Of a stretch of DNA of 64,000 nt, positions 1 to 64,000 are shown in pieces. The stretch spans positions 1 to 64,000 of the forward strand of contig NZ_CCRF01000064.1 of the NCBI RefSeq assembly GCF_000751775.1, read 5' to 3'. Position 1 is the stretch's first letter. Every line of letters starts with the position of its first letter. The notes below the pieces were generated by a model, which made no database searches, had not been told where the DNA came from, and was given only the letters and a program-made list of their open reading frames with translations. Source of the stretch: Caldibacillus thermoamylovorans. GTDB taxonomy: Bacteria > Bacillota > Bacilli > Bacillales > Caldibacillaceae. Position numbers and translations under genes: made by a program.

Positions 1-10
1 ATAATTTACT

Positions 11-39
11 TTGCGTTCACGGCATTTCATTTATATAAT
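11..39 (+). promoter_or_regulatory. SigA-type promoter of yqhL
   Basis: A TTGCGT box at 11-16 and a perfect TATAAT at 34-39 are separated by exactly 17 bases, 43 bases before the yqhL start codon. This matches the vegetative sigma factor consensus. It is read from sequence only. Confidence 0.6.
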
Positions 40-82
40 ATAAATTAGTGCACAAGTTTGAGTAAGTGAAAGGGGAACCATC

Positions 83-469
83 ATGAGTTATAGTAATATT
101 GTTTTGATTATTATTTTATTTGCACTACTCAGCTATTCGCTATTCAATTATTTTCAGCGGAAAAGAATTATAAAAGTCTTAACCCAAGAAGAGTTTATCG
201 AAGGATATCGAAAAGCTCAATTAATTGATGTACGTGAGCCGAATGAATTTGAATCCGGTCACATTTTAGGTGCAAGAAATATTCCGTTAACACAATTGAA
301 AATGCGGATGAAAGAAATCCGTCCAGATAAACCAGTCTATTTATATTGCCAAGGGTCGAGCCGCAGTGGAAGAGCTGCTCAAATGCTTTATAAAAAAGGT
401 TATAAACAACTCTATCAATTAAAGGGCGGATTTAAGAAATGGACAGGCAGGATTAAGGTTGGAAAATAG
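83..469 (+). CDS. yqhL: Membrane-anchored rhodanese-like protein YqhL
   Basis: 128 aa. Residues 5-24 form one N-terminal membrane segment, followed by a single rhodanese domain (about 35-125). The active-site cysteine is C89 in the loop CQGSSRS, and the family motif DVREPNEF lies at 49-56. Single-domain rhodaneses carry a persulfide sulfur; the physiological acceptor of YqhL is not known. AAAGGGG sits 8 bases before the ATG. It is a one-gene unit with its own promoter and a strong terminator directly after it. It is convergent with gcvPB across a 470-base gap. The gene neighbourhood is that of B. subtilis yqhL. Confidence 0.9.
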   Translation: MSYSNIVLIIILFALLSYSLFNYFQRKRIIKVLTQEEFIEGYRKAQLIDVREPNEFESGHILGARNIPLTQLKMRMKEIRPDKPVYLYCQGSSRSGRAAQMLYKKGYKQLYQLKGGFKKWTGRIKVGK

Positions 470-478
470 GTAAGTACA

Positions 479-508
479 ATCGGACAAGTTTTTTGTCCGG
501 TTTTTTAC
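479..508 (+). terminator. Terminator of yqhL
   Basis: Stem GGACAA/TTGTCC around a short T-rich loop, followed by GGTTTTTT, 12 bases after the yqhL stop codon. Confidence 0.85.
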
Positions 509-796
509 GTAATAAGGTACCGTAGTCAAGTTGGATTGATCTATGTAGCCTTGATGAGGACCAATTTTTTGAGATTTCCGTGTGTTTCGGTTTTCGTTAT
601 TCAGATGAATGGAAAAAAACGGCCGAAATTGGAACAATAACGACTTTATGGCACAAATCCATTAGAGTAATTAGCGGAAGTGTCCCATAGTCCCCCATGT
701 AGTGCCAAGATACACCACAGAGGATGAAAAATGTTGTCTCCATGGTAGGAATACTCTATGATTCCCATTATCTACTGCAAAGTTATATATGAACTT
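509..796. other. Intergenic stretch with no supported gene
   Basis: About 290 bases between the yqhL and gcvPB terminators. No open frame with a ribosome binding site was seen. A palindromic GGCCGAAATTGG segment near 625 is present, but I cannot tie it to a function. Confidence 0.4.
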
Positions 797-840
797 AAAA
801 AAGTCCTGATACATTCTTAAAATAGAATTGTATCAGGACG
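797..840 (-). terminator. Terminator of the gcv operon
   Basis: Perfect 10-bp stem GTCCTGATAC/GTATCAGGAC with a 17-base loop, followed on the minus strand by a T run. It lies about 100 bases beyond the gcvPB stop, so the transcript carries a longer 3' tail than usual. Confidence 0.85.
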
Positions 841-941
841 GTAATCATGTTATCGAATGAAGACTGTGACAAAATCATCCTTGAACCTTTACATATTATA
901 AATCGATGGCTTACATTTTAGCATCTACTACTTTGTTATCT

Positions 942-2402
942 TTATTCTCTCACATATTTTAAAATCGGTTTTCTTGCCGCTTTTGTTTCGTCAAGCCTTC
1001 CTACAACCGTTGTATGCGGAGCCTCTTGGACAATTTCCGGATTTTCTTCCGCTTCCTTGGCGATTTGAATCATTGTCTCGATAAAGGCGTCCAACGTTTC
1101 CTTCGATTCCGTTTCTGTCGGTTCAATCATCATACTCTCTTCCACATTCAACGGGAAATAGATGGTCGGTGGGTGAAAACCGAAATCAAGTAACCTCTTC
1201 GCAATATCGAGTGTACGAACACCTAATTTTTTCTGCCGCCTGCCGCTGATGACAAATTCATGCTTGCAATGGCGATCATAAGGTAAATCATAATACGGGG
1301 CTAACGAGCGCATCATATAATTCGCATTAATCACTGCATTTTCCGTCACTTGCCTTAATCCATCAGGCCCCATCGTTCGAATATATGTGTAAGCCCGGAC
1401 ATTAATTCCGAAATTGCCGTAAAATGGTTTTACCCGGCCGATAGATTGCGGACGGTCATAATCAAAGAAAAATTCATTATTCTTCTTCACCAGTACCGGT
1501 TTCGGTAAAAATGGAATTAACTCTTTTTTCACACCGACAGGACCACTCCCCGGGCCACCGCCGCCATGAGGACCGGTAAATGTTTTATGAAGATTCAAAT
1601 GCACGACATCGAAGCCCATATCTCCGGGACGTGCTTTCCCCATGATTGCATTTAAATTTGCCCCATCATAGTATAATTTCCCGCCGACTGCATGGACAAT
1701 CTCTGCCATTTCCACAATATTTTCTTCAAACAGACCCAGTGTATTCGGGTTCGTCAACATGAGCGCCGCCGTATCCGAACCAACGACACGCTTCAAATCG
1801 TCGATATCGACAAGACCAAACTCATTGGACTTAACTGTTATTGTTTCAAATCCGGCGACTGTGGCCGAAGCCGGATTCGTTCCGTGAGCAGAATCCGGGA
1901 TGATCACTTTTGTTTTATGGAAATCACCGTTTGCTTCATGGTACGCACGAATGAGCATTAACCCTGTCCATTCGCCATGAGCTCCTGCAGCCGGTTGCAA
2001 TGTCACTTCATCCATACCGGTTATTTCTTTCAAATGTTCCATTAAATCATACATAAGTTCAAGAGCACCTTGGACTGAACTTTCATCTTGAAGCGGATGT
2101 ATATGAGCAAATCCGGGAAGTCTTGCCACATCTTCATTGATTTTTGGATTATACTTCATCGTACATGAACCAAGCGGATAAAAACCGGAATCGACCCCGT
2201 GGTTTCTTTTTGAAAGAGCGGTATAATGACGGATAATGTCAAGTTCCGAAACCTCAGGAAGTTCAGGTTCTTCCGTTCGAATATAATCTTCCGGCAGCAA
2301 ACGATCAATATCCGTTTCTGGAACATCTATTTCCGGTAATGAATAACCAATTCTTCCCGGCTTACTAATTTCAAAAATTAACGGAAAATTGTCCTTAACC
2401 AT
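942..2402 (-). CDS. gcvPB: Glycine dehydrogenase (decarboxylating) subunit 2
   Basis: 486 aa, the C-terminal half of the split P-protein found in Firmicutes. It holds the pyridoxal-phosphate lysine K273 in the motif [18 protein letters not shown]. With GcvPA it decarboxylates glycine and passes the aminomethyl group to the lipoyl H-protein; no gcvH is in the window. Its start codon overlaps the end of gcvPA by 8 bases, which suggests translational coupling. Last gene of gcvT-gcvPA-gcvPB. Confidence 0.97.
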
Positions 2403-3744
2403 GATGATACGCCCTCACTTTCTCAACGAATGTGTCAATTTCCTCTTTCGTGCGAATTTCGGTAACACAAACAAGCATCTGACCGGCATATTTAGGATCC
2501 ACTTTTCCTAAATCATACCCGCCAATTACTCCGCTTTGTAATAAATAAGACGTGAGCCCTTCTACCGGTTTATCAAGTTTAACAACAAATTCATTGAAGG
2601 ACGGACCATCATAGACAATCTCAAAACCATTTTGTTTAAACACATTTTTAGCATAATTTGCTTTTTGTATATTACCTATTGCCATTTCCCGAATACCCTT
2701 TTTTCCCAGCGCCGTCATCGTCACACTTGCAGCCAATGCGTTTAACGCTTGGTTAGAACAAATATTGGAGGTCGCCTTTTCTCTACGGATATGTTGCTCC
2801 CGTGCCTGCAGTGTTAAAACAAAGCCGCGGTTGCCATTTTCATCGGTTGTCTGCCCGACTAATCGGCCGGGGATTTTCCGCATGAACTTTTTCGATACAG
2901 CAAAGAATCCACAATGAGGACCACCAAAAGACTGGGGTATCCCAAAAGGTTGGGCATCACCGGTTACGATATCGGCTCCAAATTTTCCGGGCGGTGTCAA
3001 AATTCCGAGAGCAACCGGATTTGCGGAGACAATAAATAATGAATGATTTCCATGCACAACCGGTTCAATTTCACGTAAGCTCTCGATGCGGCCAAAAAAG
3101 TTCGGATATTGCACAAGAACACATGCGACATCATCGGTTAACTGATTTTTTAATGACTCTATATCGGTAACTCCATTGTTTAACGGTACTTCCTCTACTT
3201 GTAATTTTTGCCCTTTTGCATAGGTTTTTACTACCTCTTTATATTCCGGGTGGATCGCTTCCGATATGAGAATCGTTCTCCTTTTTGTTTGTCCGGTTGC
3301 AAGCATGGCCGCTTCCGCCAGAGCCGTACCGCCATCATACATGGAAGAATTGGCCACATCCATGCCGGTCAATTCACAAATCATTGTTTGAAACTCAAAA
3401 ATTGCCTGAAGCTCACCTTGGGAAATTTCCGGTTGATACGGCGTATAAGCAGTGTAAAATTCTGAGCGTGAAATGACATGATCGACGATGGACGGAATAT
3501 AATGATCATATACACCCGCTCCCAAAAAACTTGTGAAATTTTTTACATTTACATTTTTGGCAGCCAAATCAGATAATTCTTTATAAAGTGCCGGTTCGGA
3601 TTTTGCTTCTTTTAAACGTAAGCGACCCTGATACCTTACGTTTTCCGGTATATCTGAAAAAAGCTCGTCTACCGTTTCTACCCCAATTTTTGCAAGCATG
3701 TCCGCTTTATCTTGTTCTGTCATCGGTAAATATCGAAAAGCCAT
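2395..3744 (-). CDS. gcvPA: Glycine dehydrogenase (decarboxylating) subunit 1
   Basis: 449 aa from the ATG at 3744, which is preceded by GAGAGGGGGA at good spacing; an in-frame ATG 27 bases upstream has no such site. It is the N-terminal half of the split P-protein. It keeps the aminotransferase-like fold but lacks the cofactor lysine, which is on GcvPB. Typical opening [17 protein letters not shown]. It lies 27 bases downstream of gcvT and overlaps gcvPB, so the three genes form one operon. Confidence 0.96.
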
Positions 3745-3771
3745 GAAAAATCCCCCTCTCTTATGCTTCAA

Positions 3772-4884
3772 TCATGATTGACCAATCTTTTTTCTTTTAT
3801 AAAAAGGTGTCGGAATCACTTTCCCTAATATTTGTTTATTACGTATTTCCACAAATAGCTCCGTATCTATATCCACTTTATTGCTTTTGACAAGGGCAAG
3901 ACCGATATTTTTCTTTAGTGTGGGAGATTGTGTACCGGTTGTAATTACCCCAATTTCTTCTCCATCTTGAAAGACTTTATAGCCGGTTCTCGGAATCCCT
4001 CTGTCAATCATTTCTATCCCGATTAATTTCCTAGTGGCACCATTTTCTATTTGTTTTTTTAGCACTGCCTTCCCGATAAAATCTTCTTTCTTCTCCGTCT
4101 TTACGGCAAACGTTAATCCCGCTTCAACCGGTGAAATGGTGGAAGATAGCTCTTGCCCGTACAATGGCAGGCAAGCTTCAAAACGCAATGTGTCTCTGGC
4201 TCCCAGGCCGCACGGTAAAACTCCTTCATTTTTTCCGGCTGCCAAAATCTCCTGCCATAACCGCCGGGCATCGGACGGGTGACAATAAATCTCAAAACCA
4301 TCCTCTCCCGTATATCCGGTTCTGGATACGAGTGCTGTTGCCCCGTTTATTTTTATGTATTGTTTAAACCCAAAAACAGGAATAGTGGAAAGATCGTCAT
4401 TGCTAAGTTTCTGCAGCACATTTTCAGCTAAAGGACCTTGTAAAGCCAACTGTGCATAATTGGCAGAAACATTTGTCACGTTTACTTGTCCCGTTCTGTG
4501 CGTCGATAACCATTGAAAATCTTTTTCCGTATTGGCTGCATTTACAACTAATAGATAAGAGTCATCATGAAACTGATAAACTAATAAATCATCTACTGTT
4601 CCCCCGGCTTCATTGCATAAGAACGTATACTGGGCTTTACCCGGTTTCAATTTAGCAAGATCATTCGTCAGCATCGTTTGTAAAAAGGAAAACGCATCCG
4701 GTCCTTTGACTTCAATCTCACCCATATGTGAAACATCGAACAGTCCTGCACGCATCCGGACCGCCTCATGTTCGGCTTTAATACTCGAAAACTGCACAGG
4801 TAAAGCCCAACCGCCAAAGTCAATCAACTTTGCCCCCATTTGTCGGTACATATCATACAGTGGTGTCCGCTTCAGCTCTTCCAT
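3772..4884 (-). CDS. gcvT: Aminomethyltransferase (glycine cleavage T-protein)
   Basis: 370 aa, standard length. It transfers the methylene group from aminomethyl-lipoyl-H-protein to tetrahydrofolate and releases ammonia. The folate-binding GcvT domain is at about 5-260 and the C-terminal barrel at about 285-365. The conserved N-terminal block [14 protein letters not shown] is intact. GGAGGGAG stands 6 bases before the ATG. First gene of the operon. The 178 bases to the divergent yqhH do not show the tandem glycine riboswitch that precedes gcvT in B. subtilis. Confidence 0.97.
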
Positions 4885-5062
4885 CCAGCTCCCTCCTTTT
4901 GTTGTACATGGATTGACATCCCAAATTTTTCATAATTTTCGCCAACAGGGATATACTACACTTACAATCCGTTACTAAATTTCTTTAACAAAATTCCAAC
5001 TTCATCGTATCATTGTTTTTTACATTTTTCCACCATTTCATCGTCGGAAAAGGAGTGTTTTT

Positions 5063-6757
5063 ATGGATGTTGAAGTACATTTTGACTCTACATGGCAAGA
5101 AGGATTTTTCATGAAACTCAAAGACGATGGACCATGGGCGAATTGGCACTTATATAACTTGGCATTAGAAGCTGAGAAGCATTTACTGATTCCCGACTTT
5201 TACGGTTTGATGGCCCCTAAATTTTTACCGGAGTTAAAACCGTTACCTCACCAAATTGAGGCTGCCAGTCAAGTCATCGAGCAAATGAACGGAAAAGCAA
5301 TCTTGGCAGACGAGGTTGGTCTCGGAAAAACAATTGAAGCCGGGTTAATTTTAAAAGAATATATGATTCGCGGTTTGGCTAAAAAAATCTTAATTCTTGT
5401 ACCTGCTTCCCTTGTCTCGCAATGGGTATTCGAATTAAACAGCAAATTCCATATTCCCGCAATCGCTTATCGAAAAAATTACAGTTGGGAAACGGTGGAC
5501 GTCATGGTCTCCTCCCTTGATACGGCCAAAAAAAGTCCTCATCGAGAAAAGATATTAGAACAAAACTATGATTTTGTCATTATCGACGAAGCCCATAAAC
5601 TGAAAAACCATAAAACAAAAAACTATGAGTTTGTCCAAGGTTTAAAAAAGAAGTTTTGTTTACTTTTGACCGCCACCCCGATCCAAAATAAAATCGAGGA
5701 AATCTTTAATCTTGTTTCATTATTGAAGCCCGGACATTTAGGAACATATGATGACTTTTTAGAAACCTATAAAAATAACAAAGATAAATATAGCGACGAA
5801 CAATTGAAAAAATTGATTAATAAAGTAATGATTCGAAACAGGAGACAAGATACAAAAATCGAGTGGACAAAACGGCATGTCAAAACGATATTAATCGATT
5901 TTACAGAAGAAGAACGGGAATTATATGATCATATCACAAGTCAACGAAATCAATTTGACAGTCTGTTGGCCAATGCCTTTTCCATTTTGACTCTCCAACG
6001 GGAAGCATGCAGCAGTAAAGAAGCTGTTTTTACCACGGTAAAAAATATGATAGAAAAAAACGAGGACCCCGTCGCTTCTTTCAAACAATTTATTCAGTCA
6101 ATAATGGAAAAAATCCAGAAAATCCAAGTGAATTCAAAAGCAGAAAAAGCGTTGGAGTTAATTCATTCCATTAACGACAAAGTGATTATCTTCACTGAAT
6201 ATCGGGCAACGCAACTATATCTTCAGTGGTTTTTAAAACAGCACGGGATCTCATCCGTTCCGTTTCGCGGCGGTTTTAAGCGGGGGAAAAAAGACTGGAT
6301 GAAGGAATTGTTTCAAAACCATGCGCAAGTATTTATTGCAACGGAAGCCGGTGGAGAAGGAATCAATCTTCAGTTTTGCAACCATATCATTAATTTTGAT
6401 TTACCTTGGAATCCGATGCGCCTTGAACAGAGAATTGGACGGGTACACAGACTCGGGCAGGAAAAGGATGTCATGGTTTATAATTTTGCTACAAAGGGAA
6501 CCGTTGAAGAACATATTTTGAAATTGTTATATGAGAAGATTCATCTGTTTGAACGCGTCATTGGTGAATTGGATGAAATTTTGACCAAGCTTGATTTCGG
6601 TCGCCTAGAGGATCATCTGGTTGATATTTTTGGTCAGTCGGAATCAGAAGGAGAGATGAAAATTAAAATGGACAATTTAACCGCCATGATCGAGTTTGCC
6701 GAGAAGTTTAAGGAGGATGAATATCATGAAGCAGCAGAAAATTCATTCTTATCTTAA
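5063..6757 (+). CDS. yqhH: SNF2/RapA-type helicase-like ATPase YqhH
   Basis: 564 aa. Superfamily 2 ATPase with Walker A ADEVGLGKT (82-90), Walker B box DEAH (175-178), and the C-terminal helicase lobe with motif VI QRIGRVHRLGQ near 455-465. This is the Swi2/Snf2 subfamily that includes RapA. The target of YqhH is not known; action on transcription complexes or DNA-protein complexes is inferred from the family. AAGGAG precedes the ATG at 5063. It runs divergently from gcvT, and its 3' end overlaps yqhG by 32 bases, so the two are coupled. Confidence 0.9.
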   Translation: MDVEVHFDSTWQEGFFMKLKDDGPWANWHLYNLALEAEKHLLIPDFYGLMAPKFLPELKPLPHQIEAASQVIEQMNGKAILADEVGLGKTIEAGLILKEYMIRGLAKKILILVPASLVSQWVFELNSKFHIPAIAYRKNYSWETVDVMVSSLDTAKKSPHREKILEQNYDFVIIDEAHKLKNHKTKNYEFVQGLKKKFCLLLTATPIQNKIEEIFNLVSLLKPGHLGTYDDFLETYKNNKDKYSDEQLKKLINKVMIRNRRQDTKIEWTKRHVKTILIDFTEEERELYDHITSQRNQFDSLLANAFSILTLQREACSSKEAVFTTVKNMIEKNEDPVASFKQFIQSIMEKIQKIQVNSKAEKALELIHSINDKVIIFTEYRATQLYLQWFLKQHGISSVPFRGGFKRGKKDWMKELFQNHAQVFIATEAGGEGINLQFCNHIINFDLPWNPMRLEQRIGRVHRLGQEKDVMVYNFATKGTVEEHILKLLYEKIHLFERVIGELDEILTKLDFGRLEDHLVDIFGQSESEGEMKIKMDNLTAMIEFAEKFKEDEYHEAAENSFLS

Positions 6758-7529
6758 ACAATTTTTCTCGACAACCAATTGTCAAATCGAATCGCTCGAT
6801 CATACCCACTTAACCGTTCAATTGACGGTTGATATGGATAAATTACTGATGAATCGCCCTTTTTATTGGCATTATATTGAAAAAACAGGAGGAACACCGA
6901 ATCCGCAAAAACTTACTTTTATAACCGACTTTCACAGAGCAAAAGATTTGAAAGGCGAACTCATTCATTTCGGTTCACCTCGTTTGCATCAAATCTTTCA
7001 TGTTTCGAAACAAATGGGCAGTTATATTCGTTTATTTGAAAATAGACCGGGAACTGAAAAAAATCATACCGCATTGGTACCTTGGTTTTGTTTAAATTTG
7101 AAAATCAGTTATCTTTGTGATCGGAGGAAAGATATGTTGCGTTCGATCGGAATGAATTTAATAAATGGGACGCTGCTGGAAGGCTTTCATGATGAACTGG
7201 TTGAGAAGGAAATTTCCTTGGCTACAAAAATTCCGGACTTTGCTTTTACCTTCACCCCAATGTTTAAACCGGAAAGCGGAATAAGGCGAATCAGACAATA
7301 TATTGAAAAGGACATAATGAAAGATGATCATTCTTGGGCAACCAGTGCGAGGAAACGCTGGCAAGCAGATGAATCGTTATTAGATTCCTTTTACGTTGAC
7401 ATAGAGGAAAAGCCGGAAAGGTATTATATTGAAAAAGAAGCATTAAAAAATCAGTATGAACCGAAAATTGAAATTTCCATCATCAATGGCGGATTATTTT
7501 ATTTAACTAAGTCATGCTTGCTGGCTTAA
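6726..7529 (+). CDS. yqhG: YqhG family protein, function unknown
   Basis: 267 aa from the ATG at 6726, chosen because AAGGAGG lies just before it; the open frame extends 10 codons further upstream without a site. No enzymatic motif, signal peptide or membrane segment is evident. It is recognised by its position and its overlap with yqhH, the same pairing as in B. subtilis. Function is unknown; its close coupling suggests it assists YqhH. Confidence 0.8.
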   Translation: MKQQKIHSYLKQFFSTTNCQIESLDHTHLTVQLTVDMDKLLMNRPFYWHYIEKTGGTPNPQKLTFITDFHRAKDLKGELIHFGSPRLHQIFHVSKQMGSYIRLFENRPGTEKNHTALVPWFCLNLKISYLCDRRKDMLRSIGMNLINGTLLEGFHDELVEKEISLATKIPDFAFTFTPMFKPESGIRRIRQYIEKDIMKDDHSWATSARKRWQADESLLDSFYVDIEEKPERYYIEKEALKNQYEPKIEISIINGGLFYLTKSCLLA

Positions 7530-7538
7530 TTAGAAAAG

Positions 7539-7747
7539 AACAAGGAACTCGTTTAAAGAAGCTTGCTAGTTGCGAGCCCCTTGAAACTAAACAATAAACT
7601 TCCATTAGCAGGAAGTTTCTTCATCATGTATGAAGAAAACTCGGGCGTCCGAGCCTTTAGACAACTAAAGAGCCGTAGTTCAGCGAAAAAAATTTTCGCT
7701 TGCGAGGTAATGCTACCGAAGTCTCTCTAGTGCACTTATGCGTTAGA
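7539..7747. repeat. Cluster of short intergenic inverted repeats
   Basis: Three adjacent hairpin-forming units are visible. One has CAAGGAACTCG/CGAGCCCCTTG arms near 7541-7583. One has AAACTTCC/GGAAGTTT near 7598-7620 and may serve as the yqhG terminator. The third (7634-7740) begins GAAAACTCGGGCGTCCGAGC and shares its sequence with 39085-39144. The third unit is interrupted after its GCCGTAGTT block by about 50 bases that hold their own AGCGAAAA/TTTTCGCT hairpin. Confidence 0.65.
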
Positions 7748-7981
7748 AAAGGGGTTGTCCAAAAAGTCAAAAATTAAGCCAATGTGTATAAGTTATTGAA
7801 GTGAAGGTGGCGGCGACTCCTGCGGGAACAGCACGAGCCGAAGACCCTGCAGGAGCGAGAAAACGAGCGACGAAGCGGCTGAGGCCGTGCCCGCGGAAAG
7901 CGTCCGTCACCGAAACGAAAAACCGAACCCTATTCTTTTACACTAAAATTTTAGAAGTTGTACTTTTAGGACAGCCCCTTC
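7748..7981. repeat. 234-bp palindromic repeat element with terminal inverted repeats
   Basis: The ends are AAGGGGTTGTCC (7749-7760) and GGACAGCCCCTT (7969-7980), complementary except for one G-T pair. Inside is a GC-rich core (about 7803-7910), unlike the AT-rich surroundings. The core contains GACTCCTGCGGGAA and, inverted, CCCGCGGAAAGCGTC, so the whole unit can fold on itself. I recall very similar sequences as dispersed intergenic repeats in Bacillus and Geobacillus genomes. The open frame through it is an artefact of its GC content. Confidence 0.7.
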
Positions 7982-8000
7982 CTCCTTTAGCTAAAAAGAG

Positions 8001-8054
8001 AAAGGCTTCATGAAATGGGGGCTAAAAAAGCAATCCCACATTCATGAAGCCTTT
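8001..8054 (-). terminator. Bidirectional terminator downstream of the DUF2759 gene
   Basis: Long hairpin with AAAGGCTTCATGAA at 8001-8014 and its exact complement at 8041-8054. The inner region also pairs in part. It lies 14 bases after the stop codon of the small minus-strand gene. Confidence 0.8.
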
Positions 8055-8067
8055 TCATAAATGTCTT

Positions 8068-8238
8068 TTAAGCCTCAGGAAACCCGTCAAATATGAGGGT
8101 CATCAATGTAAAAAAGCCAAAAACAAGAACAGTTGCCACAGAAAAAAACAATCCTAAATAATTTTTGCTTTTAAACGAGGAAAAAACAGCAAAAATAGCA
8201 AGTAATGTAACCAAACCTGTAATAATTACTGTACCCAT
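8068..8238 (-). CDS. DUF2759 small membrane protein (YqgW-like)
   Basis: 56 aa, MGTVIITGLVTLLAIFAVFS onward, with two hydrophobic helices (about 4-20 and 29-51) around a short basic loop FKSKN and an acidic end. AGGAGG stands upstream of the ATG at 8238. I place it in the DUF2759 family from its sequence and its neighbour yqgY; function is unknown. It probably lies in the cytoplasmic membrane. Confidence 0.75.
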   Translation of the reverse strand: MGTVIITGLVTLLAIFAVFSSFKSKNYLGLFFSVATVLVFGFFTLMTLIFDGFPEA

Positions 8239-8308
8239 ATAAATCCTCCTGTTTGGAAATATTTAATTGATCAGCCGATTGGTATGCATAAAAAGATTAC
8301 CTGAGCTG

Positions 8309-8551
8309 TTAATGGCCTGTACCTGGAACAAAATGGAAGGTGGTATAATATGTAAAACCGACAAAAAATATGGTTAAATACGCACCAAATATATACATAT
8401 ACATCCTTTCAGATAATCGCAAATACCCCAATAACAGGAAAAAACCGGTTTGTGCTAAAAATAATAATGCTAAAACATTCATGCCCCCGACATAAAACAT
8501 GACCGTGAAAATGCCGGTCCAAAATGATAATACCCGATACATACGATCCAT
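8309..8551 (-). CDS. yqgY: DUF2626 small membrane protein YqgY
   Basis: 80 aa with two or three membrane segments, opening MDRMYRVLSFWTGIFTVMFY. It matches the DUF2626 family (B. subtilis YqgY). GGGAGGGATC precedes the start. It reads in the same direction as the DUF2759 gene 70 bases downstream, and both could share a transcript ending at 8001-8054. No function is assigned to the family. Confidence 0.8.
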   Translation of the reverse strand: MDRMYRVLSFWTGIFTVMFYVGGMNVLALLFLAQTGFFLLLGYLRLSERMYMYIFGAYLTIFFVGFTYYTTFHFVPGTGH

Positions 8552-8689
8552 CCAGATCCCTCCCCTTGTGTTTCAATTTATTTTATCATGGAATGACATG
8601 AAAAATAAAACTTCTATCGAGATATTGATAGAAGTTTCAATTTATTTCTATTATAATAATAGTGATTACGGTTGTAAACACTTTCAGCA

Positions 8690-9400
8690 TTAATTTGGAA
8701 TATTTATCCGATATGCACAAGCATCGCAACCTTCGAACATATTTTGTGTAGCCACAAGTTCGAAGTCATCAAATAAAGATTCAAGAAGTCCCTTGATAAA
8801 CGCAATATGCATATTACATGTCGTTGATTTATGCTCTTTTGCTATTTCACGGAATGGGCAATTAAACACTTGTAAATGAAGTTTTTTCTGGCCCTCTTGA
8901 ATATATAAATCCGGATAAAAACCTAACATCGTACATGTGGATTTAAATATTTCCACCTTTTGGTCAAACGTTAACTGATCACTGGTCAATCCATATTTCG
9001 TAATTTGGTTTTCCATTAATTCGTAACCAAAACGTCTGCCGGTTTCATAAAGGGCCGGTTCAGCAATTTCTCCAAGTTGGACCATTGATTCAATGGCAAT
9101 TTTTGCAAGTAAGTGATAATCTCGGAAAGGAAAATTCAGTTCAATCACATCATCGGATAATTGGTAAATCCGGCTTGGTCTGCCGCCTTTTCCTGTTTTT
9201 CTATTTTCCGATTTCAGCATGTTTACATCTTCTAATTTGGACAAGTGTAATCTTGCTACGTTCGGATGGATACTAAATTTGTCAGCAATTTCTTGAACGG
9301 TTACATTTTTATGATTTTTCGTGATGTACTCATAAATGGAATACCTTGTGGGGTCCGATAAAACATTTGTAATTTTCAATGTTTGTTGCAAAGTTATCAC
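8690..9400 (-). CDS. HTH regulator with C-terminal cysteine cluster
   Basis: 236 aa. The N-terminal winged helix (about 1-85) resembles ArsR/DeoR-type repressors, with a recognition region IHPNVARLHLSKLE. The C-terminal half carries C181 in NCPF, C195 in TTCNMH, and C225 and C228 in GCDAC. Such a pattern, with CPF and a late CxxC, occurs in SufR-like regulators that bind an iron-sulfur cluster or metal; the ligand here is inferred. It is transcribed divergently from comGA across 201 bases, so it may control comG or itself. No partner gene reveals the signal. Confidence 0.8.
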   Translation of the reverse strand: MITLQQTLKITNVLSDPTRYSIYEYITKNHKNVTVQEIADKFSIHPNVARLHLSKLEDVNMLKSENRKTGKGGRPSRIYQLSDDVIELNFPFRDYHLLAKIAIESMVQLGEIAEPALYETGRRFGYELMENQITKYGLTSDQLTFDQKVEIFKSTCTMLGFYPDLYIQEGQKKLHLQVFNCPFREIAKEHKSTTCNMHIAFIKGLLESLFDDFELVATQNMFEGCDACAYRINIPN

Positions 9401-9515
9401 CTCTTAGGGCTTTTTTATCATTATAATATAGAAAACGTAGCAATATTAGTCTATAGGGAGGATTGTCGGAAAATGTTCAAAATTTCACATATAAATATTA
9501 ATAAATATGTAAAAC

Positions 9516-9550
9516 AAAAAAATTTTTTATAAAAAAAGAAGGAATTTTGT
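9516..9550 (+). promoter_or_regulatory. Candidate ComK-type AT boxes upstream of comGA
   Basis: AAAA-N5-TTTT fits at 9516-9528, and an imperfect second box lies around 9534-9547. B. subtilis comG is activated by ComK binding paired boxes of this form. The region is so AT-rich that chance matches are likely, so this is tentative. Confidence 0.35.
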
Positions 9551-9601
9551 CTTTTATGTCGAATTACATTTACTGAAAAAGAAAGGAAGGTGATTTAAAC
9601 T

Positions 9602-10687
9602 TTGCCGAACTCGATTGAAACACGGGCAAGGGAAATTTTGGAGCACGCCCTTTCTTTACATGCAACAGATATTCATATCATCCCCAAATCAAAACATGCT
9701 TCCGTTCTATTTCGATTGTCTCATAAACTCATCCCCATAATGACAATCGAACTTGAGGAAACGGAAAGATTAATTTCATATATGAAGTTTCAGGCAGCAA
9801 TGGATATCGGCGAAAAAAGAAAACCCCAGAACGGTTCTTTTCAAATAGATATCGGGGGGCTATCTGTCGGACTTCGATTATCCACTTTGCCTTCCATATT
9901 CGCTGAAAGTTTGGTCATCCGTATATTACCACAGGAATCATACATCCCATTTCAACAATTATCCTTATTCCCAAAATCACTGAGACTACTGTTAGCCATG
10001 TTAAAGTTTTCCCACGGTTTAATCATATTTACAGGACCAACCGGATCGGGCAAAACAACAACTTTATATTCTCTTCTCCAACATTCGACAAAATCTCTTG
10101 GCAGGAATGTCATCACCTTGGAAGATCCTGTTGAAAAAAATAGTGAAGATTTACTTCAAGTTCAAGTAAATGAAAAAGCCGGCATTACGTATAATACCGG
10201 TTTAAAAGCGATTTTAAGACATGATCCCGATATTATTATGGTCGGCGAAATTCGTGATAGTGAGACAGCGCATATTGCCATTCGAGCAGCATTAACCGGT
10301 CATTTAGTATTGACAACGATGCATACGAAAGATTCAAAAGGTGCATTGTACCGGTTAATCGAATTTGGTGTTAATTGGCATGAAATTGAACAAACTTTGG
10401 TAGCAGTGACGGCCCAAAGATTAGTCGAATTAATTTGTCCTTACTGTTTAGAAGAAGAATGTCCTGTCTATTGCAACCAGAATAAAAATAAGCGTACTGC
10501 CGTTTATGAAATTTTGTACGGTCGTGCATTAAAGGAAGCACTGTTGGAAATGAAGGGTGAAGCATTTTCGGCGCGCTATCCGACTTTGGGCCAATTGATT
10601 GCAAAAGGTATTGCTCTCGGATTTATCAAGAAAAGTGAGTATGAAAGATGGGTGCATGATATTGAGACAAAGTCGCTGGAAAATTGA
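9602..10687 (+). CDS. comGA: Competence pilus assembly ATPase ComGA
   Basis: 361 aa. GspE/PilB-type traffic ATPase that powers assembly of the competence pilus. Walker A is GPTGSGKTT (145-153), the Asp box and Walker B region DPDIIMVGEIRD are at 208-219, and a zinc-type CPYC...CPVYC region follows near 280. The start is TTG at 9602, preceded by AAGGAAGGTGA; an ATG candidate would cut into the N-terminal domain. First gene of comGA-GB-GC-GD-GE-GF-GG-yqzE. Confidence 0.95.
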   Translation: MPNSIETRAREILEHALSLHATDIHIIPKSKHASVLFRLSHKLIPIMTIELEETERLISYMKFQAAMDIGEKRKPQNGSFQIDIGGLSVGLRLSTLPSIFAESLVIRILPQESYIPFQQLSLFPKSLRLLLAMLKFSHGLIIFTGPTGSGKTTTLYSLLQHSTKSLGRNVITLEDPVEKNSEDLLQVQVNEKAGITYNTGLKAILRHDPDIIMVGEIRDSETAHIAIRAALTGHLVLTTMHTKDSKGALYRLIEFGVNWHEIEQTLVAVTAQRLVELICPYCLEEECPVYCNQNKNKRTAVYEILYGRALKEALLEMKGEAFSARYPTLGQLIAKGIALGFIKKSEYERWVHDIETKSLEN

Positions 10688-11693
10688 AGAACAAATTTTG
10701 CTTTTAAAAAGACTTGGCATGTTATTGGACGAAGGATATTCCATTAGCGATGCGATCGGCTTTATTCAAATACAGTTAAAAAAGGATAAACAAGATGAAC
10801 TGTTGGAAAGCATAGAAAAACTGAAAAATGGTGAAAAGTTTTTTAAAGTTTTGGAGCAATTACAATTCCATTCCACTGCTGTTAGTTTCGTGTTTTATGG
10901 AGAACAAAACGGGAATCTGTCAAAGTCATTACAAACAGCGGGTTTGATCCTTTCAGAGCGGGAAAGGCGGAAAAAGAAAATTCAAACTTTATTGACTTAC
11001 CCTATTTTCCTGCTCATTTTAACAGGAGGGATGTTTTTTGTAATCAGTTGGCAGCTGTTGCCGCAATTTATCCAATTATATCACTCTTTTCAAGCAGAGC
11101 CGAATGTTTTGTTAAAGTCTTTGTTTTGGATTCGTGAACATCCGTTAATGATAGGTACCGTTTTATTATTGTTGTTCTCTATCATGATAATTGCCCAATA
11201 TAGTTATCGTATGCGGAAAACAAGCTTTGAAATTCAGACTGCATTTGGAAAGTTCCCGATCTTAGGGAATTTGGTTCAGCTGTGGAACACCTATTATATC
11301 GCTTATCATACAAGTCAATTATTGCAATCGGGTTTGTCCTTGTTTCAATCTTTACATTTTATCAAGGACGACCCGAAAAAGCCTTATTTAAAAGAAGCGA
11401 TTGAAAAAATTAATGATGGATTACTCAACGGAGATAGTTTTTCAGCGGCGGTGCAAAAGATCCCGTTTTGGAAGAAAGAGTTGGTTACAGTAATCCAACA
11501 TGGTCAATTAATCAGCAAGCTGGAAGTGGAGTTGGAAGCCTACAGTCAATATTGTTTAGAGGCCTTTTTTGAAAAGTTGGAGAAAATTATTAAAATCATT
11601 CAGCCGCTTATCTTTGGGTTTATCGCTATTTGGATTATCTTGATGTATTTTTCAATCATGTTACCGTCATTCCAACTAATCAATTATATTTAA
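10641..11693 (+). CDS. comGB: Competence pilus inner-membrane protein ComGB
   Basis: About 350 aa, GspF/PilC family platform protein with two repeated cytoplasmic helical domains and three membrane segments (near 125-150, 165-190 and 325-345). It anchors the ATPase ComGA and the pilins. The start is uncertain: ATG at 10641 follows GTGAG, and a second ATG is at 10656. Either way it overlaps comGA by 30-47 bases, indicating coupled translation. Confidence 0.9.
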   Translation: MKDGCMILRQSRWKIEEQILLLKRLGMLLDEGYSISDAIGFIQIQLKKDKQDELLESIEKLKNGEKFFKVLEQLQFHSTAVSFVFYGEQNGNLSKSLQTAGLILSERERRKKKIQTLLTYPIFLLILTGGMFFVISWQLLPQFIQLYHSFQAEPNVLLKSLFWIREHPLMIGTVLLLLFSIMIIAQYSYRMRKTSFEIQTAFGKFPILGNLVQLWNTYYIAYHTSQLLQSGLSLFQSLHFIKDDPKKPYLKEAIEKINDGLLNGDSFSAAVQKIPFWKKELVTVIQHGQLISKLEVELEAYSQYCLEAFFEKLEKIIKIIQPLIFGFIAIWIILMYFSIMLPSFQLINYI

Positions 11694-11719
11694 AAATTTT
11701 GGATGAAGGAGAGATTTTC

Positions 11720-12019
11720 ATGTTGAAAAAAGAATCTGCATTTACGTTAATCGAGATGATGATCGTTCTGTTCGTCATCACTATTTTACTGCTTATAACC
11801 ATTCCAAACGTGACAAAACACCAGAAAAATATCAGCAATAAAGGCTGTGAAGGATTAGAAAATATGGTTCAGGCAGAAATCCAAGCCTATCAAATAGATC
11901 ATAATAAATTACCCGCTTCTATTGATGACTTGAAAAACGGTTATTTAAAAGAAGAACCGGTATGTCCGGATGGAAGGAAGATTGTTATCTCTAATGGTGA
12001 CGCAGTTATCAAAGAGTGA
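11720..12019 (+). CDS. comGC: Major competence pseudopilin ComGC
   Basis: 99 aa from the ATG at 11720, which follows GAAGGAGAG. It has a class III pilin leader, cut by prepilin peptidase ComC (not in the window) between A and F in SAFTLIEMM. A hydrophobic helix follows. Two later cysteines (NKGCEG and PVCPDG) can form the intramolecular disulfide known for ComGC. Main pilus subunit. It overlaps comGD by 26 bases. Confidence 0.94.
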   Translation: MLKKESAFTLIEMMIVLFVITILLLITIPNVTKHQKNISNKGCEGLENMVQAEIQAYQIDHNKLPASIDDLKNGYLKEEPVCPDGRKIVISNGDAVIKE

Positions 12020-12497
12020 AGGGAAGATCAATCGGATAAAGACATCGTTGCTAAACAGGCAATCGAATCAGGCAGGCTTTACACTTATTGAAGTATTATT
12101 AATCCTTTTCATCATCGTCACTATGCTAATGAGTCTGCCCCCCTTATTTCACAGTGTTCAAAATACCATTAATGAAAAATATTTTTTGCAGCAGTACGAA
12201 GAGGATTTGTTTTACGCACAAAGTCTGGCATTGAGCAGAAGAAGGGCTGTCTACTATCAATATGATAGCAATAAAAAGATTTATAAAATTACTGACCACC
12301 GGGGAAATGTTTATCTGCAAAGACAAGTACCGGATGATGTTGTCATTTCCCACGGGCATCTGGCAAATTTTCGTTTTGTCGGGGACGGAAATATTAACCG
12401 GTTTGGTAATATTTGGGTTCAAGTGAACGGGAAGAAATATCAAATCTTTATCAGTATCGGGAGTGGCCGTTTTGAAATTTTTGAAGAAAGTTCTTGA
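11994..12497 (+). CDS. comGD: Competence minor pseudopilin ComGD
   Basis: About 167 aa. Type III leader ending QAGFTLIEVLLILF, with cleavage expected between G and F. A membrane helix and a beta-rich C-terminal domain follow. The start is uncertain: ATG at 11994 is the only ATG close to the leader, but it lacks a good ribosome binding site; a TTG nearer the leader is possible. It overlaps comGC and comGE. Confidence 0.88.
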   Translation: MVTQLSKSEGKINRIKTSLLNRQSNQAGFTLIEVLLILFIIVTMLMSLPPLFHSVQNTINEKYFLQQYEEDLFYAQSLALSRRRAVYYQYDSNKKIYKITDHRGNVYLQRQVPDDVVISHGHLANFRFVGDGNINRFGNIWVQVNGKKYQIFISIGSGRFEIFEESS

Positions 12498-12828
12498 TAA
12501 ACAAAATGAGGGATCAATCTATCTTGAGATCTTACTTGCCTTTTTCGTTTGGCTTGTAATCTTATCAACGGTTATTCCCTCCTTTTTACACTTAACTTTA
12601 GCGAGGAAGGAAATCCTTATTGAACATATGGGAAATCAAATTTTATCGAGACAGGTTCAAAAAGTGATTTATGACCAACCGATTGAACCATTAATCGAAC
12701 AGGAGGGGTATCCGGCCTATTATACAGTTGTTCAAGAAAACATGGAGGGGATGAAAGAAATTTGTGTTTATTATAAAAGCATGGAAAACGAGGAGAAACA
12801 TGTATGCCGAACAATCAATAAACAATGA
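12463..12828 (+). CDS. comGE: Competence minor pseudopilin ComGE
   Basis: About 121 aa. Leader-like segment NEGSIYLEILLAFFVWLVIL followed by a short soluble domain. The glutamate five residues after the processing site is kept, although the usual F at +1 is replaced by S. GTG at 12463 is given as start; TTG at 12472 sits better, 8 bases after GGGAG. It overlaps comGD by 35 bases. Confidence 0.83.
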   Translation: MAVLKFLKKVLDKQNEGSIYLEILLAFFVWLVILSTVIPSFLHLTLARKEILIEHMGNQILSRQVQKVIYDQPIEPLIEQEGYPAYYTVVQENMEGMKEICVYYKSMENEEKHVCRTINKQ

Positions 12829-13264
12829 AAAAGGTTATACTTTGGTAGAAATGTTGCTTAGTTTGGCCATATTTTCTTTAATTATTGTCTATTTGACGAA
12901 TATGGTCCCGTTGTTACGTTATCATACTTATTCAAGTGAGATAGCGGATCAAATGCAATGGGAAATGTTTATGAATCAAGCAAAACGGGAAATTCGGCAA
13001 AGTGATGAAATCTTTTTGACCGTAAGCTACAATAGAATTTTATTTTGGAAAGATGGAACCAATACGCTATATGAACGGTATGGAAATCGAATTAGGAGGC
13101 GAGTCGACGGGATGGGGCACCAATTAATCTTATTTCGTATCAGGAGATTTGACTATGAGCAAATACCACATGGGATTAAATTCATCGTTACACACGAAAA
13201 CGGTAAAATTTATGAAGAAGAAATTTATTTGCCGCGGGAAATTCCGATCACTAATAATAAATAA
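12800..13264 (+). CDS. comGF: Competence minor pseudopilin ComGF
   Basis: 154 aa from the ATG at 12800, preceded by GAGGAG. The leader NNEKGYTLVEMLLSLAIF predicts cleavage between G and Y. A membrane helix and a beta-rich domain follow, with no cysteine in the soluble part. It overlaps comGE by 29 bases and comGG by about 53, so the pilin genes are translationally chained. Confidence 0.9.
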   Translation: MYAEQSINNEKGYTLVEMLLSLAIFSLIIVYLTNMVPLLRYHTYSSEIADQMQWEMFMNQAKREIRQSDEIFLTVSYNRILFWKDGTNTLYERYGNRIRRRVDGMGHQLILFRIRRFDYEQIPHGIKFIVTHENGKIYEEEIYLPREIPITNNK

Positions 13265-13685
13265 AAATGGTTTCATCCTCCCTTTTACCTTGTTTTTGTT
13301 TTTTCTTTTTTCTACGATATTGCTTCACTCGACGACAAAATATGTTGTTGAAAAACAAGTTTTTGATAATTTTCATATCACTTATGAGTTGGAAACATTA
13401 TTGTTAATGGCCTATCAAGATGTCGAAAAGGCATATGAGAGCGAGAATTTTTCCAATTCCGGCAAATTGGAATACGATGTCGGCTATGTTTTGTATCGGG
13501 TAAAAGAAGAAAAGGAAAACGGGCTATTGGTTTCCTTCGAATGTTACACGGATGATGAAGGAGAATTGTTTATGGATTTGATGTTAGATAAAAAAACGGA
13601 GGAAGTTGCCCCGGAACCAGAACCGGCTGAGCAAGACCAAGACACGGAATTACGTGAAGATGGGAACCTTAATGATCCAAAATGA
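13212..13685 (+). CDS. comGG: Competence minor pseudopilin ComGG, with acidic tail
   Basis: About 157 aa from the ATG at 13212; the ribosome binding site is weak, so the start is uncertain. A membrane helix (INKNGFILPFTLFLFFLFST) sits where the pilin leader should be. The family is poorly conserved, and the assignment rests largely on position as the last comG gene. The last 28 or so residues are rich in E, P and D (EVAPEPEPAEQDQDTELRED) and extend it beyond the roughly 124 aa of B. subtilis ComGG. Confidence 0.82.
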   Translation: MKKKFICRGKFRSLIINKNGFILPFTLFLFFLFSTILLHSTTKYVVEKQVFDNFHITYELETLLLMAYQDVEKAYESENFSNSGKLEYDVGYVLYRVKEEKENGLLVSFECYTDDEGELFMDLMLDKKTEEVAPEPEPAEQDQDTELREDGNLNDPK

Positions 13686-13785
13686 ATCAATCCACCGGAC
13701 AATGGGTTTTTTGCATCCCTGTTTATAGACTTCATTATTTGGATAACCTAATAGTAAAAGAGAAATGGACAAGGATGAGGGTGGA

Positions 13786-13971
13786 ATGAAATCAGATGAC
13801 TATATTCGTTTTTTGACCAAAACGGTTGTCACCCATTTTGAAACACCGAAAGAGGAAAGAAATAAACGGAAACTAGAAAAAAAGATGCAAAAGGAACCGT
13901 TCGTCTATAAATGGTTCGGAATCTTCCCTTATATGGTGAAAATCGGATTCAAAAAGATTAAAAAACGGTAA
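13786..13971 (+). CDS. yqzE: YqzE family small protein
   Basis: 61 aa, MKSDDYIRFLTKTVVTHFET onward, with the family hallmarks TPKEER and KWFGIFPYMVK. The ATG at 13786 is chosen because GATGAGGGTGGA precedes it. It ends in a basic tail. It follows comGG as in other Bacillaceae and stops just before a terminator; function unknown. Confidence 0.88.
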   Translation: MKSDDYIRFLTKTVVTHFETPKEERNKRKLEKKMQKEPFVYKWFGIFPYMVKIGFKKIKKR

Positions 13972-13972
13972 A

Positions 13973-14003
13973 GAAAACTCGGACATGGGTCCGAGTTTTC
14001 TTT
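13973..14003 (+). terminator. Terminator of the comG operon
   Basis: GAAAACTCGGAC/GTCCGAGTTTTC with a 4-base loop followed by TTT. It also works for the convergent yqgU gene, whose stop codon is at its edge. Confidence 0.85.
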
Positions 14004-15126
14004 ATTCAAATTCAATAACGGAAGCCATTTTTTTCTCATTTATAAAAATAATATGTTCATATAAGTTTCCTGTTAAACAGCTTTTTCCTTTTGGTGAACA
14101 TAGCAGTGGTGCACTTTCAACAGACTTAAGAATGACTTCTTCTTTGCCACTCTTAATATTCCGTTTGACCAGCCGGAATCCGTCATTATAAAGATCCGCC
14201 TCCCCGCTTTTCTTCGGTTCAATAATAAAAAAATTCTTACCGGCCAAATCATAGGTTGGGATAACCCACCCGGAAAAATCGGTTAAATGCGGGATTTCAA
14301 AAGAATACAGCGGTTGAAGCTCATGATCATAAAAAAGAAATATCGCTTTCGATGGATCTTTATCACTCGGGGCAATGGCCAATAGGAAATTTTTCCACCC
14401 ATCAATATAGTAAAATTTTTCTTCGTTTTTTACATGTTTTTCATTGCCATTTTCATAAATGGTTAGGGGCGCGGTAATCCTCGGTTCATCATTGCCCCAA
14501 TCCAAATATAGAAATCTTGATTGCTTAAGCCAGACCGCAAACGGTTGGGAAAGGTTCATCTCTTGAAGGGAACGCTTTTCTATGTCGATTAAATAGGAAC
14601 GAAATGACCAATCTTCATAAAAAGCACTGACAAGTATTTTCGTTTCATCATACCCATTCCACTCATAATGAACTTCTTTTGACTCAATTTCTTCTTGAAA
14701 CACGATTTGTTGACCGGGAAGCCGGATGACAGTCAGAAGTGCTTTATAGGCCGTTGAGGCTGAATGAATCAGAAGATATTCTCTGGACGGGCTCAATTGT
14801 GCAGAAACAATCGGTTCATCACTAACATAGACTTCTTTTTTAACTCCGGATAGTAAGTCATATGCCGAAACAATTGACCGGCTATTTTTTCTCTCGACAA
14901 ATAACAGTGTTTCGTCTGTCTCCCAATCAATGATAAATTGAAAATCCGCTTCCTTCACTTTTAATGGGACAATTGATTGTGAATTTAGTCCCTTGCCATT
15001 TACTGTTTGATTTGCGGCCGATTTTTCTGAATCAAGTTTGGACGGTGATGGTTTATTTAATTCTTCTGTTTCACAGCCGGAAAGTAACAGGACAAAAAAG
15101 ATAAGAACAGACAGCCATTTCCCCAT
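14002..15126 (-). CDS. yqgU: Lipoprotein YqgU
   Basis: 374 aa. Type II signal peptide with lipobox LLSGC (C18), so it is likely lipid-anchored on the outer face of the membrane. The mature part looks like a beta-propeller of WD40/YncE type, with repeated short strands and LSPSREYLLIHS-like units. It matches B. subtilis YqgU in position and type. Binding partner unknown. Its end abuts the comG terminator. Confidence 0.85.
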   Translation of the reverse strand: MGKWLSVLIFFVLLLSGCETEELNKPSPSKLDSEKSAANQTVNGKGLNSQSIVPLKVKEADFQFIIDWETDETLLFVERKNSRSIVSAYDLLSGVKKEVYVSDEPIVSAQLSPSREYLLIHSASTAYKALLTVIRLPGQQIVFQEEIESKEVHYEWNGYDETKILVSAFYEDWSFRSYLIDIEKRSLQEMNLSQPFAVWLKQSRFLYLDWGNDEPRITAPLTIYENGNEKHVKNEEKFYYIDGWKNFLLAIAPSDKDPSKAIFLFYDHELQPLYSFEIPHLTDFSGWVIPTYDLAGKNFFIIEPKKSGEADLYNDGFRLVKRNIKSGKEEVILKSVESAPLLCSPKGKSCLTGNLYEHIIFINEKKMASVIEFE

Positions 15127-15293
15127 CAGATTTCACCTTCTCAATAAATAATGCGCACGTTTTTCAGGATATTGCCCCCACTATTGAAGTTTCCCTTTAT
15201 AAGACGTATGAAAAAGCGAAATGTTTCATTTTTATTAAAATTTTTTTAAAAAAAGATGACAAAAAAAGGGGAATGCGGCAACAGCACTATTGT

Positions 15294-16481
15294 TCAACTG
15301 TTTAATGTCACTAAAAATACATTCAACATTTCTTCGTATATTTGCGGAAACTGTGAAACCGGCAGAGGATTAACACCTAACCCAAGTTCGAACGTAAAAC
15401 CCGGCTTTTGATAAGCATGGACAAACCAATCTCGAAAACCTGCATGGCTGTCAATATAACGAACGGATTTATAACCGCTTACTTTTTCATATTCTCTTGC
15501 CAATCGCTCTGATTCGACAGGTTCTACACCTTCATATCCCCAGTAAAATTCCCTGCCCTGGGTATGGAAAGCTAAAACACGTGAAAATTGTTTTTTTTCA
15601 ACAAGCCGAGCCATAGCCACCGCTTCCGGTTCGGAAAGTGGAATTTCACCCGGATAGTCCCTTGGCGCCGGACTTTTCGGTTCTTTACGTTCTTTTTCTA
15701 TTTCCCAATTGGCCGGAAATTGATTATTCAAATCAACCCCCCGAATATTCGCCTTCCACCCGGAAAAATCAGGGGAACCGGAATTTAATGCAAGAATTTC
15801 TTCTTTTTTTTCAGCCGGCGGACCTTGAAGAACAAGATTCACGCCATCCGGATTTACCATCGGGACAATTGACAACGTATTTTTATGATAAAGCGGCAGT
15901 GCATGTATACCATTAAGCATGTTTTCATTTGTTAATGCAAGGAAAAATGTATTCACCAATTTCATTAACACAGGGGTCGTAATCCATTCATTAGCATGAA
16001 AAGAAGCGTTTACATGAATATTTCGTTTTCCTCTTCCTATTTCCAACTCATAAATGGGATTTCCAAGTACACTTTCACCGATGGTATTTACCTTGAGAAA
16101 CGGATATAGACAAAGCAATGTTTCAATATCACGTTGTAAATGGGTAAAATCATAGGTTTGAATATCATTGATGACAGGTTCGGTCACTCTTTTTGGCAAT
16201 TTTACCGATTGTCCTAAAGCAAGATGATCGGGATAAACACCGGGATTTAATAATAAGAGCGCCTCGACAGGCATTTTACTCATTTTTGCCAATTGAAAAA
16301 ACGTGTCACCCGGTTGGATTATATATGTCTCTTCCATAAATCCCGGTATTTCTACTTCCATCCCAACATCTAAAAAATTGGATGCAATATGCCGGTTGGA
16401 ATCTTCAATTAATTGAATTGGAATATGAAACAACCGGCTATATAACCAAAATGAATCACCATGCCGCACACGTACTCTCAT
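15294..16481 (-). CDS. yqgT: LysM / M14 peptidase, gamma-D-glutamyl-diaminoacid endopeptidase I (YqgT-like)
   Basis: 395 aa. Two LysM modules (about 2-46 and 52-96) for peptidoglycan binding precede an M14 zinc carboxypeptidase-like domain (110-395). Zinc ligands H162 and E165 in FHANEW and H306 in AFHTQG are present, as is the catalytic glutamate E365 in FTFELG. Proteins of this layout cleave the gamma-D-Glu-diaminopimelate bond of cell wall peptides, often during sporulation or wall recycling. No signal peptide is visible, so it may act in the mother cell or be released otherwise. Confidence 0.88.
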   Translation of the reverse strand: MRVRVRHGDSFWLYSRLFHIPIQLIEDSNRHIASNFLDVGMEVEIPGFMEETYIIQPGDTFFQLAKMSKMPVEALLLLNPGVYPDHLALGQSVKLPKRVTEPVINDIQTYDFTHLQRDIETLLCLYPFLKVNTIGESVLGNPIYELEIGRGKRNIHVNASFHANEWITTPVLMKLVNTFFLALTNENMLNGIHALPLYHKNTLSIVPMVNPDGVNLVLQGPPAEKKEEILALNSGSPDFSGWKANIRGVDLNNQFPANWEIEKERKEPKSPAPRDYPGEIPLSEPEAVAMARLVEKKQFSRVLAFHTQGREFYWGYEGVEPVESERLAREYEKVSGYKSVRYIDSHAGFRDWFVHAYQKPGFTFELGLGVNPLPVSQFPQIYEEMLNVFLVTLNS

Positions 16482-16577
16482 TCATATCCCCCTTTGTTCC
16501 AACACTTTATTGTCATCTTCATTGTATGAAATGTTTATCCCTTTGTGTGTCAAACAAGAGAGGAATAGCATAAACAG

Positions 16578-17537
16578 TTAACTGTTTTGCTTGACCAAAT
16601 AACCGGCTCCAATAATCCCGGCATCATTACCTAATTCAGCAAGCAAAATCTTTGTATCGGTACCGGTTGGTGGAAAAGCAAATTTCTGGTAATAGGTATT
16701 AACCGGTTCCAATAACTTGTTTCCGGCCTTTGAAACACCGCCACCGATAATAATTGCCTCGGGATTCAAAATCGCACTTAACGTACTCAAGGCATAACCT
16801 AAATAATAACCGACACGATCGACTATCTCCCCGGCAATCTCATCTTCATGAACAGCATCAAAAATATCTTTGGAAGTTAGTTTCCCTTTTTCTTTTAAGA
16901 CAGTAGTTAAAATCGTTTCTTTTTCCAAGCTTTCAATTCTTTGCATAGCTAAATTGACAACACCGGTAGCTGAGGCAACGGTTTCTAAACAGCCGGTTTT
17001 TCCACAATTACATTGAAAACCATGTTCAAGTTGTACTGTCATATGGCCAATTTCTCCCCCGCCACCGGTCGTGCCGCCAACAATATGACCGTCAATAATG
17101 ACACCGCCACCGACACCGGTACCAAGAGTAATAGCGACAATATCCTTTAATCCTTTACCTGCTCCCAGCCAGAGCTCGCCCAATGCAGCACAATTCGCAT
17201 CATTTTCGACATATGCCGGTAACGAGAAGGTCTTTTCCAGTTCAGCCTTTAAAGGATAATTTTCCCAACCAATATTAACTGCCCGGGTTATTCGCCCGTC
17301 CTTCAATACCGGTCCGGGAGCACCCATTCCGATACCAAAAAATTGGTCCGGTTTGATGTTTAACTCATTGATTTTCTTATTAAAAGAATAATAGATTTCT
17401 TCAACAATGAACTTACCATTTTCCGCTTTGTTTGTCGGTATTTCCCATTTTTCCAATATTTTTCCATCTGTTTTCAAGATTGCAACCTTTGATGAAGTTC
17501 CGCCTAAATCAATGCTGAAAATAAATTCCTTTTCCAT
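16578..17537 (-). CDS. glcK: Glucokinase, ROK family
   Basis: 319 aa. Phosphorylates glucose with ATP. The phosphate-binding motif is IDLGGTSSK (9-17), the catalytic aspartate is D113 in ENDANCA, and the ROK zinc signature CxCGxxGCxE is at 176-185. It follows yqgQ by 4 bases in one transcription unit, as in B. subtilis. Confidence 0.96.
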   Translation of the reverse strand: MEKEFIFSIDLGGTSSKVAILKTDGKILEKWEIPTNKAENGKFIVEEIYYSFNKKINELNIKPDQFFGIGMGAPGPVLKDGRITRAVNIGWENYPLKAELEKTFSLPAYVENDANCAALGELWLGAGKGLKDIVAITLGTGVGGGVIIDGHIVGGTTGGGGEIGHMTVQLEHGFQCNCGKTGCLETVASATGVVNLAMQRIESLEKETILTTVLKEKGKLTSKDIFDAVHEDEIAGEIVDRVGYYLGYALSTLSAILNPEAIIIGGGVSKAGNKLLEPVNTYYQKFAFPPTGTDTKILLAELGNDAGIIGAGYLVKQNS

Positions 17538-17541
17538 ACAA

Positions 17542-17763
17542 TCACCTTTTCTTTTTCTTATCTATTTCTTTTTGTATTTCTTGTCGTAACAATAATAATG
17601 CCATTTGGTAATCTTTTATATCAATTAATTGCGAGCGAAACAATTCTGTCACTTCTGATTCCATCAATTGTAAATCAGCTAACCGATCGCCGACATATAT
17701 AATTGTACCAAACTGTTTCAATAATTGTTGAATATCATAAATTGTTTTCAACTCTTCTACCAC
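17542..17763 (-). CDS. yqgQ: YqgQ family small protein (DUF910)
   Basis: 73 aa, helical, with a strongly basic C-terminus (QKEIDKKKKR). DUF910 proteins form a small three-helix bundle; the role is unknown, and nucleic-acid binding has been suggested from the fold. Placed directly before glcK. Confidence 0.88.
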   Translation of the reverse strand: MVEELKTIYDIQQLLKQFGTIIYVGDRLADLQLMESEVTELFRSQLIDIKDYQMALLLLRQEIQKEIDKKKKR

Positions 17764-17812
17764 CCTTTAATCAAAACAAGTTCTCCCCTCTCATTATAAA
17801 CAAAAAATGATC

Positions 17813-17850
17813 ATAAAAAAACTGCTTCTTCAGCAGCTTTTTTAACAATT
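17813..17850 (-). terminator. Terminator downstream of the GerA-family gene
   Basis: AAGCTGCT/AGCAGTTT stem around GAAG with T runs on both sides, between the GerA-family stop codon and the yqgQ start. Confidence 0.8.
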
Positions 17851-17861
17851 GGTTACGGAAA

Positions 17862-19325
17862 TTACCGATCCGGGTCTTTCGGATCCAAAAACTTCGGGCG
17901 TGTCCTCTTCAACGGGATTGGCGCCCGAATGATGATGTCCATCATCCCCTTGAAGTCAAAAGGAATAAATGGCCACAAATAAGGGACATTATAGGATTTC
18001 ATGGTAACCAACAAAAGCACCCATAAAAAGGTCCCAATAACAAAACCAATTTCATGGAGGATGGCAGTCAAGGTTAATAAAATAAGACGGAAAATTCGGT
18101 TGGCCAGACTCATTTCATAGCTAGGTGTTGCAAACATCCCAATCGCAGCAATAGATAAATAAAGAATCACTTCATTGGAAAACAGACCAACTTCAACGGC
18201 AACTTGGCCGATCATTAGTGCGGCGACTAAACCGAGTGCAGTTGCCAATGAATTCGGGGTATGGATCGCGGCCATCCTTAACATATCGATCCCAACTTCG
18301 ATTAATAAAAATTGAAGATATAACGGAATTTGACCGTCTTCATTCGGACCGATAAAAGAAAGTCGTTCCGGTAACAGTTCCGGTTGAACGGCCAATAAGT
18401 ACCAAAGCGGTAATAAAAATATCGATGCCCAGACAGCCAAAAACCGGACAAGTCGTAAGTAAGCACCGACCACCGGCTTATTTCGGTATTCCTCCGCATG
18501 TTGCAGATGGTGCCAAAAGGTTGTCGGTGCAATGATGACGCTGGGAGAACCGTCGACAATAATGCAGACATGCCCTTCATATAAATGAGCGGCAGCGGTA
18601 TCCGGCCTTTCGGTATAACGGACGGTTGGATACGGATTCCAATGATTACCGGATATAAATTCTTCTACTGTTTTTTCGGCCATTGGAATCCCGTCTGTAT
18701 CAATTTTTTCAAGAGACTTTTTAATATCTATTACAAGGTCTTCATCTGCTATATCTTCCAAATAGCAAACAACAACATCGGTTTTCGAGCGGCGACCGAC
18801 TTGCATATATTCCATCCGCAGTGTCCGGTCACGAATCCGCCTTCTCGTTAAAGCTGTATTAAATACTAATGTTTCAACATAACCGTCTCTGGAACCACGG
18901 ACAACACGTTCAATATCCGGTTCTTCCGGGCTCCTTGCCGGATATGTTCTTGCATCGATTAAAATTGCCTTATCGATACCATCCACAATTAATGCAGTAG
19001 GTCCGGCCAACACCATGTCAGCAACTTTTTGCAAATCATCGGTTGTTTCAATTTCAACATAAGGTATATAGCTTCGAAGTAATTTTTCTAATGGATGGTC
19101 AGAAATTTCTTCCGCCTTTAGTCCGCTAAGCAGCTTCATTATTTGCACAAAAACATCATCTTTAATAAAACCATCAATGAAAAAGACTGCCATATCCCGC
19201 TCAGCATAAAGTAAGTCAAGTTGAATGACATCAAAGCTCTTTCCAATTCCTAAAATCTGCCTTAAATTGTTTATATTCTCATGGATGTTTTTCGAAACAG
19301 TGATTTTTTCATTATTCGTTTCCAT
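17862..19325 (-). CDS. GerA-family spore germination protein (SpoVAF-like)
   Basis: 487 aa. N-terminal soluble GerA domain (about 20-285) and four to five membrane helices (about 290-460), the layout of germinant receptor A subunits and of SpoVAF. Motifs VIVDGSPSVIIAPTTFW and the arginine-rich RRRIRDRTLRMEY block are typical. It stands alone here, without B or C subunit genes or the spoVA cluster. Length and sequence favour SpoVAF-like over a complete receptor. Inner spore membrane, expected in the forespore. A weak SigG-like GAATA...CATGTG arrangement is visible upstream. Confidence 0.85.
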   Translation of the reverse strand: METNNEKITVSKNIHENINNLRQILGIGKSFDVIQLDLLYAERDMAVFFIDGFIKDDVFVQIMKLLSGLKAEEISDHPLEKLLRSYIPYVEIETTDDLQKVADMVLAGPTALIVDGIDKAILIDARTYPARSPEEPDIERVVRGSRDGYVETLVFNTALTRRRIRDRTLRMEYMQVGRRSKTDVVVCYLEDIADEDLVIDIKKSLEKIDTDGIPMAEKTVEEFISGNHWNPYPTVRYTERPDTAAAHLYEGHVCIIVDGSPSVIIAPTTFWHHLQHAEEYRNKPVVGAYLRLVRFLAVWASIFLLPLWYLLAVQPELLPERLSFIGPNEDGQIPLYLQFLLIEVGIDMLRMAAIHTPNSLATALGLVAALMIGQVAVEVGLFSNEVILYLSIAAIGMFATPSYEMSLANRIFRLILLTLTAILHEIGFVIGTFLWVLLLVTMKSYNVPYLWPFIPFDFKGMMDIIIRAPIPLKRTRPKFLDPKDPDR

Positions 19326-19719
19326 GGTTTTTTACACCTGCCTAATTTTGGCTAACAGGATGGAGATATCCTAATCGGTACACATGTAAAAATTTCTAAA
19401 GATTATTCCGAAATACCAGTTTTATGACACCCTATTTTTCACCTAAATGTCCAAGAGGTGTTTTATCAAAAATATTTCGTTCTTTCGACACTATATCCTA
19501 CCTTAATGTTTGGACAATCGGTTTTTTTCGCCTAATTACCATAATAGACAAAGATATATCCCTCCATACTTCTTTGTTCATCATTTTTACGGTAATAAAC
19601 TTATTCAAACTCCCGCATCTTGAAATAAATACCGGATCATACATAGATGGACAAGAACATACACTGGTAAAGGAACGAATGATCAATTAATCCATTTAAT
19701 GAATGGCGGGGAGTAATAG
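19326..19719. other. Divergent intergenic region, no supported gene
   Basis: About 390 AT-rich bases between the GerA-family gene and the hypothetical gene at 19720. Short open frames here lack ribosome binding sites and family resemblance. It should contain the two divergent promoters. Confidence 0.4.
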
Positions 19720-20595
19720 ATGAAAACGACAAAAACTTTTCTAATCATATGTTCAGCTCTGATTACCATAACCGCATCTCTGTATTTTTTTCACTTTAAA
19801 AATAATCAAACGGTGGAGAGCATCACTTATTTTCCTCTGGATACAGAAGCACAATTCCTTGATGCAAAAACAAAAATAATGAATATCAAAACCGATCAAA
19901 ATCGTTATCAGTTTTCTGTAAAGTCCTATTCTCGATTGGATCGTCCAACTTATTTACGGCAGGATGTAACTTTCATTTTTGCGGGCGGAATTCTTATCGG
20001 TAAACTGGGGAAATGGGAGGAGAGTACAGACAGTTTGGAATTAAGTGGAATTTTTACCGAAAAAGATAATCAAATTGTTAGAGCCATTAGTTTTCACCAT
20101 GCCGAATTGCATGCAAAAGAAACCATTACAAGCAGTCAAAGCATGTCCGATGATTTTCTCTATATCATCCCAAATGCCCTCCCATCCCTTGTTTCTTTCC
20201 AAACGCCGAGTAATGAAGAAGAAACGGGATGGAAGGAAGTCCTGGATAAAGAAGAAAATCAAATCATTTCAACAAATTTAAAAAAAGCAGTAAGACAGCT
20301 TGATATTGATTTGGCTGAGTTTCATATAATTCCCTTATCTTTATTAGCCAATTATCAAAAACAGCCGCTCCCTTCCTTTTCCAGACAAAAATCAGATGAA
20401 ATTATCGGTCAACTTTGGGAAGGGCTATATAAGAACTATTATTTGGGAATAAGAAAACAAAACGGTCAACTCATTTCACCAATCGGCAGTACCGTTCCTA
20501 TTGTTTTACTATCAAAAGCAAAACAATACCTTTACGTCATTTTTCAAACAGCAGACAACGAATTTATCTCACTAAAACAACAAATCAATAACTAG
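19720..20595 (+). CDS. Membrane-anchored hypothetical protein
   Basis: 291 aa. N-terminal signal anchor at about 6-24 (FLIICSALITITASLYFF), without a lipobox, then an extracytoplasmic domain of mixed strands. GGCGGGGAG precedes the ATG. I do not recognise the family. Its stop codon shares the four bases CTAG with the stop codon of the convergent gluP. Base use is like its neighbours, so recent transfer is not evident. Confidence 0.75.
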   Translation: MKTTKTFLIICSALITITASLYFFHFKNNQTVESITYFPLDTEAQFLDAKTKIMNIKTDQNRYQFSVKSYSRLDRPTYLRQDVTFIFAGGILIGKLGKWEESTDSLELSGIFTEKDNQIVRAISFHHAELHAKETITSSQSMSDDFLYIIPNALPSLVSFQTPSNEEETGWKEVLDKEENQIISTNLKKAVRQLDIDLAEFHIIPLSLLANYQKQPLPSFSRQKSDEIIGQLWEGLYKNYYLGIRKQNGQLISPIGSTVPIVLLSKAKQYLYVIFQTADNEFISLKQQINN

Positions 20596-21803
20596 ATGTT
20601 TGGAAACTGATATCCATAGTAAAGGGCAATGGCTGTAATGACAACGGTTAGCAATAAATAATACATTCTATAGCGTTTTTTCGTATCCGGAAGTCCGAGA
20701 ATACCTGCTGCCAGAAACCCGCCAATCATTCCACCCATATGCCCGGAAATATCGATAGAAGGGACGGCAAAACCGATAACAACATTCACACCAATCAAGG
20801 CGAGAATATTGGGCCCGATCGTCCGGAAAAAAGTGTGTTTATGCTCGATTCCGAAATAAAGAAGAGCTCCAAATAAGCCGAAAATGGCCCCACTGGCACC
20901 GGCAGATAAATGTGAACTAAAAATAAAACTCGCCAGCGTTCCGAAAAAGCCGGAAAAAAGATAAATTATTAAAAATCGGAGCCGACCAAAAATGCTTTCA
21001 ACAGCCGTTCCCAAATAATAAAGACTGAGTCCGTTCATAAACAAATGGAGAAATCCAATATGTAAAAACATCGGTGTAAAGAATCGCCACCATTCACCAT
21101 CTAAAATGGCCGGATTATATTTTGCGCCGAAATAAAGTAACACGTACGGGTTGGTACTCCCGCCGTTCATTTCTAATAAAATAAACACGAAAGTAATAGC
21201 AACTAATAGAAAATAAGTAAAAAACGGTTTGGTCCGGTTAAACAACTGTTTTTCACGTTTTTCGGCAGCTATGGTTTCTTGAGAAATCAGACTTTTTAGA
21301 GCACCCACTTCATAATCAGAATAATCTTCTTTTATTTGACCGAACGGATTTTGCCCGATAATTTTTGTCACGAATTGAACGGAGTCTTGCAAATGACTTT
21401 CATCAAATAAAATGGAATACATTTTCGTTTTTACATTTTCGATTTGAACGGGACGATTGACGTACGGTTCATATGAATCCACCGGTGGGAGACTGGTGAA
21501 ATAAATATTCAACACTTGAAATTTATTGCGAAAATACATTTTACGAATCTTATCCGCTTGCAAAATCGTTTGCTTCATATCGGAACGCAGCCAATTGCTC
21601 CAGTCAATATCTTTCCGTTTCACCCGAATCAACGGAAATTGTTTATGAACGATGTTTTCCAACCAAACTTCCTGTTGATCCTCAGCCAAATGCATAATTC
21701 GATATCCATCTACAATCATGGAATGAATAAATTTCCAGTATAAATAATCGGTATGGTAACTCAAACGATTCCCTGCTTTCCTATTCCAATTTCTTACTAC
21801 CAT
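20592..21803 (-). CDS. gluP: Rhomboid intramembrane serine protease GluP (YqgP), TPR-less
   Basis: 403 aa. Cytoplasmic N-terminal domain (about 1-185), then the rhomboid core with six or seven helices. The catalytic dyad is S304 in GASGAIFG and H355 in SGHMGG. The supporting HxxxxHxxxN set is H248, H253 and N257. B. subtilis YqgP is about 507 aa and ends in TPR repeats; this protein ends soon after the last helix and has none. In B. subtilis it cleaves the magnesium transporter MgtE together with FtsH. The start is uncertain: ATG at 21803 has no clear site, and TTG at 21764 follows GCAGGGA. Confidence 0.9.
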   Translation of the reverse strand: MVVRNWNRKAGNRLSYHTDYLYWKFIHSMIVDGYRIMHLAEDQQEVWLENIVHKQFPLIRVKRKDIDWSNWLRSDMKQTILQADKIRKMYFRNKFQVLNIYFTSLPPVDSYEPYVNRPVQIENVKTKMYSILFDESHLQDSVQFVTKIIGQNPFGQIKEDYSDYEVGALKSLISQETIAAEKREKQLFNRTKPFFTYFLLVAITFVFILLEMNGGSTNPYVLLYFGAKYNPAILDGEWWRFFTPMFLHIGFLHLFMNGLSLYYLGTAVESIFGRLRFLIIYLFSGFFGTLASFIFSSHLSAGASGAIFGLFGALLYFGIEHKHTFFRTIGPNILALIGVNVVIGFAVPSIDISGHMGGMIGGFLAAGILGLPDTKKRYRMYYLLLTVVITAIALYYGYQFPNI

Positions 21804-21951
21804 TGTAATGGAGTAAACGAAAAAATTGCAACAAAGAAAAGCGCAGGTGACTATTCATCTTTGTTCAAACGGGACTTAATCCGTCGCGCTCAGAAATTGA
21901 CAACAAAAATACGAAGGGCGCCCGCTCAATGACCTGGCATTGGCAACAAAA

Positions 21952-21980
21952 AAAGACAGACCAATCAAAGCCTGTCCAAA
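21952..21980 (-). terminator. Terminator of the 64-aa protein gene
   Basis: On the minus strand, GGACAGGC and GTCTGTC form the stem, followed by TTTTTTTG. It lies 8 bases past the stop codon. Confidence 0.8.
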
Positions 21981-21985
21981 ATTCT

Positions 21986-22180
21986 TTATTGAGCAGATGT
22001 TGTCCGAAAAGATGAACGGATAAATAAGTTTCGAATACTCGGGATCCGCATGGAAGTAGCCACCGCCCATTTTCTAATCCGTTCATTGCCTAAAACCCAA
22101 TTCATGATGTGGTAACGATATTGAAAAGCCTTGACTATCGCATAGCCTACAAACATTAACTTCAACAAACGTGATAACAT
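21986..22180 (-). CDS. Small basic protein at the yqgO position
   Basis: 64 aa from the ATG at 22180, chosen because CAGGAGGTTG precedes it; the frame stays open 17 codons upstream. A weakly hydrophobic start (MLSRLLKLMFVGYAIVKAFQ) is followed by a basic region rich in R, S and I. It occupies the position of B. subtilis yqgO, between yqgN and gluP, but I could not confirm homology. Good ribosome binding site and its own terminator support a real gene. Confidence 0.65.
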   Translation of the reverse strand: MLSRLLKLMFVGYAIVKAFQYRYHIMNWVLGNERIRKWAVATSMRIPSIRNLFIRSSFRTTSAQ

Positions 22181-22254
22181 TGATTTCAACCTCCTGAAAA
22201 TAGTTTTTGGCAAATTTCGTTTTTTATCCAAAAATTATCTTGGAGGCCGCCGAC

Positions 22255-22824
22255 TCATTCTTCAAACCCAAACATATCTTCATCAGTCAATATTTTTTTC
22301 ACTTGATAATCATATTCCTCAACCGGTAACCAATCGACCAGTTGTTCCCGGAACGATAAAACGATGGATTCCCCGGTAAAATTCGGTAAAAAACGATCAT
22401 AATACCCGCCGCCATAACCTAATCGAAAGCCGTTTTTTGTAAAAGCTAACCCCGGGATAAATAATAAATCTATTTCAGCAGGATCTGTTTTTTCTGCTTT
22501 TTTGGGCAATGGTTCATATAATCCGAAATAACCCTTCTCTACTTCAGAAAAGTTGTGAATTGTATAAAATTCCAAAGCCCTGCTCGAAGGAATACATTTT
22601 GGCACCGCCACTAATTTTTCTTCGGACCAAGCTCTCTCGATGATTGGGTGTGTATTGACTTCAGGAAACCTGGAAATTGTAATGCCTATCATTTTTGCCT
22701 TATTCCATTCTTCTGTTTTAAACAATTTTTCCGCGATCAAACTTGACTTTTCATGATAATCTTCTTTTGTAAGCAATAACAGTTTGGCCTTCATTTTTTC
22801 CCTGAATTCTTTTTTCGATATCAT
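22255..22824 (-). CDS. yqgN: 5-formyltetrahydrofolate cyclo-ligase
   Basis: 189 aa. Converts 5-formyl-THF and ATP to 5,10-methenyl-THF. The signature GYGGGYYDRFL and the N-terminal KKEFREKMK nucleotide-contact region are present. GGAGGGGTCTG precedes the ATG. Confidence 0.94.
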   Translation of the reverse strand: MISKKEFREKMKAKLLLLTKEDYHEKSSLIAEKLFKTEEWNKAKMIGITISRFPEVNTHPIIERAWSEEKLVAVPKCIPSSRALEFYTIHNFSEVEKGYFGLYEPLPKKAEKTDPAEIDLLFIPGLAFTKNGFRLGYGGGYYDRFLPNFTGESIVLSFREQLVDWLPVEEYDYQVKKILTDEDMFGFEE

Positions 22825-22855
22825 CAGACCCCTCCTATTGTGCGAAAGAAAACTA

Positions 22856-22972
22856 AAGCGATTGCCGTCGAGTTTGCATCCTTGCCGGAATTTAAACTGT
22901 ACCTTATAAAAACCCTTACGATTGTCGCTGAATTTACCTTCCTTCTGGTATTTAAACTTTTGCGTATGAAGA
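22856..22972. repeat. Two degenerate tandem copies of a 60-bp repeat
   Basis: CGATTG starts a copy at 22859 and again at 22919. About 29 of 40 aligned bases match, ending in TTTAAACT in both. On the minus strand the first copy begins AAACTCGACGGCAATCG, resembling the AAACTCGGCGACTGCCGAG unit at 39088. It may be worn remains of that family. Confidence 0.5.
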
Positions 22973-22997
22973 AAAACAGCAGGAGAAATCCTGCTGT
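22973..22997 (-). terminator. Terminator of rpmG
   Basis: ACAGCAGGA/TCCTGCTGT stem with a short loop, then TTTTTC on the minus strand, directly after the rpmG stop codon. Confidence 0.85.
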
Positions 22998-23147
22998 TTA
23001 CTTTGTTTCACGATGTACTGTAGTTTTTTTATCACGAGGACAATATTTCTTTAATTCTAAACGATCGGGATTATTACGTTTATTTTTTGTGGTTATATAA
23101 TTACGTTCACCGCACTCAGTACATGCCAATGTAATGTTTACGCGCAT
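22998..23147 (-). CDS. rpmG: Ribosomal protein bL33
   Basis: 49 aa, [20 protein letters not shown] onward, of the large ribosomal subunit. It has CxxC at C9/C12 but only one cysteine in the second knuckle (C36, with D39 where C+ forms have cysteine). GGAGGGAAT precedes the ATG at 23147. Confidence 0.95.
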
Positions 23148-23201
23148 ATTATTCCCTCCAGTCCATTCACAAATTACGACCTTACTATAATATCATTTAA
23201 T

Positions 23202-23792
23202 TCATGAAAAAGCTAGTCTCGATTTTAGCTGTTCATCCCGACTTAACAATTCTTTTTCAGAAAAGGTTTTTGAGGCAAGCGTCCATGTATAGGCTACGGT
23301 CGTCTCATAAGGAACAAGCAGTTGTTCGAGGGTGTATAAGCCAACAACATTCCCGGTTCCAATCGGATTAAAAGGAATCACTCCGTCGCAAATTTTTTCA
23401 ATGTATTGATACTTTTTTAAAACACCATATTGACTCATCGAGGTACCGTTAATCATCCCCGATGCCAAAAACAATCCATCTTCATTCGTTAAAAATAAAA
23501 CATCCTTTTTCGGTGAGACAAAAACGTAATTGTTTTTCAGATCGTTTAAATTGCTTTCGACAAATACTTTTATCGGTACTCTTTGATCTGTTAAATTGCT
23601 AATAGAAAGCTTTGCCAAAAGAAAATCATCTTTCGTATGCAAATAGCGGCAATTAATATGAAAGCTGCCATCCATTAACCAATTTTCTCCTGCCGTTATT
23701 TTCTTCATTTTTCCATTCCAATAAAGAAAATGATTAAATTTCAACTGATAATTCAATTGCATTAAATAATCTTCCGTATGCAAAATATTCAT
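23202..23792 (-). CDS. Hypothetical protein, beta-rich
   Basis: 196 aa from the ATG at 23792, which follows GGGAGTGGGAACG; an earlier in-frame start at 23837 lacks a site. No signal peptide or membrane helix. The pattern of short strands suggests a beta-sandwich. I do not recognise the family. It lies alone between rpmG and the divergent yqzD. Confidence 0.65.
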   Translation of the reverse strand: MNILHTEDYLMQLNYQLKFNHFLYWNGKMKKITAGENWLMDGSFHINCRYLHTKDDFLLAKLSISNLTDQRVPIKVFVESNLNDLKNNYVFVSPKKDVLFLTNEDGLFLASGMINGTSMSQYGVLKKYQYIEKICDGVIPFNPIGTGNVVGLYTLEQLLVPYETTVAYTWTLASKTFSEKELLSRDEQLKSRLAFS

Positions 23793-23957
23793 CGTTCCCA
23801 CTCCCATTCTAATGTTATCTTCCTCTATTTTCACCAATTACTTTTTCAAAATTATTATTATATTCATCGTAACACCAAATCATTATTCGAACAATAAACG
23901 CAATTTGTCATATTTTGTTATTTTACCTATGTTTTTTTCGCCATATTTTTTGTAAAA

Positions 23958-23988
23958 TTGACAGGCTTTGATATGATATATGTAAAAA
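23958..23988 (+). promoter_or_regulatory. Possible promoter of yqzD-yqzC
   Basis: A perfect TTGACA at 23958-23963, with TAAAAT 19 bases on or TGTAAA 17 bases on. The -10 fit is mediocre. The start codon of yqzD is 80 bases downstream. Confidence 0.4.
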
Positions 23989-24067
23989 TAGGAAAAATTT
24001 CTCAGTTATTATTTATCTATGTTGTTCCTTGTCAAATTATGATAAACTTTACGGTGGGAGTGATGAT

Positions 24068-24424
24068 ATGGATATTTTAATATTCGTACTAATGGCTATC
24101 GCGATTATTTTGATCGTTGTTTCATTTTTTCTTCCCGATCGTACGAAAGAATTGAGCAATGAGGTTGAGCAATTGTCGATCCAGATGTACCAGGAAAATT
24201 TTCAAATCAAAAAACGATTGAAAATTTTAGAAGAAGAATTATTAATTCCTGGTGACATGGATAAAAACCCTTCTCAAGCCAAAAACCCGAATCCAATCAT
24301 TGTCGGACAAGTTCGTCTTTTACATGAGCAAGGATTGACTGTGGAACAAATTGCGAAACAGTCTGCACTAAGTGAGGATGAAGTGAAGCAAATTTTAGAA
24401 ACGATTAAGGTGGTCAAGCAATGA
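24068..24424 (+). CDS. yqzD: Membrane-anchored helical protein YqzD-like
   Basis: 118 aa from the ATG at 24068, preceded by GGTGGGAGTGATG. One N-terminal membrane helix (about 3-22), a coiled-coil stretch (KELSNEVEQLSIQMYQENFQ), and a C-terminal helix-turn-helix-like segment HEQGLTVEQIAKQSALSEDE. It overlaps the next gene by 4 bases (ATGA). Named by its place between pbpA and rpmG; function unknown. Confidence 0.7.
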   Translation: MDILIFVLMAIAIILIVVSFFLPDRTKELSNEVEQLSIQMYQENFQIKKRLKILEEELLIPGDMDKNPSQAKNPNPIIVGQVRLLHEQGLTVEQIAKQSALSEDEVKQILETIKVVKQ

Positions 24425-24894
24425 ATAGACTGAACGTTCGCTTTTTTAGTATTGGAATGTTGGTTGCTTCGATCATTATTTTCCTGTACGGGTTCTTTTT
24501 TGAAAATGATACGGCTAAATCGGAACCAACAGCCGAAAAAGAAGGATATACTCTGGTCGAAAAGGACAGATTGGATTTATTTAAAGAGAAAATTGCCGGT
24601 CTTGAAGCGGAAAATGCAGATTTGAAAAAAACGATCGAGGAAAGCAAAAATGCACCAACGAATACAGCAGAACAAGAACAAGAAAAGCAACAAGTATTTA
24701 TGTTCGAAATTAGAGAGGGCATGAGTTTGGAAGATATTGCCAGAGGTCTTGCGGGAATTCATATTATTACCGATCAAAATGATTTTATTAACTTCATGGT
24801 CCAAAATGGATATGAAAAAAGAGTTCAACCGGGACAATATGAATTTAAGCAAGGAATATCAAACCAAGAAATTGCTGATATGATTACAAAATGA
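24421..24894 (+). CDS. yqzC: MltG/YceG-like N-terminal domain protein YqzC
   Basis: 157 aa. Signal anchor (about 9-27), a coiled-coil linker (about 45-75), and a C-terminal LysM-like region (about 90-156) resembling the N-terminal domain of endolytic transglycosylase MltG (EIREGMSLEDIARGL...VQPGQYEFKQG). The catalytic YceG domain is absent, so it should not cut glycan; a wall-associated accessory role is inferred. Coupled to yqzD. Confidence 0.75.
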   Translation: MNRLNVRFFSIGMLVASIIIFLYGFFFENDTAKSEPTAEKEGYTLVEKDRLDLFKEKIAGLEAENADLKKTIEESKNAPTNTAEQEQEKQQVFMFEIREGMSLEDIARGLAGIHIITDQNDFINFMVQNGYEKRVQPGQYEFKQGISNQEIADMITK

Positions 24895-24896
24895 TA

Positions 24897-24940
24897 AAAA
24901 GGAACTGTCCTTGGAGTGAATTCTCCTGACAGTTCCTTAA
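24897..24940 (+). terminator. Bidirectional terminator between yqzC and pbpA
   Basis: AAGGAACTGTC/GACAGTTCCTT with an inner GGAG/CTCC pairing, T-rich on both strands. It serves the convergent genes. Confidence 0.88.
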
Positions 24941-24943
24941 TTT

Positions 24944-27049
24944 TTATGGATTTGTCTCAGTTGTTCCTTGCTCTGTCGTTTCACCTGTTGCTTGATTCTG
25001 AGCGGGTTGTTTCGCCCGGTCAGCCTTTATACTGAAATATTTTTCCAACACTTCTTGAGCAATTACTAGGTTCACACTACCAACAGGTGATTTACCTCCA
25101 GTATAAAGATTCGGTAAAACAACGGAAATTGCCACTTCCGGGTTATCATACGGCGCATAGCCGACAAAGGTTAGATTTTCAGTTTGGACGGTACTCCCCG
25201 TTTTTTCATCTTTAAACCAACTTTGTGCCGTACCGGTTTTTCCGGCTACAACTGTTGGAACATTTTTAAAATAATTCCTAGCTGTACCGCGAGAACCATT
25301 GACTACCCGCCAAAAGCCTTCTTGCACCCGTTTAATCCAAGCATCTTGCATATCTACCCGATTGAGGACAACTGGATTCACTTCTTCAATAATTGGGCCA
25401 AGTTCATTACTATCTTCATTCGGTTCCCGGATTTCTTTAACCAGTTGCGGTTTCATCCGATAACCGTCATTGGCAATCGTCGACACATATTGAGCCAATT
25501 GTAACGGTGTATACGTATCATACTGTCCAAAGCCAAAATATAATAATTGACCCGGATATTCAGGTGCACGTTGAATCCCGACAACTTCATTATCGAAACC
25601 GATTCCGGTCTTCGTACCGAGGCCGAACTGGGCAAAATAACTGCGCATCACATTAATTTTATCTAAATCGATATTTAATGTTCCCATATATTTATAGGTT
25701 CCGCCGGCTACTTTAAGTGCAACTTTCGCCATATAAATATTCGATGACCGTTCCAGTGCGGTCAAATCATTAATTAAACCCATTCGAGAAACAGATGAAA
25801 TCGAAGTACCATTTTTAAAGACCATTTTTTCATCGGTTTCCATATTGCCAGGTTTGATAACCCCTGCCTGATACCCCATCAGGACGGTTGCACCTTTGAT
25901 AACCGAACCAGGTTCAAACGAATACGTAAATGTACCATTGGCATAATCCTCAAATTCTCTCGTCTTTCGATTGTATTGTTTTCCAGCTAGCGATAATATT
26001 TCCCCCGTTTTCGGATTCATGACAACAACAAATGCTTTATTAAAATAATTCGTACGCGGATATTGGACAATTTTTGCCATATGCTCTTGAAGGATCCTTT
26101 CCACTTCCGCTTGTAATTCCATATCAACGGTCAAAACAACGTCTTTACCGCTTTTCCCGTCAGATACCGATTCGGTATTTATGATTTTTCCGGATTTATC
26201 CGTTTCGGTTTTAACAACCGCTTTTGATCCTTGCAAAATATCTTCCAAAGATTGTTCGATGTAACTGTAGCCGACACGATCATTTAAACTGTACCCTTTC
26301 GACTGATAAAAATCGACTTTGTCTTCAGGCAATCCTTGTTTTACACTGCCAAGCATTCCTCTAAATACATCGCCAAACTGATATGCCCGTTCCCAGTCCG
26401 TCGTTACATCCACGCCCGGCAGATTCGCTAAGTTTTCACTAACCGCTGCATATTCTTCATCGGTGACATTTATATTTTTTACAATCGTTGGGGTCAAAGC
26501 GGTAGCCGAATAAATTTTTCGATAAATCGCTGCTACATTCATATCGACCGATTGTAATTGTTCTTCGGTAATTCGCTCCAATTTTAATTGATACAGCTCT
26601 TTGTCCTTTAAGTTTTTCTCTTCAGAACGGGTTACAAGTTTCTTTCCATTTTTATTTTCAAGAAGCCAAATATCTTTTTTATCCCGTTCCGTTACTTTTT
26701 TCATATCATCCTCTGGCATCTGAATAAATTTGGCCAGCTTTTTCGCAATTTCATACAATTCATCCGGTTGCGGATTTTTAGGCGGCGTGTACGTAATTGC
26801 TTTTTGCGGAACATTGTAAACAACTTTTTTATAAGTTGAATCATATAATTCGCCGCGGGGAACTGAATGATTTACAGATATTTCTTCTGTTTTTCGAACT
26901 TCATTTTTATATTCCTCACCTTCAACAATTTGGACAACCCCTAATCTTAAAATTAAGATAGAAAACATGACGAAAACAGTAAAAAACAATATATTCATCC
27001 GTAAAGGTATATGATTTTTTTTCTTATTGTTTTTTTGATTATTTTTCAC
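24944..27049 (-). CDS. pbpA: Class B penicillin-binding protein 2A
   Basis: About 701 aa from the GTG at 27049, which has GGGAAAGAGG upstream; a GTG 30 bases earlier lacks a site. Transpeptidase of the elongation complex. Cytoplasmic basic N-terminus, one membrane helix (about 19-40), dimerisation domain, and a C-terminal transpeptidase with SVIK (serine about 382), SSN (about 435) and KTGT (about 604). A low-complexity Q/T/E tail closes it. B. subtilis PbpA has 716 aa. In that genome the pst operon follows pbpA; here yqzC does. Confidence 0.93.
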   Translation of the reverse strand: MKNNQKNNKKKNHIPLRMNILFFTVFVMFSILILRLGVVQIVEGEEYKNEVRKTEEISVNHSVPRGELYDSTYKKVVYNVPQKAITYTPPKNPQPDELYEIAKKLAKFIQMPEDDMKKVTERDKKDIWLLENKNGKKLVTRSEEKNLKDKELYQLKLERITEEQLQSVDMNVAAIYRKIYSATALTPTIVKNINVTDEEYAAVSENLANLPGVDVTTDWERAYQFGDVFRGMLGSVKQGLPEDKVDFYQSKGYSLNDRVGYSYIEQSLEDILQGSKAVVKTETDKSGKIINTESVSDGKSGKDVVLTVDMELQAEVERILQEHMAKIVQYPRTNYFNKAFVVVMNPKTGEILSLAGKQYNRKTREFEDYANGTFTYSFEPGSVIKGATVLMGYQAGVIKPGNMETDEKMVFKNGTSISSVSRMGLINDLTALERSSNIYMAKVALKVAGGTYKYMGTLNIDLDKINVMRSYFAQFGLGTKTGIGFDNEVVGIQRAPEYPGQLLYFGFGQYDTYTPLQLAQYVSTIANDGYRMKPQLVKEIREPNEDSNELGPIIEEVNPVVLNRVDMQDAWIKRVQEGFWRVVNGSRGTARNYFKNVPTVVAGKTGTAQSWFKDEKTGSTVQTENLTFVGYAPYDNPEVAISVVLPNLYTGGKSPVGSVNLVIAQEVLEKYFSIKADRAKQPAQNQATGETTEQGTTETNP

Positions 27050-27175
27050 AAGTACACCAACCTCTTTCCCTTCATCCACATATAAAGAAGAAAATATCCA
27101 TACTTTCTATTTTATTTGATTTTGCTTCATATTTCTAGGAAAAGGTTAAGGAAAAGAAAGGGAAAGATGATGAAA

Positions 27176-27210
27176 GGAAAAAGGGACCTCCTAAGAAAAG
27201 ATCCCTTTTA
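27176..27210 (-). terminator. Terminator of yqgE
   Basis: AAAAGGGATC/GGTCCCTTTTT around an 11-base loop, overlapping the yqgE stop region on the minus strand. Confidence 0.75.
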
Positions 27211-28420
27211 ATTGAATATGACGAACAAAGAAATAAATAAACAAATAGCCTGAACCAAGGACAATCAATAATAAAGGTAGGATGGTTTTAACCGGAAAAT
27301 ACAGAATCGAAAATAAAAAGATGATAATTGAGCACGCTCGGCCGGCATTGAGAAACAGCTCTTTTACAACAATATATTCAATTCTCATTTCTCTCGCTTG
27401 CCACCCCTGCCCGATTACATCATAGGAGGTGGATATAAACGGGACAAGAACGACGGGATAGGCAAAGGCGATTAATGCAGAATAGACAAGGAAAATGGGA
27501 TAAGAGACATGGAAAATGATGAGGAACACTGAAGTAAATAACAATATCCCGCCAAGTAAAATCGCCCTTTTCCTGTATTGTTTTTTAATAAAGCGACTGG
27601 CTAAATAATAAGTAATAAAAGATACAATGGAATTAACGAAAGCATAGGTACCTAATGCCATTTCACTGCCGGTGGCTATGTAAACATATATATTGATAAC
27701 AAACGCAAAGATCCCTTCTCTAATCCCTTGAAAAAATGTTGCATTTGTCACCATTTTCCAATTTGGATTCCTTTTTCGCTCTTTAATAATGGCAGAGAAA
27801 AAATAATTTCCTGTTGCAGGTCTTTTTTTCATAAAAAAACTTAAAATCGTTGCCAAAGCGAATAAGCCAAGGGATGCGGAAAAAATAATTGTATACCCGT
27901 AAAATTGTTTGAATTGGGAAATAATAAAGCCGGCAACTAATGGACCGATCATCCCGCCAAGCGAATTTAATACACCTAAAAATCCGTTAAAAAAATCCCT
28001 CGTATCCGGTTCGGTAATTTCAAATGTTAATACGTTATAAGCGAGCCAGTAAAATCCGTATCCGATACCAAGTAATGTCCCGAGTAATAGTAAATAACGA
28101 CTTGCCTCCGAACAAGTCAATAATACTGAAATAAAAAAAATGGCCAAAAAGATCACACCGAGACGAAGAACAATAATGCGATCGACTTTTTTCGCCATTC
28201 GTCCGGCAAATATGAAAGTAACCGGTTGGATAATGGCAACGGTCAAATTGTATAATCCTATTTGAAAGAAATCACCCGTTTGTTTCCATAAATAGACATT
28301 AACAAACGTATTAGATAAAGCGATACTTAAGGAATAAAGACCGCCAATCAGTAAAAGCAACAGCAAATCTTTTGTGATATGTACATCACCCAGCCATTTT
28401 TTTTGACTTTTTTGCTTCAT
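27191..28420 (-). CDS. yqgE: MFS transporter YqgE
   Basis: 409 aa from the ATG at 28420, preceded by AAAGGGGAG. Twelve hydrophobic helices of the major facilitator superfamily, with the loop 2-3 motif GRMAKKVDRI. Substrate unknown; B. subtilis YqgE lies at the same place beside pbpA and sodA. Confidence 0.88.
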   Translation of the reverse strand: MKQKSQKKWLGDVHITKDLLLLLLIGGLYSLSIALSNTFVNVYLWKQTGDFFQIGLYNLTVAIIQPVTFIFAGRMAKKVDRIIVLRLGVIFLAIFFISVLLTCSEASRYLLLLGTLLGIGYGFYWLAYNVLTFEITEPDTRDFFNGFLGVLNSLGGMIGPLVAGFIISQFKQFYGYTIIFSASLGLFALATILSFFMKKRPATGNYFFSAIIKERKRNPNWKMVTNATFFQGIREGIFAFVINIYVYIATGSEMALGTYAFVNSIVSFITYYLASRFIKKQYRKRAILLGGILLFTSVFLIIFHVSYPIFLVYSALIAFAYPVVLVPFISTSYDVIGQGWQAREMRIEYIVVKELFLNAGRACSIIIFLFSILYFPVKTILPLLLIVLGSGYLFIYFFVRHIQLKGIFS

Positions 28421-28468
28421 TACATACTCCCCTTTAATTGTATTCTTTGTAGAAGATGGGGAGATATA

Positions 28469-28506
28469 CAAAAAACCAGTAGATACGACTCTACTGGTTT
28501 TTTCCA
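28469..28506 (-). terminator. Terminator of sodA
   Basis: AAAAACCAGTAGA/TCTACTGGTTTTT with a 6-base loop, a perfect stem, immediately after the sodA stop codon. Confidence 0.9.
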
Positions 28507-28513
28507 TTTAACA

Positions 28514-29119
28514 TTATTTTGCTGCTTGATAACGTTTTGCCACTTCATCCCAGTTAACCACGTTCCAGAAAGCTGCGATATAATCGGGACGACGGTTTTG
28601 ATATTTTAAGTAATAAGCATGTTCCCAAACATCTAAACCAAGAATCGGTGTCTTTCCTTCGCTTAATGGCGTGTCTTGGTTCGGTGTGCTGGTGATTTCC
28701 AACTCACCATTGTTTACGACAAGCCAAGCCCAGCCTGAACCGAAACGACCTGTTGCAGCTTTAGTAAATTCATCTTTAAACGCAGAGAAACTTCCAAATT
28801 TAGCGTTGATGGCATCCAGAAGTGCACCTGAAGGCTCGCCGCCACCATTTGGTGAAAGAAGTTGCCAGAATAAAGAGTGGTTATAATGTCCGCCACCGTT
28901 ATTACGGACAGCAGTGCGAATGTTTTCCGGAACAGCATCTAAGTTAGAAACTAATTCTTCAACCGTCTTATTTTCAAATTCTGTTCCTGCCACTGCATTA
29001 TTTAAATTTGTAACATACGTATTATGATGTTTCGTATGGTGAATATTCATTGTTTCTTTGTCAATATGCGGTTCTAATGCATCATACGCATAAGGTAATT
29101 GTGGTAATTCAAATGCCAT
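28514..29119 (-). CDS. sodA: Superoxide dismutase [Mn]
   Basis: 201 aa. Dismutates superoxide to oxygen and peroxide. The metal ligands of the Fe/Mn family are recognisable in the first [10 protein letters not shown] helix pair and in [26 protein letters not shown] precedes the ATG. Single-gene unit with a strong promoter and terminator. Confidence 0.97.
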
Positions 29120-29191
29120 GTTTTATTCCTCCTTTGATATAGAAAAATTATGTAATTAAGCTATCATTTGGGAATGAGAGCTTGTATGTTT

Positions 29192-29220
29192 AGATTAGCA
29201 AAACTCGATTCCAGTTTCAA
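29192..29220 (-). promoter_or_regulatory. SigA-type promoter of sodA
   Basis: On the minus strand TTGAAA (29215-29220) and TAATCT (29192-29197) are 17 bases apart. This leaves a leader of about 65 bases before the sodA ATG. Confidence 0.6.
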
Positions 29221-29274
29221 ATAAAATGCCTAAAAATTTTTAGAAATGGCTATTGACATTCGGTATTTTTTCTT

Positions 29275-29406
29275 TTATAGGACAAGAATCAAGAAATATC
29301 CAACCATAATAACCATGATCATCAATTTAACAATCGTACTTCCAACAAAACCGATAACGGAACCAAAACCAATTTTTAATGCTTCACGGAAAGACGCTCG
29401 ATTCAC
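29275..29406 (-). CDS. Very small membrane protein, 43 aa
   Basis: Starts at GTG 29406 with AAGAAGG close upstream; reads MNRASFREALKIGFGSVIGF and continues as one strongly hydrophobic helix with a GSxxG pattern. No family recognised. The coding frame, the ribosome site and the isolated position upstream of sodA support it modestly. The spacing to the start is short, so it may be a spurious frame. Confidence 0.5.
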   Translation of the reverse strand: MNRASFREALKIGFGSVIGFVGSTIVKLMIMVIMVGYFLILVL

Positions 29407-29623
29407 ATACCTTCTTTAAAAACAAGATTCCCTATACTAATCATGAAAAGGCATCTGAATAAAAGTGCAAAAAATTTACTGCATTTTTTTATTGCGCTAA
29501 TATTTCATTTTGATTACAAAGAGATTACACAAAGGGTTGTTATGAACAAAATTATTCATCTCGACCCATTTATGGGATAATATAGTAATAATGAATACAG
29601 TGAACAGGAGGAAGAGAAAACAG

Positions 29624-30400
29624 ATGAATATATTTAAGCAATTTATTAAGAGTATATATTCCCCAAAAGATATCTCGACTTTTCGCAATCAAGGGATGGG
29701 CAAAACCTTTCTTTATATATTTTTTCTTTCCGTTTTGTCTGTTCTACCTTTATTTATCAATTTTGTTCAAAACTTTAATAATATTTATGATGATGCTGTT
29801 AGGATAATAAATGAAGAGGTACCGGATTTCTCAATTCAAGACGGAAAATTGCATACCGACATAAATGAACCTGTTATTATCGAAGAATCCGGTAATTCCA
29901 CTTTTATTATCGACAGCACAGGTCAAACAACGGTCGATGATGTGGAATCAAACTATGATGATACTTTAGCCTTTTTAGAATATGATGTTGTCATAAATTT
30001 AAATAATCAAACACAAACGATATCCTATCAGCAACTTGGTTTGGAGGAAATGGGTAGAACGGAAATGCAACAATTTCTCGATTTTGTTGGTTCAGTTAAA
30101 TCCGTCATTTATGCTTTTTCATTCATTCTTTTTTATCTCATTCAAGTTGCCGGTCAAATAATTTCGATTACAATCCTTGCCTTAATCGGATTAATTCTCA
30201 AAAATGCCTTAAAACTCAATATCAACTACGGGCATTTATGGAAATTAAGTACTTATGCGATCACGTTGCCGACGGTCTTTTTCATGATTATGCATTTCTT
30301 CCATGCCATTGTCCCGTTTGCTTCTTTGATTAATTGGACGGTTATGATTATCATGCTTCACCTCACAATGAAGGAAATTCCAAAAACGGATATTGATTAA
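29624..30400 (+). CDS. DUF1189 membrane protein
   Basis: 258 aa from the ATG at 29624, preceded by CAGGAGGAAGAG. One helix near the N-terminus (about 28-50), an extracytoplasmic domain (about 55-155) and three to four helices at the C-terminal end. It fits the DUF1189 family, at the position of B. subtilis yqgB. No function known. Confidence 0.8.
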   Translation: MNIFKQFIKSIYSPKDISTFRNQGMGKTFLYIFFLSVLSVLPLFINFVQNFNNIYDDAVRIINEEVPDFSIQDGKLHTDINEPVIIEESGNSTFIIDSTGQTTVDDVESNYDDTLAFLEYDVVINLNNQTQTISYQQLGLEEMGRTEMQQFLDFVGSVKSVIYAFSFILFYLIQVAGQIISITILALIGLILKNALKLNINYGHLWKLSTYAITLPTVFFMIMHFFHAIVPFASLINWTVMIIMLHLTMKEIPKTDID

Positions 30401-30404
30401 AGTG

Positions 30405-30450
30405 AAACCTCCATCTTTTTTCTTGGCCGAAAAAGGATGGAGTTTTTTAT
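30405..30450 (+). terminator. Terminator of the DUF1189 gene
   Basis: AACCTCCATCTTTTT pairs with AAAAAGGATGGAGTT, followed by TTTTAT. Confidence 0.85.
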
Positions 30451-30612
30451 ACCCAATTTCCGTATGTCACCATGTTCGGCAAAATATAATCTATGTCACG
30501 CACCCCCTTTCTATTAATTTTTTACTAGTTTTGCAAAAATATAGGAATAATGAAGAAATATAAGCATACAAATATACTAAAATCCGGTAAAGAATTGGTA
30601 GAAGGTGGGAAC

Positions 30613-30933
30613 ATGAAAAGAGTATTCGGTATTGTCGCCATCATCATTGTTGTCTATGCTATATATTTTGATATCACAGCCGGCACATTACCTGGAGCTG
30701 AAAAAAAAGAATCTGTGCAAGAAACTGCTTTGTCTCTTCAATATGTCGAATTGGAGGTAAAACCGGGTGACACCTTGCTGTCATTGATCGAGAGCCAGGG
30801 CGGTTACCCTGATGATATTTCGATTGAAGAGATGATTAAAGATTTTTCAGCCTTAAATGAAGGGATTAAACCAGATGATATGCAATTTGGAGAAACATAT
30901 AAAATACCTGTATATAATCAAAAAAAATATTAA
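30613..30933 (+). CDS. yqfZ: LysM-domain membrane protein YqfZ
   Basis: 106 aa from the ATG at 30613, preceded by GAAGGTGGG. N-terminal membrane anchor (about 2-20) and a C-terminal LysM-like module beginning VELEVKPGDTLLSLIE and ending YKIPVY. Expected on the outer face, binding wall glycan. It stands upstream of ispG as in B. subtilis. Confidence 0.85.
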   Translation: MKRVFGIVAIIIVVYAIYFDITAGTLPGAEKKESVQETALSLQYVELEVKPGDTLLSLIESQGGYPDDISIEEMIKDFSALNEGIKPDDMQFGETYKIPVYNQKKY

Positions 30934-31201
30934 TCCATTGCTATTTGCATGCAGCAAGCCCCTCTCCCATCTTCTTTTTCATTAAGTTAAAACTTGGTGG
31001 GATTCCTTGACTCCGTATGAGTGGGATGAACAGTATGAGGATAATTTTTTGCAGGCAGAATGAGTAATTTTATCCCTTTTATTAGTAAGTGAACGGTAGG
31101 GAGAGAACGATTTTCCTTGCCACTTAAAATCAATTATTGTTAAAATGAAGAGGAGCAATTTCGTCCAGCATTTTGGAATTCATGATAAGGGAGAGAGTAT
31201 C

Positions 31202-32302
31202 GTGGGTGAAATTACACATCGTACAAAAACACGTCCTGTCAAAGTCGGGAATTTAACGATTGGCGGGAATAATCTTGTATATATTCAAAGTATGACAACA
31301 ACGAAAACGCATGATGTTGAAGCAACAGTTGCACAGATCCATAGATTAGAAGAAGCCGGCTGTCAAATTGTTCGTGTCGCTGTTCCCGATGAACGGGCTG
31401 CTAATGCGATTTCGGAAATAAAAAAACGAATCCATATTCCACTTGTAGCCGATATTCATTTCAACTACAAGCTTGCCCTAAAAGCAATTGAAGGCGGTGT
31501 TGATAAAGTTCGGATTAATCCGGGGAATATCGGAAAAAAAGAAAAAGTCGAAGCAGTTGTAAAAGCGGCAAAAGAACGAGGAATTCCAATCCGTATTGGT
31601 GTTAATGCCGGATCTCTTGAAAAACCAATTCTCGAAAAATACGGTTATCCGACGGCTGACGGAATGGTGGAAAGTGCACTTCATCACATAAAAATTTTAG
31701 AAGACTTGGATTTTCACGATATTATTGTATCCATGAAAGCATCTGATGTTAACTTGGCCATCGAAGCATATGAAAAAGCAGCAAGAGCATTTGATTACCC
31801 GCTTCATTTAGGTATTACTGAATCCGGAACATTATTTGCCGGAACTGTCAAAAGTGCTGCCGGGTTAGGTGCGATTTTAAGCAGAGGAATTGGCAATACG
31901 TTACGGATATCGTTAAGTGCAGATCCGGTTGAAGAAGTTAAAGTGGCAAGAGAGTTATTAAAAGCATTCGGACTCATTTCCAATGCGGCAACGCTCGTTT
32001 CCTGCCCGACATGCGGTCGAATTGAAATCGATTTGATCAGCATTGCCAATGAGGTAGAAGAATACATTCAAAAAATTAAAGCCCCGATTAAAGTATCTGT
32101 TCTCGGTTGTGCAGTTAACGGTCCCGGAGAGGCAAGAGAAGCTGATATCGGTATTGCCGGAGCTCGTGGAGAAGGTCTCTTATTCAGGAAAGGACAAATC
32201 GTTCGAAAAGTACCGGAAGAAACCATGGTGGAAGAATTGAAAAAAGAAATTGATAAACTGGCCGAAGAGTATTATCAAAAGGAAAAACAATTAGTAAAAT
32301 AA
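31202..32302 (+). CDS. ispG: 4-hydroxy-3-methylbut-2-en-1-yl diphosphate synthase (flavodoxin)
   Basis: 366 aa from the GTG at 31202, chosen because AAGGGAGAGAG precedes it and the protein then opens [16 protein letters not shown] like its relatives; an ATG 57 bases earlier has no site. Penultimate step of the methylerythritol phosphate pathway. It carries a 4Fe-4S cluster on the CPTCGR cysteines and the later [10 protein letters not shown] cysteine. ispH, the next enzyme, is at 39300. Confidence 0.96.
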
Positions 32303-32315
32303 TGATTGCTACTGA

Positions 32316-32355
32316 AACCTAAGAGTGTTGAGATCATACATTCTTGGGTTTTTCT
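32316..32355 (+). terminator. Terminator of ispG
   Basis: CCTAAGAGTG pairs with CATTCTTGGG (two G-T pairs), followed by TTTTTCTTTT. Confidence 0.8.
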
Positions 32356-32392
32356 TTTATCAAGATAAGATAACGCTTCAAATGAGCACTCC

Positions 32393-32434
32393 CAAAAAAC
32401 AAGTGGAGAGAACAAAAAATGTTTCTCCACTTGC
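32393..32434 (-). terminator. Terminator of yqfX
   Basis: On the minus strand CAAGTGGAGA pairs with TCTCCACTTG, then TTTTTT. Confidence 0.85.
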
Positions 32435-32467
32435 ATTGATTCATCTATTTTCATACTCCCGATATCA

Positions 32468-32827
32468 TCAAAAAAACGGGGCTATAAATAAACCGATAAC
32501 CGCTGAAATTGCTCCAATTCCAATTGACCAATTACCCAGTCCCTCAGCTCCTCGGCCTCGTGCCAGAAATCCCAAAATAATAGCCGCTCCACCGAAAAGA
32601 ACAGGTGAAACGAAAAGGGACAAGATGGCAAGAGCCAAGGCAATATAGCCCAAACCTTTACCATTTTCTGTACTTTCTGTTTCATGATTGCGTTCCTGTA
32701 CTCGAATCGGTTCTGCTATCTCTGCTGCGTTTTCCTCTTGATAATCATATCCGGTTAAATAATCCCGATAACCGTTGTTCACATCATGCCCGTTTTTTTC
32801 TCTGTTCCCTACACGATTTTGACCCAT
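32468..32827 (-). CDS. yqfX: YqfX-like membrane protein
   Basis: 119 aa. Polar N-terminal half (about 1-55) rich in N, E and R, then two hydrophobic helices (about 58-85 and 97-117) with Gly-rich loops such as LARGRGAEGLGNWSIG. The DUF4190-like tail is typical of YqfX. Likely a cytoplasmic-membrane protein; function unknown. Confidence 0.8.
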   Translation of the reverse strand: MGQNRVGNREKNGHDVNNGYRDYLTGYDYQEENAAEIAEPIRVQERNHETESTENGKGLGYIALALAILSLFVSPVLFGGAAIILGFLARGRGAEGLGNWSIGIGAISAVIGLFIAPFF

Positions 32828-33078
32828 ATCGCTAACCTCGCTTTCTTGGGAGCATTTTTATTATTTGATGTCACAACGGTTTTTACCCAAACGAATAATT
32901 TACTTTCTCCCCTTATTTTTCCACTCATGATTTTGTCCTTTTGACGATTACTTCTCTGTGCAAAAATTTTTTACAAAATCGATTTCAAGTATAGAGCTAA
33001 GCTTAAGAACGAATCTATCGTTTTTTTACGTGTTTTATTTTAAAAAAAAGGACTTTTTCACCCGTTTTTTGAAACTTA
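32828..33078. other. Intergenic stretch between yqfX and the zur terminator
   Basis: About 250 AT-rich bases with runs of A and T. No gene or clear regulatory motif seen. Confidence 0.4.
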
Positions 33079-33087
33079 CTAACGCAA

Positions 33088-33140
33088 AAAAAAAGCTAAT
33101 CCTGAAATGTCATAAAAAACATGTCCAAGACTAGCTTTCC
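33088..33140 (-). terminator. Terminator of the zinc uptake operon
   Basis: On the minus strand AAAGCTAGTCTTG pairs with CAGGATTAGCTTT (a few wobble positions), then a run of nine T, right after the zur stop codon. Confidence 0.85.
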
Positions 33141-33143
33141 CGA

Positions 33144-33557
33144 TTAATGGGTACACTCATTACAATAACCGTATACTTCAAATTTATGCCCGGAGATTAC
33201 ATAATCTTTCAATTCTTCTTTCACTTCGTCCATCGGGCAACCTTCAATTTCTTTTGTTTTACCACAACTTATACAAATAAAATGGTGGTGATGCCCAATC
33301 TTGGCACAAGAAAACCGGAAATGTTTCTCACCCGATAAATCAGTTGTTTCAAGAATACCCAGTTCAGAAAATAATGATAAGTTTCGGTAAATAGTATCAA
33401 AACTCAAATTTGGATAATGTACCTTCATCCCTTCCAACACATCTTTGGCGGTCATATATTTATCATGGTTCGCTAAAAATTCCAGCATATCCACCCGTTT
33501 TCCTGTATATTTATATCCTTTATCCTTTAAAATTTGAATAGCCTCAGTTACGTTCAT
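33144..33557 (-). CDS. zur: Zinc uptake repressor Zur (Fur family)
   Basis: 137 aa from the ATG at 33557, preceded by GGAAGTGGAAG. Winged-helix DNA-binding domain (about 1-80) and dimerisation domain with HHHH (89-92) and the structural zinc cysteines C95/C98 and C132/C135. It represses zinc import genes when zinc is ample. It is cotranscribed with the importer genes, and a Zur-like box precedes the operon, so it probably controls itself. Fur and PerR paralogues are less likely given this context. Confidence 0.92.
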
Positions 33558-33573
33558 TTCTTCCACTTCCTGT

Positions 33574-34413
33574 TTAAGATTTTTGGTAGCGAAATTTCTT
33601 GTAAAGAACGGTTCCCAAAAGCAAAGTAGCAGCAATGATCACGATTGTACCACCGGGAGCAATTTCAAGATAAAAACCGCTTACCAACCCACCAATCACC
33701 GATATTTCACCGAAAATAACGGAAAGAATAATGGCTTGTTTAAAACTTTTGGCAACACGGATACTTGCGGCAACCGGCAATGTCATCAATGAAGATACAA
33801 GTAAAACACCGACAATCCGCATCGAAACAGCAATAACCAAAGCCACTGTGATTACAAATAGTAAATGAATACCATTGCCAGGTATACCTATTGCTTTTGC
33901 ATATTCCTCATCAAAGGATAGCAAAAACAACTCTTTGTAAAGTAAAAAAATCGTAATGAAAACCAAAACAGCTATTAAAATAATAACATATAAGTCAGCC
34001 CTTGAAACGGCACTTACACTTCCAAATAAATACCCGAATAAATCCGTATTAAAACCATCTGCCAATGAAATAAAAATGACACCTAATCCAATACCAAATG
34101 ACATCATGATGGGTATCGCCAATTCTTCGTAATGTTTATAAACCGTGCGCAGTTTTTCAATAAGTAAGGCACCGATAACTGAAAAAGCCATACCGCCATA
34201 CAATGGATTTAATAATGCGAACGGAGCGAAATATTTTCCCAACAAAAGGCTCGCTGCAATTCCCGATAATGAAACATGACTCAACGCATCGGTAATCAAT
34301 GCCATCTTCCTAACGACAATAAAAACCCCGAGAAATGGAGCAATAACCCCGATTATGATGCCGGTAAGAAAGGCATTTTGTAAAAATTCATATTGAAATA
34401 AATTATCGATCAT
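33574..34413 (-). CDS. znuB: Zinc ABC transporter permease (ZnuB/AdcB)
   Basis: 279 aa with about eight membrane helices of the ABC-3 family. The cytoplasmic coupling region [18 protein letters not shown] is conserved. Together with the ATPase just upstream it forms the importer core. Zinc rather than manganese is inferred from the cotranscribed zur. No binding-protein gene lies in the window. Confidence 0.9.
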
Positions 34414-34431
34414 AAATTTTCCCCCAAAAAA

Positions 34432-35199
34432 TCAAATATGCTCATGTTTTAGTACATCTACATCATGACCGTAAAAAAAACTTAGTGCTTCCTTATCCAA
34501 TGCTGCGAACTCATGTGAACGACCATGAAAATAAAGTGTTTTATTTAAGCAAGCAACATGGCTTACTTTGTCTGAGATGATTCCAACATCATGAGATACG
34601 ATAATTAGCGTCATATTCCTTGTATGATTTAGCCTCTGTAATAATTGATAAAATTGTGCAACTCGTTTTGCATCCACACCGACTGTGGGCTCATCGAGAA
34701 TAAGTAACTCAGGATTTGAAACAATCGCTCTGGCAATAAACACCCGTTGTTGTTGCCCGCCGGATAATTCTCCGATATTTCGGTCAATAAACGACTCCAT
34801 CTCAACAGCCTTCAACGCTTCCATTACATGTTCCCTTGTATTTTTCGGGAAGAAATGAAACAGTCCGGTTTTTTTCGTTAATCCACTTCTTACCACTTCA
34901 TAAACAGTTGCCGGAAAGCCACTGTTAAATGAATTGGCCTTTTGCGACACAAAGCCGATTTTTTCCCACTGATCAAAAGACTCCAACGGTTTTCCGTAAA
35001 GATAAATATCTCCTTGTTGTTTTTTTAACAGGCCCAAAATTAGTTTTAGCAGTGTCGATTTACCCGAACCGTTTGGACCGACGATCGCTAAAAAGTCGCC
35101 CCGCTCAACTTGCAGATTTATGTTTTCTAATACAGTGAAATGATCATAATGATAAGTTACGTTTTTTATTTCAATAATTGGTGCTTCAGTCACCTTCAA
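34432..35199 (-). CDS. znuC: Zinc ABC transporter ATP-binding protein (ZnuC/AdcC)
   Basis: 255 aa. Walker A GPNGSGKST (41-49), signature LSGGQQQR (about 144-151) and Walker B LLILDEPT. First gene of the operon znuC-znuB-zur, 18 bases before znuB. GAAGGTGG precedes the start. Confidence 0.92.
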   Translation of the reverse strand: MKVTEAPIIEIKNVTYHYDHFTVLENINLQVERGDFLAIVGPNGSGKSTLLKLILGLLKKQQGDIYLYGKPLESFDQWEKIGFVSQKANSFNSGFPATVYEVVRSGLTKKTGLFHFFPKNTREHVMEALKAVEMESFIDRNIGELSGGQQQRVFIARAIVSNPELLILDEPTVGVDAKRVAQFYQLLQRLNHTRNMTLIIVSHDVGIISDKVSHVACLNKTLYFHGRSHEFAALDKEALSFFYGHDVDVLKHEHI

Positions 35200-35221
35200 C
35201 CACCTTCTATAAATAAACTTT

Positions 35222-35248
35222 ATTCTTATTAAGAATGATTACGATTTA
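35222..35248 (-). promoter_or_regulatory. Zur box upstream of the zinc operon
   Basis: On the minus strand AAATCGTAATCATT (35234-35247) matches the left part of the B. subtilis Zur consensus TCGTAATNATTACGA flanked by AAA; the right half (CTTA) departs from it. It overlaps a perfect 7-1-7 palindrome ATTCTTA-T-TAAGAAT at 35222-35236. It lies about 35 bases before the znuC start. Confidence 0.65.
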
Positions 35249-35370
35249 GACTTATTAAGTATACATAAACGACCGGAAAATGTAAAGTTTTTCTTCATTT
35301 GTGTTGTTATTGAAAAAATCTATGGAACTTTTTCGATTAAGCTTCATACATTATGTTGGGAGGAGATGGA

Positions 35371-35625
35371 ATGAAGTTTCTCGAGAATATTATTAATATG
35401 AAAATTAATGGGATTACCGGGAAAGAATTAGTGAAATACGGAAAACAATTTAATATTGATGTAAGTTTAGATCAAGCTGAACTAATCGCCAAATATTTAC
35501 GGGGCAAAAACATCGATATTTTCAATGATAATGACCGTACAAAAGTCATTAAAGAAATCGCAAAAGTTTGCGGGCCACAAACAGCCAAAAAGGTAAATCA
35601 ACTTTTCATTATGCTGACTAAGTAA
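35371..35625 (+). CDS. yqfT: DUF2624 protein YqfT
   Basis: 84 aa from the ATG at 35371, preceded by GGGAGGAGATGG. Small helical protein, MKFLENIINMKINGITGKEL onward, of the DUF2624 family. No motif for function. Single gene between the zinc operon and nfo. Confidence 0.85.
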   Translation: MKFLENIINMKINGITGKELVKYGKQFNIDVSLDQAELIAKYLRGKNIDIFNDNDRTKVIKEIAKVCGPQTAKKVNQLFIMLTK

Positions 35626-35705
35626 TGATCTTTTATCCCACATGAATGAGCGAGCAGTAAATTATCTGTACCGAAAGCGAATCGACAGGTACTTGTTTTT
35701 ATAAA

Positions 35706-35757
35706 ACAGGTGTTCCAAGGGTTTACACTTAGTTAACCCTTAGAACACCCGTTTTTT
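35706..35757 (+). terminator. Bidirectional terminator between yqfT and nfo
   Basis: GGTGTTCCAAGGGTT pairs with AACCCTTAGAACACC, then TTTTTTT; also T-rich on the opposite strand. Confidence 0.88.
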
Positions 35758-36653
35758 TAAGCTTCATTAATAATCCGCTCAAGCAAATTTTCACTGAATG
35801 TTTGATTCCGGAACATTTCAATTTCATATTTGTAAGGTGGTTTTTTATTGTTTTTATCTGTTCCGACATAAGGTGTTTCTAATATTTTCGGAATATCTTC
35901 TAATTGTGGATGATGAACGATATAATTTAGTGCTTTAAATCCAATATAGCCAAATCCAATATTTTCATGTCGGTCTTTTCTTGCTCCCATCGGATTCTTA
36001 CTGTCATTAATATGTAGAACTTTTATCCGATCAATACCGATAATTTTATCGAATTCATTCAATACACCATCGAAATCCTCTTTTACATTATAGCCGGCAT
36101 CACTTGTATGGCAAGTATCGAAACAAACGGATAACCGATCATTATTGGTTACTCCGTCAATAATTTTTGCCAATTCATCAAACGTTTTGCCAACTTCTGA
36201 ACCTTTCCCTGCCATCGTTTCTAAAGCAATTTGAACAGGTGAATCATGGGTAAGGACTTCATTTAATCCTTCAATAATTTTGGCAATGCCTGCATCCTCT
36301 CCGGCTCCAACATGGGCTCCCGGATGAAGAACGATTTGTTTTGCACCAATCGCTTCTGTCCGCTCTATTTCTGATTGAAGAAAATCCACGCCTAACCGAA
36401 ATGTTTGTGGTTTTGTGGTATTTCCGATATTAATAATATACGGGGCATGAACGACAATCTCATCAATGCCGTTTTCCTCCATATGCGCTCGACCTTGTTC
36501 AATATTCAATTCTTCAATTTTTTTTCGTCTTGTATTTTGCGGGGCGCCGGTATAGATCATGAAGGTTGTGGAACCATAGGATACCGCTTCCCGACTGGCA
36601 GCCAACAACATATCATTCCCGCTCATCGATACATGAGAACCGATTTTTAACAT
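35757..36653 (-). CDS. nfo: Endonuclease IV (AP endonuclease)
   Basis: 298 aa. Cleaves DNA 5' to abasic sites in base-excision repair. The zinc-site motifs are present: [20 protein letters not shown] and [27 protein letters not shown] precedes the start. TIM-barrel family of standard length. Confidence 0.96.
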
Positions 36654-36787
36654 TTCTCCTCTTCCTTTCTTATTCCCAGGATAATTATATTTTTTTATAA
36701 GTTAAGAAATTTAAGATTGATAATCCGCGTACTAAGGTAGCGATTCGAAAATAAAAAAGTTTTCATTAAACTGCCGTCACAAGTTGA

Positions 36788-38107
36788 CTAATGACGCGGT
36801 CGCCCGAGTTTCTTTAATTGTCTTTTTTTCTCTTTTTCGAGTAACTCTTTCTGTTTCTTCTTGTAACCCGGTTTTACTTTTTTCGGTTTTTTTATCGCCC
36901 GTTTTACTTGGATATCTACTTCCTGCGGTTTTCTTTTCCGATTTTTTCGCTGATTCCGGTCGTCATTTTCTTTCAACTCTCCCGCCACTATATCCATATA
37001 AGTAAAGGTAATACCCATGTTTTCCAATTTACTAATTTTTTCGTTATCCTGCTCATCAAAAAGGATATATGAAACACCCGAGTACGCTCCCCGACCGGTC
37101 CGTCCCGAACGATGAATATAAAAATTCAAGTCCTTAGGTAACTCGTAATGAAAAACGTGGCTGACCCCTTCAATATCAATCCCCCGTGATGCCAAATCTG
37201 TCGCAACAATATACTGATACTCCAAATTACGGATTTGCGACATCATCTTTTTCCGTTCCCTTGGGGTGAGATTTCCATGAATTAAACCGACTTTCACACC
37301 GTTTTCGGCCAATAGATTAGCAAGTTCATCAGCTCTGGCTTTCGTATTTACAAAAATAATCGCTAAATACGGATGAATGATCTCCATCAAATTTTTTAGG
37401 AAATGGAATTTGTCACGGTGTCGCAAAGGAAGCAAAATATGTTCAATATTTTTCGCAGTTCTCTGTTTCGGTTCAACATGAACAAACTCAGGATTTTCCA
37501 TATATTTTTTCAGAAAAGGTTTTAAGTTTTCCGGAATCGTTGCCGAAAAGACAAACATTTGTAACTGTTCAGGCATCGCTCCTGCAATCCGGTCCACATC
37601 TTCTAAAAAGCCGAGATCCAACATTAAATCAGCTTCATCGACAACCATCATAGTTGCGGTATGAACGAATAATGCCTGTTCTTTCACCAAGTCATAAATT
37701 CGCCCCGGTGTACCGATAACGATATGCGGTTGTACTTTCAATTTTTCAATTACCCGGGCTTTATCTGTCCCGCCAACAAATAATTTTGCTGTAATTTCTT
37801 CGTCTTTCGGGCAATATTTTGTTAATTTCAAGACCTCGTGATATATTTGGTGAGCCAATTCCCGGGTTGGTGCAGTAATCACGGCTTGGACCGATTGAAT
37901 TGACGGATTCAGTTTTGTCAGTATCGGCAAGAGAAATGCATGTGTTTTCCCGGTTCCGGTTTGGGATTGGCCAACCAAGGACAGACCTTTTAACGCTTTA
38001 GGAATCACCCGTTCTTGAATATCGGTTGGATCGTAAAAACCCATGTTTTCCAGTCCTTCATATAAAAACGGTTTTAATGAAAACCTTGTAAAATTCGTTT
38101 TTTCCAT
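36788..38107 (-). CDS. cshB: DEAD-box RNA helicase CshB
   Basis: 439 aa. The Q motif region (FKPFLYEGLENMGF), Walker A QTGTGKT, DEAD box VVDEADLMLD, SAT and HRSGRTGRG are all intact. The C-terminal tail is very basic (KKPKKVKPGYKKKQKELLEK), typical of RNA contact. CshB helps unwind structured RNA in the cold. Starts at ATG 38107 after AAGGAG. Confidence 0.94.
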   Translation of the reverse strand: MEKTNFTRFSLKPFLYEGLENMGFYDPTDIQERVIPKALKGLSLVGQSQTGTGKTHAFLLPILTKLNPSIQSVQAVITAPTRELAHQIYHEVLKLTKYCPKDEEITAKLFVGGTDKARVIEKLKVQPHIVIGTPGRIYDLVKEQALFVHTATMMVVDEADLMLDLGFLEDVDRIAGAMPEQLQMFVFSATIPENLKPFLKKYMENPEFVHVEPKQRTAKNIEHILLPLRHRDKFHFLKNLMEIIHPYLAIIFVNTKARADELANLLAENGVKVGLIHGNLTPRERKKMMSQIRNLEYQYIVATDLASRGIDIEGVSHVFHYELPKDLNFYIHRSGRTGRGAYSGVSYILFDEQDNEKISKLENMGITFTYMDIVAGELKENDDRNQRKNRKRKPQEVDIQVKRAIKKPKKVKPGYKKKQKELLEKEKKRQLKKLGRPRH

Positions 38108-38271
38108 ATAAAAACTCCTTAATCTGACATACTTAATTATTATCCATCTTAGTATTATACAAAAAAAAGGTAAATAACTCTACTTATGAATTTTTTTCTA
38201 CACTAACGAAGCACTTTGCCTTTGCATATTGTAATAGGAGAGTAAATTGAGTGTATGAGGAGGATTCATCT

Positions 38272-38997
38272 ATGCCACCGCGATTTCAGCAAGTACCGCC
38301 ACCAAATCCTTATCGCTTTTTCACTCCTTCTCCGAGGCCAAGAGGGATGTACGGGGGTATGCCAAGAAATATTGGTAGGCCGCGACCCTTTCAGATGCAA
38401 CAAGCTAGATTTGAGCAACCGAAACGAGTCGGTTTCCTTTCACGACTTTTCAAGGGAAAAAGTGGGATCGAGTCAATACCACAGCAACCTGTTAATCCAT
38501 TTCTGTTTGGCAGAGGAGTAGGTTATCAAGAGCAGACCGGGATACGAAGCTTCCTAAACCCGGAATCGATATCTAATTTTTTAGGACAGACGCAACAGGT
38601 GTTACGTACAGGGCAACAAATCGGTTCAATGGTTCAACAATACGGACCATTAGTCAAAAATTTACCTGCTCTTTGGAAATTATATCGCAGCCTGCAAAAC
38701 AGCAGTGACCAAGATAATGATAATGAGGAGAACACGGAAACTGACTTGGAAGATGAGATAGTTGAAAGGAATAAGGACGATTTGGAGCCTGAAGAAAACG
38801 AAAATAACGATGACGGTATTGAAGAAGAAAAAAAGATATTATTGAAAGAAGCATCGAAACAATCATTAGGAGAAAATGAAAAGATCGATAGTGAAAAAAA
38901 GATCGTCGAATCGGAACAAGCGGCAAAAAAGGCTAAGCGTAACAAAAAGAAACAACCTTTACAATTCAAAAGTTCTGTACCTAAGCTATATATTTAA
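38272..38997 (+). CDS. yqfQ: YqfQ-like (VrrA-related) protein
   Basis: 241 aa from the ATG at 38272, preceded by GAGGAGG. The N-terminus is rich in P, R, G and Q (PRPRGMYGGMPRNIGRPRPF), the middle is helical, and the last 90 residues are a charged stretch of D/E followed by K. This low-complexity layout is typical of YqfQ. No signal peptide. B. subtilis yqfQ lies at the same point between cshB and ispH; function unknown. Confidence 0.82.
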   Translation: MPPRFQQVPPPNPYRFFTPSPRPRGMYGGMPRNIGRPRPFQMQQARFEQPKRVGFLSRLFKGKSGIESIPQQPVNPFLFGRGVGYQEQTGIRSFLNPESISNFLGQTQQVLRTGQQIGSMVQQYGPLVKNLPALWKLYRSLQNSSDQDNDNEENTETDLEDEIVERNKDDLEPEENENNDDGIEEEKKILLKEASKQSLGENEKIDSEKKIVESEQAAKKAKRNKKKQPLQFKSSVPKLYI

Positions 38998-39084
38998 TTT
39001 TTCAGGCAGATGATGGTGGATGAACAATTCATGTGTTGATAACTGATAATCACATTCACATCACTGCTTTTCTCCATATTTTTA

Positions 39085-39144
39085 AAGAAAACTCGGCGAC
39101 TGCCGAGCCTTTAGGCGATGGCAAAGCCGTAGTTGCACTTATAC
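39085..39144. repeat. Copy of a dispersed hairpin repeat
   Basis: Begins GAAAACTCGGCGACTGCCGA and continues into GCCTTTAGGCGATGGCAAAGC and GTAGTTGCACTTATAC. The same blocks occur in the same order at 7634-7740. CTCGG/CCGAG and GCCTTT-type pairings allow a hairpin. It lies in the 300-base gap between yqfQ and ispH. Confidence 0.65.
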
Positions 39145-39299
39145 TTAATTCTTAAAATTTCCCACTACGTCGAATTCACTTCTTTGCTGGAAATTTATAC
39201 TTTCTTAACGTATAAAAAAGAACAATACTTTGAGTTATCAACACCAGTTCGTTATAATATACCTATAGTTTTTTAGTTTACGAGGAGGAACGATAAAAT

Positions 39300-40244
39300 A
39301 TGGAAGTCATTAAAGTATCCCCCCGCGGTTATTGTTACGGTGTTGTTGATGCCATGGTTATCGCTCGCAATGCCGCTTTAGATAAAAATTTACCAAGACC
39401 GATTTATATTCTTGGTATGCTTGTCCATAACGAAAATGTGACTGAAGCATTTAAAGAAGAAGGGATTATCACATTAGACGGGAAAAATCGAAAAGAAATA
39501 TTGGAAAAAGTTGATCAAGGGACCGTGATTTTCACTGCTCATGGGGTGTCACCTGAAATTCGCCAACTTGCCAAAGAAAAAGGACTGGTCACCATCGATG
39601 CGACTTGCCCGGATGTTACAAAAACCCATGTTATCATTGAAGAAAAAACGAAACAGGGGTATGAGGTCATTTATATCGGTAAGAAGGGTCATCCTGAGCC
39701 GGAGGGGGCGATCGGGGTCGCACCGGGTCTGGTCCATTTAGTTTCAAACACCGGTGATATCGATCAACTGGATATAAAAAATGATAAAATTATCATTACA
39801 AATCAAACGACGATGAGCAGTTGGGATGTTAAGGATTTAATGGAATATTGTCTTAAAAAGTTTCCACAGGCGGAAATACATAATGAAATCTGCCAAGCTA
39901 CCCAAGTTAGACAAGAAGCTGTCGCTAAACAAGCGGGTGATGCTGACGTATTAATTGTTGTCGGTGACCCGAAGAGCAATAATTCAAACCGGTTAGCCCA
40001 AGTTTCGGAAGAGATTGCCGGTACGAAATCTTATCGGGTAGCGGATGTTACGGAAATTGAAATTGATTGGATCAGGAACGCAAAAAGGGTTGCTGTTACT
40101 TCCGGTGCGTCTACTCCAACACCGATTACAAAAGAAGTTATTCACTTTTTGGAACAATTTGATCCGGAAGATGAAACTACTTGGATTCGGGAAAGAAAAG
40201 TTCCGCTATCGAAAATTTTGCCAAAAGTAAAAGCTGTAAAATAG
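39300..40244 (+). CDS. ispH: 4-hydroxy-3-methylbut-2-enyl diphosphate reductase
   Basis: 314 aa. Last step of the methylerythritol phosphate pathway, giving isopentenyl and dimethylallyl diphosphate. The three iron-sulfur cysteines are C12 (RGYCYGV), C103 ([10 protein letters not shown]) and C198 (NEICQATQ). GAGGAGGAACG precedes the ATG. Cytoplasmic. Confidence 0.97.
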
Positions 40245-40248
40245 TAAT

Positions 40249-40283
40249 GAAGGACTTCCTATCACAGTGAAGTCCTTTTTTGA
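40249..40283 (+). terminator. Terminator of ispH
   Basis: AAGGACTTC/GAAGTCCTT with a 10-base loop, then TTTT. Confidence 0.88.
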
Positions 40284-40439
40284 TGTTTTACCGATTATAC
40301 TTTCTAAAGCTTTCATTCCGCTCATGTATCCGTATAGTTTATTCCTGTCTTCTTGATCCTGATTATATTTTCTAAAGGGCAGGACCGATAATTCGTCTAT
40401 TTAAAAACAACAAGTGGTTCCTTTTTAATGTTTGCCAGG

Positions 40440-41558
40440 TTACAAAAATAGAAATGGATCCGTATGGACAAGCGATGGAATGAAGTTTACTTGGAATTTT
40501 TTCTCCCGGCAAAGTTCCATCATTTTTTTTGCAACCCCTCGTTTCATAACCTTTTCCACATTATGACCGGGATCAATAATATGTAAACCGTCCAATTTTG
40601 CGTCGATCGCAGTATGATAATACATATCACCGGTAATAAACACATCCGCCCCTTTACGGATGGCCGTTTTATAATATTTGCCGCCATCTCCACCAAGTAT
40701 AGCAACCCTTTTAATTGTGTCGGACAGATTTCCGACCACCCTGACGCCCGTTACATCCAGTGCCTCTTTTACAAAAGCAGCGAATTCTTCTAAAGTTACT
40801 TCTTTTGACAAATAACCGATTCTTCCTAAGCCGTACACCTGCCCTTTCATATCAAGCGGATAGATATCGTAAGCCGGTTCTTCGTATGGATGAACTTGAA
40901 GCATAGCCTTTAGTACTTTTCTTTCAAGGTTTTGCGGAAAAATAGTTTCGATTCTCTCTTCAGCAACAGCTTCTAATTCTCCAATTGAACCAATATACGG
41001 ATTGGTGTTTTCTCCCGGTAAAAAGCGACCGGTACCTTGACTTGAAAATGTACAGTGACTGTAGTTTCCGATAAATCCTGCCCCGGCATTGCCAAGTGCT
41101 TCCCGAATGTTGTCTGCCGCCTCTTGAGGGGCATAGACAACTAATTTTTTTAAAGGCATTTCATATGTAGGTACAAGTACTTCCGTTTCCAGCAAACCCA
41201 GTTTGTCTGCCAACAGGTCATTAACCCCGCCAAAGGTGACATCTAAATTGGTATGGGCAGCATAGACGGCAATATCGTGTTTCAATAATTTTGAAATAAT
41301 TCTTCCATACGACTCTTCTGTCCGGATTGTTTTTAAAGGATGATAAATTAACGGGTGATGACTGATGATCAGCTGGGCGTCTTTATCAATCGCTTCATCA
41401 ACAACATCTTCCACAACATCGAGCGCAACTAAAACATTTTTTACCGGCTGATTAAGCGAGCCTACCAATAAGCCTATTTTATCTCCTTCCATAGCGAGTT
41501 CTTTTGGAGCAAATTGTTCAAATAACTGGATGACTTCATGCCCGTTCGGTATTTTCAT
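40440..41558 (-). CDS. yqfO: Nif3-like dinuclear metal-binding protein YqfO
   Basis: 372 aa. Nif3/DUF34 family with an inserted PII-like domain (about 130-235), the three-part layout of YqfO. Metal-binding residues lie in ISHHPLIYHPLK near 70 and in the late VFITGDMYYHTAIDAK region. Sometimes labelled GTP cyclohydrolase I type 2, but that activity is doubtful for the family. It overlaps trmK by 23 bases and is cotranscribed with it. Confidence 0.9.
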   Translation of the reverse strand: MKIPNGHEVIQLFEQFAPKELAMEGDKIGLLVGSLNQPVKNVLVALDVVEDVVDEAIDKDAQLIISHHPLIYHPLKTIRTEESYGRIISKLLKHDIAVYAAHTNLDVTFGGVNDLLADKLGLLETEVLVPTYEMPLKKLVVYAPQEAADNIREALGNAGAGFIGNYSHCTFSSQGTGRFLPGENTNPYIGSIGELEAVAEERIETIFPQNLERKVLKAMLQVHPYEEPAYDIYPLDMKGQVYGLGRIGYLSKEVTLEEFAAFVKEALDVTGVRVVGNLSDTIKRVAILGGDGGKYYKTAIRKGADVFITGDMYYHTAIDAKLDGLHIIDPGHNVEKVMKRGVAKKMMELCREKKFQVNFIPSLVHTDPFLFL

Positions 41559-42267
41559 CCGGAAAAACCTCCTTATACCACTGGATATATTTTTTCAACT
41601 CTGATTTCTTCCTGATAATTGCTACAGTTTCTTTTGCTTTATCAAGTTCTTCCAAGACTCGCAACCATTCATTATACTCCCGTTTCCATTTTTTATAAAA
41701 AACGTGATTTTTCTCTTTTATAAGAAACGGACCAAAAAAAACTTGCTTTTCTTTATCCTCATCATTGCAATAAGGAGCTTCACTGTCTCCTTGCTCAGCA
41801 ACTAAAATTTCATAAATATGACCATCTTCTTCTAAAATTTTTTCCTTAACTAATTTCCAGTTATGATTGAGCAACCACAATCGAATCTGATCGGCTGCCA
41901 AATTCGGTTGCAAAATTAGCCGGCTAACTTGATGTAGTTTTTCCTTCCCGTTATCCAAAATGGAAGAAATCAATGCTCCGCCCATTCCGGCAATGGTTAT
42001 GCAATCTACCGAATCTGTTTCCTTTAAAACCGCCAGACCATCACCTTTCCGGACATCAATGAATTGTTCAAATTGATATGCTTTTACACTTGATTTTGCC
42101 GCTAACAATGGACCATCCGCTACTTCTCCGGCAATCGCCTTTTTCACAATTTTGTTTTTCACACAATAGATTGGCAAGTAAGCATGATCAGAACCAATAT
42201 CAGCCAGAATGCTGTCCTTTGGTATGTAAGTGGTTATTTCCTTAAGTCTTTCAGCTAATTTTATCAT
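41536..42267 (-). CDS. trmK: tRNA (adenine-22-N1)-methyltransferase TrmK
   Basis: 243 aa from the ATG at 42267, preceded by GGTGAG; an earlier ATG adds 24 residues without support. AdoMet-binding motif ILADIGSDHAYLP (about 20-32) and catalytic-region motif TIAGMGGALISSIL. C-terminal coiled coil. Methylates A22 of tRNA. Followed by yqfO with overlap, an arrangement widely kept in Firmicutes. Confidence 0.93.
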   Translation of the reverse strand: MIKLAERLKEITTYIPKDSILADIGSDHAYLPIYCVKNKIVKKAIAGEVADGPLLAAKSSVKAYQFEQFIDVRKGDGLAVLKETDSVDCITIAGMGGALISSILDNGKEKLHQVSRLILQPNLAADQIRLWLLNHNWKLVKEKILEEDGHIYEILVAEQGDSEAPYCNDEDKEKQVFFGPFLIKEKNHVFYKKWKREYNEWLRVLEELDKAKETVAIIRKKSELKKYIQWYKEVFPDENTERA

Positions 42268-42346
42268 AAAACAAAACTCACCAAACTTTCCATTCTTTCC
42301 ACTATCTATTAAATTACAGGAAAACAAAAAGTTTTTCAATCAAAGA

Positions 42347-42436
42347 AAAGGACTCCCCACTGTCACTTTCCTAAATGAATCAAGTGAATGTTCCACTGTT
42401 CATCAGTTAAGTGACTTTATTTGGAAGCCCTTTTCT
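42347..42436 (-). terminator. Imperfect long hairpin downstream of cccA
   Basis: On the minus strand GAAAAGG pairs with CCTTTTC at the base, and AAGTCACTT with AAGTGACA-like bases higher up, followed by TTTG. Possible terminator for cccA; weak. Confidence 0.4.
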
Positions 42437-42440
42437 TATA

Positions 42441-42797
42441 CTATTCAAGTGACATAAGCCAATCGGCCATGGCATCGAGACTTTCGGCTGGAACTAACCC
42501 TTTCGGCATTGCCCCCCGACCATTTTGCAAAACTTCTTTAATTTCATCTTTTGATAAACGCTCGTCAACACCCTTCAGCTCAGGACCCATTGCACCTTCG
42601 TAATTTTGGCCATGGCAAGTGAAACATGATTTTTGATAAATTTCTTCCGGTGTTGCGGCTTGGGCGACATTCCCCTTTTCAGAATCTTTTCCCTCTGCTT
42701 CTTTACTGTCATTCACCCCAATAATTGAAAGTGCTACCATAAGCCCGATACCTAAAACCATGATTAATAGATAAGGAAATATTGCATTGCGTTTCAT
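42441..42797 (-). CDS. cccA: Cytochrome c-550
   Basis: 118 aa from the ATG at 42797, which follows GGGGAGAAAAGG. N-terminal membrane anchor (about 6-27), acidic linker and a c-type haem domain with CFTCH (58-62) and the axial methionine M97 in GAMPKG. Membrane-anchored electron carrier facing outward. It lies downstream of sigA as in B. subtilis, but apart from it by 600 bases with a terminator. Confidence 0.94.
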   Translation of the reverse strand: MKRNAIFPYLLIMVLGIGLMVALSIIGVNDSKEAEGKDSEKGNVAQAATPEEIYQKSCFTCHGQNYEGAMGPELKGVDERLSKDEIKEVLQNGRGAMPKGLVPAESLDAMADWLMSLE

Positions 42798-42818
42798 CCT
42801 TTTCTCCCCTTTGCCCAA

Positions 42819-43162
42819 ATACTCATGATAACATTTGCAAACTATTCTTATTTTACTTGAAAAAGCTGTAAAGGGGAAGTGGTTAATACGAAAGAGCTGT
42901 AGTTTTCACAATTTGGACAAAATTTAACTGTTTTCACTACTTGACAAAATGAAAGGAAACTCTATCACCTTTAAATCATCATGGACAAAAAAATTTACAA
43001 TAGCCATTTGCAAATTCATTTCATTTTTTATAAAATAGATGTCAAATAGTGTGAAAGCGAATACGAAATGAAAATTCATTCGTTTGGCGAGATTTGTGGC
43101 GATTCATGCTGTGTCGCTCATCTGTAGATCATGGCTTTTTCGGTGTATGACGCTTATGTGCC
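42819..43162. other. AT-rich intergenic region upstream of cccA
   Basis: About 340 bases without a supported gene. The cccA promoter may be TTTACA with TAAGAA 16 bases on, near 42850-42880 on the minus strand; the fit is modest. Confidence 0.35.
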
Positions 43163-43366
43163 AAAAAACTTTTAAGAACGCTTAACTTATTATCTGGTCT
43201 TATATTTACTTATAAAAATTTAAGAACGTTTTACCTTATTATCTGGCCTATATTAACGTACAAAAACATTAAGGACACTTAAGCACAACTATCTTGCCTG
43301 TATTTTCTTGCAACAATTTTTTAAGGACATTTTACCTTATTATCCGGTCTCCATTTACGTACAACA
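43163..43366. repeat. Four degenerate tandem repeats of about 50 bp
   Basis: Units start near 43163, 43215, 43264 and 43314. Each runs AA-TTTAAGAACG-TTTTACCTTATTATC, then TGG or TTG, CCT, TAT and ACGTACAA with variation. Units 2 and 4 are the closest pair. Too divergent and without spacers to be CRISPR. Confidence 0.7.
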
Positions 43367-43368
43367 AA

Positions 43369-43400
43369 ATTGGTTTGCCTTTCTTAGACAAACCAATCAA
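43369..43400 (-). terminator. Terminator of the dnaG-sigA operon
   Basis: GATTGGTTTG pairs with CAAACCAATTTTG on the minus strand around a 10-base loop, about 10 bases after the sigA stop codon. Confidence 0.85.
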
Positions 43401-43408
43401 AGGTAATT

Positions 43409-44533
43409 TTATTCCAGGAAATCTTTTAATCGTTTACTACGGCTTGGATGTCGCAATTTCCGTAAAGCTTTCGCCTCAATTTGGCGAATCCGTTCACGGG
43501 TGACACCAAAGACTTTGCCGACTTCTTCTAAAGTACGTGTACGTCCATCGTCAAGACCAAAACGGAGACGTAATACATTTTCTTCACGATCTGTTAATGT
43601 ATCTAAGACGTCTTCCAATTGTTCTTTTAACATTTCGTAGGCTGCATGGTCAGAAGGAGATGTCGCCTCCTGATCTTCAATAAAGTCGCCTAAATGGGAA
43701 TCGTCTTCTTCACCGATTGGAGTTTCTAAAGATACAGGTTCTTGAGCAATCTTTAAGATTTCCCTTACTTTTTCAGGCGTTAAATCCATTTCTTCAGCTA
43801 TTTCTTCCGGTGTTGGTTCCCGGCCTAAATCTTGCAATAATTGCCGTTGGACACGAATTAATTTATTTATTGTTTCAACCATATGAACCGGAATACGAAT
43901 GGTTCGCGCTTGGTCTGCAATGGCTCTGGTAATCGCTTGACGTATCCACCACGTTGCATACGTGCTAAATTTAAATCCTTTTGTATAATCAAATTTTTCA
44001 ACAGCCTTGATTAAGCCCATATTCCCTTCTTGGATTAAGTCAAGGAAAAGCATTCCACGGCCTACATAACGTTTGGCAATACTTACAACAAGTCGTAAAT
44101 TTGCCTCAGCGAGCCTTCTTTTTGCCTCCTCATCTCCTTGGGCAATCCTTTCAGCTAGTTCGATTTCTTCTTCAGGGGTTAATAGATCAACACGACCGAT
44201 TTCCTTCAAGTACATTCGAACAGGATCATTAATTTTGACACCGGGAGGAACACTCAAATCATTTAAATCAAATTCCTCTTCATTTTCCAGATCCTCTTCA
44301 TCCGGTTGTTCGATATCTTCTTCATGATCTTCTATTAATTGAATGCCCTGTTCAGACAATTGATCGTAAAACTCATCCATATGTTCTGCATCTAACTCAA
44401 ATTGAGCTAAATTTTGAGCGATTGTATCGTAAGAGAGACTACCTCTTTTTTTACCTAACTCAATTAATTGGTCTTTCACTTGATCGATTGTGAGTTCAGA
44501 ATCTTCATTGGAACGTGCTGACTTCTCAGTCAT
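43409..44533 (-). CDS. sigA: Primary sigma factor SigA (RpoD)
   Basis: 374 aa from the ATG at 44533, preceded by AAGGAGGGGA. Region 1.1 (about 1-80) with an acidic stretch, then region 2 with [14 protein letters not shown], region 3, and region 4 ending [20 protein letters not shown]. Directs RNA polymerase to vegetative promoters. It follows dnaG by 21 bases in the macromolecular synthesis operon. Confidence 0.97.
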
Positions 44534-44554
44534 ATGTTCCCCTCCTTCCAACAA

Positions 44555-46354
44555 TTAAAGCGATTTTCTTAATTGAATGATTTCATTAGCAATTTCTGCA
44601 GCTCTTTTTACATCATGTTGACGTTCTGCCTCGATGCTTTCTCTTTCTTTCTCTTTTATTTTTAACCATTTATGTTGATTAACTACATGCTTGATATAAT
44701 CTTGAAATTCTCTATCGGTTACTTCTTCAGCTATAGAGATCATCCCAATCTCTGCAACAAGTTTCTTTAAATGTTGATCATTAAGGAAATTTAAAAATTG
44801 AGTTAAATCAGGCTCATTCCCTTCCTCATAAAATCCATATAAATATGTGACAATCGCTTGATGATCATCCAAATTAAACGGGATGTCTTGCAAGGCTTTT
44901 TGCACACGCTGTGTAAATGTGACACTTTTTAACATATGAGCAATTAATATTCGTTCCGCATTTTCGAAAGCTTTTCGCGCAGGCTTTTGAGACATGATGG
45001 AAACGGGGACTCGATTTTGTTGTTCTTGTTTTTTCAACCCTTTTTTATGCATATAGTATAGCTGTCTTTCTTGCTGTTTCAAAGCATCTAACGATAGAGA
45101 AAATTCATCTGCTAATTGACGTAAATAAACATCCCTTTCTATGGCATTATCCATCGTTGCTATATCTCCTAATACTTGTTCGATATAAGCAAGGCGATCT
45201 CCTTCATTCTTGAGATTTTTTCCTGTTTGGTAATACTTCATTTTAAATGCCATAAAGGTTAAACTTGTCCCAATTACTTTATTAATAAATGCGTCGGAAC
45301 CATGTGTAAGAATATACTCATCAGGATCTTTTGCCTCCGGTATCATTGCTACTTGAACGGTACAACCTGCCTTCTGGAGTAGTTCACCTGCTTTCAACGT
45401 TGCACTTTGACCTGCCGAATCAGAATCAAAACATAAAATGACACGTTCGGCATTTCGTTTAATCATATGAACATGTTCTTCCGTCAAAGCGGTTCCCATC
45501 GCCCCGATTCCATTATCAACTCCGGCTCCATATGCAGCAATACAATCAGCAAAGCCTTCAAAAATGACCAATGATTGTTTTTTTCGTATGGATGATCGGG
45601 CTTGATAGAAATTGTATAATGTCTTTCCCTTGTGAAAAATAGGCGTTTCCGGGCTGTTTAAATATTTCGGCTCCCCTTTATGCATTACACGACCGGAAAA
45701 TGCAACTGTATTTCCTTTCATATCAAAGATGGGGAAAATAATTCTTCCCCGAAATCGGTCAAAATATTGATGGTTGGACTCACTTTTAATAATAAGTCCG
45801 GCCTTTTCAAGAAGTTCTTCTGAAAATCCCCGTGATTTTAAAAATTTCAAGCTTGTATCCCATTCATTTAAACAATAGCCAATTTGAAAATGATCAATCA
45901 TCTCGCGGGTAAAGTTCCGTCTAGTCAAATATTCCAACGCTTCCTGACCCTTGTTAGTATTTACCAATAAATGGTGATAAAATTGTCTTAATAACTCATG
46001 GGCTTCGATCATTTTATCATAGGTATTGGTGCCCGGCGTTTTACTTTGGGATACATTTATATGTAAAGGAATATTTGCCATCCCGGCTAATTTGATTGCT
46101 GCTTCTTGAAAAGAGAGGCCTTCTATATCCATCAAGAAAGAAAAAACATTTCCTCCCGCACCGCAACCGAAACAATGATATATTTGCTTATCAGGTGATA
46201 CGGAAAAAGAAGGAGATTTTTCATTGTGAAACGGACAAAGCCCGAAGTAATTGCGGCCCTGTTTTTTTAAATGAACAAAATTACTGATGACTTCCACTAT
46301 ATCAACAGATTGGCTAATTTGTTTCACTATTTCATTTGGAATACGTTCTGCCAT
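44555..46354 (-). CDS. dnaG: DNA primase DnaG
   Basis: 599 aa from the ATG at 46354, preceded by GGGTGGAGATG; the frame opens 12 codons earlier without a site. Zinc finger C40, H43, C61, C64; the TOPRIM domain has EGFADCIAA and DSDSAG; the C-terminal helicase-interaction region is about 440-599. Makes RNA primers at the fork. In B. subtilis yqxD is immediately upstream; here it is not. Confidence 0.96.
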   Translation of the reverse strand: MAERIPNEIVKQISQSVDIVEVISNFVHLKKQGRNYFGLCPFHNEKSPSFSVSPDKQIYHCFGCGAGGNVFSFLMDIEGLSFQEAAIKLAGMANIPLHINVSQSKTPGTNTYDKMIEAHELLRQFYHHLLVNTNKGQEALEYLTRRNFTREMIDHFQIGYCLNEWDTSLKFLKSRGFSEELLEKAGLIIKSESNHQYFDRFRGRIIFPIFDMKGNTVAFSGRVMHKGEPKYLNSPETPIFHKGKTLYNFYQARSSIRKKQSLVIFEGFADCIAAYGAGVDNGIGAMGTALTEEHVHMIKRNAERVILCFDSDSAGQSATLKAGELLQKAGCTVQVAMIPEAKDPDEYILTHGSDAFINKVIGTSLTFMAFKMKYYQTGKNLKNEGDRLAYIEQVLGDIATMDNAIERDVYLRQLADEFSLSLDALKQQERQLYYMHKKGLKKQEQQNRVPVSIMSQKPARKAFENAERILIAHMLKSVTFTQRVQKALQDIPFNLDDHQAIVTYLYGFYEEGNEPDLTQFLNFLNDQHLKKLVAEIGMISIAEEVTDREFQDYIKHVVNQHKWLKIKEKERESIEAERQHDVKRAAEIANEIIQLRKSL

Positions 46355-46405
46355 GAGAACATCTCCACCCATTATAAGTATTCGATTCATTTTTTATTAA
46401 TCCTG

Positions 46406-46438
46406 CAAAAATCGACAAAAATCTTATTTCGATTTTTA
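46406..46438 (-). promoter_or_regulatory. Inverted repeat in the dnaG upstream region
   Basis: AAAAATCG and CGATTTTT are 15 bases apart, 52 bases before the dnaG start. It could be a weak terminator, an operator or a leader hairpin; nothing decides between these. Confidence 0.3.
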
Positions 46439-46439
46439 C

Positions 46440-46884
46440 GTTTACAACATTAAAATTTAATATGAGCATTCAAATTCCCATTTTTTTATAAAAAATTATG
46501 CTCAAAGTACCATATTTTGATTTTCTATATTTAAGCATGTTTCGCGTAAAATTCCCTCTAAATCCTTGTCGGGAGCTAACCAGTATATAGCCTATATTTA
46601 GAAATTCTACATTCCTCCACAAATTCCTTCTTAAAAAGACAAATTTCATAGGAATGACATAATTTCCTTTTTATGTTTGAAAAATTCGTGTCGAAAAATT
46701 TTTAAACGATTTTCTTGACTTTCATCACTACTAAGTTTATTCTTAAAACCCAAAGTCTAAACCTCTATTCGCGAATTTTCCGTACAATTTTTTATTATAG
46801 TATAAATAAATATTTTTTTCCATTCCATTATTTGTGATTTTGACCAAAGACTGGTTTTTATTCAAAATTTACGAAAACAGCTTA
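46440..46884. other. Long AT-rich intergenic region upstream of dnaG
   Basis: About 450 bases with no supported gene. The yqxD gene expected here from B. subtilis synteny is absent in all frames. It probably carries the dnaG-sigA promoters. Confidence 0.45.
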
Positions 46885-46948
46885 AGCAAAAAAATAGAGG
46901 TGTCCCACTTTTGTCACTGATGGATATATCAATGAGTGGGGACTACCC
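46885..46948 (-). terminator. Terminator of ccpN-ppsR
   Basis: On the minus strand GTCCCCACT pairs with AGTGGGAC, followed by CTCTATTTTTTTG, just beyond the ppsR stop codon. Confidence 0.8.
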
Positions 46949-46954
46949 CGTTCC

Positions 46955-47770
46955 TTACTTATTACCTATATTTTTTTTATAATAATTGACAATCAAATTC
47001 GCCGTTTCTTCAACCGCTTTATTCGTTACATCAACCAGATAACAGCCGATTCGATCGGTAATCTTTTCAAAATAAGCTAATTCTTCCTTAATTCTTTCCA
47101 TTCTCGCATAATTCGCCCTTTCATCTAACCCTAAAGCAATAAGTCTTTCTTTTCGTATATAGTTTAATTGGTCGGGACTAATTTTTAAACCGATGCATTT
47201 TCTCTTGTCAATTTCGAAGAGCTCTTCCGGTGGTTCTACCTCGGGAACAATTGGAACATTAGCCACTTTGAATCGCTTTAAGGCAAGAAATTGGGACAGT
47301 GGTGTTTTCGATGTTCTGGAAACGCCGATCAATACAATATCTGCTTTTAAGATTCCGTTTGGGTCTTTTCCATCATCGTACTTTACCGCAAATTCGATTG
47401 CTTCGATCTTTTTAAAGTAATCTTCATCTAATTTTCTGACAAGGCCAGGTTCGTATTTTGGCGTGACTCCTGACATTTTTTCAAATTTATCAATTAAAGG
47501 TCCTAAAACATCAAAGGCAAAAATATTTTCACTTTTCGCATGTTGTGATAAATATTTGCGCATTTCCGGTTTCACCAATGTAAAAACAATAATACCTTGA
47601 TTTAATTTGGCAAGCGATATTACCTCATCAATGGTGGTAAAGTCCTCAACATAAGGAATTCTTTGCAAATCCACGCCCGCCCCGTTGAATTGGCTGATCG
47701 CTGCTTTCGTTACTAGTTCAACCGTCTCTCCTACTGAATCCGATACTACATATATCGGAGGTCTCGTCAT
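46955..47770 (-). CDS. yqfL: Pyruvate, phosphate dikinase regulatory protein (PpsR/YqfL)
   Basis: 271 aa, DUF299 family of bifunctional kinase/phosphorylases. P-loop-like GVSRTSKT at 149-156. The family switches pyruvate, phosphate dikinase or PEP synthase by phosphorylating a threonine; in B. subtilis YqfL is linked to CcpN control of gluconeogenesis. It lies 19 bases after ccpN. Confidence 0.92.
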
Positions 47771-47789
47771 TTGAGTATCATCTCCTTAA

Positions 47790-48425
47790 TTAATCCTCAT
47801 TAAACAGGGAGACAAATGCTTTTGTGATATTGGATTTTGTAATTCTTCCAACTACTTCATAACCATTGTCCCGCTCTCTTACAATTGGTATCGCATCAAT
47901 TTGTTTTTCAATTAATTTTTCTGCAACATGGATGAGTAAATCATCACCCTTACACATCGTAATATTCGGCATGCGCGTCATAATAATATGGACAGGGACC
48001 GTGTTCAAATCTTGTTTGCCGATGCTTGCTCGTAAACAGTCTTTTCTTGATAAGGCACCAACTAACAAATTATCATTATCAACAACAAATAACGTGCCAA
48101 CGTCTTCTAGAAACATCGTTACGATTGCATCATAGACGGTCACATTTTCATTAACTACAACCGGAATCGACTTGAAATCATTTACTTTTATTTTTTTTAT
48201 GCTTTCTGACAGTAATTGTGTACTGCTTTTGCCGGTATAAAAATAGCCGACACGCGGCCTTGCATCCAAAAATCCGGCCATGGTCAGGATGGCTAAATCC
48301 GGACGCAAGGTTGCACGTGTTAAGTTTAATTTATCTGCAATATGTTCACCTGTTATCGGACCATTTTCTTTAACGATTTCAATAATTTTTTCTTGCCGTT
48401 TACTTAGTTCTATTTTACTCACCAC
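47790..48425 (-). CDS. ccpN: Gluconeogenesis repressor CcpN
   Basis: 211 aa. N-terminal helix-turn-helix (about 5-60; GEHIADKLNLTRATLRPDLA) and two CBS domains (about 80-205) that sense nucleotides. In B. subtilis it represses gapB, pckA and the RNA SR1 on glucose. Paired with ppsR, as there. The sites it binds are elsewhere in the genome. Confidence 0.94.
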   Translation of the reverse strand: MVSKIELSKRQEKIIEIVKENGPITGEHIADKLNLTRATLRPDLAILTMAGFLDARPRVGYFYTGKSSTQLLSESIKKIKVNDFKSIPVVVNENVTVYDAIVTMFLEDVGTLFVVDNDNLLVGALSRKDCLRASIGKQDLNTVPVHIIMTRMPNITMCKGDDLLIHVAEKLIEKQIDAIPIVRERDNGYEVVGRITKSNITKAFVSLFNED

Positions 48426-48539
48426 CCGACTAAGCCAAAAATAACATATGATTCTCTAGTTAATTATATACTATTTTCCAAAACAGACAAATTAGACATA
48501 TCTATTTTAAGAAAGTTTACCAATTATATGTTGTAATTA

Positions 48540-50603
48540 TTATTTTACAATAATCATTGAAAATTGGGCGAATCCACCAATTAGATTTGAAAGACTTTTT
48601 AATAAGGACAAGCGATTGTTGCGAATTTGTTCTGCATCGACCATAACCATTGTTTGATCAAAAAACTGATTGATTGGATTTTTTAAACGAACCAGCAGTT
48701 GATAATATTGTTCCGGATCTGTTTCATACAATTGGCTTTTCATTTGTTGATAGGCTTCATACAATTGACTTTCCGTCTCATTTTCAAACAGTCCCGGGTC
48801 AATTTCGATCGCTTCCTCAAATTTTTTTGTAATATTAATTACCCGACTGAGCGCTTCAACATTTTCTTTAAAACCGGCTTCCTCTTTTTTGTGATCAAGG
48901 ATGGCGGCTTTTTCAATAAGTGATTTTACATCTCGAATCGGTGCTTCAAGAACCGCATCAACAATATCATAACGAATTCCTTTCTCTGCCAACAAATGTT
49001 TAAACCGTAGTTGGAAGAAAGAAAACATATCCGCAAAAACTTCTTGTTCATTCCGTTTTGAAAATTTGACTGTTTGTTTAATACTTTCTTTTAATAAAGC
49101 AGTGAAGTCAATGTTCCAACCTTTATTAGCCAAAATTTGGACAACACCCGTCGCTTGTCTTCTTAAACTATACGGATCTTGAGAACCGCTTGGAATTAAC
49201 CCGATGGAAAAGATGGAAGCAATCGTATCCAATTTATCGGCAATACTGACGACAGCACCCGCTTCTGTTTCAGGAAGTTCGCCGTCTGCATTTTTTGGCA
49301 TATAGTGTTCATTAATCGCTTTGGCAACTAATGGATTTTCACCATGAATCACAGCGTATTTTTCTCCCATAATCCCCTGAAGTTCCGGGAATTCGTCCAC
49401 CATTTGCGTCACAAGGTCAAATTTACAAATTTCCGCTGCACGCAATGTATGTTCTTGCATCTCCTTACTTACAGGTAGTTGTTGCAAGATATATTGTGAT
49501 AAAGATTTGATCCGCTGTAATTTTTCTTTGTATGTTCCGATTTGATCATGATAAACGACCTTTTCCAATTTATTAATCGCATCATTAATCGATAATTTTT
49601 GATCTTCTTCATAAAAGAAAACAGCATCTTGAAGCCTGGCACGAATCACCTTTTCATTCCCTCTTCGTACATTGTCAAGATGATTGGCGTCTCCATTTCG
49701 AACTGTAATAAAATAATTTAATAAACGGCCGCTTTCATCTTTTACCGGGAAGTACCGCTGATGCTCTTTCATCGTAGTAATTAATACTTCTTCCGGTAGT
49801 TGCAAATATTCCTTTTCAAAAGAACCAAATAACACAGTAGGATATTCAACAAGGTTGCTAACTTCATCTAATAAATCGGGATCGATTGGGACATGCCAAT
49901 TCTTTTCATTTTCTAATTGATGAATTTGTTCTAGAATCATCGCTTTCCTTTCTTCGTAATCGACCATCACATGTTGGGCGAGCAATGCTGTTTTATATTC
50001 TTTCGGTTCACGGATAACGATTTCCTGACCGAGGAAACGATGTCCATATGTTTTGTTGCTTGCTTTCACATTCGTAATTTCGATTGGGAGTATTTGACTG
50101 CCGTATAAAGCAATAATCCAGCGAATCGGTCGAATATAGCGAAGATCAAAATCTGCCCATCTCATGTTTTTTGGAAATGATAAACCGGTAATCACTTCTT
50201 TTAAGTTTATCAATACATCCATGGTATTGCGACCTTGAATATGTTTAGCAACATGGACATATTCAGTACCGTCGATTTCTTTAAAATAAATATCATCCAC
50301 GGTTTTCCCTTGCCCTCTAGTAAAACCTGCAGCAGCCTTTGTCCAATTGCCGTTTTCATCAAGAGCGATTTTTTTCGCAGGTCCTTTCACTTCTTCATGT
50401 AAGTCATCTTGCTTTTCATTGACTTCTTCCACGAGAACAGCAAGTCTTCTTGGTGTTGAATAAACATGGATCTTTCCAAAACCGATATGTTGTTCCGTTA
50501 GTAGTTCTCGCACCCGATCCGCAAGTTGATTGGCGGCATCTAATACAAACCGGGCAGGTATCTCTTCAAGACCGATTTCCAGTAATAAATCCGATTTATT
50601 CAT
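48540..50603 (-). CDS. glyS: Glycine--tRNA ligase beta subunit
   Basis: About 687 aa. The second ATG at 50603 is preferred because AAAGGGG is 8 bases before it and too close to the first ATG at 50609. Contains the tRNA-recognition HD-like and C-terminal anticodon domains of the bacterial alpha2beta2 enzyme. Starts within the last codons of glyQ (shared ATGAATAA), so translation is coupled. Confidence 0.96.
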
Positions 50604-51486
50604 GTTCATTCCCCTTTCCGTTTTTCAAAATTGGGAACCCTAGTTTTTCACGTTCTTCATAAAATGTTTGTGCCACTTTTCTGGCTAAATTTCGGCAACG
50701 AGCAATATAACCGGTCCGTTCTGTTACGGAAATGGCCCCTTTTGCATCAAGTAAATTAAATGTATGTGAACATTTTAAAACATAGTCGTATGCCGGATGG
50801 ACAAGTCCCTCATCCATTTGACGAATCGCTTCTTTTTCATAGATATTGAACAAATGGAAAAGCATATCGACATCGGATGTTTCAAATGCATATTTAGAAT
50901 GCTCATATTCCGGCTGCCCAAAAATATCACGTACGGTAAAACCTTCCGTCCATTCGAGATCAAAAACATTTTCTTTGTCTTGAATATAGGAAGCCAGTCG
51001 TTCAATACCATAAGTAATTTCCACGGAGACCGGTTTACATTCCAAACCGCCCACTTGTTGGAAATACGTAAATTGCGTAATTTCCATCCCGTCAAGCCAA
51101 ACTTCCCAACCGAGTCCCGCACAACCCAATGATGGATTTTCCCAGTTATCTTCTACAAAGCGGATATCATGTTCCAATGGATCAATCCCTAAAGCACGTA
51201 GAGAGTCTAAGTAAATTTCCTGGATATGTTCCGGGGATGGTTTCATAATGACTTGGAACTGATGGTGTTGATATAAACGATTTGGGTTTTCCCCATATCT
51301 GCCGTCTGCCGGTCTTCTTGACGGTTCAACATAAGCCACTCGCCAAGGTTCAGGTCCGATTGCCCGTAAAAACGTATAGGGACTCATCGTTCCGGCTCCC
51401 TTTTCCACATCATACGCATTCATTAAAATACATCCTTGATCCGCCCAATGCTTTTGCAAGGTTAAAATCATATTTTGGATATTCAT
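50596..51486 (-). CDS. glyQ: Glycine--tRNA ligase alpha subunit
   Basis: 296 aa, the catalytic class II subunit. Motif block [20 protein letters not shown] and the [14 protein letters not shown]-type region (here [14 protein letters not shown]) are conserved. Preceded by a T-box leader, so expression rises when tRNA-Gly is uncharged. AAGAGGTG precedes the ATG. Confidence 0.97.
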
Positions 51487-51582
51487 GTGTACACCTCTTT
51501 TTAATAATGATGATTCTTTTTATTGTTGTTGCAAAAAATGACATCTTTTGACCTATTCCTGCTAAACTTGGCTTTTAGGCGA

Positions 51583-51792
51583 ACAAAAAAACTCTCATCC
51601 CTATGCCAATGAACAGCATAGGGACGAGAGTTTTTCCCGCGGTTCCACCCTATTTGCCGGATTTTTGCCGACCACCTTTATTACAAATTGCTCAGGAACG
51701 CCCTTCCTTAATGCTCTATACCTAGCTTGCACCATCCTAGGTTCGCTCTTATAGAGGTAATTAAGTACTCCTTTCCTTCACAGCAATAAAAA
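51583..51792 (-). promoter_or_regulatory. T-box riboswitch leader of glyQS
   Basis: Read on the minus strand. Stem I holds the conserved ATGGTGCAAGC near 51723-51735. A candidate specifier GGC (glycine) is at 51700-51702, and the T-box AGGGTGGAACCGCG is near 51636-51650. The terminator hairpin ACTCTCGTCCCTATG/CATAGGGATGAGAGT is followed by TTTTTTTG (51583-51630). Uncharged tRNA-Gly binds and favours the antiterminator. The specifier position is inferred. Confidence 0.93.
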
Positions 51793-51886
51793 AGTATATT
51801 TTTAACGTATCATATCGAAAAAAATGATTCATGTCAATATCCACCGATTGAGCAGCTAATTTGTTTTCACTGTTGACCAATGAAAG

Positions 51887-52630
51887 TTATTGAAGTTTAT
51901 CCAACTGTTGTAAAAACTTTTTCGTTTTTAAATATACACCGGAATATTCTTCATAATAAGCGGATATACATGTCTCAAGTTCCTTTTTTGTAGATTCTTT
52001 TACATTAATCGTTCCTAACCGATTAAGATCAAAATGAAAAAACAGTCGTAATAAGCGGATGGTCGCTTGGTTAACCTTTAAATGATGCGGATCATGATGC
52101 AGGCAATGTTCACATAAAATACCGGCCTCTTTAATTGAAAAAACAAATGGACCGTCCTGATTTCCACAAATGGCGCAACAGTCAAAATTTGGACGCAACC
52201 CTAAAACGGGCAGCATTTTTATCTCGAAAATATTTTTGATAATTTGAGGTTCATATCCCTCGTCTATATATTTCAAGGTTTGATATAACAATTCAAATAA
52301 AAAAGGGTTGTTCTTACGCTCGTCGGTACTTTTATCTAATAATTCAACTATGTATGAAGCATAAGCCGTGGAGATCAAATCATTCGTGATTGAGCGAAAT
52401 ATCTCAATGATTTCACCTTGTTGGATTGTTCCTAAACCTTGACCGGTGAAACAAAGAAAATACCCATAAGTAAAAGGCTGTGACACAGAGGCAAGCCGGC
52501 TGTTTGGTTTTTTCGCTCCTCTGGCCACAGCGCCAAATTTTCCGATTTCACGGGAATAAATGGTCAATATTTTATTCGTTTCTCCATAATCGATCGAGCG
52601 CAGAACAATACCTTCAACTTTTTGAAGCAT
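51887..52630 (-). CDS. recO: DNA repair protein RecO
   Basis: 247 aa. N-terminal OB fold (about 1-80) and helical domain with zinc cysteines C152/C155 and C173/C176. Helps RecR load RecA on SSB-coated DNA. It follows yqzL in the unit that starts with cdd-era. Confidence 0.94.
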   Translation of the reverse strand: MLQKVEGIVLRSIDYGETNKILTIYSREIGKFGAVARGAKKPNSRLASVSQPFTYGYFLCFTGQGLGTIQQGEIIEIFRSITNDLISTAYASYIVELLDKSTDERKNNPFLFELLYQTLKYIDEGYEPQIIKNIFEIKMLPVLGLRPNFDCCAICGNQDGPFVFSIKEAGILCEHCLHHDPHHLKVNQATIRLLRLFFHFDLNRLGTINVKESTKKELETCISAYYEEYSGVYLKTKKFLQQLDKLQ

Positions 52631-52663
52631 TGAAGGTCACCATCCGATTTTAACGTAAAGGTT

Positions 52664-52804
52664 TCAGGTCACAGAAATATCAACATCAGCTAGTTCTAGA
52701 TCATTTTCTGGTGCTTCTTCCATTTCTTTTGATAATTCCTTGTAAAGGAGATATGTGTCAATATTTCCTGTTTGGGTAAAAACCTTCCAAGTAAAATGTA
52801 ACAT
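52664..52804 (-). CDS. yqzL: YqzL family small protein
   Basis: 46 aa, opening MLHFTWKVFTQTGNIDTYLL, the family hallmark. It ends in an acidic tail. GGTGGGGAT precedes the ATG at 52804. It sits between era and recO as in other Bacillaceae. No function known. Confidence 0.9.
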   Translation of the reverse strand: MLHFTWKVFTQTGNIDTYLLYKELSKEMEEAPENDLELADVDISVT

Positions 52805-52933
52805 GGAAATCCCCACCTTTCAAATTTTTAAACTAGCTAAGACCTTAACCTAATCGTTATGTTTTCCTTACTTTAAAAAAATCATAAGTTACAGATTTTG
52901 TCATTTTCTTAATCATTGGCGACAACAAAATCA

Positions 52934-54272
<1,339 letters not shown>

Positions 54273-54463
54273 TTACTATAAAAATATCCATTTGTTAATA
54301 GTCAATTTGTAGAATAGACTAACTCTTTTATATTTTCGAATTATAGGCATTAATACTAAGCGTTTAAAAAGATTTTACGAAAAAATCCGGCCTTTCGTGT
54401 TTGTTGGTTAGAAAAATCTGTAGTTAGCCTCATTTAAGGCTATACCTTAGAAGGAAATTTCAA

Positions 54464-54826
54464 TTAATCAATGAAAAAGATATAAAGCTTGGAACCAAAC
54501 AGCAAAATTCCAATAATCACACTTGTTACAGCGGAAATGAGACAGGCAGCCGCAGCAATATCTTTTGCCTCTTTCGCCAGCGGATGATATTTCGGACTCA
54601 CCAAATCGACGGTCCGTTCAATAGCGGTATTGATTAATTCAGCAATAATCACAACGGCTATAGTTAGGATAAGAATCATCCACTCAGAAATGGTTAGCTG
54701 AAAGACAAAGCCAAAAACGATCACAAGGAAAGCTGCAATCATATGTACTTTTAAATTTCTTTCACGTTTAAAAGCGGTCATTAATCCTTCAAATGCATAG
54801 CGAAAAGATAAAAAGAATCTCCTCAT
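54464..54826 (-). CDS. dgkA: Undecaprenol kinase DgkA
   Basis: 120 aa, three membrane helices. Conserved ELINTAIERTVDLVSPKYHP and AKDIAAAACLI motifs of the DgkA family. In Gram-positive bacteria this enzyme phosphorylates undecaprenol rather than diacylglycerol. It follows ybeY by 13 bases. Confidence 0.93.
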   Translation of the reverse strand: MRRFFLSFRYAFEGLMTAFKRERNLKVHMIAAFLVIVFGFVFQLTISEWMILILTIAVVIIAELINTAIERTVDLVSPKYHPLAKEAKDIAAAACLISAVTSVIIGILLFGSKLYIFFID

Positions 54827-54839
54827 GGTAGAACCTTCC

Positions 54840-55319
54840 CTACCTGGTTAATCCAAACTCTTGGAGAATTTCTTCTTGTCTCGAAAACATTTGCTGCTCT
54901 TCTTCTTTTGTTCCGTGATCATAGCCCAACAAGTGTAAAAACCCGTGAACAGCAAGGAAACCCAATTCTCTCATAAACGAATGACCATATTCCTCTGCTT
55001 GCTGTTTTGCTCTTGGTATGGAAATGATGATATCACCTAACACACGCGGCATATCTTGTCCGATAATTTCCATTTCACCTTCTGTATTTTCCTCCAAAGC
55101 AAAGGAAATCACATCAGTCGGACGATCGATTCCTCGATATTCCCGGTTAATTTCATGAATCTTTTCATTATCGACAAAAGTTAAAGATAACTCGCTGTCT
55201 CCGGTTACTTCTTCCCGTTTCGCCGCTAATTGTAATAACTGTAATATTTGTTGCACTTGTTCCGGTGCTAATTCTCCTGTTTCGTCTATATAGTCAATTT
55301 CTAATGTCATTTTTTTCAC
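54840..55319 (-). CDS. ybeY: Endoribonuclease YbeY
   Basis: 159 aa. Zinc site H125, H129 and H135 in HGFLHLLGYDH; needed for 16S rRNA 3' maturation and ribosome quality control. Its start overlaps the pgpH stop by 4 bases. Neighbours era and phoH are functional partners in the same gene cluster. Confidence 0.96.
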   Translation of the reverse strand: MKKMTLEIDYIDETGELAPEQVQQILQLLQLAAKREEVTGDSELSLTFVDNEKIHEINREYRGIDRPTDVISFALEENTEGEMEIIGQDMPRVLGDIIISIPRAKQQAEEYGHSFMRELGFLAVHGFLHLLGYDHGTKEEEQQMFSRQEEILQEFGLTR

Positions 55320-57463
55320 CTTTCATTTTTTATTTCCGGATATTCGATCCGATTATGGAAGATGCCATGTAGAGTTTCTAACAATGTTTTTTCAATAATC
55401 GTCAGTTCTTTAAACGTTAGGTCGCAATCACTCAATTGCCCGTCATTTAACTTATCTTTAATAATATTTTTTACCAGCTGTTCAATTTTTTCCATCGTCG
55501 GATTCGCCATCGAACGGACTGCCGCTTCAACACTATCGGCGATGCTTATCACAGCAATTTCTTTCGTTTGCGGTTTCGGGCCCGGATAGCGAAAATCATT
55601 TTCACTTACATCTTTCCCCATTTCTTTCGCTTTATGGTAAAAAAATTTCAAAAAACTTGTTCCGTGATGCTGTACTGCCACATCAACGATTTCTTTAGGC
55701 ATTCGATGGGCTTTTAGTATTTCAGCCCCTTCAGTTGTGTGGGTAATGATGATATCCCGACTTTGTTCCGGTGTCAATCGATCATGCGGGTTGCTCATAT
55801 TCATTTGATTTTCGATAAAAAAGCTTGGTCTTTTCGTTTTCCCGATATCATGGTAGTAGCTTGCCACTCTTGCTAATAACCCATTGGCTCCAATGGCTTC
55901 ACATGCACCTTCCGCTAAATTTGCGACCATTACACTATGATGATAGGTACCGGGGGCAACCGTTAAGATTTTTTTCAATAAAGGGTGATTTGGATTCGAT
56001 AGTTCGATTAATTTCATCGTTGATAAAATGCCAAACCCTGCTTCAAAAAATGGTAATAGTCCGATCGTTAATACAGACGAAAGGACGCCGGAGAAAATTG
56101 CCATCACTACATAAAACAAATAATGAATGCCGGAAAACTTTGAATTTGGAATAAAGAGCATGGCAACAATAACAACAATATTCACGAGCGCTACAAACAG
56201 ACCTGCTTGAAAAATTTTTGTGCGATGATTTTGATTTGTTAAAAAGAATAGCCCACTTAATCCGCTAAATAAAATGTACAGGCTAATGATTAAATGAAAA
56301 GGACCGGATGTTTGGCTATTAAAAATAATCGCACCACTTGCGGCTAAAATTACCGTACCGATAAAACCGAGGCGATCATTAAGCAGTATTTTTATGAGCA
56401 TTGAACACATGGCTGCCGGAAAAATGATGGCCAAATCAACATTATCAACCGGAATCAAACTGATCCCTTTCATGATTATGAATGAAATAATCAATATGGT
56501 ACCGAAAATTAGTAATTCCTTTTGCTGATTTTGATCTTGCCGCTTATATCCCCGAAAATAGGAGAATATACTTGCTAAAAGAATAAGAACAAATAAAAGT
56601 AAGCCGATAAAAGGCAGATGCGAATTATTATTATCCAATAGACCGAGCAATTGAAGTTGCCGGTAAATTTCTTGATCAATTAATTGGCCTTCTTCCACAA
56701 TAATTTGTCCCTGCAAAATCCGTACAGGTTCAACATTTTCACTCGCCTGTTTTTTTAATTCTTCCGTGGCTTTCGGATCATAAAATTCATTTTGGATAAT
56801 CGCATATCGGCCGAGCTCAATCGTTGCATTTTTTAAATCTTGCGGCAATGAAATATAGCGAATTTGATCTTCCACTTTTTTCTTTGCGTTTTCCACTTCA
56901 TTTGCGGAAATTCGTTCGGTCATAACTTTATTGACTGCTGTTACCGCTGCGTCTTTTGCTATTGATAAATCGGTTTTTGTATGGTTTACAAGAGCTTTAA
57001 GCGTTGTTTCCGAAAGATCATTGTTTACAGTATTGGTAAGTTTTTCCTTTAGCCATTCCAATCGCTCATTTTCTGACGGTACACTTACCGGACTGTCAGG
57101 AGTTTCGGTCGCCGCTGATTTTTTTACCAGTTCATTTTGCAAGTCAATAGCTGAATCAAAGATGGAACTAATCAAATCAACACGGTTTTGCGCATATTCT
57201 TGTTTCATCACATATTGTGGTTTAACTTGACTAACCACTTCATTCCGTTTTTTTTCAGTTTGTTCTTTATCCTCAATTGTAATCGGAGAACGTATTGTTT
57301 CCTTTGCAATCGAAAATTGTTCCACATCCAATTTAGCCGGTTTGACATTACTGTACATGGAGAAAAACATGACCAAGCCGATAGTAAGAAAGACCATCCA
57401 GTAGGTCAGCTTTTTATTCAATTTGACTAGTCTTTTCATGAAAAACTTTTTATTTGTTTTCAC
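55316..57463 (-). CDS. pgpH: c-di-AMP phosphodiesterase PgpH (7TM-HD)
   Basis: 715 aa. N-terminal helix, an extracytoplasmic 7TMR-HDED domain (about 45-275), seven membrane helices and a cytoplasmic HD domain (about 490-700) with YYHDIGKTKRP. Hydrolyses c-di-AMP to pApA. Complete. Separated from phoH by 350 bases with a terminator, so ybeY and dgkA are likely transcribed from here. Confidence 0.94.
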   Translation of the reverse strand: MKTNKKFFMKRLVKLNKKLTYWMVFLTIGLVMFFSMYSNVKPAKLDVEQFSIAKETIRSPITIEDKEQTEKKRNEVVSQVKPQYVMKQEYAQNRVDLISSIFDSAIDLQNELVKKSAATETPDSPVSVPSENERLEWLKEKLTNTVNNDLSETTLKALVNHTKTDLSIAKDAAVTAVNKVMTERISANEVENAKKKVEDQIRYISLPQDLKNATIELGRYAIIQNEFYDPKATEELKKQASENVEPVRILQGQIIVEEGQLIDQEIYRQLQLLGLLDNNNSHLPFIGLLLFVLILLASIFSYFRGYKRQDQNQQKELLIFGTILIISFIIMKGISLIPVDNVDLAIIFPAAMCSMLIKILLNDRLGFIGTVILAASGAIIFNSQTSGPFHLIISLYILFSGLSGLFFLTNQNHRTKIFQAGLFVALVNIVVIVAMLFIPNSKFSGIHYLFYVVMAIFSGVLSSVLTIGLLPFFEAGFGILSTMKLIELSNPNHPLLKKILTVAPGTYHHSVMVANLAEGACEAIGANGLLARVASYYHDIGKTKRPSFFIENQMNMSNPHDRLTPEQSRDIIITHTTEGAEILKAHRMPKEIVDVAVQHHGTSFLKFFYHKAKEMGKDVSENDFRYPGPKPQTKEIAVISIADSVEAAVRSMANPTMEKIEQLVKNIIKDKLNDGQLSDCDLTFKELTIIEKTLLETLHGIFHNRIEYPEIKNER

Positions 57464-57731
57464 ACTCGTCAGGCCCCCAAAAAAGGTACGTTCGTATATT
57501 ATTGTACAGAATTTTTCTGCTAAATTGTAGTAATAATAGATTATACGTTAAATATAGATTTCCAGCAAGGTTGCCCGTACGATCAGTTGGAATTTTTTTG
57601 TTACAGATAAAGTGGCCGATTTTGGTTAAATCCCGATGAAAGCAATTTTTAATCAACTATTAAAGCAAAAAAGCAATGGGTTGTGAAACCTATCGCAAGC
57701 CAAGAGAAAATCTAATTATTAATAAAATGCA
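57464..57731. other. Intergenic region between pgpH and phoH
   Basis: About 270 bases without a supported gene. It probably holds the pgpH promoter. Confidence 0.4.
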
Positions 57732-57814
57732 AAAGAGGCTGTCCGCTTAACCCGACAACCGTAACGAACCACCCCATAACCTTCAACGATTGCCGGGTAT
57801 TTTTTGGTACAGCC
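57732..57814 (-). terminator. Terminator of phoH
   Basis: On the minus strand AGGCTGT and ACAGCCT enclose an inner pairing (CCCG/CGGG) and are followed by CTTTTG. Large, two-tier hairpin right after the phoH stop codon. Confidence 0.65.
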
Positions 57815-58780
57815 TTAATTTGTATCAAAATGCTCGTACGCATGAATAATCTTCGCAACTAATGGATGGCGTACAACATCACTTTCTTCCAAATAAACGA
57901 AAGCAATATCCGGGATGTTCTTTAAAATCTTTTCCACCGACGAAAGACCAGAATGTATCCCACGTGGTAAGTCAATTTGTGTTAAGTCCCCGGTAATGAC
58001 CATTTTTGAACCAAAACCGAGTCTTGTTAAAAACATCTTCATTTGCGCCTGCGTTGTATTTTGTGCTTCATCAAGAATAACAAAAGCATCGTCTAGTGTA
58101 CGGCCACGCATATAAGCAAGCGGAGCAATTTCAATCGATCCGCGTTCGATTAATCTTTGGGTATGTTCTTGTCCAAGGACATCATGAAGTGCATCATATA
58201 ATGGTCTTAAATAAGGATCAACTTTTTCTTTTAAGTCCCCAGGCAAAAACCCTAAACTTTCTCCCGCTTCCACAGCCGGACGGGTTAAAATGATTCGCTT
58301 CACCAGATTATTTTTTAGCGCATGAACGGCCAATACAACTGCCAAATAAGTTTTTCCTGTACCGGCCGGGCCAATTCCGAAAACAAGATCATGATTTTTT
58401 ATTGAATGAACATATTGACGCTGACCCAATGTCTTTACACGAATCGGTTTTCCTTTTGCATTCCTCGTAATTTCTTCTTTATATAATTCATTAAAATATT
58501 CGATTGTCCCCTGTTTTTCCATTTGTAAGGCTAATGAAACATCACGAGGGCTAATCGTAATTCCTTTTTTAACATTTTGGTGAAGGGCGTTTATAATATG
58601 TTTCGCCGATTGGATATTCGCTTCTTCACCTGTAATCCGGATCACTTCACCTCTTGTCGTGATCGAAACACCCAACTCATTTTCAATCAGTTTCAAATGG
58701 CTGTCTGCTGTTCCGAATAAAACAATCGGATTTTCTAAATCATCTAAAGGATATTCTAGTGTATTCAAAAATGACAACAC
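57815..58780 (-). CDS. phoH: PhoH family ATPase
   Basis: 321 aa. N-terminal KH-like region (about 15-75), then a P-loop ATPase with Walker A GPAGTGKT (137-144) and Walker B ILDEAQNTT near 233. Linked to RNA metabolism with YbeY and Era. It lies 2 bases after yqfD. Confidence 0.94.
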   Translation of the reverse strand: MLSFLNTLEYPLDDLENPIVLFGTADSHLKLIENELGVSITTRGEVIRITGEEANIQSAKHIINALHQNVKKGITISPRDVSLALQMEKQGTIEYFNELYKEEITRNAKGKPIRVKTLGQRQYVHSIKNHDLVFGIGPAGTGKTYLAVVLAVHALKNNLVKRIILTRPAVEAGESLGFLPGDLKEKVDPYLRPLYDALHDVLGQEHTQRLIERGSIEIAPLAYMRGRTLDDAFVILDEAQNTTQAQMKMFLTRLGFGSKMVITGDLTQIDLPRGIHSGLSSVEKILKNIPDIAFVYLEESDVVRHPLVAKIIHAYEHFDTN

Positions 58781-58782
58781 CC

Positions 58783-59988
58783 CTAATTTTGAATAATTGG
58801 CTCTTCTTGCGGAATAATCGGTTCTTCTTTTGCAATATTTTCAATCACATCGTAAGTTACCAATAATTTTAATTTACCATTCTCTACCTTTTCATGCAAA
58901 ACTTTTTCTTCCACAATTTTAGCATCTTTCGGGATCGATTCAATGACATTCTTCTTTGCAATGGATAAAGCCAATTGTTTTGCTTCTTCCTCATTATATG
59001 CTTTTTCATGAATTTCGACTTCCCGAATGGTAGTTTTCTCAATAGCTATAGGCAACGTCCATTTTAAAAACTTTATCGCCGTCTCGTCTTGCTCTTGTTG
59101 TTTATTTTGATATTGCACTTTTTTAAATCCCCAAATCGGTATCGATAAATGACCGATTTTAATTGCCGTCCGTCTCACTTCATTACCAGTCATTAATTCA
59201 AATTGATTGTGTAATTGAACCTCCACTTCGGTATCATACCATGTTTTACCGAAAATTTCTCCCTTAGCAGATACATATTGAGGTTCATCCTCTTTGCCGA
59301 TAATCCCAGAGACTAAAAGCTGACCCGGTTTGACAAAATCATGAACAGAAATGACAGGCTGTCCTTTTTCAACGAAATAATCTACAATGACAGCCTCTTT
59401 TTTCGCAACGAGATGCTGAGGACCTTTTTTCTCCTGTGGTTCCGGCTGCTCTTTTTCAACCACTTGAAAATGATAGGTTGTCCCTTTTAACTCCACACCA
59501 ATCCAAGTAATATCTTCATTCATATTGGAAAGCTTTCGCTGAATGGTTTCCGGGTCATCAATAAAAAATTGAAATCCACCTTTTCTTACTCCTAGTTGTT
59601 TCAATTGATTGGTGATTTTATACTCTACTTCCGGACTTGCACCTTTTATTTCAATTTTCCAAATCATATTGGATAATAGTAGCACAATAAAGAGGGCAAT
59701 GACGGCACCGAGCAAAAAACCTGCATTTTTCTTTAATCTTTTCAAGTAGAAAGGAAACCCTGCTTTTTTAATAAATCTAACTTTTACTTGATGATAATGA
59801 ACGGCTTGTCTAAGAAAGGGAACGTCTTTTATAAACATTTGGAATGTGACTGCATTAGGCTCGACACGTTTAACATTCCAAATTTGTACCTTATCCCTGG
59901 TTAGTTGGTTGATAAAACGCTCCATTCCTTTCCCTTCAATTTTTACGGTTAAATGACCCGATAATTTGTGAAACCATAAATTTTTCAT
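58783..59988 (-). CDS. yqfD: Sporulation protein YqfD
   Basis: 401 aa from the ATG at 59988, preceded by GGGGTGAGG. One membrane helix at about 90-110 and a large extracytoplasmic domain; matches SpoIV-type family YqfD, SigE-controlled in B. subtilis. The C-terminal EEPIIPQEEPIIQN repeat is an odd short tail. Forms a unit with phoH. Confidence 0.92.
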   Translation of the reverse strand: MKNLWFHKLSGHLTVKIEGKGMERFINQLTRDKVQIWNVKRVEPNAVTFQMFIKDVPFLRQAVHYHQVKVRFIKKAGFPFYLKRLKKNAGFLLGAVIALFIVLLLSNMIWKIEIKGASPEVEYKITNQLKQLGVRKGGFQFFIDDPETIQRKLSNMNEDITWIGVELKGTTYHFQVVEKEQPEPQEKKGPQHLVAKKEAVIVDYFVEKGQPVISVHDFVKPGQLLVSGIIGKEDEPQYVSAKGEIFGKTWYDTEVEVQLHNQFELMTGNEVRRTAIKIGHLSIPIWGFKKVQYQNKQQEQDETAIKFLKWTLPIAIEKTTIREVEIHEKAYNEEEAKQLALSIAKKNVIESIPKDAKIVEEKVLHEKVENGKLKLLVTYDVIENIAKEEPIIPQEEPIIQN

Positions 59989-60211
59989 AACCTCACCCCA
60001 TCTGCCAACCTTCTTTTTGCCGATCAAGTGAAGATTCTATCTACACTTGAACGGCTCTCTTCGCCGAGTTCTTATATGTACATCCCATTCGTGCAAGTGG
60101 TATTCAAGCCATCCAGCGGTTTTGCCCCCGCCGAATGGTTGTTGTTCTGATATAAAGAGCCCCAGTTAGACTTGAAAAAACGGGCAAATAGTAAACTCTG
60201 CCGAATAGTAT

Positions 60212-60496
60212 TTACTCTGGTATAAAGAGCACCTGTTCAATTTTCCCTTCCAACAATATTTCTTCAGGTAAAATCGTTTTAATGACAAATGCTTTTCCTT
60301 TAATCAATAATTGCCCTTGACTTAATAAAATACGGATTTCTTTATCTGAAAAGGAGAGTAGTCCCTTATGATTTTCAATATAAATATGAATTTGTCCCAC
60401 CATGGTTATCCGGGGAAAATCCATCATAACATCTTCCGGGAGATCCAGCTGATTTGTAATCCATCTGCGCATTTTCTGTCTCCATTTTTTCGCCAA
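60212..60496 (-). CDS. yqfC: Sporulation protein YqfC
   Basis: 94 aa, YabP/YqfC family. Starts at TTG 60496, with AAAGGGGG 8-9 bases before it; no in-frame ATG gives the full family domain. In B. subtilis the gene is SigE-dependent and needed for sporulation. The ribosome binding site lies in the 3' arm of a strong hairpin (60505-60540). Confidence 0.9.
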   Translation of the reverse strand: MAKKWRQKMRRWITNQLDLPEDVMMDFPRITMVGQIHIYIENHKGLLSFSDKEIRILLSQGQLLIKGKAFVIKTILPEEILLEGKIEQVLFIPE

Positions 60497-60504
60497 AAAA
60501 GAAA

Positions 60505-60540
60505 CCCCCTTTCATTCATAATTATGAATGGAAAGAGGGT
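60505..60540 (-). promoter_or_regulatory. Hairpin covering the yqfC ribosome binding site
   Basis: On the minus strand CCCTCTTTC / GAAAGGGGG arms extend the perfect palindrome CATTCATAATTATGAATG, and TTTCTTTTTT follows. It looks like a terminator for the upstream yqfB unit, but its 3' arm contains the Shine-Dalgarno of yqfC. Confidence 0.75.
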
Positions 60541-60589
60541 TCTAGCACTATTTTTCTTATTTCATTTTATTTCAAAGTAAGGAAGCACA

Positions 60590-61090
60590 TTATATCTTAT
60601 TATTTGGGCGAAACGGCTTTTTGGCACGAGGGGGTCCTAATATTTCTGACCATATAATACCCTCAACGACTTTATGAGCAGATCGGTTTGGCAATGGTTG
60701 AGAAGCCATTGCTTGCTTCCTTGATAATTCTGTTTTTAAGTTTGTATATTCCTGCTGGAGCTGCTTTGTTGTTTGAGCGGTTTGGACTACCTCTGTTTTC
60801 TTTTCCTCAATCACCGGCCTTATTTTTTTCGCTTGCTGAGTGACGGTCGGCAGATGTTTTTGAACTTCTTGTCTTAATTTCTCTTCCATTTCCCGTTTTA
60901 ATACGTCAAAAGGTTTTTCTTTTTTCTCTGTCGTTTTCTCAGCTTGCCGTATATCTTTCTTCCCGGGCGGAAGGGGGTTTATCGGTTTAGTTGATGTATC
61001 TTTATTATTTTCTTTCCTTCCAAGTAAAGAAAGAATCCCGCCTATAATTATGATTACAAGAGGTATATTATTCAATATAAATTCGATCAT
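60590..61090 (-). CDS. yqfB: YqfB-like membrane protein
   Basis: 166 aa. Short N-terminal membrane helix (about 6-24), then a charged helical stretch (about 40-135) with coiled-coil character and a basic end. Follows floA by 23 bases. B. subtilis YqfB is associated with FloA membrane microdomains. Weakly conserved outside the ends. Confidence 0.82.
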   Translation of the reverse strand: MIEFILNNIPLVIIIIGGILSLLGRKENNKDTSTKPINPLPPGKKDIRQAEKTTEKKEKPFDVLKREMEEKLRQEVQKHLPTVTQQAKKIRPVIEEKKTEVVQTAQTTKQLQQEYTNLKTELSRKQAMASQPLPNRSAHKVVEGIIWSEILGPPRAKKPFRPNNKI

Positions 61091-61113
61091 GAGGGAATTC
61101 CCCCTTCATCTTT

Positions 61114-62103
61114 CTACTTTTTATCTTGATCATTATTCACATCAGTTGCTTTACTAATTGATTGTCTCATGTCGGTATCAGCCATGATATTTTTATAATT
61201 CATATAATCCATAACACCGAGATTTCCCGATTTTAGTGCGTCTGCCAAAGCAAGCGGAACTTGGGATTCTGCTTCCACCACTTTTGCTCTCATTTCTTGA
61301 ACACGAGCCACCATTTCTTGTTCAGTAGCAACAGCCATGGCCCTGCGTTCTTCTGCTTTTGCCTGAGCAATTTTCTTATCGGCCTCAGCTTGGTCCGTTT
61401 GCAACATCGCACCGATATTTTTACCGATATCAACGTCGGCAATATCAATCGATAGAATTTCAAAGGCAGTTCCGGCATCTAAACCTTTTTTCAAAACAGT
61501 TTGTGAAATTAAATCAGGGTTTTCAAGTACGGCTTTATGGTCTCTTGATCCCCCAATTGTACTGACGATCCCTTCACCAACACGGGCAATAATCGTTTCT
61601 TCACCGGCACCACCGACGAGACGATCAATATTAGCCCGAACGGTAATTCTTGCCTTTGCTTTCACTTCAATGCCATCCAAGGCAACCCCGGAAATAAACG
61701 GTGTTTCAATCACTTTCGGGTTAACGCTCATTTGTACGGCTTCCAATACATCCCGTCCTGCCAAGTCGATCGCTGCACAACGTTCAAAGGTCAAATCAAT
61801 ATTTGCTCTTTGGGCGGCAATCAGTGCATTGACAACACGGTCGACATTTCCTCCGGCCAAATAATGACTTTCCAATTGGTTAATCCCGACAGGCAAACCG
61901 GCTTTATGGGCTTTAATTAACGGATTAACGATTCGGCCCGGAATAACTCTTCTCAGGCGCATCCCAACTAATGTAAAAATACTTACCCTTACCCCTGCAG
62001 CTAAAGCGGAAATCCAGAGTGCCACCGGAATAAAGGATAATAATAAAACGAGAAAAATAATAATTATCGCTGCAAAAATTAATGGAACAAAATTAAAGGG
62101 CAT
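61114..62103 (-). CDS. floA: Flotillin-like protein FloA
   Basis: 329 aa. N-terminal membrane hairpin (about 5-40), a PHB-like domain (about 60-215) and a coiled region rich in A, E and Q ([20 protein letters not shown]). Organises functional membrane microdomains. Central gene of yqeZ-floA-yqfB. Confidence 0.96.
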
Positions 62104-62134
62104 GAATGATCCTCCTTTTTATATGTTAAATAAT

Positions 62135-63451
62135 TTAATCAACCAGTTCACGAACAACGATACGAACGCCTTCTACCTCCACAACCTCAACACGAGCACC
62201 GCTATTGATAAAGCCGCCTTCTGTCACCGCATCAATGCGCTCATTATCAATAATGATGGTCCCCGATGGGCGCAGCGGGGTGAGGGCTATACCTGTTTTT
62301 CCTAACAAATCTGTTCTTGACGCATTTGAGACATAACCTTTTTCTGTACTTGTTGAATCACTCAACACAATCTTATTGAACACTTTGATTTTTTTCCCAA
62401 AAAACTTCATTAGAATCACCATCGCCGTTATTGCAACTGCTATTGCAATGAATAAACTTATGCTCATAAAAACAATACTTTTCCCGGCTAAAATGATGGA
62501 AAATAAAATACTTCCCAGACCGAGAAATCCGACAATACCCCCGGGAACAAATAATTCAACAACAATTAATATTATACCTAAAATAAATAAAATTAGCGAT
62601 TCATATCCGGCGAGTCCAGCAATATAATGTCCGTAGAAAAATAAGAGCAGTGAAGTCAGACCGGCAATTCCCGGAAGACCAAAACCCGGTGAATAAAGTT
62701 CAATGACTAACCCGAGACTGGCAATGGTCAATAAAATCGGGACTATAAACGGATTTGTTACAAATTCAGCAATCCGCTCCGACCAGGATTTATTTACCTG
62801 TTTGATTTCTGCATTTTCGTACCCTAATGTATTCAACAGCTCATTTTTATTTGCAACAATTCCTTCTGCATAACCGACTTCAACACTTTGGGCGGCAGTC
62901 AAAGTCAATAATTTTCCTTTTGGAGCGCCGTATTCCGGAAGATCAATGGAATCATCCGCCATCGCCATCGCATAAATGGGATCTCTACCGTTTTGTTCGG
63001 CAGCCGATTTCATTGCCGCCAGCCAATAACTTTGTGCTTTTTGATCTGCGGCATTTCCGTTTTGTGTGATGACTGCAGCAGCACCGATCGTTGCATTGGG
63101 GACCATATAAATTTCATCCATATTCAATGCAATATATGCACCGGCCGATAAAGCATCATGGTTGATAAAGGCGATTGTTTTCACATCCGTATCGCCTAAA
63201 ATTTTTGCAATATCTGAAGCTGCGTCAACCGCTCCACCCGGTGTATGGATTTCAAAAATGATCGCATTAGCTTGATTTTCTTCGGCAGTGGAAATGGCAC
63301 GCCCGATAAACTCGGATAGACCTTTCGTTACTTCACTATCAATCTTAGCATAATAAACAAGATCATTATTCGCATCTGTTTCATGGAAGGTCATTAACAG
63401 AAACGGGAGTAAAATCAGAAGAAAACTTAACCGTAAAATCTTCTTATGCAA
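62135..63451 (-). CDS. yqeZ: NfeD family serine protease-like protein YqeZ
   Basis: 438 aa. Signal peptide (about 1-27), a ClpP-like domain (about 30-215) with NHDALSAGAYIALNMDEI, four helices (about 230-345), and a C-terminal OB-fold NfeD domain. Works with FloA; the two genes are 31 bases apart and form one unit. Confidence 0.94.
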   Translation of the reverse strand: MHKKILRLSFLLILLPFLLMTFHETDANNDLVYYAKIDSEVTKGLSEFIGRAISTAEENQANAIIFEIHTPGGAVDAASDIAKILGDTDVKTIAFINHDALSAGAYIALNMDEIYMVPNATIGAAAVITQNGNAADQKAQSYWLAAMKSAAEQNGRDPIYAMAMADDSIDLPEYGAPKGKLLTLTAAQSVEVGYAEGIVANKNELLNTLGYENAEIKQVNKSWSERIAEFVTNPFIVPILLTIASLGLVIELYSPGFGLPGIAGLTSLLLFFYGHYIAGLAGYESLILFILGIILIVVELFVPGGIVGFLGLGSILFSIILAGKSIVFMSISLFIAIAVAITAMVILMKFFGKKIKVFNKIVLSDSTSTEKGYVSNASRTDLLGKTGIALTPLRPSGTIIIDNERIDAVTEGGFINSGARVEVVEVEGVRIVVRELVD

Positions 63452-63547
63452 AGCAATGCCTCCCTTCTTTTCAAAGGTTAACTTATAATACGGATGGGAG
63501 CGAAAATGGTTTCATTTTTTATAAATAATTATAGAAGCGGTTTTTAA

Positions 63548-63594
63548 ATGAAAAAGGCTGTCCATGGATAAGACAAAATGGACAACCTTTTTTA
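63548..63594 (-). terminator. Terminator of yqeY
   Basis: AAAAAAGGTTGTCCAT pairs with ATGGACAGCCTTTTT around a 12-base loop, between yqeY and yqeZ. Confidence 0.85.
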
Positions 63595-63610
63595 TCTATG
63601 AAAGCTGTAT

Positions 63611-64000
63611 CTATTTTGATAACTCGCTTACAACAATTTTGTTCACGAGCGAACCATCAGCTTTTCCTTTTACTTTCGGCATAACAACTGCCATGACTTT
63701 CCCCATATCGGATTTAGAAGAAGCATCCACTTCCCGGATAGCCTCTTTGACGATTTCTTTTATTTCATCTTCAGTTAATTGTTCAGGCATATATTCTTTG
63801 ACATAAGTAAGTTCTGTATTGATTTTTTCAGCTAAGTCCGTCCGACCTGCTTTTTCAAATTCATGGAGGGAATCTTTTCGTTGTTTGACTTCACGTGAAA
63901 GAACGGTAATCTCTTCCTCTTCGGATAATTCTTTGCCAAGCTTAATCGCTTCATTTTGCAAAGCCGCTTTAATCATCCGAATGACTGAGAGTTTTTCCTT
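63611..64000 (-). CDS. yqeY: GatB/YqeY domain protein YqeY (5' end beyond window)
   Basis: At least 129 aa; the frame runs off the window edge, so the start is not seen. The sequence continues upstream of the first visible ATG as KEKLSVIR, matching full-length YqeY of about 148 aa. The domain resembles the tRNA-binding tail of GatB. Likely cytoplasmic; function unclear. Confidence 0.92.

Follow-up and report, generated by a model that had tools for sequence, protein, structure and literature searches.

The hairpin directly upstream of the sporulation gene yqfC in Caldibacillus thermoamylovorans is probably a fusion of the yqeZ-floA-yqfB terminator with the promoter and the ribosome binding site of yqfC. 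We infer the transcription start, the termination, and the silence of read-through RNA from the DNA of the window (the whole 64,000-nt stretch analyzed; NZ_CCRF01000064.1, positions 1 to 64,000) and from related loci.

As proposed, RNA polymerase arriving from the operon would make both arms of the hairpin, and the hairpin with its U tract would stop most polymerases shortly ahead of the yqfC start codon. Escaping RNA would carry the yqfC ribosome binding site locked within the 3' arm. During sporulation, the sigma-E polymerase would bind the -35 and -10 elements, located in the DNA that encodes the 5' arm and the apex. Initiation inside the 3' arm would then place the ribosome binding site at the 5' end of the RNA, where it would have no partner. 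One compact hairpin, with all these signals packed into about 55 bases, would thereby determine both the end of the growth-phase operon and the choice of yqfC RNA that can be translated. The use of sigma E in C. thermoamylovorans is presumed by analogy with Bacillus subtilis 168, in which the yqfC region has the same layout as the window and a hairpin of -25 kcal/mol. The yqfCD genes of B. subtilis are under the control of sigma E (PMC517825), as are the homologues of C. difficile (PMC3789822).

Hairpin, predicted promoter, and ribosome binding site of yqfC

The gene order on the minus strand of the window is yqeY-yqeZ-floA-yqfB-yqfC-yqfD-phoH, where yqeY and yqfB are named from their position. 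The protein encoded by yqfC passes the NCBIfam cut-off for TIGR02856 (124.7 vs 77.8 bits). Its TTG start is supported by most relatives, in which an ATG or TTG is found at the equivalent codon and is followed by an N-terminus of the MAKKW type. The DNA from the yqfB stop codon (60590) to the yqfC TTG (60496) is AGTGCTAGAACCCTCTTTCCATTCATAATTATGAATGAAAGGGGGTTTCTTTTTTG. The features of the region are as follows.

62135-63451, minus strand: yqeZ, NfeD1b family (PF25145, PF24961, PF01957)
61114-62103, minus strand: floA (yqfA) (PF12127, NF010186)
60590-61090, minus strand: yqfB by position, no family above cut-off; stop codon 41 nt before the -35 element
60543-60548, minus strand: predicted sigma-E -35 element GTGCTA (GTGMTA conserved in relatives)
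60527-60542, minus strand: promoter spacer of 16 nt, most of the 5' arm of the hairpin (assessed by spacer shuffles)
60519-60526, minus strand: predicted sigma-E -10 element CATAATTA, located at the hairpin apex (CATA conserved in relatives)
60502-60542, minus strand: hairpin, with 5' arm 60542-60524, loop 60523-60520, and 3' arm 60519-60502
60505-60512, minus strand: Shine-Dalgarno sequence AAAGGGGG, within the 3' arm of the hairpin (from sequence)
60495-60504, minus strand: U tract TTTCTTTTTT, which joins the ribosome binding site to the start codon and completes the intrinsic terminator (from sequence)
60212-60496, minus strand: yqfC, sporulation protein, TTG start at 60496 (TIGR02856, PF07873)
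58783-60027, minus strand: open frame of yqfD, with a likely ATG start near 59988 (TIGR02876, PF06898)

A stretch of 38 nt where yqfC ends is repeated (60130-60167 and 60200-60237, 79% identity, 70 nt apart) in what looks like a partial duplication. The gap between yqfC and yqfD, inside which the second copy lies, is about 220 nt in the window; in B. subtilis, yqfD follows yqfC almost directly.

The minus-strand RNA folds into a hairpin of 18 pairs with one bulge and a 4-nt loop at -21.7 kcal/mol. The 16-nt spacer was shuffled 300 times without producing a fold as good as the native one, and the hairpin is conserved (see below); it is therefore real and not the product of chance. An earlier fold z-score of -2.7 was calculated for the plus strand and hence is no evidence on the minus-strand RNA. 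The stem contains G-C pairs and is followed at once by the U tract, which is the construction of an intrinsic (Rho-independent) terminator; a simple terminator scan of the region, which returned 4 sites against 6.1 expected by chance, did not list the yqfC hairpin. The sequence AAAGGGGG is located 8 nt before the TTG and is the sole good ribosome binding site at the right distance. The first-pass annotation had placed this sequence in the 3' arm of a hairpin ahead of a T run, as the fold and coordinates bear out. It had also named it the only good site for the TTG start, which agrees with the 8-nt distance.

A whole sigma-E-type promoter, overlooked in that annotation, spans 60548-60519 and consists of GTGCTA, 16 nt, and CATAATTA; a CATA-type -10 element is thus preceded by a -35 element at the conserved spacing. 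The consensus for the sigma-E -35 element has an ATA core, from which GTGCTA deviates. When spacings of 15-17 nt were allowed, GTGMTA (5 or 6 of 6 positions) was found 16 nt before the -10 element in 77/80 close relatives and at 51 of the 62 order-level loci, one of which is the window. CATA, which was sought only in the 48 nt before the yqfC start, is present in 80/80 and 59/62 of these loci, respectively, 23-35 nt before the start. Among 27 loci of other Bacillota (L086-L111 and L171), GTGMTA occurs at 2 only. CATA is found within 48 nt of the yqfC start at 25 of the 27, at distances of 25-42 nt and even where there is no hairpin; a very short yqfC leader is therefore probably old. The sigma-E layout described in PMC517825 has elements of 8 and 10 positions that are 12 ± 1 apart, and the distances at yqfC would fit this layout by our own assignment of bases to elements.

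By sequence and folding, both arms of the hairpin occur only in RNA arriving from upstream, and in the window the ribosome binding site is within the 3' arm. Transcription usually starts 14 nt after the C of CATA in a -10 element of this type. From this distance and the position of the -10 element, the first base of the sigma-E transcript should be at about 60512, on the ribosome binding site, with the 5' arm absent. The first-pass annotation had held that only a transcript starting inside or just past the 5' arm would expose the site, and it is there that the sigma-E-type promoter was found. The promoter motif at its fixed spacing fits a separate yqfC RNA that, from its predicted start site, would lack the 5' arm.

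Both transcript forms were folded. The predicted openness of AAAGGGGG is 0.001 in the read-through RNA and 0.92 in the short sigma-E RNA, with values of 0.79-0.95 across three assumed starts (the predicted start and two bases to either side). For B. subtilis yqfC, the predicted values are 0.0004 and 0.55 for the read-through and sigma-E forms, respectively. At the 29 hairpin loci, the openness of the Shine-Dalgarno sequence is 0.05 with the native upstream sequence versus 0.40 with shuffled sequence, and it is lower in 29/29. The corresponding values for 27 non-hairpin loci with the promoter motif are 0.39 and 0.50 (p 0.012).

Conservation of the hairpin and exchange with separate terminators

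A locus was scored as having the hairpin when the fold was -15 kcal/mol or better and at least 4 bases of the ribosome binding site were paired to the 5' arm. By this measure the hairpin occurs in 78/80 close relatives, 29/62 order-level loci (window included), and all 18 loci from the genus of G342. In other Bacillota it was scored at 4 of the 25 loci that could be assessed, 27 having been fetched and two without CATA (L098 and L110) dropped from the hairpin tables. Under a stricter rule, by which no more than 1% of spacer shuffles may match the native fold, 78/80, 27/62, 6/18, and 3/25 loci qualify, respectively. The 12 of 18 loci that fail in the genus of G342 do so because a C-rich spacer lets the shuffles fold nearly as well. 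The 80-locus and 62-locus sets share three genomes. In the genus of B. subtilis, 23/39 loci fold at -15 kcal/mol or better (39 of 41 genomes were read; G139 sits in the order set as L083, and G492 was left out). The conservation in relatives on which the first-pass annotation had staked its hairpin is thus observed, with more than half of the order sample (33/62) being without the structure.

The stem of L012 is perfect over 20 bp and has a 4-nt loop. A long, nearly perfect stem followed by a T run is found at L091, in another part of the phylum, and its unrelated sequence suggests that the hairpin arose there independently. The 5' arm has been lost at L029 and L036; floA is about 2 kb upstream in L036, and it was looked for near L029 and not found. 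No more than 10 nt separate the upstream stop codon from the -35 element at 34 of 127 hairpin loci, so close that a ribosome ending translation there might interfere with the 5' arm. Two loci of the Bacillus type, L045 and L055, come from assemblies titled Chryseobacterium sp. ISL-80 and Pseudomonas sp. ISL-84, respectively, which are probably mislabelled.

An alignment was made of 62 of the 101 distinct hairpin sequences, including five from the genus of B. subtilis; oddly spaced, near-duplicate, and non-Bacillales sequences were left out. Over 20 bp, 91.6% of the cells are paired, compared with 47-64% when slid, a level that is partly by choice since the rows were preselected as hairpins. 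Doubly changed cells number 25 against 9.7 after shuffling and, because the alignment holds hairpin loci only, are better evidence of conserved pairing than the pairing level. Pairs with changes on both sides number 7, which does not clearly exceed the 5.4 for shuffles, since 93/500 shuffles reach that count. The bases of the 5' arm opposite the G's of the ribosome binding site are C (237), T (61), A (6), and G (3). The ratio of G-U to A-C, used as an RNA versus DNA symmetry test, does not discriminate, being about 3.5 both with and without the hairpin.

A pattern consisting of a Shine-Dalgarno sequence, a U tract, and a start codon was searched for in the window genome and in B. subtilis. Twelve matches were obtained at 10 places, and the reversed control gave 4. 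Among the matches, B. subtilis yqfC alone folds strongly (-25.0), with the next best at -10.1. The pattern required RTG, so the TTG-start yqfC of the window was unmatched.

Separate terminators were sought from the upstream open frame to the -10 element as folds of -11 kcal/mol or better with a T run, and they largely exchange with the hairpin. The counts for both structures, hairpin only, terminator only, and neither are 5, 24, 31, and 2 in the order sample (Fisher 3e-10), 0, 4, 19, and 2 in other Bacillota (p 0.001), and 4, 74, 1, and 1 in the 80 close relatives (p 0.12), with p-values that overstate the significance through the shared descent of the samples (61 sampled genomes, 54 genera). 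The either-or pattern is not significant in the close relatives because just two are without the hairpin. L137 was counted as neither in this gap-based table despite a strong terminator seen in another scan. The gap-based search is biased in that the short gaps of hairpin loci leave less room for a terminator. A fixed 170-nt search, which is free of that bias, gave 4, 25, 25, and 8 loci for the order sample (p 9e-7), and 7 of the 8 loci with neither have a strong terminator farther upstream. The median upstream gap is 19.5 nt for hairpin loci and 87 nt for the others (p 5e-5).

In the order sample, the fraction of T between the Shine-Dalgarno sequence and the start codon is 0.77 at the 29 hairpin loci and 0.33 at the other 33 (p 9e-9). 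Few T follow the ribosome binding site despite the hairpin at L156 (2/5, with TTCATC in place of the U tract) and L145 (3/8). The order-level loci with both the hairpin and a separate terminator are L113, L121, L145, L156, and L157. At L112, which was not counted as having both in the gap-based table, the hairpin is kept behind a strong separate terminator, and floA was not found within 1.5 kb upstream.

Both arrangements occur within the genus of B. subtilis. At its hairpin loci, the upstream stop codon is positioned from 9 nt inside to 8 nt before the -35 element (mostly 0-1 nt). At 14 other loci (L227-L239 and L252), there is no hairpin and a separate terminator is found in a gap of 125-316 nt. 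L245 has neither structure by the gap-based scan, and L249 was unscored.

A further layout was observed at L151, L155, L157, L162, L164, and L165, in which the terminator has the -35 element GTGATA as its loop and the yqfC promoter spacer as its T run. Terminator and promoter would thus swap layouts in evolution, nested around the -10 element, around the -35 element (these six loci), or separate.

Probable roles of the hairpin, alternatives, and known systems

Stopping transcription of the floA operon is the best-supported job of the hairpin, in view of the either-or pattern, the T run that accompanies the hairpin, and the mention of a terminator behind yqfB in B. subtilis (PMC3498285). Hiding the ribosome binding site from read-through is likely a second effect that is not needed in every lineage. 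There is room for a real translational role, since five loci keep the hairpin in addition to a separate terminator and few T are present at L156 and L145. The first-pass annotation had proposed that gating of read-through RNA keeps yqfC silent in growth. Its structural part stands, with the two arms confined to upstream RNA, a sigma-E-type promoter in place, and the hairpin conserved; as to purpose, the either-or pattern makes termination read as the main selected job.

The effects of a sigW mutation in B. subtilis are -2.11 to -2.25 for yqeZ, yqfA, and yqfB and -0.76 and -0.72 for yqfC and yqfD, respectively (PMC3498285). The authors of that study regard yqfC and yqfD as truly sigma-W-regulated, with sigma-W read-through into yqfCD. 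Should the hairpin act in the way that the sequence implies, the sigma-W read-through RNA would yield little YqfC, and regulation by sigma W would be true for the RNA only.

We regard as a real possibility, and lean slightly against, the view that the hairpin is a compact terminator only, in which the overlap of promoter and ribosome binding site is an economy of space and the hiding is invisible to selection. The exchange with ordinary terminators, which leave the ribosome binding site unhidden, the accompanying U tract, and the shorter gap of hairpin loci are all consistent with this view. The five loci with both structures, the TTCATC of L156, and the hairpin of L112, kept behind a strong terminator with floA not found nearby, argue against it. 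It is unlikely that translational silencing of sigma-W or constitutive read-through is instead the main purpose, with termination secondary. The near-zero predicted openness in read-through RNA, the read-through into yqfCD that occurs in B. subtilis (PMC3498285), and the precedent of sigG (PMC5942855) point in that direction. Against it, 33 of the 62 order-level loci do without the hairpin, and openness there is slightly below that of shuffled sequence.

The inverted repeat could also be a DNA-level operator, for example for SpoIIID, the repressor of yqfCD in B. subtilis, which we consider very improbable. SpoIIID bound all 18 upstream fragments chosen in PMC517825, and yqfC is on the list of EMSA fragments in that paper. 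A U tract and an exchange with terminators are unexpected of an operator. The core of the SpoIIID site is GGACAA; this sequence, sought from the -35 element to the start codon, and TTGTCC, sought in the spacer, are absent in 29/29 hairpin loci of the order sample. The closeness of a terminator to the start codon might further call to mind a ligand-sensing leader (riboswitch or attenuator), which is barely credible here. No aptamer-like part was recognized in the single fold considered, and the predicted sigma-E RNA is without the 5' arm. A search of 58700-64000 with Rfam 15 up to an E-value of 1 gave no credible match, the single hit being a snoRNA at 61088-61143 with 23.3 bits versus a cut-off of 50.

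The gating logic preferred here for yqfC is already known from T4 gene e and sigG. In the fold-back inhibition of IS10 and IS50, transcripts from outside hide the ribosome binding site of the transposase and those from inside do not; unlike yqfC, these are mobile elements with no terminator and no sporulation promoter. Long upstream transcripts of the T4 genes e, soc, 49, and I-TevI hide the ribosome binding site in a helix (PMC3014915). As proposed for yqfC, the late promoters of gene e are in the DNA of the 5' strand and start RNA without that strand (PMC3014915). Gene e differs in that the account of the helix in this source describes no terminator function, and in having a phage late promoter rather than one for a sporulation sigma factor. 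For B. subtilis sigG (spoIIIG), a hairpin of 20 or more bp was proposed to block translation of spoIIGA-sigE read-through RNA; transcripts initiated at the sigG promoter are unable to form it (PMC5942855), as is predicted for the sigma-E RNA of yqfC. It is unlike yqfC in that the passages on this hairpin do not present it as a terminator, the promoter is of the sigma F/G type, and a second small hairpin at the ribosome binding site acts on the gene's own transcript (PMC5942855).

The yqfC hairpin of B. subtilis is located where PMC3498285 notes the terminator after yqfB, and the description of that terminator does not mention that the sigma-E promoter or the ribosome binding site overlaps it. 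In the article passages covered by a literature search, no description of a terminator, promoter, and ribosome binding site overlapping at yqfC was found. So far as this search showed, the new element is a hairpin that hides a ribosome binding site, doubles as the terminator of the preceding operon, and has the -10 element at its apex.

Related arrangements at other sigma-E genes

A wider design, in which sigma-E genes behind growth-phase operons use promoter DNA as the arm that pairs with the ribosome binding site, so that the site is open only on the sigma-E RNA, is offered as a tentative and rather doubtful lead; the statistics are mixed across yabP, ypjB, and bofA. For a survey of B. subtilis, 15 regions were fetched, 10 of which had no scorable promoter by motif scan. 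The ribosome binding sites of yabP and ypjB, two sigma-E genes close behind another open frame, fold against the promoter spacer (-21.3 and -20.9, respectively). No such hairpin was obtained by folding for B. subtilis spoIVA, spoVB, ylbJ, and yqfZ.

In all 12 loci from the genus of G342, the 60 nt that precede yabP have folds of -17 to -27; yabP of the window genome has no such hairpin (-2.9). At 35 loci, the yabP spacer matches its own ribosome binding site better than species-swapped partners (p 2e-4). The openness of the yabP site was 0.17 in the read-through form and 0.49 in the sigma-E form, a comparison biased by RNA length, and most of this contrast was gone with shuffled or swapped upstream controls. 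Against these controls, the openness with the native upstream sequence barely differs for either yabP (p 0.10 and 0.87, respectively) or ypjB (p 0.04 and 0.08, respectively).

The ypjB spacer matches its own ribosome binding site better than swapped partners at 29 loci (L320-L347 and L349), with p 0.02, or 2e-4 with TTGTCC masked. This match has an alternative reason, since a SpoIIID-like TTGTCC is found in 27/29 of the promoter spacers; GGACAA is beside the ribosome binding site in 16/29. The two sequences could be SpoIIID-like sites in inverted orientation, an arm of the RNA, or both at once.

In the bofA set, the promoter motif is present at 2/25 called starts only, many starts being miscalled and resembling those of the neighboring gene, which we take to be yaaL. 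When starts were called again, 16/30 were obtained and 14 were left uncalled, including that of L353, which was folded separately. The ribosome binding site of L365 is hidden in a hairpin of -30.8, where no CATA was recognized. The bofA region of L353 (1403-1470) has the whole nested layout in a sequence unrelated to yqfC, with the promoter motif, a ribosome binding site in the 3' arm, a T run, a TTG start, and a fold of -36.4 kcal/mol.
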